Assembly: GCF_007754155.1 (NCBI RefSeq)
Contig: NZ_CP037423.1
Span: forward strand, 6,072,567-6,136,566
Reading direction: 5' to 3'
Source: Stieleria neptunia
GTDB lineage: Bacteria > Planctomycetota > Planctomycetia > Pirellulales > Pirellulaceae
DNA length: 64,000 bases
The first letter of the stretch is position 1. Each line of letters opens with the position of its first letter. A program made the position numbers and the translations under genes. The notes beneath the pieces were generated by a model that saw only the letters and a program-made list of their open reading frames with translations, was not told the origin of the DNA and ran no database searches. Shown piece after piece: positions 1 to 64,000 of the stretch.

Positions 1-1449
1 GAATACGATCCGTCGACGTTTCGCTTGCTGGTCGTCGATAACGAAGCGGCGCACGCACGAGCGATGACGGAAAGTCTGGAAAAGGTCGGTTACAAGTGCA
101 CGGTCGCGACCAGCGGCCCCGAAGCGGCCACGTTGATCGAGCGTGACACGTTCGACATCATCATCACCGACATGGTGATGAACGACGTCGACGGCATGAA
201 ACTGTTGAAGCTGGCCGGTCAACGATTGCCCGACGCGGAAGTGGTGATGGTGACCGGCCACGCCACGGTCCCCATCGCCGTCGAAGCGATGCAGCAGGGC
301 GCGTTCAATTTTCTCGAAAAACCGATCACGCCGAGCCGCTTGCGTGCGATCGTGGAAAAAGCCGTCGGTGCGGTCAGCCTGCGCCGTCAGAACAGCGAAC
401 TGATGTCGCGATTGGACGAGCGTTTCGGGTTCGAAGGCATCATCTACACCAGCAAGAAGATGCAGCAGGTGATCGATCGGTTGCGGCGCATCGCTGCGAC
501 CGACGCGACCGTTCTGATCACCGGCGAAAATGGAACCGGAAAAGAGATTGTCGCCCAGGCCGTTCACCAAAACAGCCCGCGACGGAACAAGCCGATCGTG
601 GCGATCAACACCGGCGCGATCGCAGAAAACCTGGTCGAGAGTGAATTGTTCGGACACGTCAAAGGTGCCTTCACCGGTGCCGATGCCGACCGCATCGGTG
701 CCTTCGAATATGCCAACGGCGGCACGCTGTTCCTAGACGAAGTCGGCGACATGCCGATGAGCACCCAGATCAAATTGCTGCGAGTGTTAGAGGAAAGCAA
801 GATCACTCGCGTCGGCGACAACAAAGCGATCAAGGTCAACGTCCGTTTGATCTCGGCCACCAATCGCCCGTTGGAAGCGATGATCGATGCCGGCACCTTC
901 CGAAGCGATCTCTACTTTCGTTTGAAAGTCGTGACCGTGGAATTGCCGGCGCTGCGGGAACGCCGCGAAGACGTGATCCCGTTGATGGATCATTTCCGCA
1001 AGATGTTCTTGCGACGACACGACAAGCCCGCGGCGCACTTCACACCCGCCGTCACCAAACGCTTCTTCGCCTACGATTGGCCGGGCAACGTCCGCGAGTT
1101 GCGAAACTTTGTGGAAATGATGGTGGTACTGGACACCGACGGCAAACTGGATGTGGAAGACCTGCCGCCAGAACTGGTCGATGACGAAGCCGGTGAACAC
1201 GCAGCGGAAGAAATCACTCTGCCGACGATCAGTGCCGATACCGATTCCAACCTGATCGGCCAGCCGCTCAGTGTGATCGAACGTTGGGCGATCGAAAAAA
1301 CGCTCCAATTGACCAACGACAACCGAGAAGAAGCCGCCAAAATCCTCGGTATCGGCGCCCGAACGCTCTATCGTCGTTTGGACCAGTACAAGAAAGAAAG
1401 CGACGAGGAAGATGGCGAGAGCGGCGACGCCGGTTCGGACGACGCTTAG
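1..1449 (+). CDS. Sigma-54-dependent response regulator (NtrC family), 5' end outside window
   Basis: This is a two-component regulator that activates sigma-54 promoters. The frame is open from base 1, and the residues before the first possible TTG start (base 25) already read like receiver sequence, so the true start lies upstream. Numbering from base 25, the receiver domain has its phospho-acceptor Asp49 (IIITDM) and Lys99. The AAA+ domain shows Walker A GENGTGKE (167-174), the sigma-54 contact motif GAFTGA (214-219) and Walker B LFLDE (235-239). A Fis-type helix-turn-helix lies near residue 440. All three domains are intact, so it should be a working enhancer-binding protein. The cognate kinase is presumably upstream, outside the window. 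The target genes cannot be told from the sequence. The next gene is on the opposite strand and converges on it with only 6 bases between. Confidence 0.93.
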   Translation, partial: EYDPSTFRLLVVDNEAAHARAMTESLEKVGYKCTVATSGPEAATLIERDTFDIIITDMVMNDVDGMKLLKLAGQRLPDAEVVMVTGHATVPIAVEAMQQGAFNFLEKPITPSRLRAIVEKAVGAVSLRRQNSELMSRLDERFGFEGIIYTSKKMQQVIDRLRRIAATDATVLITGENGTGKEIVAQAVHQNSPRRNKPIVAINTGAIAENLVESELFGHVKGAFTGADADRIGAFEYANGGTLFLDEVGDMPMSTQIKLLRVLEESKITRVGDNKAIKVNVRLISATNRPLEAMIDAGTFRSDLYFRLKVVTVELPALRERREDVIPLMDHFRKMFLRRHDKPAAHFTPAVTKRFFAYDWPGNVRELRNFVEMMVVLDTDGKLDVEDLPPELVDDEAGEHAAEEITLPTISADTDSNLIGQPLSVIERWAIEKTLQLTNDNREEAAKILGIGARTLYRRLDQYKKESDEEDGESGDAGSDDA

Positions 1450-1455
1450 ACGGGC

Positions 1456-3381
1456 TTACTTTTGCGTCGTTGTGGACTTCGACAACGCTTCCAAAATCGC
1501 CTGCTTGCTGTGGTGACGATCCGCCAAGTCCCGCAACTGCTGACGCGTCAACGTTTCCCGGCCCGGCAGGCTGAACTCGGCAAATTCATCCACCGCGATC
1601 ACGTACTTCGCATCGCCCAATCGATCGACACCGAGGGGCTGCCACGGCGAATCCGCATTTTCTCGCATTTGCGGCGGACGCACGTAGTTGGCGTTTAGTT
1701 TGACCATCCGGACACCGAGTGTGCCCCACAAACGAGTTGTATCGACTATCGGGTCATACAAGATCGGAACCGACACACGGGTGTCGACGGCAAGGTCCCG
1801 GTGCGTGAGATCGGCCAGCCAGACTTCGGCGCTGCGGTAGGCATCCTCGACGTCGACGGCTTCCTCGTCGCGCAGTTCGGGAGCTAATCCGATGTCATCG
1901 CAAGCCACCAAATAGAATCCGTAAAACAGCTGCTTGATCGATGCCAGTTCGGATTGCAGATCAGTTTCCCGTTGGCCCTCTTCACGCCAGCCGTGAAGCT
2001 GGCCCAATTCGGCTTCGTGATTGACGTGTAGAAAGGATTCCAGGAAGGCGTAGCTGCGGGCGGTGCGAAGATAAAACGTGGCACAGGGTTCGACGCGCAA
2101 TCGCGGCCGGATCTTGCGAGGGGGCAGTGCCGAAGTGACGTCGGCGGGGCCAAGTTGCCTGGCGTGCGTCTCACGACGCTTGGTGATCAACGCCTGAAAG
2201 GCTTGGATCAACCGACGTTTGTATTTCGCCGTCAGCAGCAATTTCTGACTTTCTTTCCCACGCGACGGCAACAGCAGCGTTTCCAAGGCATGGATCTGCT
2301 GGTCGTACCAACCGCTATCCTGACGCGGTGTCAGATCCACCTCACCCGACCGAATCCGTCGAATCAATTCCACCATCAGGTTCGTCTGTGCCGCCGTACC
2401 GCTGGAGAACATCCGGTTGAACAGCTCCGTTTCACGACTGGTCGACGACGGCAGAACGCTGACCACCGGACGTTGCACGTGGTGCCGTCGGGCCAGTTCC
2501 GGCAACTCGGCATCGGTTCCAATCAACTGGCTCAGGTTCAAGCCGTCCGGTGGGTTGGTCAGCCTGGAATAGAAGTCGACCAATTCCAGGTATTCCCGAC
2601 GCAGCGTTTCATCGGACGCGAGGACATCGGCAATCTCGCGCGGCACCGCGACATGGTCTTGATCAAAACGATATTGCAGGAAACGAAAGAATTTCCAAAC
2701 CCGCCGCAAGTCATCGTTCCAGGTGTAAAAGGAGATGGGTTTCGATCGCGACGGATCCGATTGAAACTCCTGCAACCAAGCATCCGCAGCGGCTTGCTGG
2801 TGCGCGTCCAACGGAACCGGTCGATCGGCCAGCTGCAGCGCCGCGGCGAGAAATCCACGGGCCTGACTCCGGGCCGGCAGTGCGGAGAACAAGTCATTGA
2901 CAACGTCCACCGCGGAAGGAGAAAAGCCGGCATCACCCCGAAAACAGGCCAAGTCCAATGCCGCGTACAATCCGTCGTCAAATTGTTTGGCAAATCCATC
3001 GAGCATGTTGGCGCTCGGTAGCACGGTCAGCCCGCTGCGTTGGGATTCCCGAATCGCATCGGCGTAGGTCGCATAGAGCCGCGTCATTGCGGTCTCTCGG
3101 TCCGGCCGGATGTCGGGACAATCCAATCGGATGACGGCCGCGCTGTGGTTGATCTGCCAACCCTCGTAGTCTCGGCGATCGACCCGTTGCGGGTCAAAGT
3201 CGGGATGTAAATCTTCCAAACGGTCATCGACGAGCGTCAAATCATCCAGCGGATCCGGGCTGGGGTGGACGTCCGTGCGTTCGATCGTGACATAAAAGGC
3301 GTTCTGCCACGCCCCGTAACCGAGGACTCCACCGACAGCGACCAAAACCAAAAAAACTCGCGAAACGGACGCCTTGCTCAT
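1456..3381 (-). CDS. Membrane-anchored hypothetical protein
   Basis: I do not recognise this family. From the ATG at 3381 the protein has about 641 residues. It begins MSKASVSR, followed by one hydrophobic segment (about residues 7-25) that would anchor it in the inner membrane or act as an uncleaved signal. The rest is soluble, rich in Arg, Asp and Leu, with no motif I can name. The start at 3381 is preferred over an upstream in-frame ATG at 3411 because an AGGAG-type ribosome site lies about 5 bases before it. It ends 6 bases from the convergent regulator gene. No function is proposed. Confidence 0.75.
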   Translation of the reverse strand: MSKASVSRVFLVLVAVGGVLGYGAWQNAFYVTIERTDVHPSPDPLDDLTLVDDRLEDLHPDFDPQRVDRRDYEGWQINHSAAVIRLDCPDIRPDRETAMTRLYATYADAIRESQRSGLTVLPSANMLDGFAKQFDDGLYAALDLACFRGDAGFSPSAVDVVNDLFSALPARSQARGFLAAALQLADRPVPLDAHQQAAADAWLQEFQSDPSRSKPISFYTWNDDLRRVWKFFRFLQYRFDQDHVAVPREIADVLASDETLRREYLELVDFYSRLTNPPDGLNLSQLIGTDAELPELARRHHVQRPVVSVLPSSTSRETELFNRMFSSGTAAQTNLMVELIRRIRSGEVDLTPRQDSGWYDQQIHALETLLLPSRGKESQKLLLTAKYKRRLIQAFQALITKRRETHARQLGPADVTSALPPRKIRPRLRVEPCATFYLRTARSYAFLESFLHVNHEAELGQLHGWREEGQRETDLQSELASIKQLFYGFYLVACDDIGLAPELRDEEAVDVEDAYRSAEVWLADLTHRDLAVDTRVSVPILYDPIVDTTRLWGTLGVRMVKLNANYVRPPQMRENADSPWQPLGVDRLGDAKYVIAVDEFAEFSLPGRETLTRQQLRDLADRHHSKQAILEALSKSTTTQK

Positions 3382-3511
3382 CGCTCCTCTCCCAGGATAG
3401 AGATCGATCAAAGGTGATTGGTGTGGCTCCTATCACCTGTGTGACGACGTCGACAGCCATGCGGATTTTGAAATCCAAGAAGTTTTTGGCCGATTGCAAG
3501 AGTAGCGGTTT

Positions 3512-3592
3512 TTAGCGGAACGGCGCGAGCCGTCCGGTGATGCTGCCGTAGGGCCGGTGTGGGGGACCGGAGGGCTCGCGCCCTGCCGCTAA
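3512..3592. repeat. Outer-type hairpin element, copy A (no insert)
   Basis: It starts TTAGCGGAACGGCGCGAGCC and ends GGCTCGCGCCCTGCCGCTAA, an imperfect inverted repeat of about 25 bases per arm. Related ends occur at 12272, 25039-25226 and 26742-26942. In those copies a second 67-68 bp element sits inside. This copy lacks it and is only 81 bases long. Confidence 0.75.
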
Positions 3593-3717
3593 ATTGAGAA
3601 GCGAACATGAATCACCATGGCTCCCCTCTCCCCCCAATTCCTGGCGAGCCTAAGCGAGTCAGGAATTGGGGGAGAGGGGAGCCATCTTGGGGTAAGTCGC
3701 TTCTCGATTTAGCGGTA
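3587..3717. repeat. Nested inverted repeat (two hairpins, one inside the other)
   Basis: The outer arms are CCGCTAAATTGAGAAGC (from 3586) and its complement near 3700-3716, with one mismatch. The inner arms are 3617-3643 and 3660-3685, which pair over 26 bases with a single-base bulge, around a 16-base spacer (3644-3659). The left outer arm overlaps the end of the hairpin element at 3512-3592. The structure could fold strongly in RNA or DNA. It may be a mobile REP-like unit or a terminator for the minus-strand HEAT gene, although it is GC- and C-rich rather than U-tailed. Confidence 0.7.
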
Positions 3718-3765
3718 TGGAGCTCGTGCCCTGCCGCTAACAAACAACGGAATTGCCGGTGGGCT

Positions 3766-3863
3766 CCCCGCTTCAAACGCCCCGCTTCAAACGCCCCGCT
3801 TCAAACGCCCCGCTTCAAACGCCCCGCTTCAAACGCCCCGCTTCAAGCGCCCGGCTTCAGGCG
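3766..3863. repeat. 14-bp tandem repeat running into a stop codon
   Basis: There are five perfect copies of CCCCGCTTCAAACG (3766-3835), a sixth with one change (3836-3849) and a seventh with two (3850-3863). The sixth and seventh lie in the last codons of the minus-strand HEAT-repeat gene, and the sixth contributes its TGA stop (3843-3845). The divergence gradient suggests the array grew outward from the end of the coding sequence. Confidence 0.92.
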
Positions 3864-5723
3864 GCTGACGTCGACGCCTTTCTTGCGCAGCTGTTGTGCG
3901 ATCTCCAATGCCGCGGCCGTCGCGTCGTCCTTCACTGCGGGGATCTGCTTGGCATCGATCGCCAGTTTCAACCCCGCAACGCTGGGGTGCAATTTCAAGA
4001 CATCCAAGACCAGCCTTTGCTCATCGACTCGGCTGGCCACGTCCAGCGCCTGTTTGCACATCTCGGCGCGGTTGCGTTCCGGCATCGAAAACTTCCTCGC
4101 CAGTCCGATGTAGCCACGCAGCGCACGCACCTGATACTTCTCCGCCGGGGCGGTCGTGGACAAGTCCAACAAAACCGGTGCGGCATCCAAGTTGTTCCAC
4201 TTGCCCAGTAAACGACTGGCGGTGTCCTGCAATTCTGGATCGGAACTTTTGGCCGACGTGGCGAGGGTCTGCAATGCCGTCGTGCCACTGACATCGCTGA
4301 GGATCTCCAGGAGAACCGTTTTCGTTTCTGCTGGTGCGCGACCGATCGCCGATGCGAGTTCCGCCGCACAAGCCTCGCGGTCGGGCATGCGGACACTCGC
4401 CGCTTTCAGAGCTTGGCGGGCAATCGCGGCATCTTCGCTGCGTTTGGGAGCGACGACCTGCTCGACCAACAAGGGCAGCTTTTGCAGACTGACCGTTTCC
4501 CCGAGCGCGATCAGGGCGGCAGCGCGAACGGCAGGATCGGAATGTTCGAGTGCGCGGACCAGATCAGGAACCGCATCGATGCGCCGGCTGCCGACCAAGT
4601 CGATCAGCAGCGGATAGCTTTTCCCTGTCGCGTCGGGCAGCATCGCAACAATGGTCGCGTCGACGCCGGCGCCGGGTAGTTCGGCCAGCGTGTCCTTGGC
4701 CGCTTGGGCGAGTTCCGTGTCTTGGTCCAAAGCAATCGTCAACAACGGTGAAAGAACGGAAACATCACCCACGCGTTTGAGAGCATCAATGGCGGACACA
4801 CGGACTTGTTTGTCACCGGATTGTGCGGCCTGCAACACTGCATCCAGGACAACGGTTTCGGTTCGATCGGCCATCGCTTGAACGATCAAGGCGGCCCGCT
4901 GCGGAGTCGCTCGTGTCAATTCTTTCGCCAGGGCATGGTCCACGTCGCCGCCGGGAAACTCGCGCGCCGTGCCGAGTGCGAGCTGAAACAGTTTCTTGTT
5001 GTCGGATCGAAACGTTTCCATCAACAAGGCGATCCCGTCTTCATGGCGGGATAAAATGGCGCCACGCGTGGCTTCGACAATCCGTTGCATCGGCAGTTCG
5101 GCGTTGCGGATCTGGTCATAGATCTCCGTCGCCGCCCCCGACTTGTCGTCACCGTGTAGCCGCTCGGCACACAGCAAGTAACCTTCGGCAACGGCGCTCC
5201 GGACATCACCGGATGCGATCTGCAGGGCTTGTTGAAGCAATTTCGTTGCCGGCTCATTCCCGATTCGTCCCAGCGCGATGGCGGCGGCCGATGCGACGTC
5301 GGGATCACTGTCCTGTAAACGTGTTCCCAAGATCTCGACCGCGCCGGCGTCCTGACGGACTCCGATCGAATTGATCGTGCCGACCAGAAGTCTGCCGTCG
5401 AGTGTTTGAGTTGCCATTCGCAAGGCTTCGTCTGCCTCGGTGCCCGGAATCACTTCGAGGGCGATTCGCGCCCAGGAGGACAAGTGTGGATTGGGCAGCA
5501 GCTTGGCTAGTTCGGGAACCGCGGTGTTGGATCCATGGATTGCCAGCTTTTTACAGGCGATTGCTTTTTCACCGCCCGCAGCGTCCGAGCGGAGGATGTC
5601 GAGTAGTTCCGTTTCCGTTTCCGCCGCCGAGACCGGGACGGCGGCGACGGACAGGATTGCCAGCGTTGCGATGGAGGCACAGAACAACGTGAAGGTGTGG
5701 AGGGAAGGTCGTGTCGTATGCAT
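3843..5723 (-). CDS. Secreted HEAT-repeat protein
   Basis: The protein has 626 residues. It starts with a cleavable-looking signal peptide (hydrophobic residues about 14-32, ending VSAA). After that it consists of helical repeats of about 30 residues in which Asp, Val, Ala and Leu recur (for example DPDVASAAAIALGRIG near 145). These are typical of HEAT or PBS-lyase repeats and form a superhelical binding scaffold, probably in the periplasm. Planctomycetes carry many such proteins, and the partner cannot be read from the sequence. The last codons are made of the 14-bp tandem repeat, so the C-terminus may vary between strains. The gene lies 74 bases downstream of the oxidoreductase stop, on the same strand, so they could be co-transcribed. 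Confidence 0.85.
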   Translation of the reverse strand: MHTTRPSLHTFTLFCASIATLAILSVAAVPVSAAETETELLDILRSDAAGGEKAIACKKLAIHGSNTAVPELAKLLPNPHLSSWARIALEVIPGTEADEALRMATQTLDGRLLVGTINSIGVRQDAGAVEILGTRLQDSDPDVASAAAIALGRIGNEPATKLLQQALQIASGDVRSAVAEGYLLCAERLHGDDKSGAATEIYDQIRNAELPMQRIVEATRGAILSRHEDGIALLMETFRSDNKKLFQLALGTAREFPGGDVDHALAKELTRATPQRAALIVQAMADRTETVVLDAVLQAAQSGDKQVRVSAIDALKRVGDVSVLSPLLTIALDQDTELAQAAKDTLAELPGAGVDATIVAMLPDATGKSYPLLIDLVGSRRIDAVPDLVRALEHSDPAVRAAALIALGETVSLQKLPLLVEQVVAPKRSEDAAIARQALKAASVRMPDREACAAELASAIGRAPAETKTVLLEILSDVSGTTALQTLATSAKSSDPELQDTASRLLGKWNNLDAAPVLLDLSTTAPAEKYQVRALRGYIGLARKFSMPERNRAEMCKQALDVASRVDEQRLVLDVLKLHPSVAGLKLAIDAKQIPAVKDDATAAALEIAQQLRKKGVDVSRLKPGA

Positions 5724-5797
5724 GGGAGGGGGCCAAGGGCGTTGGGGACGAGTGTGAGCAACAGAAACACAGGCCGAAAGCCTGGTTCACGAGGGCA

Positions 5798-7108
5798 TTA
5801 CAGGCGCCACGGTTCGCGTAGAGCCTCCGAACGCATTCGATTGGCTTGTTCGTCGTTGATGAATTCGTGCGTCGCGTTGTCGTAATTGACTTGGCGATCC
5901 AAATACAACGCAATGTTTGCCGCGTGGCAGGCGATGTGTGCATTGCAGGCCGCGTCGGCATTCCCCTTGGGTTGCCGCCGCGTCTTGACACAGTCCAGGA
6001 AATCGCGGACGTGGAAGGTCGCCGGATAACCGCCGATTTCCGCGACCTCTCTGCCGGCGAGCAACTCCGGAGAACTCAACACCATCTTTCCACTGTCACC
6101 GGCTTCGACCCAGCCGGTTTCGCCTTCGAAGCGTACCGGGCACGACCCCAGCGGGATCCATCCTTTTTCGCGAAAGATCAACTCGGTGCCATTTTCGTAA
6201 CGCGCCACCATCTCGCCATCTTTCGGCGGGTCATATTGCACAGGCGGTGGGCAATCATCGACGGCCCACTGACAGAGGTCGACACAGTGTGACCCCCATT
6301 CCAACACGCCGCCGCCGGAGAAGGCACCGACGAAGCCGCCGCCCTTTTCAAAATTAAAACCGTCCAACAACTTCTTGTTAAACGGGCGCCAAGCGGCCGG
6401 CCCCAGGTACATGTCCCAGTCGACGACTTCCGGATCGGGTTCCGGTTCGGGCCCCAGCCAGCCACTCATCAACGCGTTCATGCCCATCGGGTGGGCGTAG
6501 ACTTTGGTCAGCTTGCCGAGCTTGCCGGTGCGTGCCAGTTCACAGGCGAACGCGAAGTGCGGCAGATTGCGACGTTGCGTTCCGGCTTGGAATACGCGTC
6601 CGGTGCGACGCATCGTTTCGGTCAGGATCAGACTTTGTGCGATGTTCTTGGTCACCGGCTTTTCGCAATACATGTCCTTGCCCGCCTTGGCAGCCGTCAT
6701 CGCCGCGGTCGAATGCCAGTTCGGTCCGGTGGCGATCAACACGGCATCGATGTCGCTGCGGTCGAGCAGATCACGAAAGTCGCGATAGGTCTCGCACTTT
6801 TGATTCCCGTAATGGTCGTCGACGATCTTTTTGACTTCGCCACGACGTTTCTGCTTGACGTCGCAGACCGCGACGAATTGCACATCTTTCTGCGGCAAGA
6901 AACAACTTAGGTCATAGCCTCCGCGTCGGCCGATACCGATTCCGCCCACGACGACTCGTTCGCTGGGAGCGACCGCACCATCCAATCCCAGCGCTGAACT
7001 GGGGATGATCGTCGGCGCCGTGATCGCCGCACCGGCCGTCGCGGCAGCGGTCTTCAAGAAACCTCGGCGAGGTGTTTGGGTGGGAGACTTCACTTGCTTG
7101 TTCGACAT
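5798..7108 (-). CDS. Tat-exported Gfo/Idh/MocA family oxidoreductase
   Basis: This is an NAD(P)-dependent sugar or inositol-type dehydrogenase family member of 436 residues. The N-terminus has a twin-arginine signal (TPRRGFLK, Arg14-Arg15) and a hydrophobic Ala/Thr stretch to about residue 40, so it should be exported folded with its cofactor. The Rossmann glycine motif GIGIGRRG is at 56-63, and the family signature EKPVTKN, with the conserved lysine, is at 149-155. The C-terminal half has the usual alpha/beta substrate domain. Exported members of this family are abundant in planctomycetes and are thought to act on polysaccharide-derived sugars. The sulfatase gene 253 bases upstream fits such a role. 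The substrate is unknown. Confidence 0.9.
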   Translation of the reverse strand: MSNKQVKSPTQTPRRGFLKTAAATAGAAITAPTIIPSSALGLDGAVAPSERVVVGGIGIGRRGGYDLSCFLPQKDVQFVAVCDVKQKRRGEVKKIVDDHYGNQKCETYRDFRDLLDRSDIDAVLIATGPNWHSTAAMTAAKAGKDMYCEKPVTKNIAQSLILTETMRRTGRVFQAGTQRRNLPHFAFACELARTGKLGKLTKVYAHPMGMNALMSGWLGPEPEPDPEVVDWDMYLGPAAWRPFNKKLLDGFNFEKGGGFVGAFSGGGVLEWGSHCVDLCQWAVDDCPPPVQYDPPKDGEMVARYENGTELIFREKGWIPLGSCPVRFEGETGWVEAGDSGKMVLSSPELLAGREVAEIGGYPATFHVRDFLDCVKTRRQPKGNADAACNAHIACHAANIALYLDRQVNYDNATHEFINDEQANRMRSEALREPWRL

Positions 7109-7361
7109 GACCTACCTACCTGATCGTGTGGATCGTTTGACCGTCGGGACCGCTAATCGCTGGGAGCGTGCATTCCCCATGCCGCCAGCATAGCTTTGTC
7201 GCGAGAGCCGTTCCACAGACGGACCAGAATTGCGGTGGCAAACCGATCGCTTTTCCAAACCGCTTCATCAGCTGTGCGAAAGTCGCACCCACGGCGCGCC
7301 CTATCGCGCAGTGCTTACTTGCTATCACGCAGAGCATCAAGGTTGTTGCATCAAATTCGGA

Positions 7362-8801
7362 TCAGTCGTTGGGGTCGACCAGATTTTTCCAATCCGGATA
7401 GATCGGCCGTGATTCGGTCTCTCGACTGCCCCGGCCGACCGGCGCAGGTGGGCATTGTTCGATCACGCCAACTAACTGCTGCCGCACTTGATCGACGCGT
7501 GGGACCAAGTTGCTTTGACCAAGGTCATTCGTTTCTTTCAAATCGACCGGGACGTTGTAAAACCGCCCGTCACGGTACAGTTTGAAATCTTGAGTGCGAA
7601 CGAATTGCCCCGGTGTCTTATTCCAATAGGGTTGATAGTGACACAGCACCCACTGTCGCGGATTGCCCCGCTCGCCCCGAAGCTGCGGTAAAAAGCTGCG
7701 TCCATCGATCGGATCCTCGGGGCCGAGCGTGATTCCGGCTGCGGCGGCCAGCGTCGGATACAAGTCGGTGAACTCGATCAAATCATCCAGCACCAATCCC
7801 GGCGGCGTCGCTCCCTTCCACGAGGCGACCATCGGAACATGGGTCCCCATGTCGGTCATCCCGCCTTTGCCCCCCTTGATGATCTGGCCGTTCCACCGAG
7901 AACTGATCGACGTGTTGGTTCCGTTGTCCGCGGTGAAAATGATGATCGTGTTTTCAAGCTGGTTGAGTTCACGCACCTGATCGACGATTCGGCCGACGAT
8001 TTTGTCCATGTACTGAACCATGGCGACAAAATTCTCTTTCCGCTCCGCTTTGTTTTTGGGCGCTTTGTTGGCGGCTTGGGTTCGCGGGGCATCGCCGATC
8101 GTGTCCGGCGTTTTGACGAACGGATCATGCACCAGCATCATCGGGTAGTAAACGAAGAAGGGATCCCGCTGGTTTTTCAGCATGAAGTCGCAGATGAAAT
8201 CGCACAGCAGGTCCGGTCCGTACTGTTCCAGATTCTCGTCGACAGACTGCATCTGCCCGTTACGCTCCAGCGGAGGGCTCCAAAAGCGTTCGCCTCCGCC
8301 CTCTTTGATTTGCTTGCCCGTCGTGACCTGCCACAGATACGACTCGTCAAAACCCGCTTGTTGGGGCCGGGTCGGTTCATCAAAGCCGGGAAGTTTGTTG
8401 TACAACCCGTTGAGTTGCCATTTGCCGGCGATCGCAGTCTTGTAGCCAGCGGACTTCATCAGATGCCCCAACGTCTTTTCCTTGGGGTTCAGATAGCCGA
8501 AGTGCGTGTAGTTGCGAAAGTTGTACTTGCCCGTCATTAGCTTGACGCGACTGGGCGTGCAAATCGGCGTCGAGTAACAATGATTAAAACGAACGCCATC
8601 GGCGGCCAGGGCATCGATGTGCGGTGTAGAATAGTCTTCGGCCCCATAGCAACTAAACGCTTCCCAGCTGACGTCGTCGGCCATGATCACGATCACGTTC
8701 GGCTTTTCACCGATTTGCCGCGTCGACACGTTGTCAGCCGCAACAGCGTTGAAAAACCCAACCAAGCAGAGAGCGCCGAAAGCGTTGAGGATGTGTTTCA
8801 T
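7362..8801 (-). CDS. Secreted sulfatase (arylsulfatase-type)
   Basis: This is a sulfate-ester hydrolase of 479 residues, exported by an N-terminal signal peptide (about residues 1-21). The metal-binding start IVIMADD has Asp42 and Asp43. The formylglycine motif CTPSR has Cys81, which must be oxidised by a formylglycine-generating enzyme (not in this window). Further conserved features include GKWQLNG and a DNGT segment. Such enzymes desulfate algal polysaccharides, and planctomycetes carry them in large numbers. Size and motif order fit a complete, active enzyme. No substrate can be assigned. Confidence 0.93.
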   Translation of the reverse strand: MKHILNAFGALCLVGFFNAVAADNVSTRQIGEKPNVIVIMADDVSWEAFSCYGAEDYSTPHIDALAADGVRFNHCYSTPICTPSRVKLMTGKYNFRNYTHFGYLNPKEKTLGHLMKSAGYKTAIAGKWQLNGLYNKLPGFDEPTRPQQAGFDESYLWQVTTGKQIKEGGGERFWSPPLERNGQMQSVDENLEQYGPDLLCDFICDFMLKNQRDPFFVYYPMMLVHDPFVKTPDTIGDAPRTQAANKAPKNKAERKENFVAMVQYMDKIVGRIVDQVRELNQLENTIIIFTADNGTNTSISSRWNGQIIKGGKGGMTDMGTHVPMVASWKGATPPGLVLDDLIEFTDLYPTLAAAAGITLGPEDPIDGRSFLPQLRGERGNPRQWVLCHYQPYWNKTPGQFVRTQDFKLYRDGRFYNVPVDLKETNDLGQSNLVPRVDQVRQQLVGVIEQCPPAPVGRGSRETESRPIYPDWKNLVDPND

Positions 8802-8915
8802 GACAGGTCTTCAAATCAAATCAAGCGTGGGTTGTAACAGCGTGCAAGACACACCAACTTAGCCTGCACCCGCTGCTGCGTCACGCCAGCGGACTCCGAA
8901 AAGTCTTCCTCGTCC

Positions 8916-9629
8916 ATGAAAACTCCCCGATCGGTTCACGACCGCGCCCCGCAAGGCCACGACACGATCAGCTTCCTGATCGAAGTGGTCTGGCGATCTG
9001 GGCGAGCGCTGCTGGAGACGTCGATGTGGTGCATTCTGGGCGTGATCGTGTTTTCACAACTCGGCACGCTCGCATGGCTGGTCGGAGCGTTCACGTCGTT
9101 GCCGACGAAGCAAATCCCGCAATTCATGCCCGCGGTGGGATGGACCGTCGGCTTGCTGGTCGGATTGTTTCGAATGGTCACCACGCTTCGAAAGCCGTTC
9201 GGCGTTCCAATCGAAGATGCCGACGACGCGCCAAATCCGCCGGACTCGCCTGAGCAACCTGGTACTCCATCACGTCACCGCGAAGTCGACTTGAAAGCAA
9301 AGTCGACCCGGGCGCTGCGCGCCGGCGGCATCGGCGGGTTGTTGGGGCTGATCGCCGGATTCTTTCTGTCGTTGATGCTGATCGTTGTCTGTACCGCCGG
9401 CATCTTGTCCCCGTTGGCCCCTCGTCGCTGGCGTGACGGTTTTCGTATGGAAACGATCGCCAAGGAACGCCACGGCATACCGTCCAACTCGTTCGAACGC
9501 GACGATGGAACCGGCGCAAGCTTCTGGCATCCGGTCTACGGATCGATTCTCAAATGGACGCTCCCCAAGACCGCGATGGTCGGATGCGTGTTTTGCATCC
9601 TTGCGAAGGATGAAGAGACGAAGTCCTAG
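8916..9629 (+). CDS. Hypothetical membrane protein
   Basis: This 237-residue protein is of no family I recognise. Hydrophobic segments lie at about residues 36-60, 68-86 and 135-160. A charged, proline-rich stretch (DDAPNPPDSPEQPG, about 103-116) sits between the second and third. The C-terminal third is soluble apart from a short hydrophobic run near the end. It starts with an ATG at 8916 and is followed after 48 bases by the EF-hand sulfatase on the same strand. Confidence 0.65.
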   Translation: MKTPRSVHDRAPQGHDTISFLIEVVWRSGRALLETSMWCILGVIVFSQLGTLAWLVGAFTSLPTKQIPQFMPAVGWTVGLLVGLFRMVTTLRKPFGVPIEDADDAPNPPDSPEQPGTPSRHREVDLKAKSTRALRAGGIGGLLGLIAGFFLSLMLIVVCTAGILSPLAPRRWRDGFRMETIAKERHGIPSNSFERDDGTGASFWHPVYGSILKWTLPKTAMVGCVFCILAKDEETKS

Positions 9630-9640
9630 ATGACGACCTT

Positions 9641-9670
9641 TTGTCCCGGTTAGAGAACTCAAGATATACT
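9641..9670 (+). promoter_or_regulatory. Candidate sigma-70-type promoter, possibly giving a leaderless mRNA
   Basis: TTGTCC (9641-9646) and TATACT (9665-9670) are separated by 18 bases. The expected transcription start, about 7 bases after the -10 box, falls at or next to the A of the ATG at 9678. No Shine-Dalgarno sequence precedes that ATG. Confidence 0.4.
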
Positions 9671-9677
9671 GACACCA

Positions 9678-11285
9678 ATGAAACAACTCATCTCGTCCAT
9701 CGTCTTGTTGTTGGGGATGTCCGCGACCGTCGCCGCGGTCGACCGTCCACCCAACATCATCGTCGTTTATACCGATGACCATGGGTATTCCGACCTCAGT
9801 TGTCAGGGCGTGTACGACGATGTCAGGACACCCCACATCGACGCGTTGGCCGACGCCGGTGTCCGAATGACCGATGGTTACACCACGGCGCCGCAATGCG
9901 TGCCTTCACGCGGTGGGTTGATCAGCGGACGGTACCAGAATCGATTCGGGCTGGAATCCAATCCCCAGGCCAAAGACGCTTCCGTGATGGCGAAATTTGA
10001 CCAGGTGACGACGATCGGTGAACGCTTGAAGAGGGCAGGCTACGCCACCGGCATGGCGGGAAAATGGCACCTCGGCGCCGGGGATCGAATCACCGAGCAC
10101 GGCTTCGATCATGCCTTTTTCAAGAACAGCAACGGCCCCGGGACGTGGAACATGGATCTGGACGGCAAGGACTTTACCACCGCCCGACAAACCGGCGGCG
10201 GCTACCACCTGGACCTGGTCTCGGACTTTGCCTGCACGTTCATCCAGCGTTACCGTGAGCAACCCTTTTTCTTCTACGCCGCGTATCGGGCGCCGCATGT
10301 CCCGTTGGACGCCCCCAAGAAGTACTTGGATCGTTTCCCGGGCGCGATGCCCGAGCGGAGGCGGCAGGCGTTGGCCATGATCTCAGCCGTTGACGACGGC
10401 GTCGGGCGGATCGTCGCAACGCTTCGTGAACTGGGAATCGAAGAGAACACGTTGGTCTTCGTCATCAGCGACAACGGTGCGCCGCTGAAGATTCACAAAC
10501 TGGATGCACCCGGCGGCGGCCCCGGTTGGGACGGATCACTCAACGATCCGATGAATGGCGAAAAAGGCATGCTGACCGAAGGCGGCATCCGAGTCCCGTT
10601 TGTCGTCAGCTGGAAAGGAAACATTCCCGCCGGACAAATCTATTCTCAACCCGTCATCACCTTGGACGTCGCCGCAACCGCCAACGCGCTGGCCGGTTTA
10701 CCGGACGATCCGACGCTCGATGGTGTCAATCTTGTTCCTTATTTGACAGGTGAAAAACCCGGCGCACCGCATCAGACGTTGTACTGGAGGTGGCTGGGGC
10801 AATCCGCGATTCGCACCGGAGCGTGGAAGTATTTGCGCAGTGATGATCGCGAGTATCTGTTTGACCTGGACAAAGATGCGGAGGAGAAACACAACCTGCT
10901 GTCACAGCACCCAGAAATCGCCAAACAACTGCATGACCAGTTACTGCAGTGGACCGACGAACTCTCTCCACCGGGAATTTGGGCGTTGAAATCGGAAGGA
11001 ATGAGTCGAGCAGCCGAGAACTATTTTGATTGGTATCTGGATGGAAGACGCGACAGCGCGCCCGAGCCAAAGGACGTGGAACCAAAACGTCAACGTCCCG
11101 GTCCGGAGAACGCGCGACTCAAAACGCTGTTCGAAAAACGCGACATCGATCACGACGGTCATGTGACGTTGCAGGAGTATCTGGCCGGCCGCTCGGGCCC
11201 TACCAAAGCGGTCCTGACCAAGCGATTCAGAGCACTCGATCGAAACGATGACGGCCGTTGGTCGAGGCCCGAACTGCCACAGTAA
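9678..11285 (+). CDS. Secreted sulfatase with C-terminal EF-hand pair
   Basis: A sulfatase of 535 residues with a signal peptide (about 1-20) and the core start IIVVYTDDHG. The formylglycine motif CVPSR has Cys74, and GKWHLG and DNGAP segments are also present. After the sulfatase domain (to about residue 440) a linker rich in Pro, Arg and Glu leads to two EF-hand-like loops: DIDHDGHVTLQE (about 490-501) and DRNDDGRWSRPE near the C-terminus. These could bind calcium and link activity or surface attachment to seawater calcium. The gene stands between a membrane protein gene and a convergent zinc-ribbon gene. The substrate is unknown. Confidence 0.92.
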   Translation: MKQLISSIVLLLGMSATVAAVDRPPNIIVVYTDDHGYSDLSCQGVYDDVRTPHIDALADAGVRMTDGYTTAPQCVPSRGGLISGRYQNRFGLESNPQAKDASVMAKFDQVTTIGERLKRAGYATGMAGKWHLGAGDRITEHGFDHAFFKNSNGPGTWNMDLDGKDFTTARQTGGGYHLDLVSDFACTFIQRYREQPFFFYAAYRAPHVPLDAPKKYLDRFPGAMPERRRQALAMISAVDDGVGRIVATLRELGIEENTLVFVISDNGAPLKIHKLDAPGGGPGWDGSLNDPMNGEKGMLTEGGIRVPFVVSWKGNIPAGQIYSQPVITLDVAATANALAGLPDDPTLDGVNLVPYLTGEKPGAPHQTLYWRWLGQSAIRTGAWKYLRSDDREYLFDLDKDAEEKHNLLSQHPEIAKQLHDQLLQWTDELSPPGIWALKSEGMSRAAENYFDWYLDGRRDSAPEPKDVEPKRQRPGPENARLKTLFEKRDIDHDGHVTLQEYLAGRSGPTKAVLTKRFRALDRNDDGRWSRPELPQ

Positions 11286-11322
11286 GGATTTTGGTCATCG
11301 CGGAAGTCGCCATCAACCTCAT

Positions 11323-11541
11323 TCAGAAGGCGGGGTTGTGACGTCGAATGCCGTTGGTGGCGAGCAGTGCTTCCGCTCGATCCATCAACTCTGACCCCTG
11401 TTCGCTGCTCCCCGTGGTGTCGGTGGCGCGAAAATCCCCGTGGCAATGTCCGCAGGTGACTTTTTTGCCGAGGCAGTAAACGGGGATCAAACTCTTGCGT
11501 CCACAGATCGGACAGGTCTTACTGAATTTCAGTTGGGGCAT
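11323..11541 (-). CDS. Small zinc-ribbon protein
   Basis: This 72-residue protein starts at the ATG at 11541, which is preceded by a GGAG ribosome site about 8 bases upstream. A longer open frame extends upstream but is rich in Arg and Ser and unlikely to be coding. Two Cys pairs (CPIC at 10-13 and CGHC at 30-33) fit a four-cysteine zinc ribbon. The remaining C-terminal half is short and polar. Proteins of this type often bind nucleic acid or act as small regulators, but no specific role can be stated. A BON-domain gene lies 139 bases upstream on the same strand. Confidence 0.7.
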   Translation of the reverse strand: MPQLKFSKTCPICGRKSLIPVYCLGKKVTCGHCHGDFRATDTTGSSEQGSELMDRAEALLATNGIRRHNPAF

Positions 11542-11680
11542 GCTATCACTCCGTTGGTTGAAACGTTCGCCACACGACACGCCGCGGAGACTTCCGAAGC
11601 GTATGACACCGCAGACATTTGACACCGCAGACAGGGGACAAAAGACGAAACGCGTCCGATGACGGACGTTGAGGGGGCGA

Positions 11681-11965
11681 TCATTTGGGGACGACCACTC
11701 GCAAGCGGTTTTCGACCGCCGCCGTCGCCTCGACCTTTCGCACAATTTCCTGTGCCAGTTGTTTCAGGTAATACGATGTCACCCGTCCTGAAAGCACGAT
11801 CCGCCCGTCGCTGTAATCGCAGACGACGTTGGCGAGTTGGGTATGGCCGCTGTCGCCGAGCGCTCGCAACAGAATCTGCTCAACGTCTTCCTGTTGCGTT
11901 TGTTTGAACTCACTGTCTAGCACCAATGGTTTCTGCTCCTTCATGGGTGGCGCGCATATCATCAT
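11681..11965 (-). CDS. BON-domain protein
   Basis: This is a 94-residue protein. A single BON domain (about residues 22-94) has the typical core GRIVLSGRVTSYYLKQLAQE, followed by a hydrophobic strand VENRLRVVV. BON domains bind phospholipid or membranes and are found in OsmY-like and secretin-associated proteins. There is no signal peptide, so it is probably cytoplasmic or membrane-surface associated. The start at 11965 is chosen because AAGGAG lies 5 bases upstream; an internal ATG (MKEQ, 11944) has no ribosome site. It is transcribed towards the zinc-ribbon gene. Confidence 0.82.
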   Translation of the reverse strand: MMICAPPMKEQKPLVLDSEFKQTQQEDVEQILLRALGDSGHTQLANVVCDYSDGRIVLSGRVTSYYLKQLAQEIVRKVEATAAVENRLRVVVPK

Positions 11966-12271
11966 CGTCTCCTTGCGTGAATGAGTCGTTACCGCAGCGA
12001 CGCCAAACCGACAGCAAAGTCAGATCGGCGACAAAGACGGTAAGCTTGTTGATCGAAACGGCTGCCCGTTCCGCGACGGCCGGTTGATGAACTCTCCAGG
12101 GACTACGATGTCCCACGGTGCCCGGATCATCAGGCGCAAGAATCTTTCTTTGATGAGAGAACCACGGTTGGTCGCCAACCGCGATCGGACCGATTCTAGG
12201 GGATGCCCCGTCGGCGTCAACTGAAGAGGCATTCACTACCGGCGGATTTCATTGACAAGCGAGAGTGATGG

Positions 12272-12420
12272 TAGCGGAACGGCGCAAGCGGGCCGTCGAT
12301 TTTGTGAGCCGCGACGCGTAAGCGGCCGGGCACTGCGCCGCTGCCCGAGGCCTTACGGCCAGCGGCTCACCATTGACTCAGCAGATCCCGACTAATACGA
12401 CAGCCCGCAAGCAGTCCGGT
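12272..12420. repeat. Nested hairpin element, copy B
   Basis: The outer left end TAGCGGAACGGCGCAAGCGG resembles copies A, C and D. An inner 67-bp hairpin (12304-12370) begins GTGAGCCGCGACGCGTAAGC and ends GGCCAGCGGCTCAC. It is almost identical to the inner unit at 25105-25171. The right outer end (CGACAGCCCGCAAGC, near 12400) is degenerate. Confidence 0.75.
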
Positions 12421-12550
12421 GACGCGGCTGAAGGCCGGCAATCGTATTACAGAGCGTTTGCGTTTCTAGCTAAACGCCACACCGCAGAGCGGTGCCACAA
12501 CACAGCCCGGGGTCGCGGAGCGCACCCCGGGTTTTGTCGAAATGGGAACT

Positions 12551-12646
12551 GGAACCCCAGCGGGGTTCAACAAACGACGCGATGTGGTCCGGGGGCCGAA
12601 CTGCGCGAATCCGGCAAAACGCCTTGTTCAACCCCGCTGGGGTTGG
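12551..12646. repeat. Paired AACCCC-type palindromes
   Basis: GGAACCCCAGCGGGGTTCAAC (12551-12571) and GTTCAACCCCGCTGGGGTTGG (12626-12646) are each near-palindromic and are inverted relative to each other, separated by 54 bases. They look like intergenic mobile or structural repeats. Confidence 0.65.
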
Positions 12647-12948
12647 CAGCCTAATGGTGGCCGAAACTTGGGGTGCGCTAGCGCGACCCCAAGCTTTGAT
12701 GTGGCACGCCGCTGGCGTGAAACCGCTGCCGCGGTGAAACGAGAAATGCGTCAGTAAGATAACTGACGCGGCCGAAGGCCGGTGCGGGAGACCGGAGGAC
12801 TGTGACAACTGAAAAACAACAGGTCCCTATGGTCCTGGTGGTTTGTCGCAACTCGATGGTCGGGTTCGGGCCGCGGCGGCGGGGTTTTGCGAGACTTGCC
12901 GACTAGCGCGGCTGCTGCGAACGCGAAACCGCGGTTTCCGGCGGGATG

Positions 12949-12977
12949 TTGACCGGTGATTGAGCACGTCTGATAGA
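12949..12977 (+). promoter_or_regulatory. Weak candidate promoter for the ExbB-ExbD operon
   Basis: TTGACC (12949-12954) is followed after 17 bases by GATAGA (12972-12977). The -10 match is poor. The site lies about 120 bases before the likely start codon and is offered only as the best candidate. Confidence 0.25.
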
Positions 12978-13097
12978 CTATTCTGTTCTAAGGACGTGTC
13001 GTGGCGCCGTCGAGCCTTTTCTGTGTGTGCCCCGATGCCTCGTTTGCCCACCACTATCCCATCAAGAATCCAGCTTTTCTTTCGGAGAATGTCGTTG

Positions 13098-14027
13098 ATG
13101 ACCAACGTGTATGGCCCGCTCCAGGTATTTGGGCTCCCCAGTCGATCCGGTGTTGTTGTCAAAGCCGCGATGTTGATCGTCGCGGTGCTGTTTTGCGTGT
13201 CGGGGCCGGTTGGAATGGCGGTGGCTCAAGACGAAGCGATGGATGAATTCGCCGACATCGCGGGCCCCGGCGAAGAGGCCGCACCGCCGGTCGATAACGC
13301 CGCGGCCGGTCCGGCGGATGGCGGCGGAGGCGCCCCTGCCGGGGGTGGAGCCGCGGCCGGAGGCGGGGACGCATCGCCGCCCCCATCGGATTCGCTGTTG
13401 AGCTGGGTGCTCGATTCGCTCGGCTACACGTATCTGATCATCTTCCTGCTGCTGTCGGTCACGCTGGTTTCGCTGTTTGTGATGAACATGCTGGCCGCGC
13501 GCCGTGAGACGTTGTGCCCGAACGAGCTGATCGAAAGCTTTGAAGAGAAACTCAACGCCAAGCAGTTCCAGGAAGCCTACGACATGGCCCGCACCGACGA
13601 ATCGGTGCTTGGCCAAGTCCTCTCTGCCGGACTGGCCAAAATCTCGCGCGGCTACAACAAAGCGATCGAAGGGATGCAGGAAGTCGGCGAGGAAGAGAGC
13701 ATGAAGCTCGAGCACCGCTTGAGCTACATGGCACTGATCGGAAACCTGAGCCCGATGATCGGTTTGTTCGGCACGGTTCAAGGGATGATCGCATCGTTCC
13801 GCGTGATCGCCACCAGCCCACAAACCCCCAAACCGGCCCAGCTGGCCGAAGGGATCTCGACCGCGTTGTTCACCACGCTGGTCGGACTGGCCGTCGCGAT
13901 CCCCGCGATCGCCGCCTACAACATCTTGCGGAACCGAGTCTCGCGATTGCTGTTGGAAGTCGGGGTGCAGAGCGAAAACTTGATGAGCCGTTTTGAAGAC
14001 ATTCAACCGGGAGGCGGCGCCCAGTGA
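13098..14027 (+). CDS. MotA/TolQ/ExbB proton channel family protein with signal sequence
   Basis: This is the stator subunit of a proton-driven ExbB/TolQ-type motor in the inner membrane. From the ATG at 13098 it has about 309 residues. An N-terminal hydrophobic signal (about 17-43, ending AVAQ) is followed by an acidic then very Gly/Ala/Pro-rich linker (about 60-90). The core has a first membrane segment (YLIIFLLLSVTLVSLFV), a cytoplasmic loop, and two further segments with the conserved IGLFGTVQGM and GLAVAIPAI motifs. The start at 13098 is preferred because GGAGA lies about 10 bases upstream; ATG 13089 is too close to it. It overlaps the next gene by 4 bases and forms an operon with two ExbD genes. 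Confidence 0.9.
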   Translation: MTNVYGPLQVFGLPSRSGVVVKAAMLIVAVLFCVSGPVGMAVAQDEAMDEFADIAGPGEEAAPPVDNAAAGPADGGGGAPAGGGAAAGGGDASPPPSDSLLSWVLDSLGYTYLIIFLLLSVTLVSLFVMNMLAARRETLCPNELIESFEEKLNAKQFQEAYDMARTDESVLGQVLSAGLAKISRGYNKAIEGMQEVGEEESMKLEHRLSYMALIGNLSPMIGLFGTVQGMIASFRVIATSPQTPKPAQLAEGISTALFTTLVGLAVAIPAIAAYNILRNRVSRLLLEVGVQSENLMSRFEDIQPGGGAQ

Positions 14028-14461
14028 AGGTCAAGTCAAAGAAGCCGAACTTGGCCGAAGGCGATTTGACTCCGATGATTGACATGACGTTTCAGTTGAT
14101 CGCGTTCTTCATGGTGCTGATCAACTTTTCGCAAACCGAGTCAAACGAACGGGTCGTGTTGCCGAGCAGCCAATTGGTCAAGCCGCCGGAAAAGCCGCTG
14201 GAGTTTCCGATCATCTTGCACGTCGCGAAGGACGGCGAGATCATTCTCGGCGGTGACAGCTACACCACCGAAACGCTCAGCACCGGACTCCGCCGCGAAC
14301 TGGCGGTGTTGAAAGCCGAAAAGAAGTCGCCCAAGGACGCCAACGTGATCATTCGAGGTCACCAAGACGTCGCGGCCGGCCAGGTTCAAGAGATCATCCG
14401 CGTCGCTCAAGATCAACAGCTTGAGCAATTCGCGCTGCGTGCCAAGGAGGATCGATCATGA
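14024..14461 (+). CDS. ExbD/TolR-type biopolymer transport protein (first copy)
   Basis: This 145-residue partner of the ExbB-like channel starts with GTG overlapping the ExbB stop codon. It has a short cytoplasmic N-terminus (LAEGDLTPMIDMTFQLIAFF), then a single membrane helix carrying the conserved Asp of the proton path (PMIDMTF), and a periplasmic domain with the usual VIIRGHQD strand. It should couple proton flow to an envelope process such as TonB-dependent uptake or outer-membrane maintenance. Translational coupling to genes on both sides supports a single complex. Confidence 0.9.
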   Translation: MKVKSKKPNLAEGDLTPMIDMTFQLIAFFMVLINFSQTESNERVVLPSSQLVKPPEKPLEFPIILHVAKDGEIILGGDSYTTETLSTGLRRELAVLKAEKKSPKDANVIIRGHQDVAAGQVQEIIRVAQDQQLEQFALRAKEDRS

Positions 14462-14937
14462 GAATGCGGCATGAGGTCGAGCACGAAAAGAACGAGTTGA
14501 ACATGACCAGCATGATCGACATCGTTTTCCTGCTGCTCGTGTTTTTTGTGATGACGTTCAAAATCGTCGAAATGGAAGGCGACTTCACCGTCCGGATGCC
14601 GTTGGCCGGCGACGGCAACCCCACCACCGACGTCACCGATCTGCCACTGAAACTGCGTCTGCGGGCCGACAACGACGGGAAATTGACGTCGATGTCGCTC
14701 AACGAAATCAACCTCGGCACCGACTTCACCAAGCTGCGCGCCAACGTGATCGGCTTGGTCGGGACCGACGAACCGGCCGAAGACGACGACGGTCCCGAGA
14801 TCGAAATCGATACCGATTACAACCTCCGCTACGCCTACGTGATCCAGGCCATCACGTCCGTCAGTGGCTATCGAGACGACACCGATCAAGTCGTCAAGTT
14901 GATCGAAAAAATCAAGTTCGCCAAACCGCGACGCTGA
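14458..14937 (+). CDS. ExbD/TolR-type biopolymer transport protein (second copy)
   Basis: The second ExbD-like subunit has 159 residues and overlaps the first by 4 bases (ATGA). The membrane helix contains MTSMIDIVFLLLVFFVM with the conserved Asp. The periplasmic part is longer and more acidic than in the first copy (EPAEDDDGPEIEID, about 100-115). A pair of different ExbD proteins behind one ExbB suggests a hetero-dimeric shaft. No TonB-like or TolA-like gene follows. The operon ends at a perfect hairpin (14987-15013). Confidence 0.9.
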   Translation: MRMRHEVEHEKNELNMTSMIDIVFLLLVFFVMTFKIVEMEGDFTVRMPLAGDGNPTTDVTDLPLKLRLRADNDGKLTSMSLNEINLGTDFTKLRANVIGLVGTDEPAEDDDGPEIEIDTDYNLRYAYVIQAITSVSGYRDDTDQVVKLIEKIKFAKPRR

Positions 14938-14986
14938 GTGCGAGCCATGATCCGTCACGCCGGGCGAGCGGCAATTGGCGGCTCTT

Positions 14987-15013
14987 GGTAGGTCACGCTG
15001 TGCGTGACCTACC
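14987..15013. terminator. Perfect hairpin between convergent genes
   Basis: GGTAGGTCACGC and its exact complement GCGTGACCTACC flank a 3-base loop. It lies 50 bases after the second ExbD stop and about 100 bases beyond the ferredoxin stop on the other strand. There is no T-tract, so it is either a non-canonical terminator or a REP-like unit. A related GTCACGC-GCGTGAC hairpin sits at the stop of the TPR gene near 26951-26967. Confidence 0.5.
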
Positions 15014-15120
15014 GGCATGCACAGCATGCCCTACGCGCCCTTGCTGCGATCCCGTTCGGGATGCGAAAGCGACATCCCGGCATGCACAGCATGCCCTACG
15101 AGCCCCGGCATGCCCTACGA
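15012..15120. repeat. Repeated 24-mer with GCATGCACAGCATGC core
   Basis: CCGGCATGCACAGCATGCCC followed by TACG occurs at 15012-15035 and 15077-15100. A shortened form (CCGGCATGCCCTACGA) lies at 15105-15120. The core is nearly palindromic. The last copy contains the TAG stop of the ferredoxin gene (15115-15117). Confidence 0.8.
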
Positions 15121-15474
15121 CGACGGGCTGGCGATCACGTGGGATTCAACGACGGATCCTTGGCCGAGGTGTTCGTCAAAGATTCGGTCGATGACCTGCG
15201 GCGTGCAGTCTCCGTACCAGATTCCATCGGGCAACACGCCGACAATCGGACCTCCCTTGCAGACACCGATACAGCCCGCCTTGATCCGCAACACGACCGA
15301 TCGCCCGGCTTTGCGATGTTGTTTGCAGCAGTGCTTGATGTGCCGCCACGTTTCTTCCATCGCTTTGCCACTACAGCACTTGGCGGTCTTGCGGTCCATG
15401 CAAACCACCAGCGTGTACTCGACCTGATGCAGTCGAAGCTTGGTTGCTTTCTTACGGGCTGAGTTCAGATTCAT
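15115..15474 (-). CDS. Thioredoxin-like [2Fe-2S] ferredoxin
   Basis: This 119-residue protein is an electron carrier of the thioredoxin-fold ferredoxin family. Likely cluster ligands are Cys25, Cys33 or Cys34, Cys68 and Cys72 (CIGVC), with CKGGPIVGV after the last pair. It has no signal peptide and acts in the cytoplasm. Its start codon overlaps the stop of ftsH by 4 bases, so the two are translationally coupled. The redox partner is unknown. The stop codon lies inside a dispersed repeat. Confidence 0.85.
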   Translation of the reverse strand: MNLNSARKKATKLRLHQVEYTLVVCMDRKTAKCCSGKAMEETWRHIKHCCKQHRKAGRSVVLRIKAGCIGVCKGGPIVGVLPDGIWYGDCTPQVIDRIFDEHLGQGSVVESHVIASPSS

Positions 15475-17489
15475 TCGTCACGGTTGACCACGGGATTCGA
15501 AACGCCCGGATCGTTGACTTCCGGTGAGGACACGGTCCCGGGGATCGTTTCTTCTTCGGATTTCATCTTCTGTTGAATCGATTCGCCGATCAGGTCCGTG
15601 ATCTGTTGCTCGTCGAGTTCCTCTTCTTCCATCAAAGCGCGGGTGATCTTTTCCAGATCTTCGCGGTGCTCACGCAGCAACTGCTCGGCGCGTTGGTCGG
15701 CTTCCATCAAGATTCGGGAAACTTCTTCGTCGATCAACTCTTGCGTGTGTTCGCTGAATTGTCGCGACTGATGCATCTCGCGTCCCAAGAACGGATCTTC
15801 GTCGCTGGTCTTGTAGCAAACCGGTCCAAGCTTTGGGCTCATCCCCCAATGCGTGACCATTCGGCGTGCGAGGCTGGTGGCGCGTTCGAGATCGTTTTCC
15901 GCCCCGACGGTGGGTTCGTCATAGACGATCTTTTCTGCCGCACGCCCACCCAACAGCACAATCAGTTGGTGTTCCAACTCCTTCTTGCTGACGTTCAAAC
16001 GATCTTCGTTGGGCACGTACTGCGTCACGCCCAAGGCGCGTCCGCGTGGAACGATGGTGACCTTGTGCACGGTGTGTGCACCGTCCAGATGCCAGGCGGT
16101 CAACGTGTGACCGGCTTCGTGATAGGCGGTTTTTTCTTTCTCGATCCCACGCAGCACTTCTTCGCGTTTGGCCCCCATCAGGATCTTGTCGCGGGCGTAA
16201 TCGAAATCGTTCATGTCGACTTCTTTCTTGTCATGGCGGGCGGCCCACAACGCCGCTTCGTTGACCATGTTTTGGATGTCGGCTCCGGTTAATCCGATGG
16301 TTCCCGCGGCCAGTCGATCCAGTTTGACATCATCGGCCAACGGAACATCGCGGACGTGGACCTTGAAGATCTCTTCGCGGCCTTTCATCGTCGGGCGATT
16401 AACCGCGACGTGCCGGTCGAAGCGACCGGGACGCAACAGGGCGGGGTCCAACACATCGGGGCGGTTGGTGGCCGCGACGACGATGACGGCTTGGCTGGGC
16501 GTGAACCCGTCCATCTCACCGAGAATCTGGTTCAGCGTTTGTTCCCGTTCATCGTGTCCCCCGCCCAGTCCCGCACCACGCTGGCGTCCGACGGCATCGA
16601 TTTCGTCGATGAAGATGATCGCGGGGCTGTTTTGTTTGGCGGTTTGGAACAAGTCGCGGACGCGACTGGCCCCGACGCCGACGAACATTTGGATGAATTC
16701 GCTACCGTTGACCGAGTAAAACGGCACCTCCGCTTCTCCGGCCACCGCGCGAGCCAGCAGGGTCTTTCCGGTTCCCGGCGGTCCGTTCAGCAACACGCCC
16801 TTGGGAACCCGTCCGCCGAGCTTTTGAAACTTGTCGGGCGTTTTCAGATAATCGACGATCTCTTGCAGGTCCGCCTTGACGCCTTGCAAGCCGGCGACGT
16901 CGTCAAACGTCACGGTTTTCTCGTTGGCTTCGAATCGTTTCGCCGGGCTCTTTCCAAACCCGGACAAAAATCCGCCGCCCATGATGTCGTTGCGTGTGCG
17001 ACGAATCATCATGAAAACGAACAGGAACACCGCCAGCGGCAGCCCGATGAAGATCAGCAGATTGACCAGTTCACGCGTGTTGTCCGGCGCCTGGAAATCG
17101 TACGGAATATCGGCCTCGATCAACGCGCTTTCGATTCGCGACGACGATTGCGGATCGAGCGAGATGTTGAAGTAGAACTTTTTCTTCAGCGTGACCGGCT
17201 TTCCATTGTCGTCCTTTTCAACCGTTTCGATGCCGTCCTTGATCACCGGAGGCGCTTGGGGTTCGTTCTTGAACGTCCCGACGACGGTTTGCTCGCCGAT
17301 GCTGACCTTTTCAATGTTTTTCTTGGCCAACTGCTCATTGAAAAAGCTGGCGGTGATCTTGGATCCCGGGTCTTCCGTTCGCCAAAAAAGGATGGCGAAT
17401 CCGATCGCCAGCACCACCGCGATCAGCAATCCGTTATTGCGACGCGGGGGAGGTGCGTTCACGTCTGTCTCTTCGCGACGATTTTCCAT
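15471..17489 (-). CDS. ftsH: ATP-dependent zinc metalloprotease FtsH
   Basis: This is the membrane-bound AAA+ protease that degrades misfolded membrane proteins and short-lived regulators. It has about 672 residues from the ATG at 17489; the open frame extends 48 codons further but that part is not protease-like. Two membrane helices lie at about 20-37 and 143-163 with a periplasmic domain between. Walker A GPPGTGKT is at 236-243, Walker B IIFIDEID near 291-298, and the arginine fingers are in the RPGRFDR segment. The zinc site HEAGH is at 457-461. The C-terminal tail is acidic. A ferredoxin gene follows with a 4-base overlap. Confidence 0.96.
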
Positions 17490-17796
17490 AGTGGTATTTC
17501 GATCGAAAGTTGCTCGCCTTGGCGAGGCGGTGATATTTGAGAGGAAGGGGCGAGGGTGATTGCCAAGTCCGATTGGCAAACGCCCCGTGACAGGTTGCCC
17601 GACTGCAGCAGTGGTGAGCAAAACCGATGCCACACGCCGAAACCAACACGAAAACTATGCGCTGGTATCATAAATCGGTGTCAAAGCATTCCCCAAAACT
17701 CGGCTCGGGGAGTCATCCCGGCGGGCTACAATCCGCAAGGGGCTAGCCGGATGGGGTTCGATTGTACCAATTTGCGCGAAAATGGAATGTGGGGGC

Positions 17797-20628
17797 TCAG
17801 GACTGCCAACTTGGCGACACGCTCCGACCCCGCGCCGCGGCAGCTTGGAGATGACAGGCAATCTGGCGACGATTCAGCTTGCGAATCTGGCAAACTTCCT
17901 CCATCGTGAATCCGTCGCTGAACAGCCGCCAGGTCCAGTACGCGTCGCGTTCACCGACCGACTCGTCCGTCCCGTCTGGCGGATCAGGGGCTGGCTGGGC
18001 GGGATGATTGTTATCGGAATCGGATTCCCGCAGCGCCGGCGACTCCTCCGCAGTCGGTTCGGCCGTCCCTAAGTCTAACGGCCCCCCCGGCGGTACCGCA
18101 ACGTCACTCCCCGCGGTCGCGGTTCCCTGATCCTCTGTCTCGCTCAGGCAACCGCGGATGATCTCCAGAATGTCGTAGCCATGCTGCTCCATGGTGGCCG
18201 GCCCGATCCCCGAGACGACTTCCAGTTCGCTGCTGCTTTGCGGACGAATGTCCGCCAGCCGGTCGATCGTCGAATTGGTCAGGACTCGATAGGCGGGAAT
18301 TCCCAGCGCCGCGGACGCTCGGCGCCGCCAACGTTTGAGCGCCTCGCCGATCTCATCGGCCAGCTTCTTTTCGGGGCTGGTCAAATCATCGAGGGTGATG
18401 GGGATGCCGGACTGCGGTTGCGGCTGGGTTTCGCTCAAGGCAACGTCGTCCTGCGCCGGCGACGATTGCGAATCCGGATCGGCTTTGGCCACGTCGGTCG
18501 ATTCGATGTGCCGCGCCGCCGCGGCCAGCCCTCGGGCGAGCCCCTTGGACAACGTGAACGATGCCGGGAGCGGAGATTTCAGGTGCATCACCGACTTGCC
18601 GAAGTCGCTGATTTCGACCGTCGGGCGACGTTGATCGACTTCACGTTGCTCGATCATCCCATGCTCGATCATCGCATCGATGACCTTGCTCAATTGTGCC
18701 TGTTTCATCGAGGACAACATCCCGTAGGTGCTCAATCGTTGCAGCTTCCACTGGGTGATGCGTTTGTTCTGGGACCCGCACAACATCTGGGCGACCAGAT
18801 TCTTGCCGAATCGACCGTGCATGCGGGTGACGCCGCTAAGGATGACGCGTAAACCACACAGCAACGCGTTGGCATCGGATTCGGTCAGGCCGTCCGTGAC
18901 CGCGCTGCTCGCATTGCTTGCGTTGTCGATGTCACAGCGATCACACTTTCCACAATTCTTGCTTTCCGGGTCGCCGAAATAGTCCAGGATCACGCGTTGG
19001 CGGCATCCGCCGGTTCGGGCGAAACCGATGACGGCTTCTAATTTTTCGTATTCGTTCGCTTTTCGCCGCGCAAGTTCTTCGAAATCGATCTCCAGGTTCT
19101 CGAAGGGGACGTCGCGCTGGACAAAATGGACGGCGCGTCCGCGGAACGGGGGACAGTAGTCGAACGCGTTCAACCGACTCAGCTCACGCAAGGTCCGCAT
19201 CAATTGCTCGCGATCGACATCGGCCAATTCCATCAAACGGTTGGGCCGCACGTAGACGTCATCATTCCGGCGTCGACCGACAACTTTCTCGATCGCGGTC
19301 ATCACGCGGCGGCGGAGTTTCGCTTCTTTCGGCAAGAAATCCAGCAGGGTCGGGGCGTCGCTGTCGATCCGAACGAGCAACTGGTTTTGGCTGCTGTCGA
19401 GCCGCCGCAGCACGCCGGCTTTGGCGAGCAGCGTCTGGGCGGTCCCGATCGCTTCGGAACTGTCCGCATCGATCGCATCGCGGACTTGATCGAGCGTCAG
19501 CTCGATCGGGTCTTCCGGACGCGAGAGCAAATACTGATAGACCTTGTTGACGATCGCTTTGGAGGGGTAACGGTTCTCGATGAAGAACTCTTGGATGTAG
19601 CGATCATGGTACGAGAAAAACAGTCGGCAATCGCTCTCCAGTCCGTCGCGTCCTGCGCGGCCGGCTTCCTGATAATAGGCCTCCAACGTTCCCGGCATGT
19701 TGTAGTGGGCGACGAATCGGATGTCGGACTTGTCGATCCCCATGCCAAACGCGTTGGTGGCAACGATCCCCGCCAACTCGCCGGACATGAACTTTTCCTG
19801 CACGATGCGGCGTTTCTCTGACTCCATGCCACCGTGATAGACACCGATCGGGCGGCGTGTCTTTTCGGGCAACCATTCGCCGATCGCTTCGCACGACTTT
19901 CGTGTCGCGGCATAGATGATTCCCGCGCCGTCCTGACTCTTGACGAATTCGGTCAGCTGGTCTTCTTTTTCCAGATCCGTCTTGCTCTGAGAAACCCCGA
20001 AATGCAGATTCGTGCGGGCAAACCCCGTCACAAAAACTTTGGGGGATTGCAGATCCAACAGCGCACAAACGTCGTCACGCACCATCGGTGTCGCGGTAGC
20101 GGTCAGCGCGATCGTTTGTAGACCACCCAGGTACTGCGAGCGGACTTGGCCCAATCGCGAGTAATCGGGGCGAAAGTCGTGCCCCCATTCGCTGACGCAG
20201 TGGGCTTCGTCCACCGCAAGCAACGTGACTTGGCAGCGTTGCAAGGTTTCCAGAAATCGACCGTTGCGCAGCCGTTCCGGTGCGACATAGACCATTTCCA
20301 GTTCGCCCCGGGCCATCGATTCCATCACGTCTTCTTGTTCGCGGGCGCTGAGCGTGGAATTGATCAGTCGGGCGGCGATTCCCAATTGCCGCAGCGTGTC
20401 GACTTGGTCCTTCATCAACGCGATCAGGGGCGAAACGACAATCGTCGTGCCGGGACGGGCCAGGCTGGGCAGCTGGTAACAGAGGCTTTTCCCACCGCCG
20501 GTCGGCATCACGCACATGACGTCTTCACCGCTGGCGACGGCTTCGATCACGTCACGCTGGCCGGGGCGAAATTCGCTCAGGCCGAACCGCGAGAGCAACG
20601 AATCGTAGTCGGTGGCAGTGGCATTCAT
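17797..20628 (-). CDS. recQ: RecQ-family ATP-dependent DNA helicase, long form
   Basis: This 3'-5' DNA helicase of recombination and repair has 943 residues. Walker A MPTGGGKS has Lys47, and the DEAH box is at 140-143 followed by CVSEWGHDFRP. The second helicase half includes QEAGRAGRDG. A zinc-binding RQC region has the cysteines CRQR, CGKCDRC near 550-575. The HRDC domain (around 770-830, with LGIPAYRVLTN) is present. A further C-terminal extension of about 100 residues ends in a helix-turn-helix-like segment (TMEEVCQIRKLNRRQIACHL). The E. coli protein has about 610 residues, so roughly 330 are extra. A TATACT box (complement of 20664-20669) lies about 36 bases upstream. Confidence 0.93.
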   Translation of the reverse strand: MNATATDYDSLLSRFGLSEFRPGQRDVIEAVASGEDVMCVMPTGGGKSLCYQLPSLARPGTTIVVSPLIALMKDQVDTLRQLGIAARLINSTLSAREQEDVMESMARGELEMVYVAPERLRNGRFLETLQRCQVTLLAVDEAHCVSEWGHDFRPDYSRLGQVRSQYLGGLQTIALTATATPMVRDDVCALLDLQSPKVFVTGFARTNLHFGVSQSKTDLEKEDQLTEFVKSQDGAGIIYAATRKSCEAIGEWLPEKTRRPIGVYHGGMESEKRRIVQEKFMSGELAGIVATNAFGMGIDKSDIRFVAHYNMPGTLEAYYQEAGRAGRDGLESDCRLFFSYHDRYIQEFFIENRYPSKAIVNKVYQYLLSRPEDPIELTLDQVRDAIDADSSEAIGTAQTLLAKAGVLRRLDSSQNQLLVRIDSDAPTLLDFLPKEAKLRRRVMTAIEKVVGRRRNDDVYVRPNRLMELADVDREQLMRTLRELSRLNAFDYCPPFRGRAVHFVQRDVPFENLEIDFEELARRKANEYEKLEAVIGFARTGGCRQRVILDYFGDPESKNCGKCDRCDIDNASNASSAVTDGLTESDANALLCGLRVILSGVTRMHGRFGKNLVAQMLCGSQNKRITQWKLQRLSTYGMLSSMKQAQLSKVIDAMIEHGMIEQREVDQRRPTVEISDFGKSVMHLKSPLPASFTLSKGLARGLAAAARHIESTDVAKADPDSQSSPAQDDVALSETQPQPQSGIPITLDDLTSPEKKLADEIGEALKRWRRRASAALGIPAYRVLTNSTIDRLADIRPQSSSELEVVSGIGPATMEQHGYDILEIIRGCLSETEDQGTATAGSDVAVPPGGPLDLGTAEPTAEESPALRESDSDNNHPAQPAPDPPDGTDESVGERDAYWTWRLFSDGFTMEEVCQIRKLNRRQIACHLQAAAARGRSVSPSWQS

Positions 20629-20692
20629 GAATCAGTCCGTTTGAGAAGGCGTGTGCGGTCAAAAGTATACGGATTTCCCATCCATTGGCGAT

Positions 20693-20734
20693 CCGCGACC
20701 CGCCCGCCGCGACCCGCCCGCCGCGACCGGCCCG
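20693..20734. repeat. Short 14-bp tandem repeat
   Basis: Three copies of CCGCGACCCGCCCG (20693-20706, 20707-20720, and 20721-20734 with one change) lie in the divergent promoter region between recQ and the LamG-like gene. Confidence 0.8.
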
Positions 20735-20828
20735 CGATGACAACAGCCGATGGCAGTCTGGGGCAACCTCGTCTATACTCGATCGTTTCTGCCGCCGTGA
20801 CCTGATTCAACCGAGCCTGCACTTCGCC

Positions 20829-21533
20829 ATGACGCATGCCATGCACTGTGCCCGACCGCTGTCTTTCCGCTTCTCAACGGTCACCCCCCTGCTTTTCCGG
20901 CTCGTCGTGCTGATCCTGGCCGGCACCGTCTGGGGCCAGGGACGCGGAATCGCCAACGAACCGGTTTTTACCGATGATTTCGAGTCTGGGACCAGCCGCT
21001 GGGAAATGCTCGACCCGAAGACCTGGAAACACAGCACCCGCGACGGCTCCAAAACGATCGAAATCACCGACCGCAGCAGCGAATACAAGCCGCCCGTGCG
21101 CAGCCCCCTGCATGTCGCACTGATCAAGGACCTGGAACTGGGCAGCTTCGAAATCCACTTTCGGGTCAAAAGCACCAAAGACACCGGAAATCATCGCGAT
21201 TGCTGTGTGTTTTTCAATTATCGCGACGACCAGCACTTTTATTACGTGCACCTGGGGGCCCGGCCCGACCCGCACAGCGGTCAAATCATGATCGTCAACG
21301 AAGCCCCCCGTCGGGCACTGACCGACAACACCCGCGAAACGCCCTGGGACGACCAATGGCACCAGGTCAAACTGGTGCGAGACGTCGAATCGGGCAGAAT
21401 CGCCATTTTTTTTGACGACATGACTCAACCGCAGATGGAGGTGTTTGACAAAACGTTCACCCACGGACGAATCGGCCTCGGGTCGTTTGACGACTTAAAC
21501 GCCTTCGATGATGTTGTCGTCTTCGCAAACTAG
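20829..21533 (+). CDS. Secreted LamG/DUF1080-like protein
   Basis: From the ATG at 20829 the protein has 234 residues. A signal sequence (about 15-40, LLFRLVVLILAGTVWG) precedes a single beta-sandwich domain of the concanavalin-like type. Its start, FTDDFESGTSRWEM, and the segment HFYYVHLGARPDPHSGQIM resemble the 3-keto-disaccharide hydrolase/DUF1080 family, which is common in planctomycetes. The domain ends GRIGLGSFDDLNAFDDVVVF, a usual final strand. It probably binds or cleaves sugars outside the cytoplasm. A TATACT box at 20772-20777 may be its -10 element. The start is uncertain (ATG 20841 is also possible). Confidence 0.78.
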   Translation: MTHAMHCARPLSFRFSTVTPLLFRLVVLILAGTVWGQGRGIANEPVFTDDFESGTSRWEMLDPKTWKHSTRDGSKTIEITDRSSEYKPPVRSPLHVALIKDLELGSFEIHFRVKSTKDTGNHRDCCVFFNYRDDQHFYYVHLGARPDPHSGQIMIVNEAPRRALTDNTRETPWDDQWHQVKLVRDVESGRIAIFFDDMTQPQMEVFDKTFTHGRIGLGSFDDLNAFDDVVVFAN

Positions 21534-21611
21534 CCACGGCAGACGCCGATTCAATCTCTTCTCTCCAACGGCTCAGTTGGACTTCACACCAAAACAAGGA
21601 ATCTGCAGCGG

Positions 21612-22355
21612 ATGAGCGATTACGGAATGTTCAGCGATGATTTTTATCTCAACATGAACTTGGCAACCGAAATGGATCTGCCGCAAAATCGCGAGTCCGT
21701 GCTACACTATTTCGAACAGGTCAGACGCCGTTACCCCCAGATGCTGAACTTCTATTCCCGCGAGAAGTCAGAATTTGTGCTCGAAGAAGAAAAGGAAAAG
21801 GGTTCCTACCGCTGGGTTTCGATCGAGCCCCGGCGGCTCAACAGCGGTTCGGTCAACCCCGAATCGTTGGAGGCCGCGATCGACCAGCACCGCAGCGTTC
21901 TGGAACTGGTTCCCTATGAGCTTTCCATCACGCCGCTGGATTGCGAAGCGCTCAGCGTGATGTTGGGATTCGATTTCAACTATCGCGGGAACCACAACGA
22001 GATTTTGAACCAGGCGATCGGAATCGCGCCGGCTCTGGAACGGTTTACCACACTGCCCTACGGCAAAGTGCTCTCCAATGAGCCCTCGCTGCAATTCGCA
22101 CTCGATGAAGAATGCCGGACCCAGTGCCGCATCAGCTTCGAATCCCGCACCACGGCCTATCAGGTGCGGACCGGGGAATACAGCGAAGATCAATTGAGCG
22201 TTTACCTGACGGTCCGCCGCTACGACAGCCTGGGCCCGGATGAATCGTTCGACAACGAATTCATGCGGCTGTCGTCGCTCTGTCGCGATCTGGTCGACGA
22301 GTATCTCGTTGCCGCCGTCTTACGACCGCTGCAAGAAGCGATCTCGCTGCACTGA
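21612..22355 (+). CDS. Conserved hypothetical protein
   Basis: This 247-residue cytoplasmic protein has no signal or membrane segment and no motif that I can assign. The sequence is well mixed and codon use is like its neighbours, so it is a real gene. Features include an acidic-basic stretch VLEEEKEKGSYRW (about 56-68) and a helical C-terminus. The predicted alternation of strands and helices suggests a compact alpha/beta fold. It lies 78 bases after the LamG-like gene on the same strand and converges on the acyltransferase gene with 16 bases between. Confidence 0.7.
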   Translation: MSDYGMFSDDFYLNMNLATEMDLPQNRESVLHYFEQVRRRYPQMLNFYSREKSEFVLEEEKEKGSYRWVSIEPRRLNSGSVNPESLEAAIDQHRSVLELVPYELSITPLDCEALSVMLGFDFNYRGNHNEILNQAIGIAPALERFTTLPYGKVLSNEPSLQFALDEECRTQCRISFESRTTAYQVRTGEYSEDQLSVYLTVRRYDSLGPDESFDNEFMRLSSLCRDLVDEYLVAAVLRPLQEAISLH

Positions 22356-22371
22356 TGCCGTTCCGCGTTGT

Positions 22372-23754
22372 TCAAAATTGAAAGTACACGAACGGGGTAA
22401 AGCCCCGCGGCGCGTACAGGACCAAGCACCAGATCATCACGGTCGTCACGATCGGTGTGTACCAGCGTTCGGCCCGCAAACGCATCGCGATTCTCATTCG
22501 AGTGGTCCAGGCGGCGTGTTCGAGCACCATGATCCCGATCGCCGCGATCGCCAACGGCGGATACCAATCCATCCCCGGTGACTGAAATAGCATTTGCCGC
22601 GTGATGGACGCAAATTGGTCCAGCGAGGTGCTGCGAAACAGCACCCAGCCGAAAACGACGACCAAGAACGTCGACAGCCGTCCCAGCCACACGGCCTTGC
22701 GCAACTCATAACGCCGGCGCAGCTCGCGTTCGCAAACCAGCGCCGTGCCATGCCACAGCCCCCACAGCACAAACGTCCATGCCGCCCCGTGCCACAGCCC
22801 GCCCAGCACCATCGTGATGATCAAATTGACGTTCGTACGAAACCCGCCACAACGACTGCCTCCCAGCGGAATGTACAGGTAGTCACGCAGCCAACGTGAA
22901 AGCGTCATGTGCCAGCGGTGCCAAAAATCGGCGACGCTGGTCGCCAAGTAGGGGTGTCGAAAGTTCTTAGGAAATCGATAGCCCAGCATCTTCGCCACAC
23001 CAATCGCGATATCGGTGTAGCCGGAAAAATCATAGTAGATCTGTCCCGCGTATCCGATCACCGCCAGCCAGACGGTCAGTCCGCCGTAGAGCTGCGGGGC
23101 CGCGAACACGACATCGACGACTTCGCCCAAGCGGTCCGCCAAAAGCACTTTCTTGACCAACCCACAAAGCGCCAATTGAAATCCGCCATAAAAACGCCGC
23201 GACGACCAGTTCGGACGCCGCGATAGCTGGGGCAACAATTCACTGGCGCGCACGATCGGTCCGGCGACCAACTGGGGAAAGAACGCGACATACAACGCAA
23301 AATCGAGCAGCGAATCGGTCGGGCGGATCTTTCCACGATAAACGTCGATCGTGTAGCTGAGCGTCTGGAAGGTGTAAAACGAAATGCCGACCGGCAAGAT
23401 GATGTTCAACGTGCCCGCGTTCAGACCGGCCGATTCGATCAACGGTGTCGCGGATTCGATAAAGAAATTGAAGTACTTGAAGAAGCCCAGCACGCCCAGG
23501 TTGACGCCAAGACTGACGCACAACCACGCTCGCTTGCCCCGAGACGCGACCGCGTTGGAAATCCGCCGAGCCACAAAGAAGTCGACTGCCGTTGACAACA
23601 ACAACAGCCCACAAAAACGGTAGTCCCAGTACGAATAAAAGTAGTAGCTTGCCGCAAGCAGAATCAGATTGCGCGGCACCCGCGTGCGACACCGCCACAC
23701 GGCCAACAGGATCAATCCCAAAAAGATCAGAAACTCGATCTGCGTGAACTGCAT
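22372..23754 (-). CDS. MBOAT family O-acyltransferase (AlgI-like)
   Basis: This polytopic membrane enzyme transfers acyl groups, usually acetyl, to a polysaccharide or other exported substrate. It has 460 residues with roughly ten hydrophobic segments. The conserved region WHRWHMTLSRWLRDYLYIPL (about 280-300) and the catalytic-histidine segment GGLWHGAAW (about 325-333) are present, as in AlgI and DltB. The next gene downstream of its start (23761-24822) encodes an SGNH-like protein on the same strand, 6 bases away, as is common for AlgI/AlgJ-type pairs. No alginate genes are nearby, so the acylated polymer is unknown. Confidence 0.92.
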   Translation of the reverse strand: MQFTQIEFLIFLGLILLAVWRCRTRVPRNLILLAASYYFYSYWDYRFCGLLLLSTAVDFFVARRISNAVASRGKRAWLCVSLGVNLGVLGFFKYFNFFIESATPLIESAGLNAGTLNIILPVGISFYTFQTLSYTIDVYRGKIRPTDSLLDFALYVAFFPQLVAGPIVRASELLPQLSRRPNWSSRRFYGGFQLALCGLVKKVLLADRLGEVVDVVFAAPQLYGGLTVWLAVIGYAGQIYYDFSGYTDIAIGVAKMLGYRFPKNFRHPYLATSVADFWHRWHMTLSRWLRDYLYIPLGGSRCGGFRTNVNLIITMVLGGLWHGAAWTFVLWGLWHGTALVCERELRRRYELRKAVWLGRLSTFLVVVFGWVLFRSTSLDQFASITRQMLFQSPGMDWYPPLAIAAIGIMVLEHAAWTTRMRIAMRLRAERWYTPIVTTVMIWCLVLYAPRGFTPFVYFQF

Positions 23755-23760
23755 CGTGGA

Positions 23761-24822
23761 TCAGTCCTTCGCCGAATCGTTGGGGACAGGCCGACCGCCC
23801 GGCGCCAGCCTACCGGGAATCTTCAACAACTGTTCCGCAATGATTCGGTTCCCAGTCGCGTTGTAATGCCCCACCCCGAATTGGCCGTTGTGAAATCCTC
23901 GTGGCCAATCGCCCGCGTGGGCCGCCGCGTTCATCGCGTCTCGCGCGTCGAGAACGTCAAAACCATGATCCGCACACTGGCGGCGGAATCGTTCAAACAA
24001 CTCCTGATTCGGGTCATCGAACTTGGTTTCACCATCGATGATCGCGGGAATCAACGGCGCGTAGACAAAGATGCACGGCGCGTCGCATTGTTGATGCAGC
24101 CGTTCCAACTGACGGGAGAATCGATCTGCCAACGTTGCATTGGATACCCTCGCACGGGACGACTGGGACTGGCCGGACGCGGTGGGGCCGCGTGGCCCGT
24201 GGAGCGGACCGGGGCGAAACCTCAGCCGACGACGCGTCGTTCCGTCGCCGGTCGTGACGAGGTTGCGCGCCGCTTGAATCAGGAAGGCGGGAAACATCTC
24301 GCTGATTTTGGATCGCGATGGATTCAACCCATCGTCCACGCCACCGATCTCCACCGTCCAGTCGGACCACTCGGCAACCAGGAAGACATGCGCGTCAATT
24401 CCGACCGCATCGTTGTCACTCAACGTTGCGATCTGTGCAATCCAGTCGTTGCAGTCGTCGCCGCTGCGCGCGAACGGATAGACGTGGATCGGATCGGAAG
24501 ACAATCGTGCGACCTGGGCCGCGATCTTGTCTCGATCATCGACACAAACCCCTTCGGCCTGGGAGTCTCCCCAGAGCGCCAGACGCAGTCCGCCGCGATC
24601 ATCGCGATCCAACGCCACTTTTCCCGGCATCCCCAACGGTCCGATCTGCGTTGTCGCATACCCTTCACTACGCCAACGGTAATTCGATCCCGGTTGCAGC
24701 ACCGCGACTCCACGCGTCGGGTCGTCGATGCGTGGCACGTAGCTGCGCACGAACCAGGGTGAAGTGACGGCCACCAAAGCGGTTCCCAGCAGCATCCCGA
24801 CGAACCATCGACGCAGCATCAC
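23761..24822 (-). CDS. Membrane-anchored SGNH-hydrolase-like protein, MBOAT partner
   Basis: This 353-residue protein has one N-terminal hydrophobic segment (about 7-24) that anchors or exports it. An SGNH block I motif GDSQ is at 85-88 (candidate Ser87), and a block V-like segment with His at about residue 319 (HYNATGN) is also present. The fold should be like AlgJ, AlgX or other acetyl-transfer and esterase partners that work in the periplasm with an MBOAT protein. The Asp partner of the His is not in the usual DxxH spacing, so catalysis is likely but not certain. It is transcribed with the acyltransferase. Confidence 0.78.
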   Translation of the reverse strand: MMLRRWFVGMLLGTALVAVTSPWFVRSYVPRIDDPTRGVAVLQPGSNYRWRSEGYATTQIGPLGMPGKVALDRDDRGGLRLALWGDSQAEGVCVDDRDKIAAQVARLSSDPIHVYPFARSGDDCNDWIAQIATLSDNDAVGIDAHVFLVAEWSDWTVEIGGVDDGLNPSRSKISEMFPAFLIQAARNLVTTGDGTTRRRLRFRPGPLHGPRGPTASGQSQSSRARVSNATLADRFSRQLERLHQQCDAPCIFVYAPLIPAIIDGETKFDDPNQELFERFRRQCADHGFDVLDARDAMNAAAHAGDWPRGFHNGQFGVGHYNATGNRIIAEQLLKIPGRLAPGGRPVPNDSAKD

Positions 24823-25329
24823 TTGCCCACGGCAGAAGGAATCGGAGAAATCATCCCAGCCCCAGAGGGGCTGTCGGGCGGCGCGATGCGAAGCATGGTG
24901 GAGGAAACGTGTGAGAGAAGTCAGGCGACACGTGCAGCTATAGGATACTCAGATCGGATCAACGCCACAGGTCCCACCCACACGCCACTGGCTGACGGCC
25001 AATGCCGCATACTTTGCACCAAGCGGGGTGTTTTTTGCAGCGGTAGGGCGCGAGCCCTCCGGTCTTGCACGGTGAAACCGGACGGCTCGCGGGCTGTCGG
25101 TTTTGTGAGCCGCGACGCGCAAGCGGCCGGGCACTGTGACGTTGCCCGAGGCCTTACGGCCAGCGGCTCACCATTAACTCAGCAGAACCCGACTAAATCG
25201 ACAGCCCGCTCGCGCCGTTCCGCTAACACGTTCAGAGCCAATGCCAGCGGGACGCGTCAGCGAGCGGTCCGATTGGTGTATGATTTGGGGCACAAACGAT
25301 GATTTGCTTGTCTACGTGAGTCCTTTTGG
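24823..25329. other. Divergent intergenic region holding repeat copy C
   Basis: These 507 bases lie between the divergent SGNH and rhomboid genes. The main content is a full nested hairpin element (25039-25226). A TATGAT hexamer at about 25277-25282 could be a -10 box for the rhomboid gene, but no good -35 accompanies it. Confidence 0.6.
25039..25226. repeat. Nested hairpin element, copy C
   Basis: The outer arms begin AGCGGTAGGGCGCGAGCCCT and end GCTCGCGCCGTTCCGCTAA. Inside, a 67-bp unit (25105-25171) begins GTGAGCCGCGACGCGCAAGC and ends GGCCAGCGGCTCAC, matching 12304-12370 over its full length with few changes. Copy A lacks the inner unit, which points to insertion of one element into another. 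Confidence 0.85.
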
Positions 25330-26682
25330 ATGATCATCCCTTACAGCACCGACGCGCCTCTCTATCACCTGCCTTGGGTCACGGGCAGTTTGATCGTCGC
25401 GAACATCGCCGTGTTCTTTGCAACCACCTTCCAGGTCTTTATCGGCACCTGGGAACCGGAGCAGATTGATTGGTTGTTGATTCAATTCAACCAAATCAAT
25501 CCGCTCCAGTGGCTGACGGGCAGCTTCATGCACTTTGACCCGTTCCATCTGATGGGCAACATGTTCTTCTTGTTCTGCTTCGGTCTGGTGGTCGAAGGCA
25601 AAGTCGGAAATCGTCGGTTCTTGGCCATCTATCTGCTGTCCTGTGCGTTGATCGGTGCAGTGGTGCAGATACCGATGTTCTTGATGGGCAGCGAAGAAGC
25701 GGCCGGTGGTGCGTCGGGGGCGATCTCGACCTTGATGGTGATCGCACTGATTTGGGCGCCGGAGAACGAGATCAGTATCTTTTACTTCTTCTTTCCTTTC
25801 GTTGGGACGGCCGAACCACGCATCGTGACGATCTGCGTGTTTTTTATCGGCCTGGATGTCCTCTCCGTCGTGTTCAGCGGGTTTGCGATGTCGGGCGCCA
25901 TGGGCCACGTGATCGGTGCCTTGATGGGGTTTCCGATCGGAATCTACTTTCTGAGAACCGACGAAGTGGATTGCGAAGGCTGGGACGCCATTTCTCGCAA
26001 CGATTGGTTGCAGCAATACCCTTTGCTGTACGGCGAAAAGCAACGAAAACGCGATCGCGACAAGCATGACGAAATTGAAAACCCGGTCGAGAAGGCGTTG
26101 CAGGTGACCGGCGGCGATGTTTCGAAAAGTCAATGGATCGGCCTGGCATCGACCAAGCGGAAACCCAAAACGCCATCACGCTCCCCCGTCGCACCGGCCG
26201 CTGCGGCGAAAAGGAAGACGCGCAAAAAGAAGCGGCAGACATCCGAAGTGTCGCCGGAACGCGTGGCCGAGAAGTGTCAGGCCCACCCCGAATTCAATCG
26301 CCTGGCCTACGTGCTCCGTCAGAGTCTGCAAACGAACAATTTGCCGGCGGCGCAGCAGGCGTTCTTGCGGCTGGACACGCTTAAAGTCGGCGCGGGTTTA
26401 GGCGAGACGACGTTGATGCGATACGCATCGGATCTTTGCACGCAAAAACAGTGGGTCAACGCAATTCGCCCGCTCGCCATCGTGGTGGAAAAACAAGGTT
26501 TGCTGGCCGACGACGCTTGCCTGCGGCTGGCACAGATTCAATTGCGAGTGCTGCAGCGCCGCGACCACGCCATCGCGACGCTGGAAAAGATCGTGGCACC
26601 GGAAGACCAATTGATCGACGCAGAAAAGAAAGAACGATTGCGCAAACGCGACGAACTACTCAGCCTGGCCCGCGGCGGGTAG
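25330..26682 (+). CDS. Rhomboid-family intramembrane serine protease with C-terminal extension
   Basis: This membrane protease cleaves substrates within the lipid bilayer. The first 230 residues hold about six hydrophobic segments. The catalytic Ser129 sits in GGASGAI, the catalytic His193 in GHVIGALMG, and the conserved HLMGN (73-77) forms the oxyanion region. A strongly basic linker (about 235-315, with AAAKRKTRKKKRQ) leads to a soluble helical region of about 140 residues that looks like degenerate TPR repeats. This tail is unusual for a rhomboid and may bind substrates or partners. Only a weak ribosome site precedes the ATG. Confidence 0.9.
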   Translation: MIIPYSTDAPLYHLPWVTGSLIVANIAVFFATTFQVFIGTWEPEQIDWLLIQFNQINPLQWLTGSFMHFDPFHLMGNMFFLFCFGLVVEGKVGNRRFLAIYLLSCALIGAVVQIPMFLMGSEEAAGGASGAISTLMVIALIWAPENEISIFYFFFPFVGTAEPRIVTICVFFIGLDVLSVVFSGFAMSGAMGHVIGALMGFPIGIYFLRTDEVDCEGWDAISRNDWLQQYPLLYGEKQRKRDRDKHDEIENPVEKALQVTGGDVSKSQWIGLASTKRKPKTPSRSPVAPAAAAKRKTRKKKRQTSEVSPERVAEKCQAHPEFNRLAYVLRQSLQTNNLPAAQQAFLRLDTLKVGAGLGETTLMRYASDLCTQKQWVNAIRPLAIVVEKQGLLADDACLRLAQIQLRVLQRRDHAIATLEKIVAPEDQLIDAEKKERLRKRDELLSLARGG

Positions 26683-26741
26683 TGGGGTAAGCATCCTGCT
26701 TGCCACCGTCCCAGGCTCCGCCTTACGCCGTGAACGATTTG

Positions 26742-26942
26742 TTAGCGGCAGGGCGCGAGCCCTCCGGTGTGTTGGCAAAGATGCGCAAGCCGGCAGGGCT
26801 TGCGGGCTGTCGATTGAGTGGAATTGGTCGAGGCAATGGTGAGCCGCTGGCCGTAAGGCCTCGGGCGGGCGCCTGGATGCCCGGCCGCTTACGCGTCGCG
26901 GCTCACTCACTAAACCGACAGCCGGCTGCGCCCTGCCGCTAA
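26742..26942. repeat. Nested hairpin element, copy D (inner unit inverted)
   Basis: The outer ends are TTAGCGGCAGGGCGCGAGCC and GGCTGCGCCCTGCCGCTAA. The inner unit (26839-26906) is the same as in copies B and C but in reverse orientation: it starts GTGAGCCGCTGGCCGTAAGG and ends CGCGTCGCGGCTCAC. It fills the gap between the convergent rhomboid and TPR genes. Confidence 0.85.
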
Positions 26943-26965
26943 TACTTCGTCACGCACGGCGTGAC

Positions 26966-28936
26966 CTACAACGCCGCTTTGAATTGTTCCAGCTGACGAA
27001 GCATCGGTGGTGAGAACGGGTCGAGCTTGATCGCTTGTTCCTGCGTGATGACCGCTTCTTCGATCCGGCCGAGCGCGAAATAGCAACGGGCACAGGTATC
27101 CAGACGCGCGGCGCGGTACATCAAGTCTTCCGAATCGAGAAATTCCAACGAGTCCAGACTGCATTTCAACGCGCGTTCATAGTCGCCTTCGGTGTTGGCG
27201 ACCAACCAGGCGTATTGGTTGTACGCTTCGCCCAGTTCCGCCTTGTAGTCTTCCGGCTTGATGATCTTCTTGCGGGACTCGATCCGTGAGATTCGCTGCT
27301 GGAGCGCGTCCCGATTCTGGACGATCTGTTTGATCACCGACGGCTTCCAATCGGAGTCGTCGGGATCATCCAAGCGATACATCCGAATCAGGATGTCGAT
27401 GTTGTCGTTGTCAAATCGATAGGCGAGTAGAAGCTTGCTTTTGACTTCGTTCAACGTCTCTTGATCGTCGCCGTGTTTCTCCAGCAACGCGAGTCCACTT
27501 TCGTACTCGTAAAGACTTCGGATCCGGCTCAAACTGATCTGCCAACGCGACATGCGCGACTGGTAAAGGCGATCTTTTTTTGCCCGGTCGGCGATCGGGA
27601 ACAACACCGTTGCGGCGTCTTCGTGCCGCAATTGTTCGCTGAACATGCGGGCCAATTCCTGACGCGCGCTGACGCCGACGATCGATTCGATATCGCAATG
27701 CTTGATGATTTCCCGGTTCTCCCGTTCGGCCCACTCGAAACGTCCGCGCGAACGCAGCAATAGCGCGGCTTGATAGTGGGCGTACGCGATTTCTTGCAGC
27801 TGGTGGTCGGTGATCGCGTTTTCGACCGCTTTCGGTTTTTCCTCTTCACCGGGTTCGGTGGCATCATTCGCGACGATTTCGGGTAACGGGTTGATCTGCA
27901 ACGCGTCCGAGGCGAGTTCTTGGGCCAGCTCGCTTTGGCCGATTTCGTCATAGGCTTGTGCGGCCGAATAGAGCAGTTCGGCGTTTTCGCCAAAGGTGTG
28001 TTGGTGCCGTTCATAGAGTGCCACCACGATCGGGAATAACCCCTGACGAATCGACCACCCGGCGTGCTCGGACAGATCACGTGTCGCCGGCGCGATCAGA
28101 TCGATGTGCTCCATCACCAGCGACAATGCCGCCTGGCGCGCGTCTTCGGCCAGCGCCCTCGTTGCCAAGACGCGGATCATCTGCATCACCGATGCGGACG
28201 TGACGTCGGGACTGACCCCCGCATCGACCTGCCTCCGCTGCTGCCGGACGAGTTCCTCCCATCGCTCGGGTGAATAACTTCCCGCCTGCAGATCCTTTGC
28301 GTAGGCCAGCAACCACTGGGACGAATCACGATCGTTTTCTCCGATCACCGCTTCAATCCGCTCGGCCAACCGACGTCGGCCGACCTTCTCGCGCCCGAGC
28401 GGCTGTTTCAGGACCAGCATCGCCGCGCGACGGCTGAGCGGTACGCTGGGATCAAATCGCGCCAGTCTCGCCAACGCTTCGACCCCCAATTGGTCCCGTA
28501 AACGGCCGAGCAACTCAATCCGCCCGAGTCGGTCGGTTTCGCTTTGGGCGCCGTATTCACTGAGGATCTCTTGGACTTCTTTCGGATCCGAGTCCTTGGA
28601 CCAACTGACTTGCAGACTGCTGATCAGATAGCGGGCGGCCGACAAAATCTCGCTGTCGTCATGATTCTGGGCCTCGCGAAGGGCATCAAACGCTTCCAGC
28701 CCGTACATTTTCAGCTGATTCCGGGCCCGGATTCGGGTGGCGTAGCTGTCGCTGCCGAGTTTTTCAATCAGCTCCTTGATCAGCTGGTCGGTCGTTTTCG
28801 CCTTGTCATCGGCCGCTCCGTCACCGTCAGCCGCCGAAACGACGCCGCTGGTGCCCAGGCAAAGCCCCCCACAGATCAAAAGGGTGGCGAACCAGGTCCA
28901 GACTCGGCGGGAATCGTGTTGCAAAGGTTGGAGCAT
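26966..28936 (-). CDS. Secreted HEAT/TPR-repeat protein
   Basis: This protein of 656 residues has a signal peptide (about 15-36, ending VSAA). The first part (about 45-200) has HEAT-like helices, such as YATRIRARNQLKMYGLEAFDA. The rest is TPR-like, with repeats around 330-345, 390-420 and a clear final pair near 600-650 (RCYFALGRIEEAVITQEQAI). It should be a periplasmic scaffold for protein-protein contacts. Its stop codon lies within a short GTCACGC hairpin next to repeat copy D. No partner can be named. Confidence 0.85.
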   Translation of the reverse strand: MLQPLQHDSRRVWTWFATLLICGGLCLGTSGVVSAADGDGAADDKAKTTDQLIKELIEKLGSDSYATRIRARNQLKMYGLEAFDALREAQNHDDSEILSAARYLISSLQVSWSKDSDPKEVQEILSEYGAQSETDRLGRIELLGRLRDQLGVEALARLARFDPSVPLSRRAAMLVLKQPLGREKVGRRRLAERIEAVIGENDRDSSQWLLAYAKDLQAGSYSPERWEELVRQQRRQVDAGVSPDVTSASVMQMIRVLATRALAEDARQAALSLVMEHIDLIAPATRDLSEHAGWSIRQGLFPIVVALYERHQHTFGENAELLYSAAQAYDEIGQSELAQELASDALQINPLPEIVANDATEPGEEEKPKAVENAITDHQLQEIAYAHYQAALLLRSRGRFEWAERENREIIKHCDIESIVGVSARQELARMFSEQLRHEDAATVLFPIADRAKKDRLYQSRMSRWQISLSRIRSLYEYESGLALLEKHGDDQETLNEVKSKLLLAYRFDNDNIDILIRMYRLDDPDDSDWKPSVIKQIVQNRDALQQRISRIESRKKIIKPEDYKAELGEAYNQYAWLVANTEGDYERALKCSLDSLEFLDSEDLMYRAARLDTCARCYFALGRIEEAVITQEQAIKLDPFSPPMLRQLEQFKAAL

Positions 28937-29253
28937 CTTTCCGACGGGCCGACGAGGAAATTCAGTTTGATTGACCGGTTGTATTCTATCGATTCCGCCA
29001 AAATTGTGCAGCTGGAATGCCCGGCTGGTTGCCCCGGTGTCCTAAAATCCACGCCGGAATGCCGTGTGCTCGCATGTTTTTCTCGATCGCCTGGGTGCCG
29101 GATGCAGAATTCTGGGCGGCCGCACGGTGTCGACGGCCAAGAATCGCCCGCCGCAATCGAAGTTCCCAGCGAGCGATCAACCAGCTATTATCCCCGCATG
29201 AACTGGCCTTTCGCCAGATCTCCCCCCCCTTTCAAGTTGATCCGTAGCGACGA
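28937..29253. other. Divergent promoter region, nothing specific seen
   Basis: This 317-base gap lies between the divergent TPR gene and the signal peptidase gene. I found no strong promoter pair, palindrome or short gene. It must hold the promoters of both genes. Confidence 0.5.
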
Positions 29254-31257
29254 ATGACGCGAAAATCGAAGAATTCGAACGACACCGGCAAAGCCGCTAA
29301 AAAAACACCCTCGCGTGCCGAGTCGGCGACCGATGATCGCACGCCGGAGCAACGGTTCGGCGATTCGATTCGCACCTCCGCCCAACGGGAAACCGTCGAA
29401 GCGTTTGTGGTCGCGTTCGTTCTGGCGCTGCTGTTTCGCGCTTTTGTCGCCGAAGCGTTTGTGATTCCGACCGGTTCGATGGCGCCGACGCTGATGGGGG
29501 CTCACAAGGATATCGATTGCCAGCAGTGTGATCATCGTTTCCAAATCGGTGCCAGCAAGGAGCGTCGTGGGCCGTACCAGGACGACACGGTGGTCGGCGG
29601 TATTTGTCCCAATTGCCGCTACGTCAACAACCTGGATCTGGCCGAAAACAGCAACGCCACCACCTTCAATGGCGATCGTATCCTGGTCAGCAAGTTTGCC
29701 TACACGCTCAGCGAGCCCGAACGTTGGGACGTGATCGTGTTTAAGTTCCCTGGGAATCCGAAGCAGAATTACATCAAACGTCTGGTCGGGCTGCCCAACG
29801 AAACGATCAGCGTCTTTCATGGCGATGTTTACGCGGCACCGACCGATCAACCGACCTCGGATGTCATCCTCCGTAAACCGGCCGACAAACTGTTGGCGAT
29901 GCGGCACCACGTCTATGACACCGACCAGCAATCCGATTTGCTGATCAAATCGGGTTACCCAAGCCGAATCCAACCCTGGCGTGAAAACACCGCGGCCCCG
30001 CCGGAGGACTCTTGGGAAATCGAACGCAGCCAAGCCGGCTTGGTCGCCACGGTCGAACCCATGAACGAGACCGAGACCCATTGGTTGCGCTACTTCCATC
30101 GCTGGCCGACCGACAACGAGTGGAACATCGCTGCCAAAGGCGGACCGCTCAATACGGTTGCCCCCTACAGCAGTCGACTGATCACCGACTTCTACGCCTA
30201 TGACTGTTACATCACCGTCCCCAGTCGCGATGTCTACGAAACAACACCCTCCAACGCTCGTTGGGCCGGGAAGCCGCCATGGAATCCCGATTACCAGTCG
30301 GGTGGTTCATTGGCTCAGTTCCGTGGCGATGCTCGATTCGGCGAGCGCGGTTTCGCCGATGATGGTTTGCACTGGGTCGGCGACCTGATCGTCGAATCCG
30401 ATGTGACCGCGTCGAGCGAATGCAAGGAATTGACGCTGGAATTGATCGAGGCCGGGGTTCAATACCAATGCCGCATCGATTTGACCAACGGCAACGCCAA
30501 ACTTGCCATCCTGGACGGAGACCAACCGTTGGAGTTTTCTACGGCGGACGGCAAAACAACGTCTTCGGTTGAAGGTGCCAGCGGGGCTCGGGCCGGCGAT
30601 ACGTTCTCGGTCCGATTCAGCAATTGTGACGACCAGTTGTTGCTGTGGGTGGACGACGCCCTGGTTGAATTTGACGGTCCGACGACGTTTGATGCCCGAG
30701 CGTTTCGCGGCGACGGCGAAGCGTATCCGCGGTACAAATCGGCCGTGCATCCGATGGACGCCGCCCCGGTCGGCATCGCGGTGCGCGGCGGCGCAGCGAC
30801 GATCGCCCGGGTCAAAATTGATCGCGACAAGTATTACGTCGCGACCGACAACAGCTCGTTCGGCATCTTTGACTACGACATGAACCAGCTGTATCAACTC
30901 GCACAGCAAAACGTCAGCTTTCGCGACATCCAAGATGTGATGGCGCGACCGGACCTCTGGGAACAATTCCCCGCGTGGCAAACACGTCGCAAAGTGACGT
31001 TTCGCCTGGAAGAAGATCAATTCTTTCCAATGGGCGACAACAGCCCCGAAAGTCTGGATGCTCGATGTTGGGCCGGCACAAAGCTGGGCGCCCGATTGCC
31101 CGACCGGTTCCGTGATCAAGCCTACGCGTTCGCCGATGCATCCTACGTCCCACGCGATCTGTTGGTCGGCAAGGCGCTGATGGTGTTTTGGCCACACCCC
31201 TGGAACTCACCCGTCCCCTTCACCCCCAATTTCGACCGCTTCCGGTTCATACGCTAG
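29254..31257 (+). CDS. lepB: Signal peptidase I with zinc-ribbon and LamG-like insertions
   Basis: The enzyme removes signal peptides from exported proteins at the inner membrane. It has 667 residues, about twice the E. coli length. One membrane helix (about 50-70) precedes the catalytic Ser75 (IPTGSMAP). The general base is Lys175 (YIKRLVG), and the third conserved box GDNSPES is at about 594-600. Directly after the serine box, four cysteines (89, 92, 118, 121; two CxxC pairs) form a likely zinc ribbon. Between boxes lies a large beta-rich region (about 345-540, with WVGDLIVESDV and LLLWVDDALVEFDG) resembling a LamG/concanavalin domain. The stop codon TAG overlaps the terminal repeat of a small mobile-like element. 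Confidence 0.92.
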   Translation: MTRKSKNSNDTGKAAKKTPSRAESATDDRTPEQRFGDSIRTSAQRETVEAFVVAFVLALLFRAFVAEAFVIPTGSMAPTLMGAHKDIDCQQCDHRFQIGASKERRGPYQDDTVVGGICPNCRYVNNLDLAENSNATTFNGDRILVSKFAYTLSEPERWDVIVFKFPGNPKQNYIKRLVGLPNETISVFHGDVYAAPTDQPTSDVILRKPADKLLAMRHHVYDTDQQSDLLIKSGYPSRIQPWRENTAAPPEDSWEIERSQAGLVATVEPMNETETHWLRYFHRWPTDNEWNIAAKGGPLNTVAPYSSRLITDFYAYDCYITVPSRDVYETTPSNARWAGKPPWNPDYQSGGSLAQFRGDARFGERGFADDGLHWVGDLIVESDVTASSECKELTLELIEAGVQYQCRIDLTNGNAKLAILDGDQPLEFSTADGKTTSSVEGASGARAGDTFSVRFSNCDDQLLLWVDDALVEFDGPTTFDARAFRGDGEAYPRYKSAVHPMDAAPVGIAVRGGAATIARVKIDRDKYYVATDNSSFGIFDYDMNQLYQLAQQNVSFRDIQDVMARPDLWEQFPAWQTRRKVTFRLEEDQFFPMGDNSPESLDARCWAGTKLGARLPDRFRDQAYAFADASYVPRDLLVGKALMVFWPHPWNSPVPFTPNFDRFRFIR

Positions 31258-31409
31258 TGCTTTGTCAGCTTTCAATTTTCGAGCCTGCGTTTGTCGAGCG
31301 GAAAAGGGGTCAGGTACCAAAAACCAAATGGCCCGCAGGGTGCTTCGCATTTTTGGTACCTGACCCCTTTTCCGCGGTACCCTAAGAATAAAAGTTGACG
31401 AAGCACTAG
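31254..31409. mobile_element. MITE-like element with terminal inverted repeats
   Basis: The 156-bp element has ends CTAGTGCTTTGTCA (31254-31267) and TGACGAAGCACTAG (31396-31409), an inverted repeat with one mismatch. Inside is a perfect 25-base hairpin (31299-31323 with 31350-31374) containing GGGGTCAGGTACC, around a 26-base loop. It has no coding capacity. Single-ended relatives sit at about 44630-44677 and 62161-62176. The left end provides the stop codon of lepB. Confidence 0.8.
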
Positions 31410-31460
31410 CCGCCGAAGTGGCCCGGTCATCAATCATTCTCGAAACGGATTTCAAGTGCG

Positions 31461-32372
31461 ATGAGTATCGATCACGACGAGCCCACGACGGTTCTGGAAG
31501 CCACCGATCTGCAAAAGACCTACGGCAGACGCCGCGTCGTCGATGGGGTCAACCTGTACGTCGGCAAAGCGGAGATCGTCGGATTGTTGGGGCCCAATGG
31601 AGCCGGCAAATCGACCAGTTTTCGGATGATCTGCGGCATGATCCAACCCGACCGCGGCCGTGTCTATTTGGACGGACGCGACGTCACCGATTGGCCGATG
31701 TTTCGCCGTGCCCGAGACGGACACATGGGTTACTTGCCGCAAGAACCCAGCGTGTTCAAGAAACTGACGGTCGAACAAAACATCTCGGCACTGCTGGAAC
31801 TGTTGGGGATGGACCGAAAACAACGCAAAATCCGCACGCAAGAGTTGCTCGAAGAGTTCAACATCACGCATATCCGCAAGAGTCGAGCTGCGGGGCTGAG
31901 CGGCGGTGAACGACGCCGGCTGGAGATCGCTCGGTGTCTGGTCTCGGATCCGAAAATTGTGATGCTGGACGAGCCGTTTGCGGGGATCGACCCCGTCACC
32001 GTGCAATCGATCCAGGGCGTGATCAAGCAATTGCGTGATTCGGGGATCAGCGTTTTGATTACCGATCATGCGGCCCGCGAAATCTTGGGCACGGTCGACC
32101 GCTGTTATGTGATCTACCAAGGCCAAGTGTTGATCGACGGGACACCCGACGAAGTGAAACGGCACCCCAAGGTCCGCGAAGAGTACTTGGGGGACATGGA
32201 TGGGGCCGAGCGGATCGCGGAAGCGATCGATGAGCGCCACGCAGAGGCCCCCGTGGCCATCGCGGCAGCTCCCGCGAACGTCCAGTCGGCGCAAGAAAAG
32301 TCACTCGTACCGCCACCGCACTTCCGTCAAAAGCGCGCCCTGCGACGGCGCACGAATGTTTCGGACGTCTAA
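31461..32372 (+). CDS. lptB: LptB-like ABC transporter ATP-binding protein
   Basis: This is the ATPase of the lipopolysaccharide transport complex LptB2FG, judged by strong resemblance in order and spacing of motifs. It has 303 residues. Walker A GPNGAGKST is at 44-52, the signature LSGGE at 146-150, Walker B MLDEP with Asp170-Glu171 and the switch His203. The segment PQEPSVFKKLTVEQNI is characteristic of LptB. A C-terminal tail of about 60 residues after the usual LptB end is rich in Ala, Pro and Arg and has no known role. The membrane partners LptF and LptG are not in the window. It follows the repeat element after lepB. Confidence 0.9.
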   Translation: MSIDHDEPTTVLEATDLQKTYGRRRVVDGVNLYVGKAEIVGLLGPNGAGKSTSFRMICGMIQPDRGRVYLDGRDVTDWPMFRRARDGHMGYLPQEPSVFKKLTVEQNISALLELLGMDRKQRKIRTQELLEEFNITHIRKSRAAGLSGGERRRLEIARCLVSDPKIVMLDEPFAGIDPVTVQSIQGVIKQLRDSGISVLITDHAAREILGTVDRCYVIYQGQVLIDGTPDEVKRHPKVREEYLGDMDGAERIAEAIDERHAEAPVAIAAAPANVQSAQEKSLVPPPHFRQKRALRRRTNVSDV

Positions 32373-32467
32373 GCCACGCCGCGATTCGTTAAAACCCCCC
32401 TTCCCTGTTCGGCGGTCTCGACACCCAAGAATCGGCGCGTCGTGCGCGTGATCGGATTCGTACACCG

Positions 32468-32923
32468 CTAGCGACTTGGAACTGATTCATCGAGATCGGT
32501 GAAATCGATCGTATTCAGTCGATCGGCGAGTTCCTGGGATAGAAAGGGCGTGAAAAGTCCAACAACACCGCCGGCAACCATTCCGATCACCAAATTGTAT
32601 TCGGAAGGGATGACAGACAGGCAAACGGTGAAGGCCGTTACGCCCAGGAGACAGCCCAGAGCCAGAGCCACCCAGAGATTGCGAAAGAACCGCACCGGTA
32701 TCGAGCAAAGCTTGAGCCTCTGACGCAAAAACTCGTCGATGGGTTGTTCGTTGTCTGCCCAAACAAGGTTCTGTGGGTAGACCGCCTCTTGGCAATGTTC
32801 GCAGAACAACCGGGAGCGACTATCACCCGTGTAAACAGGATCGTTCAACTGACGATACCACTCCCCTTGCGCAACGTAAGAGCGGCCACACTTCACATGC
32901 CTAAATTCTCGATAGGGTTGCAT
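32468..32923 (-). CDS. Small membrane protein with cysteine pairs
   Basis: From the ATG at 32923 the protein has 151 residues. A cysteine-containing N-terminal part (HVKCGRSY, then FCEHC near residue 40) may bind zinc. Two hydrophobic segments follow (about 80-103 and 106-125, with VIGMVAGGVVGLFTPF). The C-terminus is acidic. I do not recognise the family. An upstream extension of the frame to 33064 exists but looks less protein-like, and no clear ribosome site decides between them. It lies about 200 bases downstream of hemP on the same strand, so a shared transcript is possible. Confidence 0.6.
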   Translation of the reverse strand: MQPYREFRHVKCGRSYVAQGEWYRQLNDPVYTGDSRSRLFCEHCQEAVYPQNLVWADNEQPIDEFLRQRLKLCSIPVRFFRNLWVALALGCLLGVTAFTVCLSVIPSEYNLVIGMVAGGVVGLFTPFLSQELADRLNTIDFTDLDESVPSR

Positions 32924-33126
32924 CAGCTTGTGACTCAGTCCATTCGATGGTTGTTTCTTAAAGCTCGGACATGATCGGCGATCGAACTTCACAAGCGGAG
33001 AAACGGGAATCGATCGGACGCTCAAACTCTGTTGGCATTGGGGTGGCCATGGAGAGCACGTCATTAGAACAATTCACACCGAAGGAGGCCAGCAGCTGGC
33101 GAAACCACCCCCGTCCCCTTTTTGGC

Positions 33127-33321
33127 TTATTTGGTCAGGACCAACTTGCCTTGGCGGGTGCTCTGCAGGCGGTAGAGCTTGCCTTCGTACTCGATCCAAA
33201 CCTCGTCCCCGCAACGCGAAAGATCTGAAAAACGCACGATCTTGCGGAGCGAACTCTCAAGATTCGTCGCCGCCAATTCCGGCGGATTGGCGTTCGAATC
33301 ATCGTTGGGATTGGAAGACAT
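33127..33321 (-). CDS. hemP: Hemin uptake protein HemP
   Basis: This 64-residue protein matches the HemP/HmuP family by its C-terminal pattern: a strand VWIEYEGKLYRL followed by STRQGKLVLTK at the very end. The N-terminal 25 residues are polar and variable, as usual in the family. HemP-type proteins are small cytoplasmic factors that support heme or hemin uptake, probably by helping transcription of the uptake receptor gene, and are usually repressed by Fur. Here a Fur-like 17-mer lies 44-60 bases upstream of the start. No TonB-dependent receptor is next to it; the divergent gene is the PEP-CTERM/DUF1559 fusion. Confidence 0.85.
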   Translation of the reverse strand: MSSNPNDDSNANPPELAATNLESSLRKIVRFSDLSRCGDEVWIEYEGKLYRLQSTRQGKLVLTK

Positions 33322-33364
33322 GGGGTAGGCCGAATGGGAAGGGCCCCACTACAAAAACAGCGTG

Positions 33365-33381
33365 TTGCGAGTGGGTCTCAA
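33365..33381 (-). promoter_or_regulatory. Fur-like operator, site 1 (hemP side)
   Basis: On the minus strand it reads TTGAGACCCACTCGCAA. It differs from site 2 at three of 17 positions and keeps the TTGAGA half. It lies 44-60 bases before the hemP start codon, next to the presumed -10 region, as expected for a repressor site. Confidence 0.5.
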
Positions 33382-33538
33382 TAAGAAAACCGCTTCCAGC
33401 AATTTTGTCAACATTCGTTGTGAAAACTTTTTGATCTGCGTTTTCCCGATCCATTCGCGAGTGCACCGTTCCCCTTCACTAATTCTTGGGCTCAGGTGGG
33501 CTTTCAAAACGAAATCACAACGACTATCTTCTGTTTTG

Positions 33539-33555
33539 TTGAGACCTATTCTCAA
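33539..33555 (+). promoter_or_regulatory. Fur-like operator, site 2
   Basis: TTGAGACCTATTCTCAA is a perfect inverted repeat (TTGAGA / TCTCAA) around five bases. It resembles the TGAGAAT-N-ATTCTCA type of Fur box. It lies about 170 bases before the start of the fusion gene and about 220 before hemP. Confidence 0.55.
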
Positions 33556-33726
33556 TAGCTTTCAAAGGTAGCAAGCCAGGCATAGCGACGCTGCGATCGG
33601 TCGTCCGAAGCGACGATTCCGCACCGCAGTCGCTCAGCGACCCAGCAAGCGAGAACGAAGCTTCGACCCCCGTCGCACTGGGCGACGTGTGGGCGATTGT
33701 TCTACTTGCATCGAGAGGTCAATGCT

Positions 33727-35505
33727 GTGCGTTGGTGTCAGTTTATTTGTTTGGCGGTCGCCATCGGCTTCGGGTCGATCGGCACCGGATCGGTTGCGAC
33801 TGCAGCCATCTTCACCCCCGGCGAGTCGGTGCCGGATGTCAACGGCGAGGTGTTCACGTGGTCCGAATCGGCCGCCAACAGCAGCTTCGTGTTCTGGGAC
33901 AGCTTCGACGATTTCCCCGGCGGAACGACGCCCGGATTCCTGCCCGCGGGCACGTCCCCGACCGCCAACGAAAGTTTCGGGGATGGCGGGCCGATCAGCT
34001 CGCTGACCTTTGAATCGAACCAGTCGTTGGCCTCCAGCGGCAACGCGTACGGCGGTCTGTTTGGGCCCGGCGACAGTTCGAGCTTCTTGACCGATGCCTA
34101 CGCGACCGTCCGCTCAGGAACCTCCGGCGGCGGATTCACGCGGATCGTGGCGCAGTTCGAAACGTTGGGTTCCGAGCTGGATTACTCGTCCGTCTTGCTA
34201 AGTGCCTCGGCGGCCACCGCTGGAACGATCGCACCGAGTTTGGTGCTCGAAACGGCACGCGTTTCGTTGGGCGGAACGTTTGGCGGTGAAGGTGTCAGCT
34301 ATCTTGCGCTGTGGGATTTGGATTCGTCGCAGGCCGAATACCGGTTCGACTTCAACGCCCAATCCACCAGCATGTCGCTGGACCAATTTCGAATCGACAC
34401 GTTCACCCAAAACACCCCCTTTATCACGCCGTCGGCGGTGCCGGAGCCCGGTGGCTTGGCGGTATTGGCTGTCGTCGCCGGCGGGATGGTGCTTCGTCGC
34501 CGGCGTCGGGGGAGTCTTCGGGGACCGCGTCAATCGACTGTTCGTTCACCCCAACGGTTGCCGCGAACGTCGCGCGACGCGTTCACGCTGGTCGAGTTGC
34601 TGGTCGTGATCGCAATCATCGGAATCATGGTCGGTTTGTTGTTGCCCGGGGTCCAAGCGGCGCGGGAAGCGGCGCGGCGGATGTCGTGCAGCAACAACTT
34701 GAAGCAAATCGGGTTGGCGATGCACAACTATGACGATGTCCACGGAAATCTGCCGCCGAGTGCGCTGGGGGTTCGCGTCGGAGGAACGAGTCGCCGGCCT
34801 GTCCAACGCGGCGGATTGACGGCATTCGTTGCAATTTTGCCGTTTGTCGAAGAAGACGCGTTGTTCCAGCAGTTCGACCTGAACGCCGATGCATGGTCCC
34901 CGCAGAACGAGGCGCCGGCGAAGAAAACTCCGGAAGTGTATTTGTGTCCGTCGATGTCGTTGCCCGATAGCGGCGGAACGCCCGACGGCTACTCCAGCTA
35001 TGCGATCTCCACGGGAACCAAAAAGTATCGCAACCAAATCCACAACGGCGCGATCGTTGATGCGATGAATGTGTTTCAGAGCGAACGAGTGATGGCGGGC
35101 ATCCCCGAAGCCTCGTCGTGGCTGACCTGGGTGGACGTGGATGACATCTCCAACGCCGACGGAACCTCGAACACGCTGCTGGCCGGCGAGTTTGGCGTCC
35201 AGGTTCGCGAGACGTCGTCATTACCTTTCCCCTATCCGGGATCGGGCGGTCAAAGCGCGGGCAAGTGGGCGGTCAGCTATCCATATCATTCCAGCGCGAC
35301 GACGTTCGGAGTTTTCAACGCCAACGAAATCTCGCTGTTTGATATACCGTCCTATGAATCATTCCGGGGCCCCCATGCGGCCGGCGTCCAGTTCCTATTG
35401 AGCGATGGAAGCGTGCGTTTCTTGACCGAGTCGGTCGATGCGGTGACGTTGCATCGCCTGACCAGTCGCAACGATGGAGAAGTCATCGACAAGGCCCCCT
35501 GGTAA
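33727..35505 (+). CDS. Fusion of a PEP-CTERM protein and a DUF1559 prepilin-like protein
   Basis: One open frame of about 592 residues (GTG start at 33727 with GAGAGG upstream; a TTG at 33697 is also possible) joins two proteins normally separate. The first half has a signal peptide (about 1-27), a secreted beta-rich region, and at about 238 the sorting signal VPEPGG, a hydrophobic helix and RRRRR, as in a complete PEP-CTERM protein. After a basic linker of about 35 residues comes a type IV prepilin-like start [15 protein letters not shown] (Phe at about 286), then [20 protein letters not shown] and a full DUF1559 domain ending with [11 protein letters not shown]. Two sorting signals in one chain are odd. 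An internal ATG at 34486 could produce the prepilin half alone. It begins a three-gene operon. Confidence 0.9.
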
Positions 35506-35957
35506 TGAATCACAACCGTCCTGTGCTCAACAACCTGCCCTACTCGGCTGCAACGTTTTGTTTGACGATGGTCGCTCTGGCCGTCGGATGCACTCCGCCT
35601 TCACAACCGAGCGTCACGGCCACCGGAACGGTGCACGTTGGCGGCGAACCCCTGTCCGGGGCCGTCGTCACGCTGGAACCGATGCGGCAGACGACGGGCC
35701 CCAATGCATCGGCACCTGTGTTCGACGGAAAGTTCCAGGTCCCCGCCGCTGCCGGGCTGCACGGCGGGACCTACCGCGTCCGCGTGGCGATGATCCCCGC
35801 AGAACTACTCGGCGGACTTCCCGCCCAGCAAGCGGCGTCGTTGCCGCCGGCTGATGCGGTGATCGATCCCGCGTTCGACGCCGAAAGCCAACTGACTTGC
35901 GAATTGAAACCCGGCCAGCCGAACGTGTTGGCGTTTGCGGTCGAGTTTTTGAAATGA
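35505..35957 (+). CDS. Lipoprotein with transthyretin-like domain
   Basis: This 150-residue protein has a signal sequence ending in a lipobox-like LAVGC (Cys at about 29), so it should be lipid-anchored. The mature part begins with a beta-sandwich segment typical of carboxypeptidase-regulatory-like or transthyretin-like domains (GTVHVGGEPLSGAVVTLEP) and contains GGTYRVRVAMIP. Such small lipoproteins commonly follow DUF1559 genes in planctomycetes. Its ATG overlaps the stop of the fusion gene by one base, indicating translational coupling. Confidence 0.85.
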   Translation: MNHNRPVLNNLPYSAATFCLTMVALAVGCTPPSQPSVTATGTVHVGGEPLSGAVVTLEPMRQTTGPNASAPVFDGKFQVPAAAGLHGGTYRVRVAMIPAELLGGLPAQQAASLPPADAVIDPAFDAESQLTCELKPGQPNVLAFAVEFLK

Positions 35958-36009
35958 CGATCGGATGGATGAATCGCGGTAGCGGGTATCAGGCGATTGG
36001 TCCGGAAAT

Positions 36010-36060
36010 GACAGGCTGGAAGCCTATCCCACGCGTTGACAGGCTGGAAGCCTATCCCAC
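36010..36060. repeat. Two copies of a GGCTGGAAGCC repeat
   Basis: GACAGGCTGGAAGCCTATCC plus CAC occurs at 36010-36032 and 36038-36060, in the gap between the lipoprotein and DUF4198-Kelch genes. A third copy is at 58406-58428. Confidence 0.9.
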
Positions 36061-36090
36061 TTTAGTAACCAACCCAAAAAAGAAACCAAA

Positions 36091-37800
36091 ATGAAACTTC
36101 TTGGACCGTTTGATGTCACCGTCGCTTCGCGCGTACTTTCGGTTGCTCTCTGCTTGATTCTCTCATCAGCCGCCGGCGCGCACATGCCTTGGTTGGCGAC
36201 CGATGACGAAGGCCATGCCGTCTTGTGGTTTGGCGAATCACCGGCGGACCGGACCTACCACATGCCGGGCCCGATCGCCGCGATCCAGCTTTCCAGCGGC
36301 CAGACGACTCTCGCGACGACCGAGATCGACAGTGATGCGTTGATCGGGCTGCGCAGCACAAAACCGATCGATCCGACGCACGAGATTGCTGGCAGCGTGA
36401 CCTATGGGCTGTATCATGACACCAAGTTGACCTATCACGTCGAACACTTGCCGCACCTTGCCCCCGGTGGTTGGCCGGACGAACCGCGATCCGACGCTCC
36501 GTTGCAGTCGATCATCACGGCGTCCAATGGCGGAGGCATCCAGGTCACGGTATTGCGAGACGGCAAGCCGGCAGATGGTCTGCAAGTGAAGCTGTATTGC
36601 GAAGACGGTCACGAAGAAGCATCGGACAAGACGGACATCGCGGGGATCGTGACGTTCAAACAGCAAGTCGTGGAACCGGGACTCGGCGCGATCGTCGTGG
36701 GGGTGACCGACGAGCAAGCAAGTGGGACACTCGATGGAAAGCGATACGGCAGCACGACCGATTATTTGACCGCGACCTTTCGAATTCCCGGCAAGTCGTC
36801 TTCGTCCGCACCGAAAGAACGCCCCAAACGCGAACCCCAACGACCGGTCATGGAAACTGACAGCAGCGTCTCGATCGGCCCCGCCCCCTTGCCCGATCTG
36901 CCCAAGGAACTGACCAGTTTCGGTGCGGCAATCGCAGACCAGACGCTTTACGTTTACGGCGGTCATACCGGCGACGCCCATTCATACTCGACCGCAGAGC
37001 AATCCGATCGGTTTTGGAGCCTGGATTTGACGGCGGGAAAAACGGGGCAGTGGAAATCATTGCCCGGCGGACCGTCGCTGCAAGGGTTGGCGTTGGTCGC
37101 CTATCAGAACCGGTTGATTCGGATCGGCGGATTCACCGCCGTCAACGAACTCGGCGAAGAACACGATTTGCGTTCACAAGCCTCTGTCGCCAGTTACGAC
37201 CCCGCATCGAACGCTTGGACGGATTTGCCGCCGCTTCCCGAAGCCCGTTCGTCGCTGGACGCCGCGGTCCTCGGTGATCGCGTGTACGTCTTCGGCGGTT
37301 GGAAGTTGGACGGAAAGAGCGCCGAGAGCCAATGGCATTCCACTGCATGGTCACTGGACTTGAGCGATTCTGCGGCGCAATGGCAGCCGGTGGCCACGCC
37401 GCCGTTCAAGCGACGGGCGATCAGCGTCGCCGCCCACGATGGGAAATTGTACGTCATCGGCGGTATGAGTTCCGATGGCAAACCGACCACACGCGTGGAC
37501 GTCTATGATCCGAAAGCTGATTCATGGAACCAGGCGCCGTCATTGCCCGGTCGCGGCATGTTGGGTTTCGGTGCGGCATCCTTTGCCAGCGGCAAAACAC
37601 TCTACGTCAGCACGATGGACGGAATGCTGCATCGTCTGTCCGGCGATGGGCAGCGTTGGGAAACGATTGCCAAGAGCGATCGGGCCCGATTCTTTCACCG
37701 CATGTTGCCGACCGGCGAGGGTGCGCTGTTGATGGTCGGTGGTGCGGACATGGAAATCGGCAAGTTCACAACGATCGACCGGATTCAGATCGGCGATTGA
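36091..37800 (+). CDS. DUF4198-like and Kelch-repeat secreted protein
   Basis: The protein has 569 residues and a signal peptide (about 12-30). The first part (about 31-240) begins HMPWLATDDEGHAVLWFGE and has the arrangement of DUF4198 proteins, which are periplasmic and often linked to metal (nickel, cobalt, iron) uptake. After a Pro/Arg-rich linker (SSSAPKERPKREPQRP) follow five to six Kelch repeats (from about 280), each with a strand ending YVYGG, RIGGF, YVFGG, YVIGG and LMVGG, forming a beta-propeller. It is the third gene of the operon with the fusion protein. A surface metal- or ligand-binding role is an inference from context. Confidence 0.85.
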   Translation: MKLLGPFDVTVASRVLSVALCLILSSAAGAHMPWLATDDEGHAVLWFGESPADRTYHMPGPIAAIQLSSGQTTLATTEIDSDALIGLRSTKPIDPTHEIAGSVTYGLYHDTKLTYHVEHLPHLAPGGWPDEPRSDAPLQSIITASNGGGIQVTVLRDGKPADGLQVKLYCEDGHEEASDKTDIAGIVTFKQQVVEPGLGAIVVGVTDEQASGTLDGKRYGSTTDYLTATFRIPGKSSSSAPKERPKREPQRPVMETDSSVSIGPAPLPDLPKELTSFGAAIADQTLYVYGGHTGDAHSYSTAEQSDRFWSLDLTAGKTGQWKSLPGGPSLQGLALVAYQNRLIRIGGFTAVNELGEEHDLRSQASVASYDPASNAWTDLPPLPEARSSLDAAVLGDRVYVFGGWKLDGKSAESQWHSTAWSLDLSDSAAQWQPVATPPFKRRAISVAAHDGKLYVIGGMSSDGKPTTRVDVYDPKADSWNQAPSLPGRGMLGFGAASFASGKTLYVSTMDGMLHRLSGDGQRWETIAKSDRARFFHRMLPTGEGALLMVGGADMEIGKFTTIDRIQIGD

Positions 37801-37803
37801 ACC

Positions 37804-38451
37804 TCATTGGGCCGCTTCATCATTCTGCGTGTAGACGCCTTCGCTGAGGACGACCGCGGGGGCGATGAAGGAGAGGCCTTGAGTGTTGGTCGTGTCGACC
37901 ATCACGGTTTCGACCACGGGCTGGGTGACTTTGGTCCCGGCCTGCCACTCGACGATGAAACTGGCGCCGGCGCCGCCCATCTTGTCATCGCGCGCGATCA
38001 CAAATTCGGTCGCCGCCAGCGGAGCCAGACGCAGCGGCTTTTTCAGCAGCGATCGCAGTTCTTTGCCGGCGGTGTCAAAGTAGCGTGCCGAGGTGATCGC
38101 GATCTCGTTGGTGTCGTCGGTGTTACGGATGTTCAGCGTCACCGTCAGCGGATACGGCTCTCCCTTTTGGTGATAAACATGGGAATAGGCGGGCACGTAC
38201 AGCCGTTGTCCTTCGACCGGATGCCAGGGCAACGCATCGACTTCCATCCGCGCTTCATCGCGCAGACTGGGCGTTTGATAGGGAATACTGCCGGCGATCG
38301 AACGCAGCCGAAATTCAACAAAAATGACGATCAGGATGATCGGCACGACGACCAGCAGAAAGATCAATAACTTGATCTGTCGAGAGATCTTTTCGGCCTG
38401 TTCTTCGGTAATTCGATTCGACACGTCACTTCCCTGGTTGTGGTTTCCCAT
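37804..38451 (-). CDS. DUF3124-domain membrane-anchored protein
   Basis: This protein of 215 residues has one membrane helix (about 27-47, LLIFLLVVVPIILIVIF). A periplasmic domain matches the DUF3124 pattern: LYVPAYSHVYHQKGEPYPLT followed by LNIRNTD and ITSARYFDTAGKELRSLL. The function of DUF3124 is not known. It converges on the Kelch gene with only 3 bases between stops. Confidence 0.82.
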   Translation of the reverse strand: MGNHNQGSDVSNRITEEQAEKISRQIKLLIFLLVVVPIILIVIFVEFRLRSIAGSIPYQTPSLRDEARMEVDALPWHPVEGQRLYVPAYSHVYHQKGEPYPLTVTLNIRNTDDTNEIAITSARYFDTAGKELRSLLKKPLRLAPLAATEFVIARDDKMGGAGASFIVEWQAGTKVTQPVVETVMVDTTNTQGLSFIAPAVVLSEGVYTQNDEAAQ

Positions 38452-38601
38452 CGTCGCTACCTATTCCTTTGAAGGTAGCGACAACGAGCGGCCGATTCAA
38501 TCGGGGAAATCTTTATCGGTCAATTCCCCGCCCCTGACGGTTCGAGCGAACTGAATCGCTCAATCAATCGGTATCGTGCCAGCGAGTAAGTGTCAGCGGC
38601 G

Positions 38602-38985
38602 TTAGCCACGCGGACGATTGGCAATCTCCAGAGTGATCGTGGCAGCATAGCTGGTGTACTCGTATTCCTCCGTCTGCTCCTCGTCCGCGGTGTAATTCGA
38701 ACGGCAATCCATCGGGCTGTGAGTGGGTGTGTCGATCGATCATGGCAGCATCCAACGCATCGGCAACCCAAAAAAGACGCTTTGCCGGTTCGAACACTAC
38801 GCACCGGTCTGTCGTGATTCATCACCCGCTGCAGCGACACGACAACGCGGTGGATTCCGGGTTGGGAAACGGTGATTGGAGTGGTCCAGTAACCTTCCTT
38901 CTCGGCCGCCGCGGTTGCAAAGAACCGCGTTTGCAAACTGGAACTCGTTCCGTCAGGCGTCCACCTGGCGATGCGGTCGACTGCC
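38602..38985 (-). pseudogene. Frameshifted remnant of an unidentified gene
   Basis: Three minus-strand segments in successive frames read like one protein. The first, near 38985-38815, has RWTPDGTSSSLQTRFFAT and IHRVVVSLQRVMNHDRP. The second, near 38805-38740, has FEPAKRLFWVADALDAAMID. The third, from about 38735 to a TAA at 38602, has RSNYTADEEQTEEYEY and ATITLEIANRPRG. Each frame runs out where the next takes over, which suggests two single-base shifts in the same direction. I do not recognise the family. It lies directly after the RND permease stop. The alternative is that these are chance frames, but the composition argues otherwise. Confidence 0.5.
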
Positions 38986-38988
38986 GCA

Positions 38989-41900
38989 TTACGCCGACGT
39001 CGCGCCTTCGGCCAACAGCTCCGGCTCTTCCTTCGATTCCGGGGGGGCGACTGGTTGTTGGGCCTGCGTTGTGTCGGTCGTCCGGCTTTGCGTCTTTTGG
39101 GCAAACCGTCGCAGCAGCACATAAAACACCGGCGTCAGAAACAATCCGAACAGCGTCACGCCCAGCATGCCGCTGAACACGGCGGTTCCCAGCACCCGTC
39201 GCATTTCGAAACCGGCTCCGGTTGCCACCAACAGTGGCACGACGCCCAAGATGAAGGAAAATGCGGTCATCAAAATCGGACGCAGTCGCAACCGGCAGGC
39301 GGCGATGGCGGCGTCGAAGCGGTTTTTGCCGGCGTCCTCTTCCGCTTTGGCAAACTCGACGATCAAAATCGCGTTCTTGCACGCCAATCCGATCAAGACG
39401 ATGAAGCCGATTTGCGTCAGCACGTTGTTGTCCATGCCTCGAAACCAGACTCCGACCAACGCGAACAACAGACACAGCGGCACGATCAAAATGATCGCCA
39501 GCGGCAACAGCCAGCTCTCGTATTGGGCCGCCAATGCCAGGAAGACGAACAGCACGGCCAAGGGAAACAGGAACACGATCGTATTGCCGGCCCGTTTTTC
39601 TTGAAAGGCGATTTCGGTCCACTCGTAACCGAAACCGGGCGGAAGCTTTTGTTCCGCGAGCGATTCCATGGTCGCGAGTGACTGGCCCGTGCTGAAACCC
39701 GGTACCGTCGTTCCGTTCAAATCGGCCGATGGAAACAGATTAAAACGCACCAGTCGGTCTGGTCCGGCGGTTTGCTGGACGTCGACGACCGATCCCAGCG
39801 AGACGCTGGCACCGCGGGCACTGCGGGTGCGAATCTTGACGATGTCGTCGGCGTCGTCACGGAATTCCGGTTCCGCTTGAGCGGTCACGCGATAGGTTCG
39901 CCCCAAAAAGTTGAAATCGTTGACGTACATCGATCCCAGATAGATCTGCAATGCGTCAAACACGTTGTTGACCGGCACGTCCAACATCTGGGCTTTGGTT
40001 CGATCGACGTCTGCATACACCTGCGGCACGTCGGCGCGCAAATTGGTGAACACCTGCGTCACGCCGGGCTGCGCATTGGCCGCGGCCAGCATGGTCCCGG
40101 TGACTTGGTTCAACGCATCGATTCCGGCTCCGCTGCGATCCTGGACATACATCTTGAAACCACCACCGCGACCGATGCCGCGAATCGGGGGTGGCGGAAT
40201 GATCAAGATCTGGGCCTCGTTGATTTCAGCGACACCGCGCCGCATGTCGGCGACGATCGCCTGGACGCTTCGTCCCCGTTCGGCGCGCTCCTTGGCATCT
40301 TCCAGCGGCAAGAACGTCACCGCGGCGTTCGGTTTGATCGTGAACGTTGCTCCGGACAGGCCGGCGATCCCGACGGCATGCTTGACGCCGTCAATCTCTT
40401 TGCCGATTTCCGCCACGCGGCGGACGACGGCGTCGGTGCGTGAGAGCGACGCCCCGTCGGGCAGGTTGATGGCAACAATCACATAGCCTTGGTCTTGATC
40501 GGGAATAAAGCCGGTGGGAACCAACCCGAAACTCAGCCCCGTGAAAACGAGCAGAACGCCGTAAAGGACCATCGCGATACCGCTCTTTTTGACCAACCGG
40601 CCGATGATGCCGGCATAGACATTACTGGAAAAGTCGAACGTTCGATTGAACAGCCGAAAGAACCAGCCGAACAGAAAATCGACGAATCGGCCGATGCGAT
40701 TTTTCGGCGCATCTTTGGGTCTCAGCAAGATCGCGCACAACGCGGGGCTGAGCGTCAACGAGACGAAGGTCGAGATCGCCGTCGAGATGGAAATGGTCAG
40801 CGCGAACTGTTGATAGAACTGGCCACTGATCCCCGGTACGAACACGGTCGGCACGAACACGGCGATCAACACCAGCGTCGTGGCGATCAACGCCGACCCG
40901 ACTTCGTCCATCGCCTTGTGCGTCGCTTCGCGCGCTGACAACCCCTCCGCGATCAAACGTTCAACGTTTTCGACCACGACAATCGCGTCGTCGACCACGA
41001 TCCCGATGGCCAGGACCAATCCGAACAACGACAACGTGTTCAACGTGACGCCGAGAAACTGCATGACGGCGAATGTCCCGATCAGCGAAATCGGAATGGC
41101 GATCACGGGAATGATCGTGGGACGCCATCCGTGCAAAAACAAGAACACGGTCAAGACCACAAAAATCGTGGTGATGAACAGTGTTTGAAACACTTCACTG
41201 ATCGACTCTTCGACATAATCGGTTGGGTTGTAAGCGATCCGGTAGTCGATCCCTTGCGGAAACTCCTCGCTCATTGCCTGCATGGTCTGCTTGACTTCCG
41301 CCGCCGTGTCGACCGCGTTGGTACCGGGCCGCTGGTAGATCAGAACGGCGATGGCCGATTTTCCATCCAGGTAGCTCAGACGTGAATAGTCTTGGGCCCC
41401 CAGTTCGATTCGGGCGACGTCGCGGAGGCGTGTGACGCGGCCATCGGTGCCGCGTTTAACGATGATCTCGCCGAATTCGTCTTCGCGAATCAGCCGGCCT
41501 TGGGTGGTGACGTTCAATTGAAAATCACCCGCGTCGTCGATCGGCGGTTGTCCGATCACGCCGGCGGCGACTTGCACATTTTGGCTGCGGATCGCCTCGA
41601 CCACCTCGCCGGCCGTCAAATCAACGTGGGTCATCTTTTCGATGTCCAGCCACACACGCATCGCGTATTCGTTGCCGCCGGCGATCCGAATTTCGCCGAC
41701 GCCGTCGAGTCGCATCAGCGCATCACGGACGCGTAGAAACGCATAGTTGCTGATGTAGAGTTGGTCACGGCTGTCGTCCGGCGAGATCAGGTGAACGACC
41801 ATCAACATGTCGGGAATCTGCTTGGTCGTCGTGACGCCGATCTGCCGCACCTGCTCGGGCAGCCGTGATTCGGCGATCGCGACGCGGTTTTGCACCAACA

Positions 41901-42219
41901 CCTGGGCGTCGTCCAAGTCCGTTCCGAGCTTGAAGGTGACGGTCAGCTGCATCGTGCCGTCGGAACTGGATGACGATTCCATGTACAACATATCGTCAAC
42001 GCCGTTCATCTCTTGTTCGATGGGCGTGGCGACGGTGTCGGCGATGACTTGTGGTGTGGCTCCCGGATAGGACGCCCGTACCAGCACCGTCGGTGGGGCG
42101 ACGCTGGGGTACTGTGAAACCGGCAGCGAAAAATAGACGATCCCGCCGACCAGCACGATCACGAACGACAGCACGGCCGCAAAGATCGGTCGCTCGATAA
42201 AGAAGTGGGGAAATTTCAT
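38989..42219 (-). CDS. RND efflux transporter permease (HAE1/AcrB-like)
   Basis: This proton-driven inner-membrane pump of the hydrophobe/amphiphile type is a trimer with an adaptor and an outer-membrane channel. From the ATG at 42219 it has about 1,076 residues, a normal length. The N-terminus MKFPHFFIERPIFAAVLSFV is typical. The segment GIVVDDAIVVVENVERLI in helix 4 carries the paired Asp of the proton path. Twelve membrane helices and two large periplasmic loops are visible. Its start overlaps the adaptor stop by 4 bases. The longer open frame upstream lies within the adaptor gene. No outer-membrane channel gene is present. Substrate unknown. Confidence 0.95.
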   Translation of the reverse strand: MKFPHFFIERPIFAAVLSFVIVLVGGIVYFSLPVSQYPSVAPPTVLVRASYPGATPQVIADTVATPIEQEMNGVDDMLYMESSSSSDGTMQLTVTFKLGTDLDDAQVLVQNRVAIAESRLPEQVRQIGVTTTKQIPDMLMVVHLISPDDSRDQLYISNYAFLRVRDALMRLDGVGEIRIAGGNEYAMRVWLDIEKMTHVDLTAGEVVEAIRSQNVQVAAGVIGQPPIDDAGDFQLNVTTQGRLIREDEFGEIIVKRGTDGRVTRLRDVARIELGAQDYSRLSYLDGKSAIAVLIYQRPGTNAVDTAAEVKQTMQAMSEEFPQGIDYRIAYNPTDYVEESISEVFQTLFITTIFVVLTVFLFLHGWRPTIIPVIAIPISLIGTFAVMQFLGVTLNTLSLFGLVLAIGIVVDDAIVVVENVERLIAEGLSAREATHKAMDEVGSALIATTLVLIAVFVPTVFVPGISGQFYQQFALTISISTAISTFVSLTLSPALCAILLRPKDAPKNRIGRFVDFLFGWFFRLFNRTFDFSSNVYAGIIGRLVKKSGIAMVLYGVLLVFTGLSFGLVPTGFIPDQDQGYVIVAINLPDGASLSRTDAVVRRVAEIGKEIDGVKHAVGIAGLSGATFTIKPNAAVTFLPLEDAKERAERGRSVQAIVADMRRGVAEINEAQILIIPPPPIRGIGRGGGFKMYVQDRSGAGIDALNQVTGTMLAAANAQPGVTQVFTNLRADVPQVYADVDRTKAQMLDVPVNNVFDALQIYLGSMYVNDFNFLGRTYRVTAQAEPEFRDDADDIVKIRTRSARGASVSLGSVVDVQQTAGPDRLVRFNLFPSADLNGTTVPGFSTGQSLATMESLAEQKLPPGFGYEWTEIAFQEKRAGNTIVFLFPLAVLFVFLALAAQYESWLLPLAIILIVPLCLLFALVGVWFRGMDNNVLTQIGFIVLIGLACKNAILIVEFAKAEEDAGKNRFDAAIAACRLRLRPILMTAFSFILGVVPLLVATGAGFEMRRVLGTAVFSGMLGVTLFGLFLTPVFYVLLRRFAQKTQSRTTDTTQAQQPVAPPESKEEPELLAEGATSA

Positions 42220-43667
42220 GACAGGTGTTCCCCGCTGACGGCGTGTGACTTGGGTGGGCAAGATGCCATTTGAATGGGTTGGCAAGCGGGAATCCGATGC
42301 CACGTGGTTTCTGGCAATGGATCGGGGATGGGAGAAATCCACTCGCTCTCGGGAACCGGTTCGTAATCATCCGGCAACCCGTCTTCGACGACTTCAATCG
42401 TTCCTTCCACCGTTTGGACTTTTTGATCCGGTCTGGATTGCAACAAGCCTTCGATCACCAGGGTTTCGTCCCCCTGCAGCCCTTCGCGAATCACTCTCAA
42501 GCCATCGACGATCGGCCCCGGTTTGATGGGGCGACGCTGGATCGTTTCATCGACGACGACGTAAACGTATTGGGACGATTGGTCCGTTCCGATGGCCGAG
42601 TCGGGAATCAAGACGGCTTGGCGGGCGGCGCTGCCGGGGATCCGAACACGTGCGAACATGCCGGGCAGCAAGAGTTGATCGTCGTTGGGAAACACGCATC
42701 GGGCGCGCATGCTGGCCGTGTCGATGTCGAACCGATTGTCGACAAAGTCCATGTGACCGCGGTGTGGAAATCCGCCTTCGTCGACCAGCCCGATGAAGGC
42801 CGGGTTTTTGACCACCCGCGAACTCGCCCGTTCGCCGGATTTTGCCAATCGCATGTACTTCAACACGTCTTGCTCGCTGGCGTCGAACACGCAATAGATC
42901 GGTTGCATTGAGGTGATCGTGGTCAACAGCGAGGACGTGTTTGTCCCGCCGGCGATCAAGTTGCCTTCGGTGACCGCCTGACGACTGATCCGTCCGGTCA
43001 CCGGAGCCCGGATACGCGTGTACTGGAGATTCAATTCCGCGGTTTCAACGCCCGCTTTGGCCAGCTCGATTTGGGCTCGGGCGGTCGCGATCGCCGCTTC
43101 GGCAGAACTGATGGCCGCTTTGGCGGCTTCGATGTCTGCTTTGGCTTGCAAATATTCTGCTTCTCGCTCGTCGACCTCTTCCTGTGACGAGGCACTTTGC
43201 TTGTTCAAAACCTTGGCGCGTTTGAAACGCAGATCGGCGAGGTTCAGCTGGGCGTCTGACTGTAACGCTCGCGCCTGGGCTTCATCCTTCACCGCCATCG
43301 CTTGTTTCAAACCCGACTCTGCCTGCTGCAGCGTTGCCCTGGCCGCATTCAATTCCGCTTCGAAGGGCCGCGGGTCGATGACGAACAAGAGATCGCCTGC
43401 CTGGACGACTTGCCCTTCATCGAAATGAACCGATTGCAAATAGCCGCCGACGCGAGCCCGCACCTCCACCAAATCGACCGCTTCCAAACGGCCCGTGTAG
43501 GCGTCCCATTCAACGATTTTTTTGACCACCGGCTTGGCGACCGTCACCGAAGGGACCGGCATCTGCGGCGGCCCCGACGGGGACCGATTACAGCCGACCG
43601 ACAACAGGATCAGCGCACCGGCACACACGGTGGAACCGAATAATGTTCCACGAATCATCATCTTCAC
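42216..43667 (-). CDS. RND efflux periplasmic adaptor lipoprotein
   Basis: The membrane-fusion protein of the RND pump, 483 residues. A signal ending LLSVGC (Cys at about 26) indicates a lipoprotein. The order is lipoyl half (VRARVGGYLQSVHFDEGQVV), a long coiled hairpin (about 105-210, rich in Ala and Glu), second lipoyl half (IRAPVTGRISRQAVTEGNL) and beta-barrel domains. The C-terminal about 60 residues are Pro-rich and extra. It overlaps both the doxX stop and the permease start by 4 bases, so all three genes are coupled. Confidence 0.93.
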   Translation of the reverse strand: MKMMIRGTLFGSTVCAGALILLSVGCNRSPSGPPQMPVPSVTVAKPVVKKIVEWDAYTGRLEAVDLVEVRARVGGYLQSVHFDEGQVVQAGDLLFVIDPRPFEAELNAARATLQQAESGLKQAMAVKDEAQARALQSDAQLNLADLRFKRAKVLNKQSASSQEEVDEREAEYLQAKADIEAAKAAISSAEAAIATARAQIELAKAGVETAELNLQYTRIRAPVTGRISRQAVTEGNLIAGGTNTSSLLTTITSMQPIYCVFDASEQDVLKYMRLAKSGERASSRVVKNPAFIGLVDEGGFPHRGHMDFVDNRFDIDTASMRARCVFPNDDQLLLPGMFARVRIPGSAARQAVLIPDSAIGTDQSSQYVYVVVDETIQRRPIKPGPIVDGLRVIREGLQGDETLVIEGLLQSRPDQKVQTVEGTIEVVEDGLPDDYEPVPESEWISPIPDPLPETTWHRIPACQPIQMASCPPKSHAVSGEHLS

Positions 43668-44098
43668 GCCGTTTCCTCAGAAGTAAGTGATGCTGACGTT
43701 TTCCGACCAAACACGGCATGGTCAACCGAGAACAGGCCTGGCCCGGTCAATGCCAAGGACACATAGACCAGCAGATACACCGCAGCCAGTTCCTTCGCCT
43801 GCCACGGATCCGCCGCATGAACAACAAACAGAGCGACGATCATCGTGAAGGCCAACGGCAGCGAGGCAAATCTCGTGGCGAAGCCGATGATCAACAGCAG
43901 CGAGCAACCGACTTCGGCGCCGATCGCCATCACCAGACTCAACGTGCTCCCCATGCCGATCGGGTCGGGAAAACTTTCGGACATTGTGCTGAAACCGTTC
44001 AGCTTTGCCAGCCCATGGACCAACATCAAACATCCGATGCCGACTCGCAGCACCAGCAATCCCGCGGATCGTAGTTTCTCGTGATTCAGATTCAACAT
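43664..44098 (-). CDS. DoxX family membrane protein
   Basis: This 144-residue protein has four hydrophobic segments. The first carries LRVGIGCLMLVHGLAKLNG, the DoxX signature region. Members of the family are linked to oxidoreductase or stress complexes in the inner membrane, with no firm general function. It is the first gene of a three-gene unit with the RND adaptor and permease. The last residues of its gene overlap the adaptor start. Its presence there suggests a shared stress stimulus. Confidence 0.88.
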   Translation of the reverse strand: MLNLNHEKLRSAGLLVLRVGIGCLMLVHGLAKLNGFSTMSESFPDPIGMGSTLSLVMAIGAEVGCSLLLIIGFATRFASLPLAFTMIVALFVVHAADPWQAKELAAVYLLVYVSLALTGPGLFSVDHAVFGRKTSASLTSEETA

Positions 44099-44689
44099 GG
44101 TCTCGTTTTGATTCCCATCGATTTAGACAAAGCCCCGTCACTCACAGGGTTGGTGTTCAAGGGGTAATAACCCGGGGACAGGTGAATACCTTTCTAGAAA
44201 AAAGATGATTCGTGAAATAAATGTCGTTTCACACGATGGGAACCAGGTTCGCGCGATGCGATTCGGAAGCGTGTTTCCCGCTGCGATCTCGACGACGCCA
44301 CTTCCATCACCCTGCGTGCCGGCATTGATGCTTCATCGTTGTTAGCAACTTTGGCGTCGCCACACCCCTCCCCGCTCCGAGCGCACACTCCTCCGCGACC
44401 CTCCCAGAGGGAGGGTGACCGTCAAACTGCACGACCCTCCTGGCCGGGAAGGGTGACTTCAGGTGCGAACTTCGTTCATGGTAGAATCCCAAAGCGGGGC
44501 TGGAGACGCCCGTGTGAAGACCTTTCGGCGGGGCGATCCAACGATGGCCCAAAAAGATTGAGGCGGTTTACGTCCGCGTTTGGACATCGTCCTTGTGGGA
44601 AACGCTGTGAAGCATGGATTGCCGAGTGCTTTGTCAGCGTTCAATTTTCGAGTTGCGTTTGTCGCGCGATAAACACCTTGTTTGACGTC
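44099..44689. other. Intergenic region with repeats
   Basis: This 590-base gap between divergent genes holds GGAGGGTGAC-type hairpins (44395-44460) and, at about 44630-44677, one end of the element family seen at 31254-31409 (GAGTGCTTTGTCAGCGTTCA). The reading frame extending upstream of the CoA-binding gene through these repeats is not coding. Confidence 0.6.
44395..44460. repeat. GGAGGGTGAC hairpin repeats
   Basis: GACCCTCCCAGAGGGAGGGT forms a hairpin. It is followed by CTGCACGACCCTCCTGGCCG and GGAAGGGTGACTT. The same units occur in similar order at 48788-48846. Confidence 0.7.
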
Positions 44690-45079
44690 ATGAACAATCT
44701 TCAACAATTTCTCGCATCGAAAACCTATGCCGTCGCGGGGGCTTCCACACGCCGAGAGAAGTACGGCAACAAGGTGTTTCGGGCGCTGTTAGCGTCGGGG
44801 CGCGACGCGTATCCGCTGAATCCGGCACAAGACGAGATTGAAGGTCATCGTGCGTTTCGGTCGATCGCCGATCTGCCGATGGTCCCCGAAGCCCTTTCGA
44901 TCATCACGCCACCCGCCGTCACGCGGAAGGTCGTCGCCGATGCGATTGCCGCCGAGGTGCAACACATTTGGATGCAACCGGGCGCCGAAGACGAACAGGC
45001 CAGCGAGTCCGCCCGCCAGGCCGGCATCAATGTGATCGACGACGGAAGTTGTCTTTTGGTGCTGTTGGCCAGGATGTAA
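44690..45079 (+). CDS. CoA-binding domain protein
   Basis: This 129-residue cytoplasmic protein of the small CoA-binding family has a Rossmann-like fold. The first strand and loop YAVAGASTRREKYGNKVF (about 13-30) form the nucleotide site, followed by YPLNP (about 41-45), IITPP and IWMQPGAEDE, all typical. Its metabolic role is unknown. The start is taken at ATG 44690 because the upstream frame passes through repeats. It converges on the mechanosensitive channel gene with 15 bases between. Confidence 0.88.
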   Translation: MNNLQQFLASKTYAVAGASTRREKYGNKVFRALLASGRDAYPLNPAQDEIEGHRAFRSIADLPMVPEALSIITPPAVTRKVVADAIAAEVQHIWMQPGAEDEQASESARQAGINVIDDGSCLLVLLARM

Positions 45080-45094
45080 CACCGCTCGGTGCGA

Positions 45095-46144
45095 TCAATC
45101 CTTCAGCTCCTCTTCGGCGGCCTTGAGCTGCCGCACCAGACGTTCTTTTCTCTCGATCAGTTGTTCGACCGAGGGCCCAAACGCATCGGCCGGTCCGCTT
45201 TTGCGCGCATTGATGTCAGCGTCGATCAGCTGGATGGACGTGCGAAGTTGCTCGACCGTCGCGGCCTCTTCCGCTTTGTCGAACGCGATGTCTTCTGCCG
45301 TTGGCGTCTTTCTCGGTCTATCCGCAACCACCTTGAGCGTCGGCTGGGGGATGAACCGTTTGTTTTCGGGAATCGCGCGGGTGTTCATGAACGATGGTGA
45401 AACGATCTCGATGTCGGCGGCGTGCAAGGCGTCGAGCGCCGCTTGATTCAGACGAGAGCGTGCGGAGATCAGACTTTTGACATCTTCGAGTAACCCGGCC
45501 ACACGATAGGTGATCGAAAAATCGCCGAGCCCACGTATTTGAACGAAGCAGTCTTTCAGGCCGGCGCCGGAGGCTGCTTCGGAGAGGACTCGGAAAACAT
45601 CTTCGTGGGGGACATCGTAGCCGAGTGAGATATCGGATTTGATGATCGTGCCCGATGAACGCACCACGCGCATCGGGTGTGTCACCATGTACAGGTTCGG
45701 CACCGTCACAAGGTCGCGCAATTCCGTTTGAACTTCGGTGTGCAGCAGTCCCATTTCGGTGATCCTGCCGGTCAACTCGGCCACCGTGATGAAGTCGCCG
45801 GGGCGTGCGCTTTTGACGGCCTTCAACATGATGCCGGCCATCATGTTGCCGATAAAGGTCGCCGAGGAAAGTGCAATCGCGGCACTGAGCAAGATGCCGA
45901 TCAGGCTGAGCAATTGCCCACGCGTTTCGACACTCACCGGCAGGGCCAGGATGACCAACAACAGACCGGCGAATGTCAACAACAGCATGATCAGTTGAAA
46001 ACGGAACTGAGCGTCCGGATTGTCTTTCCATCTTCGTTTCAACATCCGATCGACCACCACCAGTCCGACCAGGACGACGGCGATGGTGCCGAGAAACGGA
46101 ACCAGGCTGGACGCGCCGGCGAGGTAACGATGAAGAAGTTCCAT
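45095..46144 (-). CDS. Mechanosensitive ion channel (MscS family), first copy
   Basis: From the ATG at 46144 the protein has 349 residues. Three hydrophobic segments (about 12-33, 48-70, 75-105) come before the conserved pore and beta region (ATFIGNMMAGIMLKAVKSARPGDFITV). The C-terminal cytoplasmic part ends in a coiled, charged tail (LIERKERLVRQLKAAEEELKD). It should open under membrane tension on osmotic downshock. A TTG at 46186 could extend it by 14 residues. It is divergent from the degenerate NTPase gene. Confidence 0.87.
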   Translation of the reverse strand: MELLHRYLAGASSLVPFLGTIAVVLVGLVVVDRMLKRRWKDNPDAQFRFQLIMLLLTFAGLLLVILALPVSVETRGQLLSLIGILLSAAIALSSATFIGNMMAGIMLKAVKSARPGDFITVAELTGRITEMGLLHTEVQTELRDLVTVPNLYMVTHPMRVVRSSGTIIKSDISLGYDVPHEDVFRVLSEAASGAGLKDCFVQIRGLGDFSITYRVAGLLEDVKSLISARSRLNQAALDALHAADIEIVSPSFMNTRAIPENKRFIPQPTLKVVADRPRKTPTAEDIAFDKAEEAATVEQLRTSIQLIDADINARKSGPADAFGPSVEQLIERKERLVRQLKAAEEELKD

Positions 46145-46453
46145 GGAGCCGAATTTCCGGTCGATCGCGATGGTATGAACTGGCAATAGCCGTGGAGCCC
46201 AAACCCCATGCCGTTGGCGTCAGCGGCTGGTCCAGGCTGTGGGAAGGGAGCGGCTGGAAACCTGAACTATACACCGGATGGTTGCCACGCGGTTCCGATC
46301 GCGTCTGTCATTGTCTGTCGAACGTTGTCTGTCGAAAATGAACTGAATTTGTCTACCGGGGCGGTAGTCGCGTTGGTACTCTGAAACGGGGGAATCAAGG
46401 TGAATGTTTCGACGATCAACGATCGACGACCAGCGATCAAGGTGTAGTATCCA
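46145..46453. other. Divergent promoter region, nothing specific seen
   Basis: These 309 bases separate the MscS gene and the degenerate NTPase gene. No clear promoter pair, repeat or small gene was found. Confidence 0.5.
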
Positions 46454-47671
46454 TTGAAGCGATGGGACGTGATTCCTGCGAGCGACTTTCAAGTCCCATG
46501 TTCGGCCGCCAATGAAGCGGCGCTGGGGCGATCGCTTCGTGTTTGGCGTTGGTTCAAGGGCGAGTTTCTGCAGCTTTCGGAGCAATCCGCCGCGGGCCAT
46601 TCGAACAAGTTGCGAAACTGTTCCGCCGTCGAATTGGAACCGTTGACGCACGAGATCGATTGGAAGCGAGTCGCCGGGGAGGTGTCGGAAGGGCTGACCG
46701 AAGGGTTTGAAACCGATGGGTCGGACGGGCGCCGTGTCGTCCCCCTGGTCGGTCCGCCGGGGTCTGGCATCGCGGAGATGCTCGCGGCTTTGGCGCAGGA
46801 GCGCCAGTCACCGCTGCTCGAGGCGCCGGAGACGGATCGCGTGCTCGGCGAGATGGATGCCGAAGACCTGGATCTGACCGCCTGGGATGCGTCGGGCGAT
46901 TCGATGCTGGTGATCCCGTCGTTGGAGCGATTCTATCTACGGCACGAATCGGGGCTGACGCTTGTGCGGAGTCTGATCGAGCGATTGGCCTCGGGCGGGC
47001 GTGTGCTCGTGGGTTGTGACAGTTGGGCTTGGGCGTTTCTGCAACAGGCCGCTGGTATCGAAGACATGCTCGGTCCGCCGATGACGTTGGCGCCGTTCGA
47101 CGCGCCGCGTTTGGATGCCTGGTTGCGTGGCGTCTACGATCTTCAGCAAATCGAATTCGTGCAACGGGGCCGCGACGCCCCGGTGTTTCCTGACTGTTCG
47201 AAAGGATCCGACAGCGAGTCTGAAAAGTCCCAGCCAGCGACGTCGGATCTGGTCAAATCATTTGCGGCCCATTCGCGAGGCAACCCGGGGGTCGCCCTCG
47301 CACTCTGGACGTCTTGTCTGCGGATCTGCGACCCGGATTCGGACGCAGACGGGCAAGACGATGACACGTCAGCGGGGTCAACGCTTTGGTTGGTGCCTCC
47401 GTCCGAGCTTGAGGTGCACGCGCCGGACAACGGCAGGAACCGCATCGAGCGATTTCTCCTTCACACACTGCTTCAGCACGGCGGGCTGTCTCTGGCGACT
47501 CTCGTGACACTGTTGCCGTTTTCGCGCGAACAGATCTGCCGCCGCTTGGCCGAGCTTCGGCTGGCCGGTGCCGTCGCCGAGCGGGACGGGCGGTTCCAAG
47601 TCACCTTGACCGCGTATCCCCAAATCCGCCGCGATTTGGTTGGTGAAGGATTTTTGGGCGATGCGTTTTAA
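46454..47671 (+). CDS. Degenerate P-loop NTPase with winged-helix end
   Basis: This protein of about 405 residues is not clearly assignable. A sequence VPLVGPPGSGIAEML (about 96-110) sits where a Walker A would be, but the Lys is replaced by Ile, so ATP binding is doubtful. A hydrophobic strand MLVIPSL (about 151-157) could be a Walker B relic, and VLVGCDSWAWAFLQQ (about 184-198) follows. The C-terminal 100 residues include a winged-helix-like segment (LATLVTLLPFSREQICRRLAEL). The start is uncertain (TTG 46454 or GTG 46469). It lies between two MscS genes, 57 bases before the second, and is probably co-transcribed with it. Confidence 0.7.
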   Translation: MKRWDVIPASDFQVPCSAANEAALGRSLRVWRWFKGEFLQLSEQSAAGHSNKLRNCSAVELEPLTHEIDWKRVAGEVSEGLTEGFETDGSDGRRVVPLVGPPGSGIAEMLAALAQERQSPLLEAPETDRVLGEMDAEDLDLTAWDASGDSMLVIPSLERFYLRHESGLTLVRSLIERLASGGRVLVGCDSWAWAFLQQAAGIEDMLGPPMTLAPFDAPRLDAWLRGVYDLQQIEFVQRGRDAPVFPDCSKGSDSESEKSQPATSDLVKSFAAHSRGNPGVALALWTSCLRICDPDSDADGQDDDTSAGSTLWLVPPSELEVHAPDNGRNRIERFLLHTLLQHGGLSLATLVTLLPFSREQICRRLAELRLAGAVAERDGRFQVTLTAYPQIRRDLVGEGFLGDAF

Positions 47672-47727
47672 GCAACGAGCGGAAGCGAAGCCTTTGATGA
47701 TTCTGTTGATGATCACCTTGTGGAACG

Positions 47728-48558
47728 ATGACCATGCCTGACACCCAGGACGCCGAAAAACAAATCAGTCAGATCCTACGTGACTGGAGCGATATCCAGC
47801 TGGTGGAGGCCGCCATCGTTCTGGCGGTGGGCATCGTACTGGCGGTGGCGATCAAATGGTTGGTGCCACGGCTTGCCGAACGCGTGCCGGATCGGTTTCG
47901 GCTTTGGATTCTTCCCTGGGAACCGATTTTCCGCGTGGTGGTGGTGGTCTTTTTGTTCGCCTACATCATTCCACTGTTCATCAACCCGACGCCCGAGAAT
48001 CTGATCGCGATTTCGGGGACGCTTGCCGTTGCGCTGGGGTTCGCGTTCAAAGATTACGCCAGCAGTCTGATCGCGGGAGTGGTTGCCCTGTACGAACGGC
48101 CCTACCGCAACGGTGACTGGGTGAGAATCGAGGACGCGTATGGCGAAGTTCAATCGCACGATTTACGAACGGTCCAGGTCCTGACGCCCGACGACACCTT
48201 GGTCGCCATTCCCCACAGCAAAATCTGGATGACCGCCGTTTACAACGACACCTGCGGAAAGCGCGATCTGATGTGCGTCGCGGACTTCTATTTGCACCCC
48301 GATCACGATGGTGTTCTGGTTCGACAAAAGTTGCACGACGTGGCGATCACCAGCCCCTACCTCAATTCGGACCGTCCGGTCGTGGTCGTGGCCGCCGAGC
48401 AACCGTGGGGGACACATTACCGGCTCAAGGCCTATCCGTTGGACGGACGCGATCAATTCTCGTTCACCACCGACCTGACGTTGCGCGGCAAGGCGATGTT
48501 GCGTCGCTTGGAAATCAAACCGGCGGTGGCGGCACCCGTCGCCCAGCCGAGCGTCTAG
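47728..48558 (+). CDS. Mechanosensitive ion channel (MscS family), second copy
   Basis: This protein has 276 residues with membrane segments at about 26-46, 64-85 and 92-118. The pore helix ISGTLAVALGFAFKDYASSLIA and the beta-domain signature RNGDWVRIEDAYGEVQSH are clearly MscS. The cytoplasmic domain is complete, with a C-terminal tail AVAAPVAQPSV. The first 25 residues are polar. It differs strongly from the copy at 45095-46144, so the pair is not a recent duplication. It follows the degenerate NTPase. Confidence 0.92.
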   Translation: MTMPDTQDAEKQISQILRDWSDIQLVEAAIVLAVGIVLAVAIKWLVPRLAERVPDRFRLWILPWEPIFRVVVVVFLFAYIIPLFINPTPENLIAISGTLAVALGFAFKDYASSLIAGVVALYERPYRNGDWVRIEDAYGEVQSHDLRTVQVLTPDDTLVAIPHSKIWMTAVYNDTCGKRDLMCVADFYLHPDHDGVLVRQKLHDVAITSPYLNSDRPVVVVAAEQPWGTHYRLKAYPLDGRDQFSFTTDLTLRGKAMLRRLEIKPAVAAPVAQPSV

Positions 48559-48787
48559 CGCTTGGTCAGCCTTTCTGACGCTGACGTTTTCGATGGACTG
48601 AATTTCAATGCAGGTCAGCCTCCCTGGGGAGCCCGTGCAGTAGTTATTTAAGTCGTCGATCGCAAGCGATTTTTGTCACTCTCCTCCGGGGAGAGTCGAG
48701 CCTAGCGAGGAGAGGGGTTGCTTGGGGGCGCCCATCAAGGGTGACGTGAACGCCGGGATTCACCGTTCGACCTCCCCTCGCTTCGCT

Positions 48788-48846
48788 CGACCCTCCTGCC
48801 AGGAGGGTGACTTTAAGAACTGCACGACCTCCCAGCGGGAGAGTGA
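48788..48846. repeat. GGAGGGTGAC hairpin repeats, second locus
   Basis: GACCCTCCTGCCAGGAGGGT forms a hairpin, then ACTTTAAG, then AACTGCACGACCTCCCAGCG and GGAGAGTGA. The order is like that at 44395-44460. Confidence 0.7.
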
Positions 48847-49173
48847 ATCAGCGTTTTGCAAAGCACTCGCCGCGTTATTGATGACATGTTGTTGTCAATT
48901 TGATATCGCCTTCGGCGTCGTCCGTTCGGTGTCCAGCGTCGGTCGAACCGCATGTTTCTGCGGGTTGGAGCTGATTCCGCAACGATGGCGCGGCCGCCAG
49001 CGAATTCCGGCACCCCATGTGCAAGCTGTTGCACTCGGTTGATCCGACGGGTCTGGTTGCGGTCCAGATCCTGATGAGGGTTGGCCCCCAGCGACCTTTC
49101 TGGCCGAACGCCTCGGCGATGTTCGTGTGCCGTCCGGTCGCAAAATTGACTTTACCACGACGATCGGATCGTC

Positions 49174-49188
49174 GATAACAAGATTATC
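49174..49188. promoter_or_regulatory. Palindrome before the metal-efflux operon
   Basis: GATAA and TTATC flank CAAGA, a perfect 5-base inverted repeat 24 bases before the first gene's GTG. It could be an operator for a metal sensor, but no matching promoter boxes were found. Confidence 0.3.
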
Positions 49189-49211
49189 TTTCCACCACAG
49201 GGATTCCGAAC

Positions 49212-49721
49212 GTGAACGCCACGTGCAGACTTTTCACCGTCGCAGCGATGTTGCTGCACTCGATCTTCGGGTGCACACTCCATCACGCTTGCGCCGATGC
49301 GAAGCAAGCGCACGCGAAGCAGGTTCATGGGGAGCACCAACCGGTCGAGCAAACGGGGGCGTGTGGTGGGCATGACTGTCATGGCCATGCGAGCAGCGAT
49401 CATGACGCGATCGACCGCCACCTGAAGCCGTTCGGAACGTGGCTGGTCAGCTTCAACGATTGCCGGCAAACGCCCTGTCGCAATACGCCCTGTCGGCATA
49501 GTGACACGCCGTGTTGCTCGGTGGTCCAATGCAGCTTCATCGTTTCCAGCGGATTCGCGTTCTCGGCCGACATCGGGCAGGTTCAATTCGCCGCTGCCGA
49601 AACCGACGGCGCATTGGCGCGATCGTCGCGCAGTCGTTTGTACGATCACAGCGCCCGCAACAGTGTCGCCCTGGACGGCTCTCTGTCCCGCTGCGCCCTG
49701 CATTGCTCTTGGCAGATTTGA
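49212..49721 (+). CDS. Exported His/Cys-rich protein of the metal operon
   Basis: This 169-residue protein has an N-terminal signal-like stretch (about 6-28). The following part is crowded with His and Cys (ACGGHDCHGHASSDHD at about 50-65; CRQTPCRNTPCRH at about 84-96; CC at about 101), suggesting metal binding in the periplasm. The C-terminal half is less distinctive. I know of no named family. It starts with GTG and is followed by the RND adaptor 128 bases on. Its place at the head of the operon suggests a periplasmic chaperone or sensor of the exported ion. Confidence 0.65.
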   Translation: MNATCRLFTVAAMLLHSIFGCTLHHACADAKQAHAKQVHGEHQPVEQTGACGGHDCHGHASSDHDAIDRHLKPFGTWLVSFNDCRQTPCRNTPCRHSDTPCCSVVQCSFIVSSGFAFSADIGQVQFAAAETDGALARSSRSRLYDHSARNSVALDGSLSRCALHCSWQI

Positions 49722-49849
49722 CCGCACGATTCACTTCGTCGTTGTCAAATCATCTTTGCCATTTCATCGATCGCGGAAACGCATTCGATCGATGATCCGC
49801 GCCATGCGTTCTTGAAACGTGTGCGTGCCGATTTTAGGGAACCCCAAAC

Positions 49850-51334
49850 ATGCCTGCGCCTCACTTGTGGCTTGCGCGTCTGCGCGGTGCGTCGATCACC
49901 CTTGTCGCCGTCCTGCTGACGATCGTTGTTGGCGTCGCAGTCGGAACGAATCCCCTGTCTCGGTTTCGTGGGGCCGATCCGGTGGCGGACGAAACGGAGG
50001 CGGACCATGACCCGCACGAAGGACATGACCACGGCGAATCTTCCCAAGCCGAATCGGTTGCGCTCAGCAAGCAGGCTCGGGCCAACATGGGACTGCGAAC
50101 CGCGACGGTCGAAGCCGGGCGATACACGCAATACATGGAGGTCCCGGGCGTGGTGACCCAGTGGCCGGGACGGACGCACATTGCGGTGACCAGCCCATTG
50201 ACGGGCGTGCTAAATTCGATCTTGGTTTCGCGAGGGGAGTTGGTCAAAAGTGGCGCCCCGCTGTTCACACTGCGATTGACTCACCAAGACCTGGTCAACA
50301 CCCAGGAGACGTTTTTGACAAAGTTGGGCGAGCTGGATGTGGAACAGCGAGAGATCGATCGTCTGTCGTCGGTTGCGACGTCCGGGGCCATCGCCGGCAA
50401 AACGCTGTTGGCCCGTCAGTACGAGCGCGACAAACTGATGGCGGGTGTTCGGGCGGCGCGGCAAGCGATGTTGTTGCACGGTTTGACTGAGCAGCAGATC
50501 ATGCAGATCGAACGATCGCGGGTGTTGATTCGTGAGATCACGGTTTACGCTCCCTTGATTCATGAAGACGATTCGTTGCACCACGAATCGCTCGGCCATG
50601 CCAACGATCGTCTTTCCGAATCATCGACGGAGCGTTACGCGTCGATGCTTCAACCTCCGGTGCCGCCGGCCGAGCATCGCCATGTGGAGGCGGAGTTTCT
50701 GGTGACCGAGCTGTTGGCTCGCCGCGGCGAATCGGTCAGCGCCGGCGACGAGTTGGCCCAGCTGTCTGATTTCAGCCAGGTGCTGATCGAAGGCCAGGCG
50801 TTCCAACGGGACGGAAAGGCGTTGCGAAGAGCGGCCGATACCGGGGCCGATGTTCAAGCCATCATCGAATCCTCCGGTGAAGGGCCTGAGCTGATCGACG
50901 GGCTGAAAGTGGTATACATCGGAAACGAAGTCGATCGCCGATCACGCGCCCTGCCGTTTTACGTCTCGCTGACCAACCAAGTGGAACGGACCGAACAAAG
51001 TGGCGACAAACGCTACATCAGTTGGCTGTACAAACCGGGGCAACGATTGACCGTTCGGCTGCCGATCTCGCAAGTCGAAAACGCGATTGTCGTTCCCAAA
51101 GACGCCGTCGCCGAAGAAGGGGCCGAGCGGTATCTGTTCGTCGAAAACGGCGACCACTTCGATCGCGTCCCGGTGTCCATCATTGCCCGCGACTCGGTCC
51201 ACGTCGCGATCCACAATGACGGACAAGTCTGGCCGGGACAGGTGATCGCCGTCAGCGGCGCCCACCAATTGCAAATGGCCATGAAGAACCAGTCCGGCGC
51301 CGCGATCGATCCCCACGCCGGCCACAACCACTGA
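49850..51334 (+). CDS. Heavy-metal RND efflux adaptor (CusB/CzcB-like)
   Basis: This membrane-fusion subunit has 494 residues. An N-terminal hydrophobic segment (about 10-30) is followed by a histidine-rich stretch ADHDPHEGHDHGE (about 49-61). Lipoyl halves (VVTQWPGRTHIAVTSPLTG and FLVTELLARRGESVSAGDEL), a hairpin, and beta-barrel domains follow, ending in another His-rich tail DPHAGHNH. The His clusters suggest binding of zinc, copper, cobalt or silver before transfer to the pump. AGGGAA lies about 9 bases upstream of the ATG. The permease gene follows 75 bases later. Confidence 0.92.
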   Translation: MPAPHLWLARLRGASITLVAVLLTIVVGVAVGTNPLSRFRGADPVADETEADHDPHEGHDHGESSQAESVALSKQARANMGLRTATVEAGRYTQYMEVPGVVTQWPGRTHIAVTSPLTGVLNSILVSRGELVKSGAPLFTLRLTHQDLVNTQETFLTKLGELDVEQREIDRLSSVATSGAIAGKTLLARQYERDKLMAGVRAARQAMLLHGLTEQQIMQIERSRVLIREITVYAPLIHEDDSLHHESLGHANDRLSESSTERYASMLQPPVPPAEHRHVEAEFLVTELLARRGESVSAGDELAQLSDFSQVLIEGQAFQRDGKALRRAADTGADVQAIIESSGEGPELIDGLKVVYIGNEVDRRSRALPFYVSLTNQVERTEQSGDKRYISWLYKPGQRLTVRLPISQVENAIVVPKDAVAEEGAERYLFVENGDHFDRVPVSIIARDSVHVAIHNDGQVWPGQVIAVSGAHQLQMAMKNQSGAAIDPHAGHNH

Positions 51335-51408
51335 TCGTCGAGCGAAAGCCCCCCTCGCGCTCCAATGTCCCCTTTGCTCCGGAAACGGAAATCGACCGCT
51401 CTGCGACC

Positions 51409-54400
51409 ATGTTAGACAAAATCATCTCCTTTTCGCTCAACAATCGGCTGATCGTGCTGGCCGTGGCCGCGATGTTGCTGCTCGTCGGCGGCTATCAAAC
51501 CACGCGGTTGCCGATCGACGTCTTTCCCAACTTGAACCGTCCGCGGGTGGTGGTGATTACCGAAGCCCCCGGCATGGCTCCCGAAGAAGTCGAAGCGTTG
51601 ATCACGTTTCCGCTGGAAACCGCGTTCAATGGGGCCAGCGGTGTCGAAGCGGTCCGTAGCAGCAGCGGCATCGGTCTGTCGGTCATCTACGTCGAATTCG
51701 ACTGGAACACCGACATCTACAACGATCGACAGGTGGTCACCGAACGGTTGCAGCTGGCGACCGATCAACTGCCCGACGGCGTCAAGCCGACCCTGGCGCC
51801 GATTTCGTCCATCATGGGACAGATCCTGATGTACGGGATGTGGAGCGAAGCAGGCCAGACGCCGCCGATGGAAGTGCGAACGCTGGCCGATTGGGTGGTC
51901 CGCCAACGCCTGTTGACCATCCCGGGGGTTTCCCAAGTGTTCACGATGGGCGGCGGCCGGATGCAGTACCAGGTGCTGGTCGACCCGGACGCGCTGCGTT
52001 CGTTTGACCTGACGATGCACGATGTGCACACCGCCGTGGCCGAATCGAATCTGAACGCGACCGGCGGCTATTTAGACGAACGCGGTGCCAACGAGTTGCT
52101 CGTCCGCGGCTTGGGACGAATCACAAGTTTGGACGAGTTACGGGGAATCGCCATCACGTTGCGGGAAGGTCGCGCGATCACGCTCGGCGACGTCGCCCGT
52201 GTCGTCGAGGGCGTCCAAGAAATGCGCGGCGATTCATCGGCCTACATCCGTGACGGGGACGGAGCCATCCAAGGCGGCCCGGCCGTGGTGCTGACCGTCA
52301 ACAAGCAACCCGGAAGCGATACGCGTGCGGTCGACCGGGCGATCGAGCAAGCCTTGGAGGAACTGAAGATCGCGCTGCCGGACGACATCCGTATTGCCAA
52401 CGTCTATTCGCAACGATCCTTCATCGATCGGGCGATCGAAAACGTCGTCGAGGCGCTGGCCGACGGCGGAGTGCTGGTGTTGGTGATCCTGTTCTTGTTT
52501 CTGCTCAATTTCCGTACCACCTTCATCACACTGACGGCCATCCCGCTGTCCATCATTGCCACCGCCTGCGTCTTCGCCGCGTTCGGATTGTCGATCAACA
52601 CGATGACGCTGGGCGGTTTGGCTGTCGCGATCGGTGAATTGGTTGATGATGCGATCGTCGATGTCGAAAACATCTTTCGCCGGCTGAAGGAAAACCGAAA
52701 CGCGGTCAATCCTCGGCCAATCCTGAAGGTCGTTTACGAAGCCAGCATCGAAGTCCGCAGCAGCGTCGTGTACGGCACGGCCATCGTCGTGCTGGTTTTC
52801 ATTCCGCTGTTTGCACTCGAAGGCATGGAAGGCAAGCTGTTTGTGCCGCTGGCGATGGGCTACGTGGTCTCGCTGGTTGTGTCCCTGGCCGTCTCGTTGA
52901 CCGTGACCCCGGTTCTGGCGTCACTGCTGCTGGTCGGTCGGCGGGTGTGGCGATTGGTTTTACCGGTGTTGTCGCTGGGCATCGCGGCCTTGATCGTGTA
53001 CTGGGTGCTGCCCCGAGCGGTGGATCTGTTGTCGCTGCCGCTGGAGTTGCCAGGCGATCCGCTTTGGTGGTCGATCGGATTGACGCCGGTCATTTTGATC
53101 GGGATTGAGACGCTGGAAATGTGGCTGGGCGGAGAAACCGCGGAGGAAGGTCGGTTGCTGGAAGGGTTGAAGGGGATCGCCGGATTGGCGATCAACCTGA
53201 GCACGCGCATGTCCGGGCCGGTCTTGGCGATCGCCGCGGTGTTGGTCGCTTTTGCACTGATCGCAGCATCCCAATTGGAACGTGATTTCTTACCTCCCTT
53301 CAATGAAGGCTCGGTGCAGGTCAACGCGTTGCTCGCCCCCGGCACGTCGTTGGCCACCAGCAACAAGATCGGCCAGTCGGTTCAACAACGATTGATGCAA
53401 ATTGACAACGTCCAATCGATCGCTCGGCGAACCGGACGAGCGGAGCTGGACGAACATGCCGAGGGCGTCAACGTCACCGAGTTGTTTTTGGAAATCGCCG
53501 ACGAGGCGGATCGCGAAGAGACGATCACCGAGATTCGACAAGCCATGGATGAAATTCCCGGAGTCGTTTCCAGCACCGAACAACCGCTCGCGCACTTGAT
53601 CAGCCACATGATCTCGGGCGTCAAAGCTCAGATCGGGATCAAACTCTACGGTGACGATTTAGACGTGCTGCGGAAGAAAGCCGAGGAAATGAAACAGCGG
53701 ATTGCCGGCGTCGAGGGGCTGGCGGACGTCTTGATCGAACAGCAAACCAATATCCCGCAATTGCGGATCGAACTCAATCGTAGGGCGTTGACGCAAAACG
53801 GTCTGCGCCCGGCGCATGTGATGGAAATCGTCCAGACCGCGATGAACGGAGAAGTCGTCAGCCAGGTGCTGCTCGGTCAACGCACGTTTGATCTACTCGT
53901 TCGGCTGGACGAACCGTTTCGAGAAGACGTCACGAAATTGAAGCGGCTGGTCATCCCGTTGCCGGACGGTGGGATGGTGCCGCTCGAGTCGGTCGCACGG
54001 ATCTACGAAAGTGGCGGCCCCAACATGATCAAACGCGAACAGGTCCGTCGACGCATCGTGTTGCAAGCCAACGTGTCCCAGCGAGGTGTCGTCGACGTCG
54101 TCAACGACATCAAGACGGCGTTGGCCGAGATGGAATTGGAACCGGGTTACTTCATCGAATACGGCGGACAGTTTGAAAGTCAGCAATCCGCATCCCGACG
54201 ATTGGCCTTGCTGTCGGTCGTCGCGCTGGTCGGCATGTTTCTGGTGCTGTACACCTTGTTCGGCAACGTGAACTTCTCGTTGCAGGTCCTGGTTGCCCTG
54301 CCGACCGCATTCATCGGGGCGGTCGCCGCGCTGGTTCTGACCGACCAAAACCTGACCGTCGCTGCGATGGTCGGTTTCATCTCGCTGTGTGGGATCGCCA

Positions 54401-54780
54401 GCCGCAATGGCATTTTATTGCTGAATCACTATCTGCATCTGGTCGAGCACGAAGGCGAATCTTGGACGCCAGAAATGGTCACGCGGGCCGGCCAAGAGCG
54501 GATGGCGCCGGTGCTGATGACGGCGCTGACCAGTGGCATCGGGTTGCTGCCGTTGGCGTTGGCCGCGGGCGAACCCGGCAAAGAGATCCTGTACCCGATC
54601 GCCACCGTGATCGTCGGCGGATTGCTGACCAGCACGTTGGCGGAGTTCTTTGTCCGCCCGGCGCTGTTCTGGACCATCGGTCTTGGTGCCGGCCGACAAA
54701 TTTTGAAAGACAGATCGTCACACGTTGTGGCGACATCCACCGATGATAAATCCCCCTCACCCCTTGAGAGAACCCGATGA
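51409..54780 (+). CDS. Heavy-metal RND efflux permease (CusA/CzcA-like)
   Basis: The inner-membrane pump has 1,123 residues. It starts MLDKIISFSLNNRLIVLAVA, typical of the heavy-metal (HME) subfamily. The segment AVAIGELVDDAIVDVENIF carries the paired Asp of the proton path. The periplasmic part has SIMGQILMYGMWSEA and GGRMQYQVLVDPDAL, also HME-like. An additional hydrophobic stretch of about 60 residues (around 515-575) between helices makes it longer than usual. It overlaps the next gene by 4 bases. Metal specificity cannot be read reliably from the sequence. No outer-membrane factor gene is nearby. Confidence 0.95.
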   Translation: MLDKIISFSLNNRLIVLAVAAMLLLVGGYQTTRLPIDVFPNLNRPRVVVITEAPGMAPEEVEALITFPLETAFNGASGVEAVRSSSGIGLSVIYVEFDWNTDIYNDRQVVTERLQLATDQLPDGVKPTLAPISSIMGQILMYGMWSEAGQTPPMEVRTLADWVVRQRLLTIPGVSQVFTMGGGRMQYQVLVDPDALRSFDLTMHDVHTAVAESNLNATGGYLDERGANELLVRGLGRITSLDELRGIAITLREGRAITLGDVARVVEGVQEMRGDSSAYIRDGDGAIQGGPAVVLTVNKQPGSDTRAVDRAIEQALEELKIALPDDIRIANVYSQRSFIDRAIENVVEALADGGVLVLVILFLFLLNFRTTFITLTAIPLSIIATACVFAAFGLSINTMTLGGLAVAIGELVDDAIVDVENIFRRLKENRNAVNPRPILKVVYEASIEVRSSVVYGTAIVVLVFIPLFALEGMEGKLFVPLAMGYVVSLVVSLAVSLTVTPVLASLLLVGRRVWRLVLPVLSLGIAALIVYWVLPRAVDLLSLPLELPGDPLWWSIGLTPVILIGIETLEMWLGGETAEEGRLLEGLKGIAGLAINLSTRMSGPVLAIAAVLVAFALIAASQLERDFLPPFNEGSVQVNALLAPGTSLATSNKIGQSVQQRLMQIDNVQSIARRTGRAELDEHAEGVNVTELFLEIADEADREETITEIRQAMDEIPGVVSSTEQPLAHLISHMISGVKAQIGIKLYGDDLDVLRKKAEEMKQRIAGVEGLADVLIEQQTNIPQLRIELNRRALTQNGLRPAHVMEIVQTAMNGEVVSQVLLGQRTFDLLVRLDEPFREDVTKLKRLVIPLPDGGMVPLESVARIYESGGPNMIKREQVRRRIVLQANVSQRGVVDVVNDIKTALAEMELEPGYFIEYGGQFESQQSASRRLALLSVVALVGMFLVLYTLFGNVNFSLQVLVALPTAFIGAVAALVLTDQNLTVAAMVGFISLCGIASRNGILLLNHYLHLVEHEGESWTPEMVTRAGQERMAPVLMTALTSGIGLLPLALAAGEPGKEILYPIATVIVGGLLTSTLAEFFVRPALFWTIGLGAGRQILKDRSSHVVATSTDDKSPSPLERTR

Positions 54781-55310
54781 AAATCACCTTCACTTGCATT
54801 TCCGTGGTCGCATTGGCCGTCGTGTTAGCCGGATGCAATCCCTCGACGAACCCGGCGAACTCCGCGACCGATAATCCGAACACCGAATCCGCAAACACCG
54901 AATCCGACGCGTCGACTGACACCCACGATGACCACGGACATCCCGAGCACGGCCCACACGGGGGCGATCTCGTGGAACTCGGCAAAGAAGCCTTTCATGC
55001 CGAGCTGGTCCATGGTGCCGACGGGGTCTCGATGTACGTCCTGGATTCCTCCGCGACGAAGCCGGTTCCCATTGCGGCCGCCAAACTGGTCGTCAGTCTG
55101 AAACGCGATGGCCAAGTCGCTTCATTCGATTTGTCGGCCAATCCCGACGCGAACGATCCGCCCGAACAATCATCCCGATTTACATCGGCCGATGAAAAAC
55201 TGGACCAATGGCTCGATGCCGGTGCCGAAGGTGCGGTGGTGATCGAGATCGAAGGAAAGTCGTACACGGGCAATGTTGCGCACGAGCATGATCACGATCA
55301 CGATCACTAA
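54777..55310 (+). CDS. His-rich lipoprotein of the metal-efflux operon
   Basis: This 177-residue protein has a signal ending VVLAGC (Cys at about 20), so it is lipid-anchored. A low-complexity Asn/Thr/Ser stretch follows, then DTHDDHGHPEHGPHGGDLV (about 47-65). A compact beta domain (about 70-165, LGKEAFHAELVH, VLDSSATKPVPI) follows, and the C-terminus is HEHDHDHDH. It probably binds the ion that the pump exports. Translation is coupled to the permease by a 4-base overlap. Confidence 0.85.
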   Translation: MKITFTCISVVALAVVLAGCNPSTNPANSATDNPNTESANTESDASTDTHDDHGHPEHGPHGGDLVELGKEAFHAELVHGADGVSMYVLDSSATKPVPIAAAKLVVSLKRDGQVASFDLSANPDANDPPEQSSRFTSADEKLDQWLDAGAEGAVVIEIEGKSYTGNVAHEHDHDHDH

Positions 55311-55489
55311 ATCACCGTCAACTTTTAAGCGGAGGGTGCGTAGCCCGAATGGGACGGACAAGAATGTTGGTGTGCAGGCTTTGGCCGCCACTGTCGCTGC
55401 GTCGCAGCGACAGTGAATTGCCCAAAGTCTCATTTTCCGTTGGATCCCAATCCGGGTGTGTTGACAGCACGAGAACCTTTTCTATTCTA
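55311..55489. other. Gap before the riboswitch with a dispersed repeat
   Basis: It contains one member (55345-55385) of a repeat family with CCCGAATGG-GACGG and GTTGGTGTGCAG, followed by a hairpin CACTGTCGCTGCG/TCGCAGCGACAGTG. A relative is at 61872-62158. No gene was seen. Confidence 0.6.
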
Positions 55490-55710
55490 CGGCCCGTTCG
55501 AGGTGACTCGCCGGGTTTCAGCCGGGCGGGTGAACAGGGAACTCCGGTGAAATTCCGGGACGGTCCGGCCGCTGTGTGCCACCCGCGATTCCATTTGGAT
55601 CGCATCCATCGCTTCTGTCTTAGAAAGAGCCATTGTTCGCAAAACATGTGAACGAGAAGGCCGTGAGCGATGGGAAACGGTGGCGAGTCAGAAGACCTAC
55701 CTCGCGAAGA
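55490..55710 (+). promoter_or_regulatory. Cobalamin (B12) riboswitch
   Basis: The conserved core GGTGAACAGGGAACTCCGGT (from 55529), continuing GAAATTCCGG to 55558, matches the GGGAA-CCGGTG-AATCCGG pattern of cobalamin aptamers, and CCGCTGTGTGCCAC follows. The B12-box-like sequence GAGTCAGAAGACCTACC (55685-55701) closes the fold about 130 bases later, as expected. It lies 227 bases before the PEP-CTERM gene on the same strand. The switch point (terminator or masked ribosome site) was not identified. Confidence 0.88.
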
Positions 55711-55936
55711 CGTTTGGGTGCCTTCCTGGATTGAGGCAGACGTTGCGGTGCGCGAGGTCATCGCGCATTGGCTTGATTTCAACCCGTTCACACACCGTAC
55801 GAACACGTTTCTGCGCCGGCGTTGCTCGCCCGTCCCCTACTGAGTCGTTGACCGCGACGAGTGGATCGCGATCGAGATGCGCGCCTTCCCGGATGCGTTG
55901 GTGCTGTGGAATGGATTCACGAAGGAGTTTTCTTGC

Positions 55937-56797
55937 ATGTTTCGCCATTTCATTTTGTCCGGCGCCGTCTTGTTTACGAGTGCCGCCTCGCCACTGTTTG
56001 CCGAGATTTACTCGGGTCCGACCGACACCACCCACGCGATCGACGGTGCGATCGCGGCGGATGATGGTAGACTCGTCGCGTGGGCCGACGTGATCGATTC
56101 GACGCGGACGATGTTTGGCCCGCGCGGCAGCACGTCGATCAATCAGACGGGCGGCTTCAACAGCCTGGGGGATCTCGACGCGACGGAGATCGCCGCCGGG
56201 GTTTCACCGGGTTTCTTGACCGTTTCGTTCTCGACGGGGATCGGAAACGGGGCCGGCCACGATTTTGCCGTGTTCGAAAATGGGTTCGTGTTCGGCCAGA
56301 ACACCGAAGGGACACCGGGGCTGTTTGCCGAGTTTGCCTACGTCGATGTGTCAACCAATGGGACCGATTTCGCTCGTTTCCCCAGCATCAGTTTGAACGA
56401 AGGCCCATTGCCGGGCGGTTTCGGAACCAACTTTTCTCCCTTCGACGTGACCAACGTTTATAACCTTGCCGGCAAGCACGCGGCCGGTTTCGGGACTCCG
56501 TTCGACCTAGACGATCTCAGCGCCGATCCGCTGGTCACCAGTGGGCTGCTTGATCTGAACAACATTCGCTATGTGCGTCTGTTCGATATCCCCGGCGATG
56601 GGTCGTTCACCGACAGCCAGGGAAATCCGATTGTCGACAACTGGATCACGTCCGGGTCGGGGGGATTTGACTTTCGACTCGGCGAAGGGATTGGCGTAGG
56701 CGTGTTGAACATCACCGCCGTGCCCGAACCCGGCGGGCTGGCGCTGCTGGGTTTGGTTGCCGGTGTCGGTTCGTTGCGCCGCCGACGGCGTCCGTAA
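55937..56797 (+). CDS. PEP-CTERM surface protein under B12 riboswitch control
   Basis: From the ATG at 55937 (AAGGAG 10 bases upstream) the protein has 286 residues. A signal peptide (about 4-22) leads to a beta-rich domain with [31 protein letters not shown] and [18 protein letters not shown], then [16 protein letters not shown]. The last 25 residues are VPEPGG, a hydrophobic helix and RRRRRP, the exosortase sorting signal. The DFAVFENGF pattern resembles exported proteins that I recall next to B12 riboswitches in other bacteria, but I cannot verify this here. Because the riboswitch should repress it when B12 is plentiful, B12 capture at the surface is the simplest role. Confidence 0.82.
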
Positions 56798-56841
56798 CGT
56801 GCGGAAAACATCGTTGCGTTCAATGAACGCCGTTGATTCGC

Positions 56842-58296
56842 CTACGCCAACACCTCTCCGATGACATGGCCTTCGACGTTTGTCAAACGGCGTTCGATGC
56901 CGTTGTGTTCGAACGTCAACCGCTCGTGATCGAGACCCAGCAGATGCAAAATCGTGGCGTTGAAGTCATACAGCGGATGAATGTCCTGGACCGCTTTTTG
57001 TCCCAGTTCATCCGTCATCCCGTGGCTGACACCCGGCTTGATTCCCGCGCCGGTCATCCAGCAGGTGAATCCGTCGGGGTTGTGATCGCGGCCCTTCGCG
57101 CCTTTTTGGAAAAACGGCATGCGACCGAACTCGGTGCACCACACCACCAACGTGTCTTCCAATAAACCGCGTGACTTCATGTCCTTGATCAGTGCCGCGG
57201 TCGGCTGGTCCAGGATGGCGGCGTGTTTGTCGTATTGTTCTTTCAGCTTGTTGTGCCCGTCCCAGTTGAGTTCTCCGCCGCTGGCATAAGCACCATTAAA
57301 CAACTGGACGAATCGGACGCCGCTCTCGATCAACCGTCGGGCGAGGATGCAGTTGCGGGCGAACGCGGCTCGGATCGGATTCGATTCGTCGTCGGCCCCA
57401 TAACTCTTCAAAACGTGGGCCGGTTCGGAATTCAAATCGGTGACCTCCGGGACGCTCAATTGCATCCGCGCGGCCAGTTCGTAGCTGGCGATCCGGGCCG
57501 CCAGCTTGTTATCGCCGGGATGTTGTTCCAAATGCCGAGCGTTCATCCGCTGCAGCAACGAACGGGTGGCACGATCGGCGTCGGAAGAGACGATCGGCGG
57601 GCTAAGATGTCGAATCGGTTCCTTGGAACTGAGCGGTGTGCCTTGGAACGCTGCTGGCAGAAACCCCGGTCCCCAATTGTTGGACCCGTTTTGTGGCACA
57701 CCGCGGGGATCCGGGATGGCCACGTACGCCGGCAGGTCTTGATTTTCACTGCCCAGGGCGTAGCTGGCCCAAGAGCCGACGCTGGGGAAACCATCCAACG
57801 GAGTTCCGGTGGAAAGAAAGTTCTCCGCCGGTCCGTGCGTGTTGCTCTTGCTGGTCAGCGAGTGAATGAAGGCGATGTCATCGGTCAATTCCGCCAGATG
57901 CGGAATCATGTCGCTGACCCACTTACCCGTTTCGCCGCGTTGACGAAAGTTGTATTGCGGACGGGCCAGGTTCCCGGCCGGTCCCTGAAACGTGACCGCC
58001 GGGCCGTCCTTGAGCGGCTGACCGTCGAACTGGATCAGTTCGGGTTTGTAGTCCCAGGTCTCCAACTGGCTGACCGCACCGGCACAAAAGATCACGACGA
58101 CACGCTTTGCCTTGCCGGGAAAGTGACTTTCCCGCGGCGCGAAGGGCCGGGCCGGATCGATCGTCGGCTGTGCGGCCAGCAAACGGTCTTGGGAAAGCAG
58201 ATCGAGCAGCGCGATCGATCCCAGTCCGGTCGCGGAACTGGTCAGGAACCCGCGTCGACTGAGAAATTGGCGTCCGATAGGGGAGAGGGGTTTCAT
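56842..58296 (-). CDS. DUF1501 family protein with Tat signal
   Basis: This 484-residue protein belongs to the sulfatase/alkaline-phosphatase-like superfamily, as DUF1501. A twin-arginine signal ([10 protein letters not shown], Arg14-Arg15) directs export. The core shows [20 protein letters not shown], then [27 protein letters not shown] and the end [12 protein letters not shown]. In planctomycetes it is nearly always paired with a PSCyt1-DUF1549-DUF1553 gene, which lies 150 bases upstream here. Its function is unknown, but a role in degrading polymeric substrates outside the cell has been proposed for the pair. Confidence 0.92.
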
Positions 58297-58329
58297 CTGG
58301 TGGCGGTCCGGCGAGTGCGTGGTTCGACC

Positions 58330-58428
58330 AGTGGCGTAAGCTTCCAGCTTGCGAATGCTCGGTCCGACGAGTGGCGTAAGCTTCCAGCTTGCGAATGCTC
58401 GGTCCGACAGGCTGGAAGCCTATCCCAC
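58330..58428. repeat. 40-bp tandem repeat and GGCTGGAAGCC unit
   Basis: Two copies of a 40-bp unit (58330-58369 and 58370-58409, one difference) read AGTGGCGTAAGCTTCCAGCT then TGCGAATGCTCGGTCCGAC. They are followed by GACAGGCTGGAAGCCTATCC (58406-58425), as at 36010 and 36038. The GCTTCCAGC part is an inverted variant of the GGCTGGAAGCC unit. Confidence 0.9.
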
Positions 58429-58445
58429 TGGTGTTTCGCTCGATA

Positions 58446-61400
58446 CTAAGGGAAGAATAAAAACTCATTGCTGTTGAACATTGCTCGGCAAAGTGTCTGC
58501 AAACCATACTCGCGAACGACCGGCAGCGCTTCGGCCATTTCACCGCGATCCGGCTCACGATTGAATCCGATCTGGTACGCGAGTTGGATCTGTTGACGGA
58601 GGTCCTCGCCCGCTTCGGTTTGCAATCGGGCCGCAAACGCAGCGGCTTGATCGATGGTGAAGCGACTGTTCAGCAGGTTGAGTGCTTGGATCGGCGTCGT
58701 GGATTCGATCCGTCGCGCGGTGCTTTGCCCCGCGTCGGGACAGTCGAACGCACCGAAAACTGCGTCCCGCTCACGTCGCACCTTGTGGGCATAGATCATC
58801 CGCCGCAGGCCATCGCCCGTAAATGATTCAACGGGCGTGAACCCCGACAACCCGCCACGCTTGTTGAACAAGTTGAATCCACGGCCTCCCATTTTAAGGT
58901 TCAACTGACCGCTGGCGGCGAGCATGCCGTCGCGGATCGCTTCGGCCTCCAATCGTCGCGACGGATAGCGCCACAACAGTCGCACGTCGGTGTCCTTGGC
59001 CGCCGCCGCTGCATCGGATTGAGTGGATTGGCGGTAGGTTGCCGACAACACGATCAGACGATGCATGTGTTTGATTGACCAACCCGATCGGATGAACTCC
59101 TGGGCCAACCAATCCAACAATTGGGGGTGCGATGGCTGGGACCCGTTGCGGCCAAAGTCGTTTGGCGTGTCGACCAGCCCGGTGCCAAAGTGCCATTGCC
59201 AGATCCGATTGACCATCACCCGTGCCGTGAGACGATTTTGTGGGCTGGCAATCCAGTCCGCCAGGGCTCGGCGGCGCTCTTGTTCGGCGGTCTCAGCCGG
59301 CAGCGCCAATTCTCCGAGAGCACTCAGAACGGCGGGGACCACCGGCTCTCGCGGTTGTTCGGGATCGCCGCGATTGAGTCGGGCGATGGCGTCGGGTTTG
59401 CGGAACTTGCCCGCGAACGCCAGTTTTCCTCGTTCGGCCGTTTTAATCTTTGCTTCCAGCGTTCGCTTCTCCTTCATCAAGCGATTCGCTTGCTGCGCAT
59501 CTTCGGCATTCAAGCCCACCGTCGAGAGTTGCCGGTCCGATGGGGTGTCGACGTCTGCGGCGCGACGGTCGCTGGAATCGGCGACCAGCTGCCAATCTTG
59601 ATCGGCCGTTGTTTCAATGCGGTACTCGGTCGGCAAACGATCCTGGAACTTACCTAAACGATCGCGGCTCCACGCGACTCGCACGATCTCCTGAGCTTCG
59701 GCAAATTCCAGTTCGACCCAGCCGGCACCGGTCTGTCCGGACATCCAACTGCGCGAGTTTCCGTAGCGGCCGTCGTGGATGAATCCCGGCTCGTGACGGT
59801 CGGCGACGATCGTATCGCTGGATGTGGTGAGTTTGGTCCCTGTGTCTGCCAAGGCAATGTTTTGGCCGGCGGCATTGAACACTTCCAGTTCGTCGAGACA
59901 CGGTTCCAGATTGTTGGTCGCAAGTACGGTAAAACGCAACCGTTTTGCTCGCACCGGCGCAAACCGATCCACGTTGATCGACGGAGAGACGGCGGCGCGT
60001 TGTGGCGGAACGTGCTTCAGCGTCTTCATGGCTTCGATCGACGGTCCCGCTTCGATCGTGTAGGCGGTGGCGAGCCGGTCGGTGTACTGCTGCTTGCGAT
60101 CGCGGCTCCACACGATCTTGGCGATCCGAGTGGGCTGGGGAAGTTCGAACATCAACCAGCCGCGTCCCTTCTCGTCGGACATCCAGCTTCGAGCATTGCC
60201 GAATTGACCATCGTGGACGTGTTCCAGTTTGTGGTTGGCCGACGTTCTGCTGCCCGACGCGGTGACCTTCGTTCCGTGCGAGGCGATGGCGACGTTTTGC
60301 GGGTCGGCACCGTCGGTGAAGATCTGGAATTCGTCCACACACGGCTCGATCAAACCGAGACTCGGGTGGCGATTGGCGTCATGAATCGTAAACCGAACAT
60401 ACTTCGCCGTCAGCGATTGAAAGGTTTCCGTGTTTTCAGCGGCGTTGGTGAGGTAGGTTTCCAGATCGCGATCGACACGCGGATGCGCCAGGGGGACGAA
60501 TCGGAGCAGTTGCTCGTCGATTTCGGAAACCCGTCGGCGCATCCCTTTTGCGTCTCGTTTCAGTGCATCGGATTCCGGCGAACGCATCTCGCGGTCGGCG
60601 TACTCGACGCCCGCGACGAACGCCTGCATGCTGTAGTAGTCCTTCGCGGAGATGGGATCGAATTTGTGATCATGACATCGCGCACACCCGACGCTCAGCC
60701 CGAGAAAGGTCTGTGAAACATTGTTGACGATTTCGTCCAGCGCATCCTGACGTGCCAGCCGTATCGACGGTGCGTCCTTGCCGATCTGACCCGGCAACAA
60801 AACCGAAGCCGTGATCAGAAAACCCGTTGCCGCGTCGGCACCCAATGCATCGCCCACGATTTGTTCCTTGATGAAACGATCGTAGGGGGTGTCGGCATTC
60901 ATTGCCGCAACGACGTAGTCACGATAGGGCCACGCATGGGGTCGTTCGGTGTTCACCTCGAACCCATGAGTATCGGCGTAACGGACGACGTCCAACCAAT
61001 GTTGTGCCCAACGTTCGCCGTATCGGGGTGATTTGAGCAAGCGGTCGACGACGGCGGTGTAGGCCGCATCACCGTGCTCGATCTGTTCCAGAAACTCGCC
61101 CACTTGCTGCGGCGTCGGAGGAAGACCGGTCAAATCAAACGTGGTGCGGCGGAGCCAGGTCACGGGGTCTGCCTCGTCGACAGGCGTCAGCCCATCTTGT
61201 TCCAGTCGCGCCAGGATAAAGCGATCGATCGCACCGCGTGGCCACCGGATGCGTTTGACGTCGGGGATCGGCGGCGAGGCCATCGGTTGAAACGACCAGT
61301 GATCCATTCGGTCTTCCAGTTCCGCCAGATCAACCCCGTCCGGCCAGCGGGCGCCTTCGTCAACCCATCGCGTCAGCGTTCGAATCTCGGTTGCCGAAAG

Positions 61401-61694
61401 CGGTTCGCCTTCCGGCGGCATCCGTGACCCTTCGTCTTCACTGGTGACCAACTCGATCAGTGGGCTCTCGTCCGCCTGCCCCACGATCAGGCTTGGTCCC
61501 CAGCCATCGCCACCCTCGAACGCTTCGGACTTGATGTCCAGCCGCAACCCGCTTTTCTGGTTCTCCGCGCCGTGGCAGGAGACGCAGTGCTGTTGAAAAA
61601 TCGGTTGCACGTCGCGGACAAAATCCACCTCAGACGCCAGGGTCGCGGTGGAGGGAAAGAGCATCAGAGCAATTGGAAGAAGAATTTTCTGCAT
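58446..61694 (-). CDS. PSCyt1-DUF1549-DUF1553 protein with two discoidin-like domains
   Basis: From the ATG at 61694 (AGGA 6 bases upstream) the protein has 1,082 residues. A signal peptide (about 1-20) precedes a cytochrome-like domain with one heme motif CVSCH (37-41). The DUF1549 domain follows (WVDEGARWPDG, VVRYADTHGFE). Then two related segments of about 85 residues carry HVHDGQFGNARSWMSDEKGR and FIHDGRYGNSRSWMSGQTGA, each followed by a VWSRDR-like strand. They look like a duplicated discoidin/F5-F8 C-type binding domain. The DUF1553 domain ends the protein (MVNRIWQWHFGTGLVDTPND; TTPIQALNLLNS). It is the partner of the DUF1501 gene. Confidence 0.92.
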   Translation of the reverse strand: MQKILLPIALMLFPSTATLASEVDFVRDVQPIFQQHCVSCHGAENQKSGLRLDIKSEAFEGGDGWGPSLIVGQADESPLIELVTSEDEGSRMPPEGEPLSATEIRTLTRWVDEGARWPDGVDLAELEDRMDHWSFQPMASPPIPDVKRIRWPRGAIDRFILARLEQDGLTPVDEADPVTWLRRTTFDLTGLPPTPQQVGEFLEQIEHGDAAYTAVVDRLLKSPRYGERWAQHWLDVVRYADTHGFEVNTERPHAWPYRDYVVAAMNADTPYDRFIKEQIVGDALGADAATGFLITASVLLPGQIGKDAPSIRLARQDALDEIVNNVSQTFLGLSVGCARCHDHKFDPISAKDYYSMQAFVAGVEYADREMRSPESDALKRDAKGMRRRVSEIDEQLLRFVPLAHPRVDRDLETYLTNAAENTETFQSLTAKYVRFTIHDANRHPSLGLIEPCVDEFQIFTDGADPQNVAIASHGTKVTASGSRTSANHKLEHVHDGQFGNARSWMSDEKGRGWLMFELPQPTRIAKIVWSRDRKQQYTDRLATAYTIEAGPSIEAMKTLKHVPPQRAAVSPSINVDRFAPVRAKRLRFTVLATNNLEPCLDELEVFNAAGQNIALADTGTKLTTSSDTIVADRHEPGFIHDGRYGNSRSWMSGQTGAGWVELEFAEAQEIVRVAWSRDRLGKFQDRLPTEYRIETTADQDWQLVADSSDRRAADVDTPSDRQLSTVGLNAEDAQQANRLMKEKRTLEAKIKTAERGKLAFAGKFRKPDAIARLNRGDPEQPREPVVPAVLSALGELALPAETAEQERRRALADWIASPQNRLTARVMVNRIWQWHFGTGLVDTPNDFGRNGSQPSHPQLLDWLAQEFIRSGWSIKHMHRLIVLSATYRQSTQSDAAAAAKDTDVRLLWRYPSRRLEAEAIRDGMLAASGQLNLKMGGRGFNLFNKRGGLSGFTPVESFTGDGLRRMIYAHKVRRERDAVFGAFDCPDAGQSTARRIESTTPIQALNLLNSRFTIDQAAAFAARLQTEAGEDLRQQIQLAYQIGFNREPDRGEMAEALPVVREYGLQTLCRAMFNSNEFLFFP

Positions 61695-61871
61695 CGGTTT
61701 CCTACCGGACGATGGTCGCACGTCTGGTTCTTCTCGCTGCCGGCGTTTGGTGGGGGATCAAGCGGAGTCGCGGAGGGGGCAAGTGACCATTCTAACCGCA
61801 ATCCGCCGGTCGTTGCATCTGCGATGCTTGCAATGCGTCGCGGCACGGATCGGCGGCAAATGAATCCTGCC

Positions 61872-62158
61872 CCGAATGGTACGGGGATAAGCGTTGGTGT
61901 GCAGACTTTAGAGACCGTCCAGCTTAGGGCTAGCGCGAAACGCGACAAATTTGAATGATCTGACCGAATGGGAGAGAGGTGGTCGGCGGAGGGGTGTACG
62001 ACGTCCTTTCTAGGTCGTCGCGCAGAGCCCCACGGGCGACGGCCCGGAAGGGCCATCGTACATCCGAAAAGCGATCGCCTAAAGCTGGACGGTCTCTTTC
62101 GCCGCCCCTTTCGCTGCGTCGCAGCGAAAGGGAATCGCCTAAAGGCTAAACACCAACG
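61872..62158. repeat. Element with GTTGGTGT ends
   Basis: The left end contains GTTGGTGTGCAGACTTTAGA then GACCGTCCAGCTTAG. The right end has CTAAAGCTGGACGGTCTC and finishes CTAAACACCAAC, so the ends are inverted to each other. A CCCTTTCGCTGCGTCGCAGC hairpin lies at the right end. A related left end with the same kind of hairpin is at 55345-55420. Confidence 0.65.
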
Positions 62159-62160
62159 GT

Positions 62161-62176
62161 GGCTGACAAAGCACTA
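62161..62176. repeat. Single terminal repeat of the 31254-type element
   Basis: GCTGACAAAGCACTAG is the exact complement of the left end CTAGTGCTTTGTCAGC at 31254-31269. No second end lies within 200 bases downstream. Confidence 0.75.
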
Positions 62177-62227
62177 GAATCGTTCTTTCTAGGTGACGGT
62201 TTTGGCTTGTGACCGCAACCGGTATGA

Positions 62228-62896
62228 TTGAAACGTTTCCATGACCGCCCGAGCGAACCTTTGACGAACGACGATCGCATCAAGCTCGATGCACCGCAGC
62301 AAGGCACGACCCGGTTGATCGCTGCGGCGCAGGCCGGCGACAGCGAAGCGCTCGGTGAATTGCTTAACAGTTACCGAAACTATCTGGTGTTCATGGCTCG
62401 AACCGGGCTGCACCATCACTTGCAGGGCAAAGCCGACCCGTCGGACATCGCTCAAGAGGTGTGTTTGGCCGCCCACGGAAACATCGCGGACTTTCAAGGC
62501 CAGACGGCGGAAGAATTCGCCGGCTGGCTGCGCGGCATCTTGTCCAATCTGCTGTCGATGCATGTTCGCAAGTTTTTGGGGACACAGAAACGCGATCCGC
62601 GACTGGAGCAACAGTTGAACGCCAGTTTGGCTAATGCGTCGGGGTTTCTGCAGTCGCGCATTGCCGCCGAGATCACGTCGCCCAGCCAACATTTCGCCCG
62701 CAAGGAAGCGTTTTTGCAACTCGCCGAGGCGCTCGAGTCGCTGCCGGAGGATTACCGGCGCGTGATCGTGTTGCGGCACGTCGATGGGCTGCCATTTGCG
62801 GACGTGGCCAAGGCGATGGGACGCAGTGTCGACAGCGTGGAAAAGTTGTGGGTGCGGGGGCTGGCGAAACTGAAGACGACGATGGGAGAGGTTTGA
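62228..62896 (+). CDS. ECF-type RNA polymerase sigma factor
   Basis: This protein of 222 residues (TTG at 62228) or 211 (TTG at 62262; neither has a good ribosome site) is a planctomycete-type ECF sigma factor. Region 2 includes ADPSDIAQEVCLAAHGNIAD and FAGWLRGILSNLLSMHVRKF. Region 4 includes LPEDYRRVIVLRHVDGLPF and the helix-turn-helix DVAKAMGRSVDSVEKLWVRG. The Ser/Thr kinase starts 2 bases after the stop. Such pairs suggest a sigma factor controlled by phosphorylation instead of a classical membrane anti-sigma factor. Confidence 0.92.
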   Translation: MKRFHDRPSEPLTNDDRIKLDAPQQGTTRLIAAAQAGDSEALGELLNSYRNYLVFMARTGLHHHLQGKADPSDIAQEVCLAAHGNIADFQGQTAEEFAGWLRGILSNLLSMHVRKFLGTQKRDPRLEQQLNASLANASGFLQSRIAAEITSPSQHFARKEAFLQLAEALESLPEDYRRVIVLRHVDGLPFADVAKAMGRSVDSVEKLWVRGLAKLKTTMGEV

Positions 62897-62898
62897 CG

Positions 62899-64000
62899 GT
62901 GACCACAACGGACGAACCCGAAGACGACCGCGTTGTATCGGCGGTGAAAGACTACATGCGTTTGCTGGACGCCGACCAAGCTCCGCCGATCGATGTCTAC
63001 TTGGCCGAACATGCCGAGATCGCCTCGGAACTGCGTCCGTCGCTGGAAGGGTTGGCGTTGGTGCATCGGGCCGGCCCCGCCTCTGCAAAACCGCTCGGGG
63101 CGGTCTCGCCCGACGCGGAGTTCACGGCCAAGCCGATCGGCGACTTTCAAATCGTCGGGGAACTCGGTCGCGGCGGCATGGGAGTGGTTTACGATGCAAT
63201 TCAATTGTCGCTCGGTCGTCGCGTGGCGCTAAAGGTGTTGCCGTTTGCCAGCGGATTGGACGAGGTTCGGTTGCAACGTTTCCGCAACGAAGCGCATGCC
63301 GCCGCGGCGCTGCATCATACGAACATCGTCCCGGTCTACGCGGTCGGCAGCGATCGGGGGCTGCATTATTACGCGATGCAATTGATCGAAGGGCACACGT
63401 TGGCCGATGTGATCGAAGAGATGCGGGGCGCAAAACGCGGTGGCGGCCGGGACACCGCGCAAGACCTCCGCTCGTCGACGATCCCCCAAATCTCAGCGAC
63501 GTTCGCGACCGGTGACGGCCAATCCGGCCGCCGCCGATACTTCGAGTCGGTCGTCCGGATGACGTTTGAAGCGGCGATCGCCATCCAGCACGCACACCAG
63601 TACGGCGTGATCCATCGCGACATCAAACCCAGCAACCTGCTGATCGACGGCACCGGCAAAGTCTGGGTGACCGATTTCGGGTTGGCACAAATTGAGTCCG
63701 ACCCCAGCAACCTGACGCGGACCGGCGACCCGATGGGCACGCTGCGGTATGCGTCTCCGGAACAGGCCTCCGGTCAGCGCACGATCTTGGATCACCGCAC
63801 CGACGTCTACTCGTTGGGCGTGACACTGTATGAATTGCTGACGCTGCGGCCGGCGATCGAGGGCGACGGATTTCGCGAATTGTTGAACCGGGTCGTCGAA
63901 GTCGAGCCACCCTCGCCGGCATCGATTGCCCCCGACATCCCGCCCGAATTGGACAACATCGTTCGCAAATCGATCGCCAAGTTGCCGGCCGAACGCTACG
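62899..64000 (+). CDS. Serine/threonine protein kinase (Hanks type), 3' end outside window
   Basis: The gene starts with GTG at 62899, with GGAGAGG about 8 bases upstream, and is still open at the right edge after 367 codons. The first 80 residues are acidic and resemble the N-terminal part found in sigma-factor-linked kinases. The kinase domain has the glycine loop GELGRGGMGVVY (87-98), Lys112, the HRD motif HRDIKPSN (239-246), DFG (259-261) and an activation segment with YASPEQASG. A loop of about 40 residues (about 175-218), Arg/Gly-rich, is inserted before the catalytic loop. It directly follows the ECF sigma-factor gene and is likely co-transcribed. The rest of the protein is not visible. 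Confidence 0.92.
   Translation, partial: MTTTDEPEDDRVVSAVKDYMRLLDADQAPPIDVYLAEHAEIASELRPSLEGLALVHRAGPASAKPLGAVSPDAEFTAKPIGDFQIVGELGRGGMGVVYDAIQLSLGRRVALKVLPFASGLDEVRLQRFRNEAHAAAALHHTNIVPVYAVGSDRGLHYYAMQLIEGHTLADVIEEMRGAKRGGGRDTAQDLRSSTIPQISATFATGDGQSGRRRYFESVVRMTFEAAIAIQHAHQYGVIHRDIKPSNLLIDGTGKVWVTDFGLAQIESDPSNLTRTGDPMGTLRYASPEQASGQRTILDHRTDVYSLGVTLYELLTLRPAIEGDGFRELLNRVVEVEPPSPASIAPDIPPELDNIVRKSIAKLPAERY

Follow-up and report, generated by a model that had tools for sequence, protein, structure and literature searches.

A cobalamin riboswitch ahead of a gene for a putative BtuH-like PEP-CTERM protein in Stieleria neptunia

The 64,000-nucleotide stretch of Stieleria neptunia DNA analysed here (the window) raises the question of why a gene for a secreted protein with an exosortase signal should lie behind a cobalamin riboswitch. 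The original prediction answered that the protein may bind cobalamin or corrinoids at the cell surface. Our analysis led us to propose that the gene very probably encodes an extracellular cobamide-binding protein, BtuH-like in its action and equipped with an exosortase-type tail, which would serve as a riboswitch-controlled scavenger.

The riboswitch, its leader and the gene

The whole window was searched with cmscan, and the only Rfam match at gathering score was the Cobalamin family RF00174 at 55484-55718 (+), which spans positions 1-189 of the 189-position model with 78.5 bits (gathering score 31.5 bits; E=1.2e-17). This match covers positions 55490-55710, where the aptamer had been predicted and an Infernal search with the cobalamin model had been suggested, and it bears out the presence of a cobalamin aptamer upstream of the gene. 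The distance from the end of the aptamer to ATG 55937 is 218 bases, against the 227 bases originally stated. Including this one, RF00174 matches twice in the complete genome (10,975,817 bases in a single contig). The features of the locus are as follows.

55461..55488, + strand: promoter-like TTGACA-16-TATTCT (1 found vs 0.2 expected in shuffles)
55484..55718, + strand: cobalamin riboswitch aptamer RF00174, full model
55719..55738, + strand: hairpin TGCCT-TCCTGGATTG-AGGCA directly after the aptamer, kept in 6/6 aligned sequences
55921..55927, + strand: Shine-Dalgarno-like GAAGGAG, from the sequence
55937..56797, + strand: gene of the 286-aa secreted BtuH-like PEP-CTERM protein (P0001)
55937..56002, + strand: signal peptide, residues 1-22 (by eye: hydrophobic N-terminus ending LFA)
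56003..56716, + strand: BtuH-like domain (beta-rich), about residues 23-260
56279..56281, + strand: codon of invariant Asn115, aligned with Asn399 of BtuH2 (phosphate contact)
56720..56791, + strand: PEP-CTERM sorting tail, residues 262-285 (TIGR02595, 27.2 bits)

The promoter-like element overlaps the start of the aptamer, and its TTGACA is identical in all six aligned sequences (the window and five relatives). The hairpin after the aptamer is a possible L13-like partner of loop L5. A scan for such kissing loops does not support this idea and is not counted as evidence; it returned candidates of varied geometry in 23 of 51 riboswitches and gave none for the second riboswitch of this genome. 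The folding of the leader was unremarkable (z -1.2). The leader contained two terminator-like sites against 2.0 expected in shuffles, so that neither a clear terminator nor a clear expression platform was found there.

The absence of an evident expression platform, together with the roughly 200 unconserved bases between the hairpin and the ATG in the six aligned sequences, would fit an aptamer that belongs to another transcript or is a relic without control of the window gene. We regard this reading as very improbable, because no other gene lies between the aptamer and the window gene, and because aptamer and gene are kept together on one strand in many phyla, in 62 of 80 loci (the best 80 of 532 relatives, described below). 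The preferred reading is that the riboswitch controls the gene. According to a study in Bacteroides thetaiotaomicron, promoters with cobalamin riboswitches are nearly shut by B12 (PMC12751083), and by this analogy the window riboswitch would likewise be an OFF switch.

The start codon was placed at ATG 55937, nine bases after GAAGGAG, while the list of open reading frames starts the protein at the in-frame upstream ATG 55877. The N-terminal 22 residues contain no lipobox cysteine and hence no lipoprotein signal of the BtuH kind. The C-terminus shows the PEP motif, hydrophobic stretch and basic end of a PEP-CTERM tail and scored above the NCBIfam cut-off (TIGR02595, 27.2 vs 16 bits) and just under that of Pfam (PF07589, 19.6 vs 20.7 bits), which upholds the predicted exosortase signal. 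Five exosortase matches over the Pfam cut-off were found in the genome, and the two scanned further both exceeded the TIGR02602 cut-off. In Pfam, the protein gave no DUF4465 (PF14717) match at E<=1. A match to the LIC_13355 lipoproteins was weak (24.0 vs 120 bits).

The gene appears to stand alone. Its upstream neighbour is a heavy-metal efflux cluster of the CusA/CzcA type (49850-55310), which comprises a membrane-fusion protein, a CusA/CzcA permease (781.7 bits, cut-off 701.45) and a small protein that is rich in His and probably bears a lipid anchor. Between this cluster and the riboswitch lies an inverted repeat that is almost perfect (CACTGTCGCTGCG with its complement, 55389-55415). It may be a terminator, and no further copy was present in the window when three mismatches were allowed. 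Downstream, DUF1501 and PSD1 genes are encoded on the opposite strand. As had been stated in the original prediction, no btuB or btuFCD gene is nearby: the Pfam matches of seven ORFs between 49850 and 62893 included no btuB, btuF, btuC or btuD family.

Conservation of the link between riboswitch and gene

Among 7998 scored candidates, 5927 homologues of the protein were found at E<=0.001, the nearest named relatives being Planctomycetes bacterium TBK1r (86%) and Stieleria maiorica (84%). The search for the same arrangement in related genomes, which had been proposed as a check, was made on 80 loci from species genomes, namely the best 80 of 532 relatives obtained with two protein patterns, and the riboswitch was not used for their selection. 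The count adopted here, cmscan at gathering score on all 80 loci, revealed a cobalamin-clan aptamer in 62 of them (by batch 13/13, 12/14, 7/14, 13/14, 8/15 and 9/10). All 64 aptamers lie upstream on the strand of the gene, either directly before it or separated from it by other genes, at distances of up to about 5 kb. A nhmmer model built from 28 of the same aptamers matched upstream in 67 of the 80 loci, and a strict motif pattern was passed by 51 of 74 candidates at a background of 0.5%.

The 18 loci with no aptamer at gathering score were L028, L034, L038, L039, L040, L043, L047, L048, L052, L056, L067, L069, L078, L080, L081, L082, L083 and L084. Five of these had a nhmmer match (L034, L048, L052, L082 and, weakly at E=0.004, L080), separate scans placed an RF00174 match above the cut-off at the equivalent position of L048, L052 and L082, and L039, L047, L069 and L084 start near the end of a contig.

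A separate phylum sample, of 149 genomes, contained protein matches in 14, one of which (G105) covers the tail only. Comparing coordinates by eye, we found RF00174 upstream on the same strand in ten of the other 13 genomes, the own genome included; in the remaining three (G053, G091, G128) the match sits at the end of a contig, with hardly any sequence upstream of it. Most genomes of the 80 loci carry one to three cobalamin riboswitches, the maximum being ten, so chance placement would be rare, as estimated without an exact null. A cobalamin riboswitch was present in 127 of the 149 sample genomes against 14 with a protein match, which implies that most of these riboswitches act on other genes, or on relatives too remote to be picked up by a single query.

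According to record titles, the riboswitch-linked BtuH-like binder occurs in Planctomycetota, Verrucomicrobiota, Lentisphaerales, Cyanobacteria, Desulfobacterales, other proteobacteria, Spirochaetes, Sumerlaeota, Fimbriimonadaceae and Bacteroidales. The tail varies among family members, with a dockerin type I tail at L045:5725-6867 (+) (24.8 bits, cut-off 22.9) and a T9SS tail at L096:5911-6885 (+) (41.6 bits, cut-off 27).

Some individual loci showed further riboswitch arrangements. The genome of a Desulfobacterales MAG (L041, G172) contains ten RF00174 matches. In a Fimbriimonadaceae MAG, AdoCbl-II, a different aptamer class, lies at L068:1949-2029 (+) ahead of pilin, DUF4465 and BtuH-like genes. 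In a Desulfobacteraceae MAG (L059), a c-di-GMP-I riboswitch (1937-2033, +, 54.1 bits) stands 204 bases ahead of a cobalamin riboswitch (2237-2437, +), both upstream of a DUF4465 and a BtuH-like gene, so that double control is possible. For Methylophaga, c-di-GMP riboswitches ahead of PEP-CTERM genes have been described (PMC12530212).

Resemblance of the protein to BtuH

The two best structural matches of the predicted domain were BtuH domains, clear of the next fold, with identities of 14 and 21% in the structural alignments. Foldseek also ranked 8blw_B first, with no match under E=0.001. The same chain was the only PDB sequence found by the diverse family profile A2 (E=0.003), and the match falls within the BtuH portion of the fused protein BtuG1. 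Neither the single protein nor the planctomycete-only profile A1 retrieved BtuH from the PDB, and the Bacteroidales relative (L096) matched T9SS tails only. In profile-profile comparison with nine Bacteroidales BtuH proteins, P was 3.7e-5 and the hhalign probability 71 over 71 columns, against P values of 0.31 and 0.45 for unrelated control alignments, while global profile alignment reached a probability of only 12. The sequence similarity to BtuH is thus thin.

A discoidin/CBM32-like carbohydrate-binding module would offer another explanation of the domain, in which the protein would belong to a matrix or biofilm and be expressed according to B12 status, without being a B12 binder. We consider this improbable, since BtuH was ahead of such sugar modules by 3 Z units in the structural comparison, profile A2 found no sugar-binding PDB chain, and the DUF4465 fusions and neighbours and the TonB receptors described below fit uptake better. 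A BtuH-like binder remains the preferred interpretation.

At the level of single residues, Asn399 of BtuH2 falls on Asn115, which is invariant in three alignments of the family (40/40, 39/39 and 56/56 sequences), whereas Gln333 is not conserved; for the corrin contacts Tyr510, Trp511, Trp577 and His476, no position could be assigned in the alignment of the window family. This partial conservation would also suit a protein whose ligand is not the intact cobamide but something else linked to B12, for instance a precursor, cobalt or a corrinoid that has been damaged. We judge that to be decidedly unlikely, because the contact that is kept belongs, according to the BtuH2 literature, to the nucleotide loop of complete cobamides (PMC8941943). 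Binding of complete cobamides is therefore preferred.

The comparison with BtuH of B. thetaiotaomicron (BtuH1, BtuH2 and the BtuH domain of BtuG1) yields several shared features, namely secretion, cobalamin-riboswitch control, the fold predicted for the B12-binding domain and an Asn that aligns with the phosphate contact (PMC8941943, PMC10404256). Unlike BtuH, the window protein carries a PEP-CTERM tail and no lipoprotein anchor, lacks PKD and propeller domains and has no btuB beside its gene in the window; identity between the two is very low, and the phyla differ. Since the window protein has this tail and no lipoprotein signal, we name it BtuH-like and refrain from assigning it to BtuH. The original prediction had likened it to the BtuG surface lipoproteins; the proposed purpose, capture of cobamides at the surface, and the different sorting system agree with this, but BtuG is a beta-propeller, and the relative is the BtuH domain, only this part of the BtuG1 fusion being matched.

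Companion genes and the proposed scavenging role

In the reports on DUF4465, eight members of this family were tested and bind B12 (PMC13398666), BtuJ1 and BtuJ2 being among the binders (PMC12751083). Like the window protein, DUF4465/BtuJ proteins are secreted, B12-linked and under cobalamin riboswitches, and they are often fused to or beside the BtuH-like family (PMC13398666, PMC12751083); they form a separate jelly-roll family, which the window protein does not match. Among the 80 loci (best 80 of 532), DUF4465 is fused to the BtuH-like family in eight, is a same-strand neighbour at no more than 3 kb in 25 and shows either relation in 33. Counts were made on stop-to-stop frames, and Pfam confirmed six of the fusions; in L072, DUF4465 lies in another frame and is no fusion.

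Two further classes accompany the family at the same 80 loci. TonB receptors occur within 3 kb in 20 loci but in only two of the 33 planctomycete loci, and prepilin-like proteins (N_methyl or DUF1559), found by a motif pattern on ORFs, in 29 and 23, respectively; planctomycete loci were assigned from record titles, L023 being titled only 'bacterium'. In a first count, near ORFs exceeded far ORFs of the same loci for pilins (29/294 vs 8/407, P=4e-6), DUF4465 (23/294 vs 2/407) and TonB (17/294 vs 0/407), these statistics resting on mechanical ORFs and non-independent loci. The same classes were found by Pfam in the subsets scanned, with N_methyl in 3 of 46 intervening and 17 of 77 downstream ORFs, chosen after exclusion of short or minus-strand ones. 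Planctomycetes commonly have pilin-like genes of the DUF1559 type. The TonB receptors near the gene in relatives scored 71-179 bits against TIGR01779 in five of six tested, with no match in L086, and are not called BtuB because they stay below the BtuB cut-off of 599.7.

The second RF00174 match of the S. neptunia genome (8998252-8998518, -, 58 bits) heads a unit (L003:11378-13519, -; genome 8996377-8998518) in which the riboswitch is followed by a DUF1559 pseudopilin and a DUF4465 gene. The pseudopilin matches PF07596 and carries a prepilin motif (TIGR02532, 22.5 bits, cut-off 16.3). The DUF4465 protein is the only match to that family in the genome and resembles B12-bound BtuJ1 (9fct, E=7e-19); its PEP-type tail lies exactly at the TIGR02595 cut-off (16.0) and is absent from the Pfam matches at E<=0.1. 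In Rhodopirellula rubra (L019), R. baltica (L029, where the BtuH-like match covers residues 90-285 only) and the MAGs L020 and L022, a single riboswitch precedes three genes, which encode the BtuH-like PEP-CTERM protein, a pseudopilin and a DUF4465 protein, and the pilin of S. neptunia is 58, 36, 55 and 59% identical to the pilins of L019, L029, L020 and L022, respectively. From these gene orders, the window gene seems to belong to a B12 regulon whose parts are joined in one unit in relatives.

The host itself has a MetH-type methionine synthase and a methylmalonyl-CoA mutase, and CbiC, a marker of corrin-ring synthesis, gave no match in its genome, which from gene content fits a B12 consumer. 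Six TonB-receptor matches were present in the genome, none over the BtuB cut-off, and one weak and partial FecCD match (36.8 bits).

Riboswitch linkage in 62 of the 80 loci (best 80 of 532), the BtuH-like fold and signature and the company of DUF4465, fused or neighbouring, together support the predicted binding of cobalamin or corrinoids at the surface. When cobalamin is scarce, the aptamer would be empty and the gene on; when it is ample, it would bind the aptamer and shut the gene off. The protein would be exported and then processed by an exosortase, and outside the cell its domain would capture cobamides and hold them for uptake, probably together with the second riboswitch-controlled unit of pseudopilin and DUF4465 protein. 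We infer the B12 binding, the final location and the hand-over to a transporter from this body of evidence. A bolder and rather doubtful extension is a B12 capture machine specific to planctomycetes and controlled by cobalamin riboswitches, made of the exosortase-sorted BtuH-like binder, a binder of the DUF4465 family and a dedicated pseudopilin. Display or movement of the binders would then fall to the pilin-like protein instead of a TonB receptor nearby.

The nearest precedent that we found for an exosortase-type nutrient scavenger is ZepA of Anabaena, a PEP-CTERM exoprotein proposed to feed a scarce nutrient to the cell, with zinc as its ligand and Zur as its regulator (PMC10957091); the likeness was drawn without sequence comparison. 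Among the open-access literature matches listed, there was no report of a B12 riboswitch or a B12-binding function for a PEP-CTERM protein.

Most of what has been established about surface binders that scavenge B12 comes from gut Bacteroidetes, and here a BtuH-like binder is found under cobalamin riboswitches in many phyla and with different tails. The proposed role provides a testable function for a large family of unnamed secreted proteins and a candidate ligand for an exosortase substrate family.
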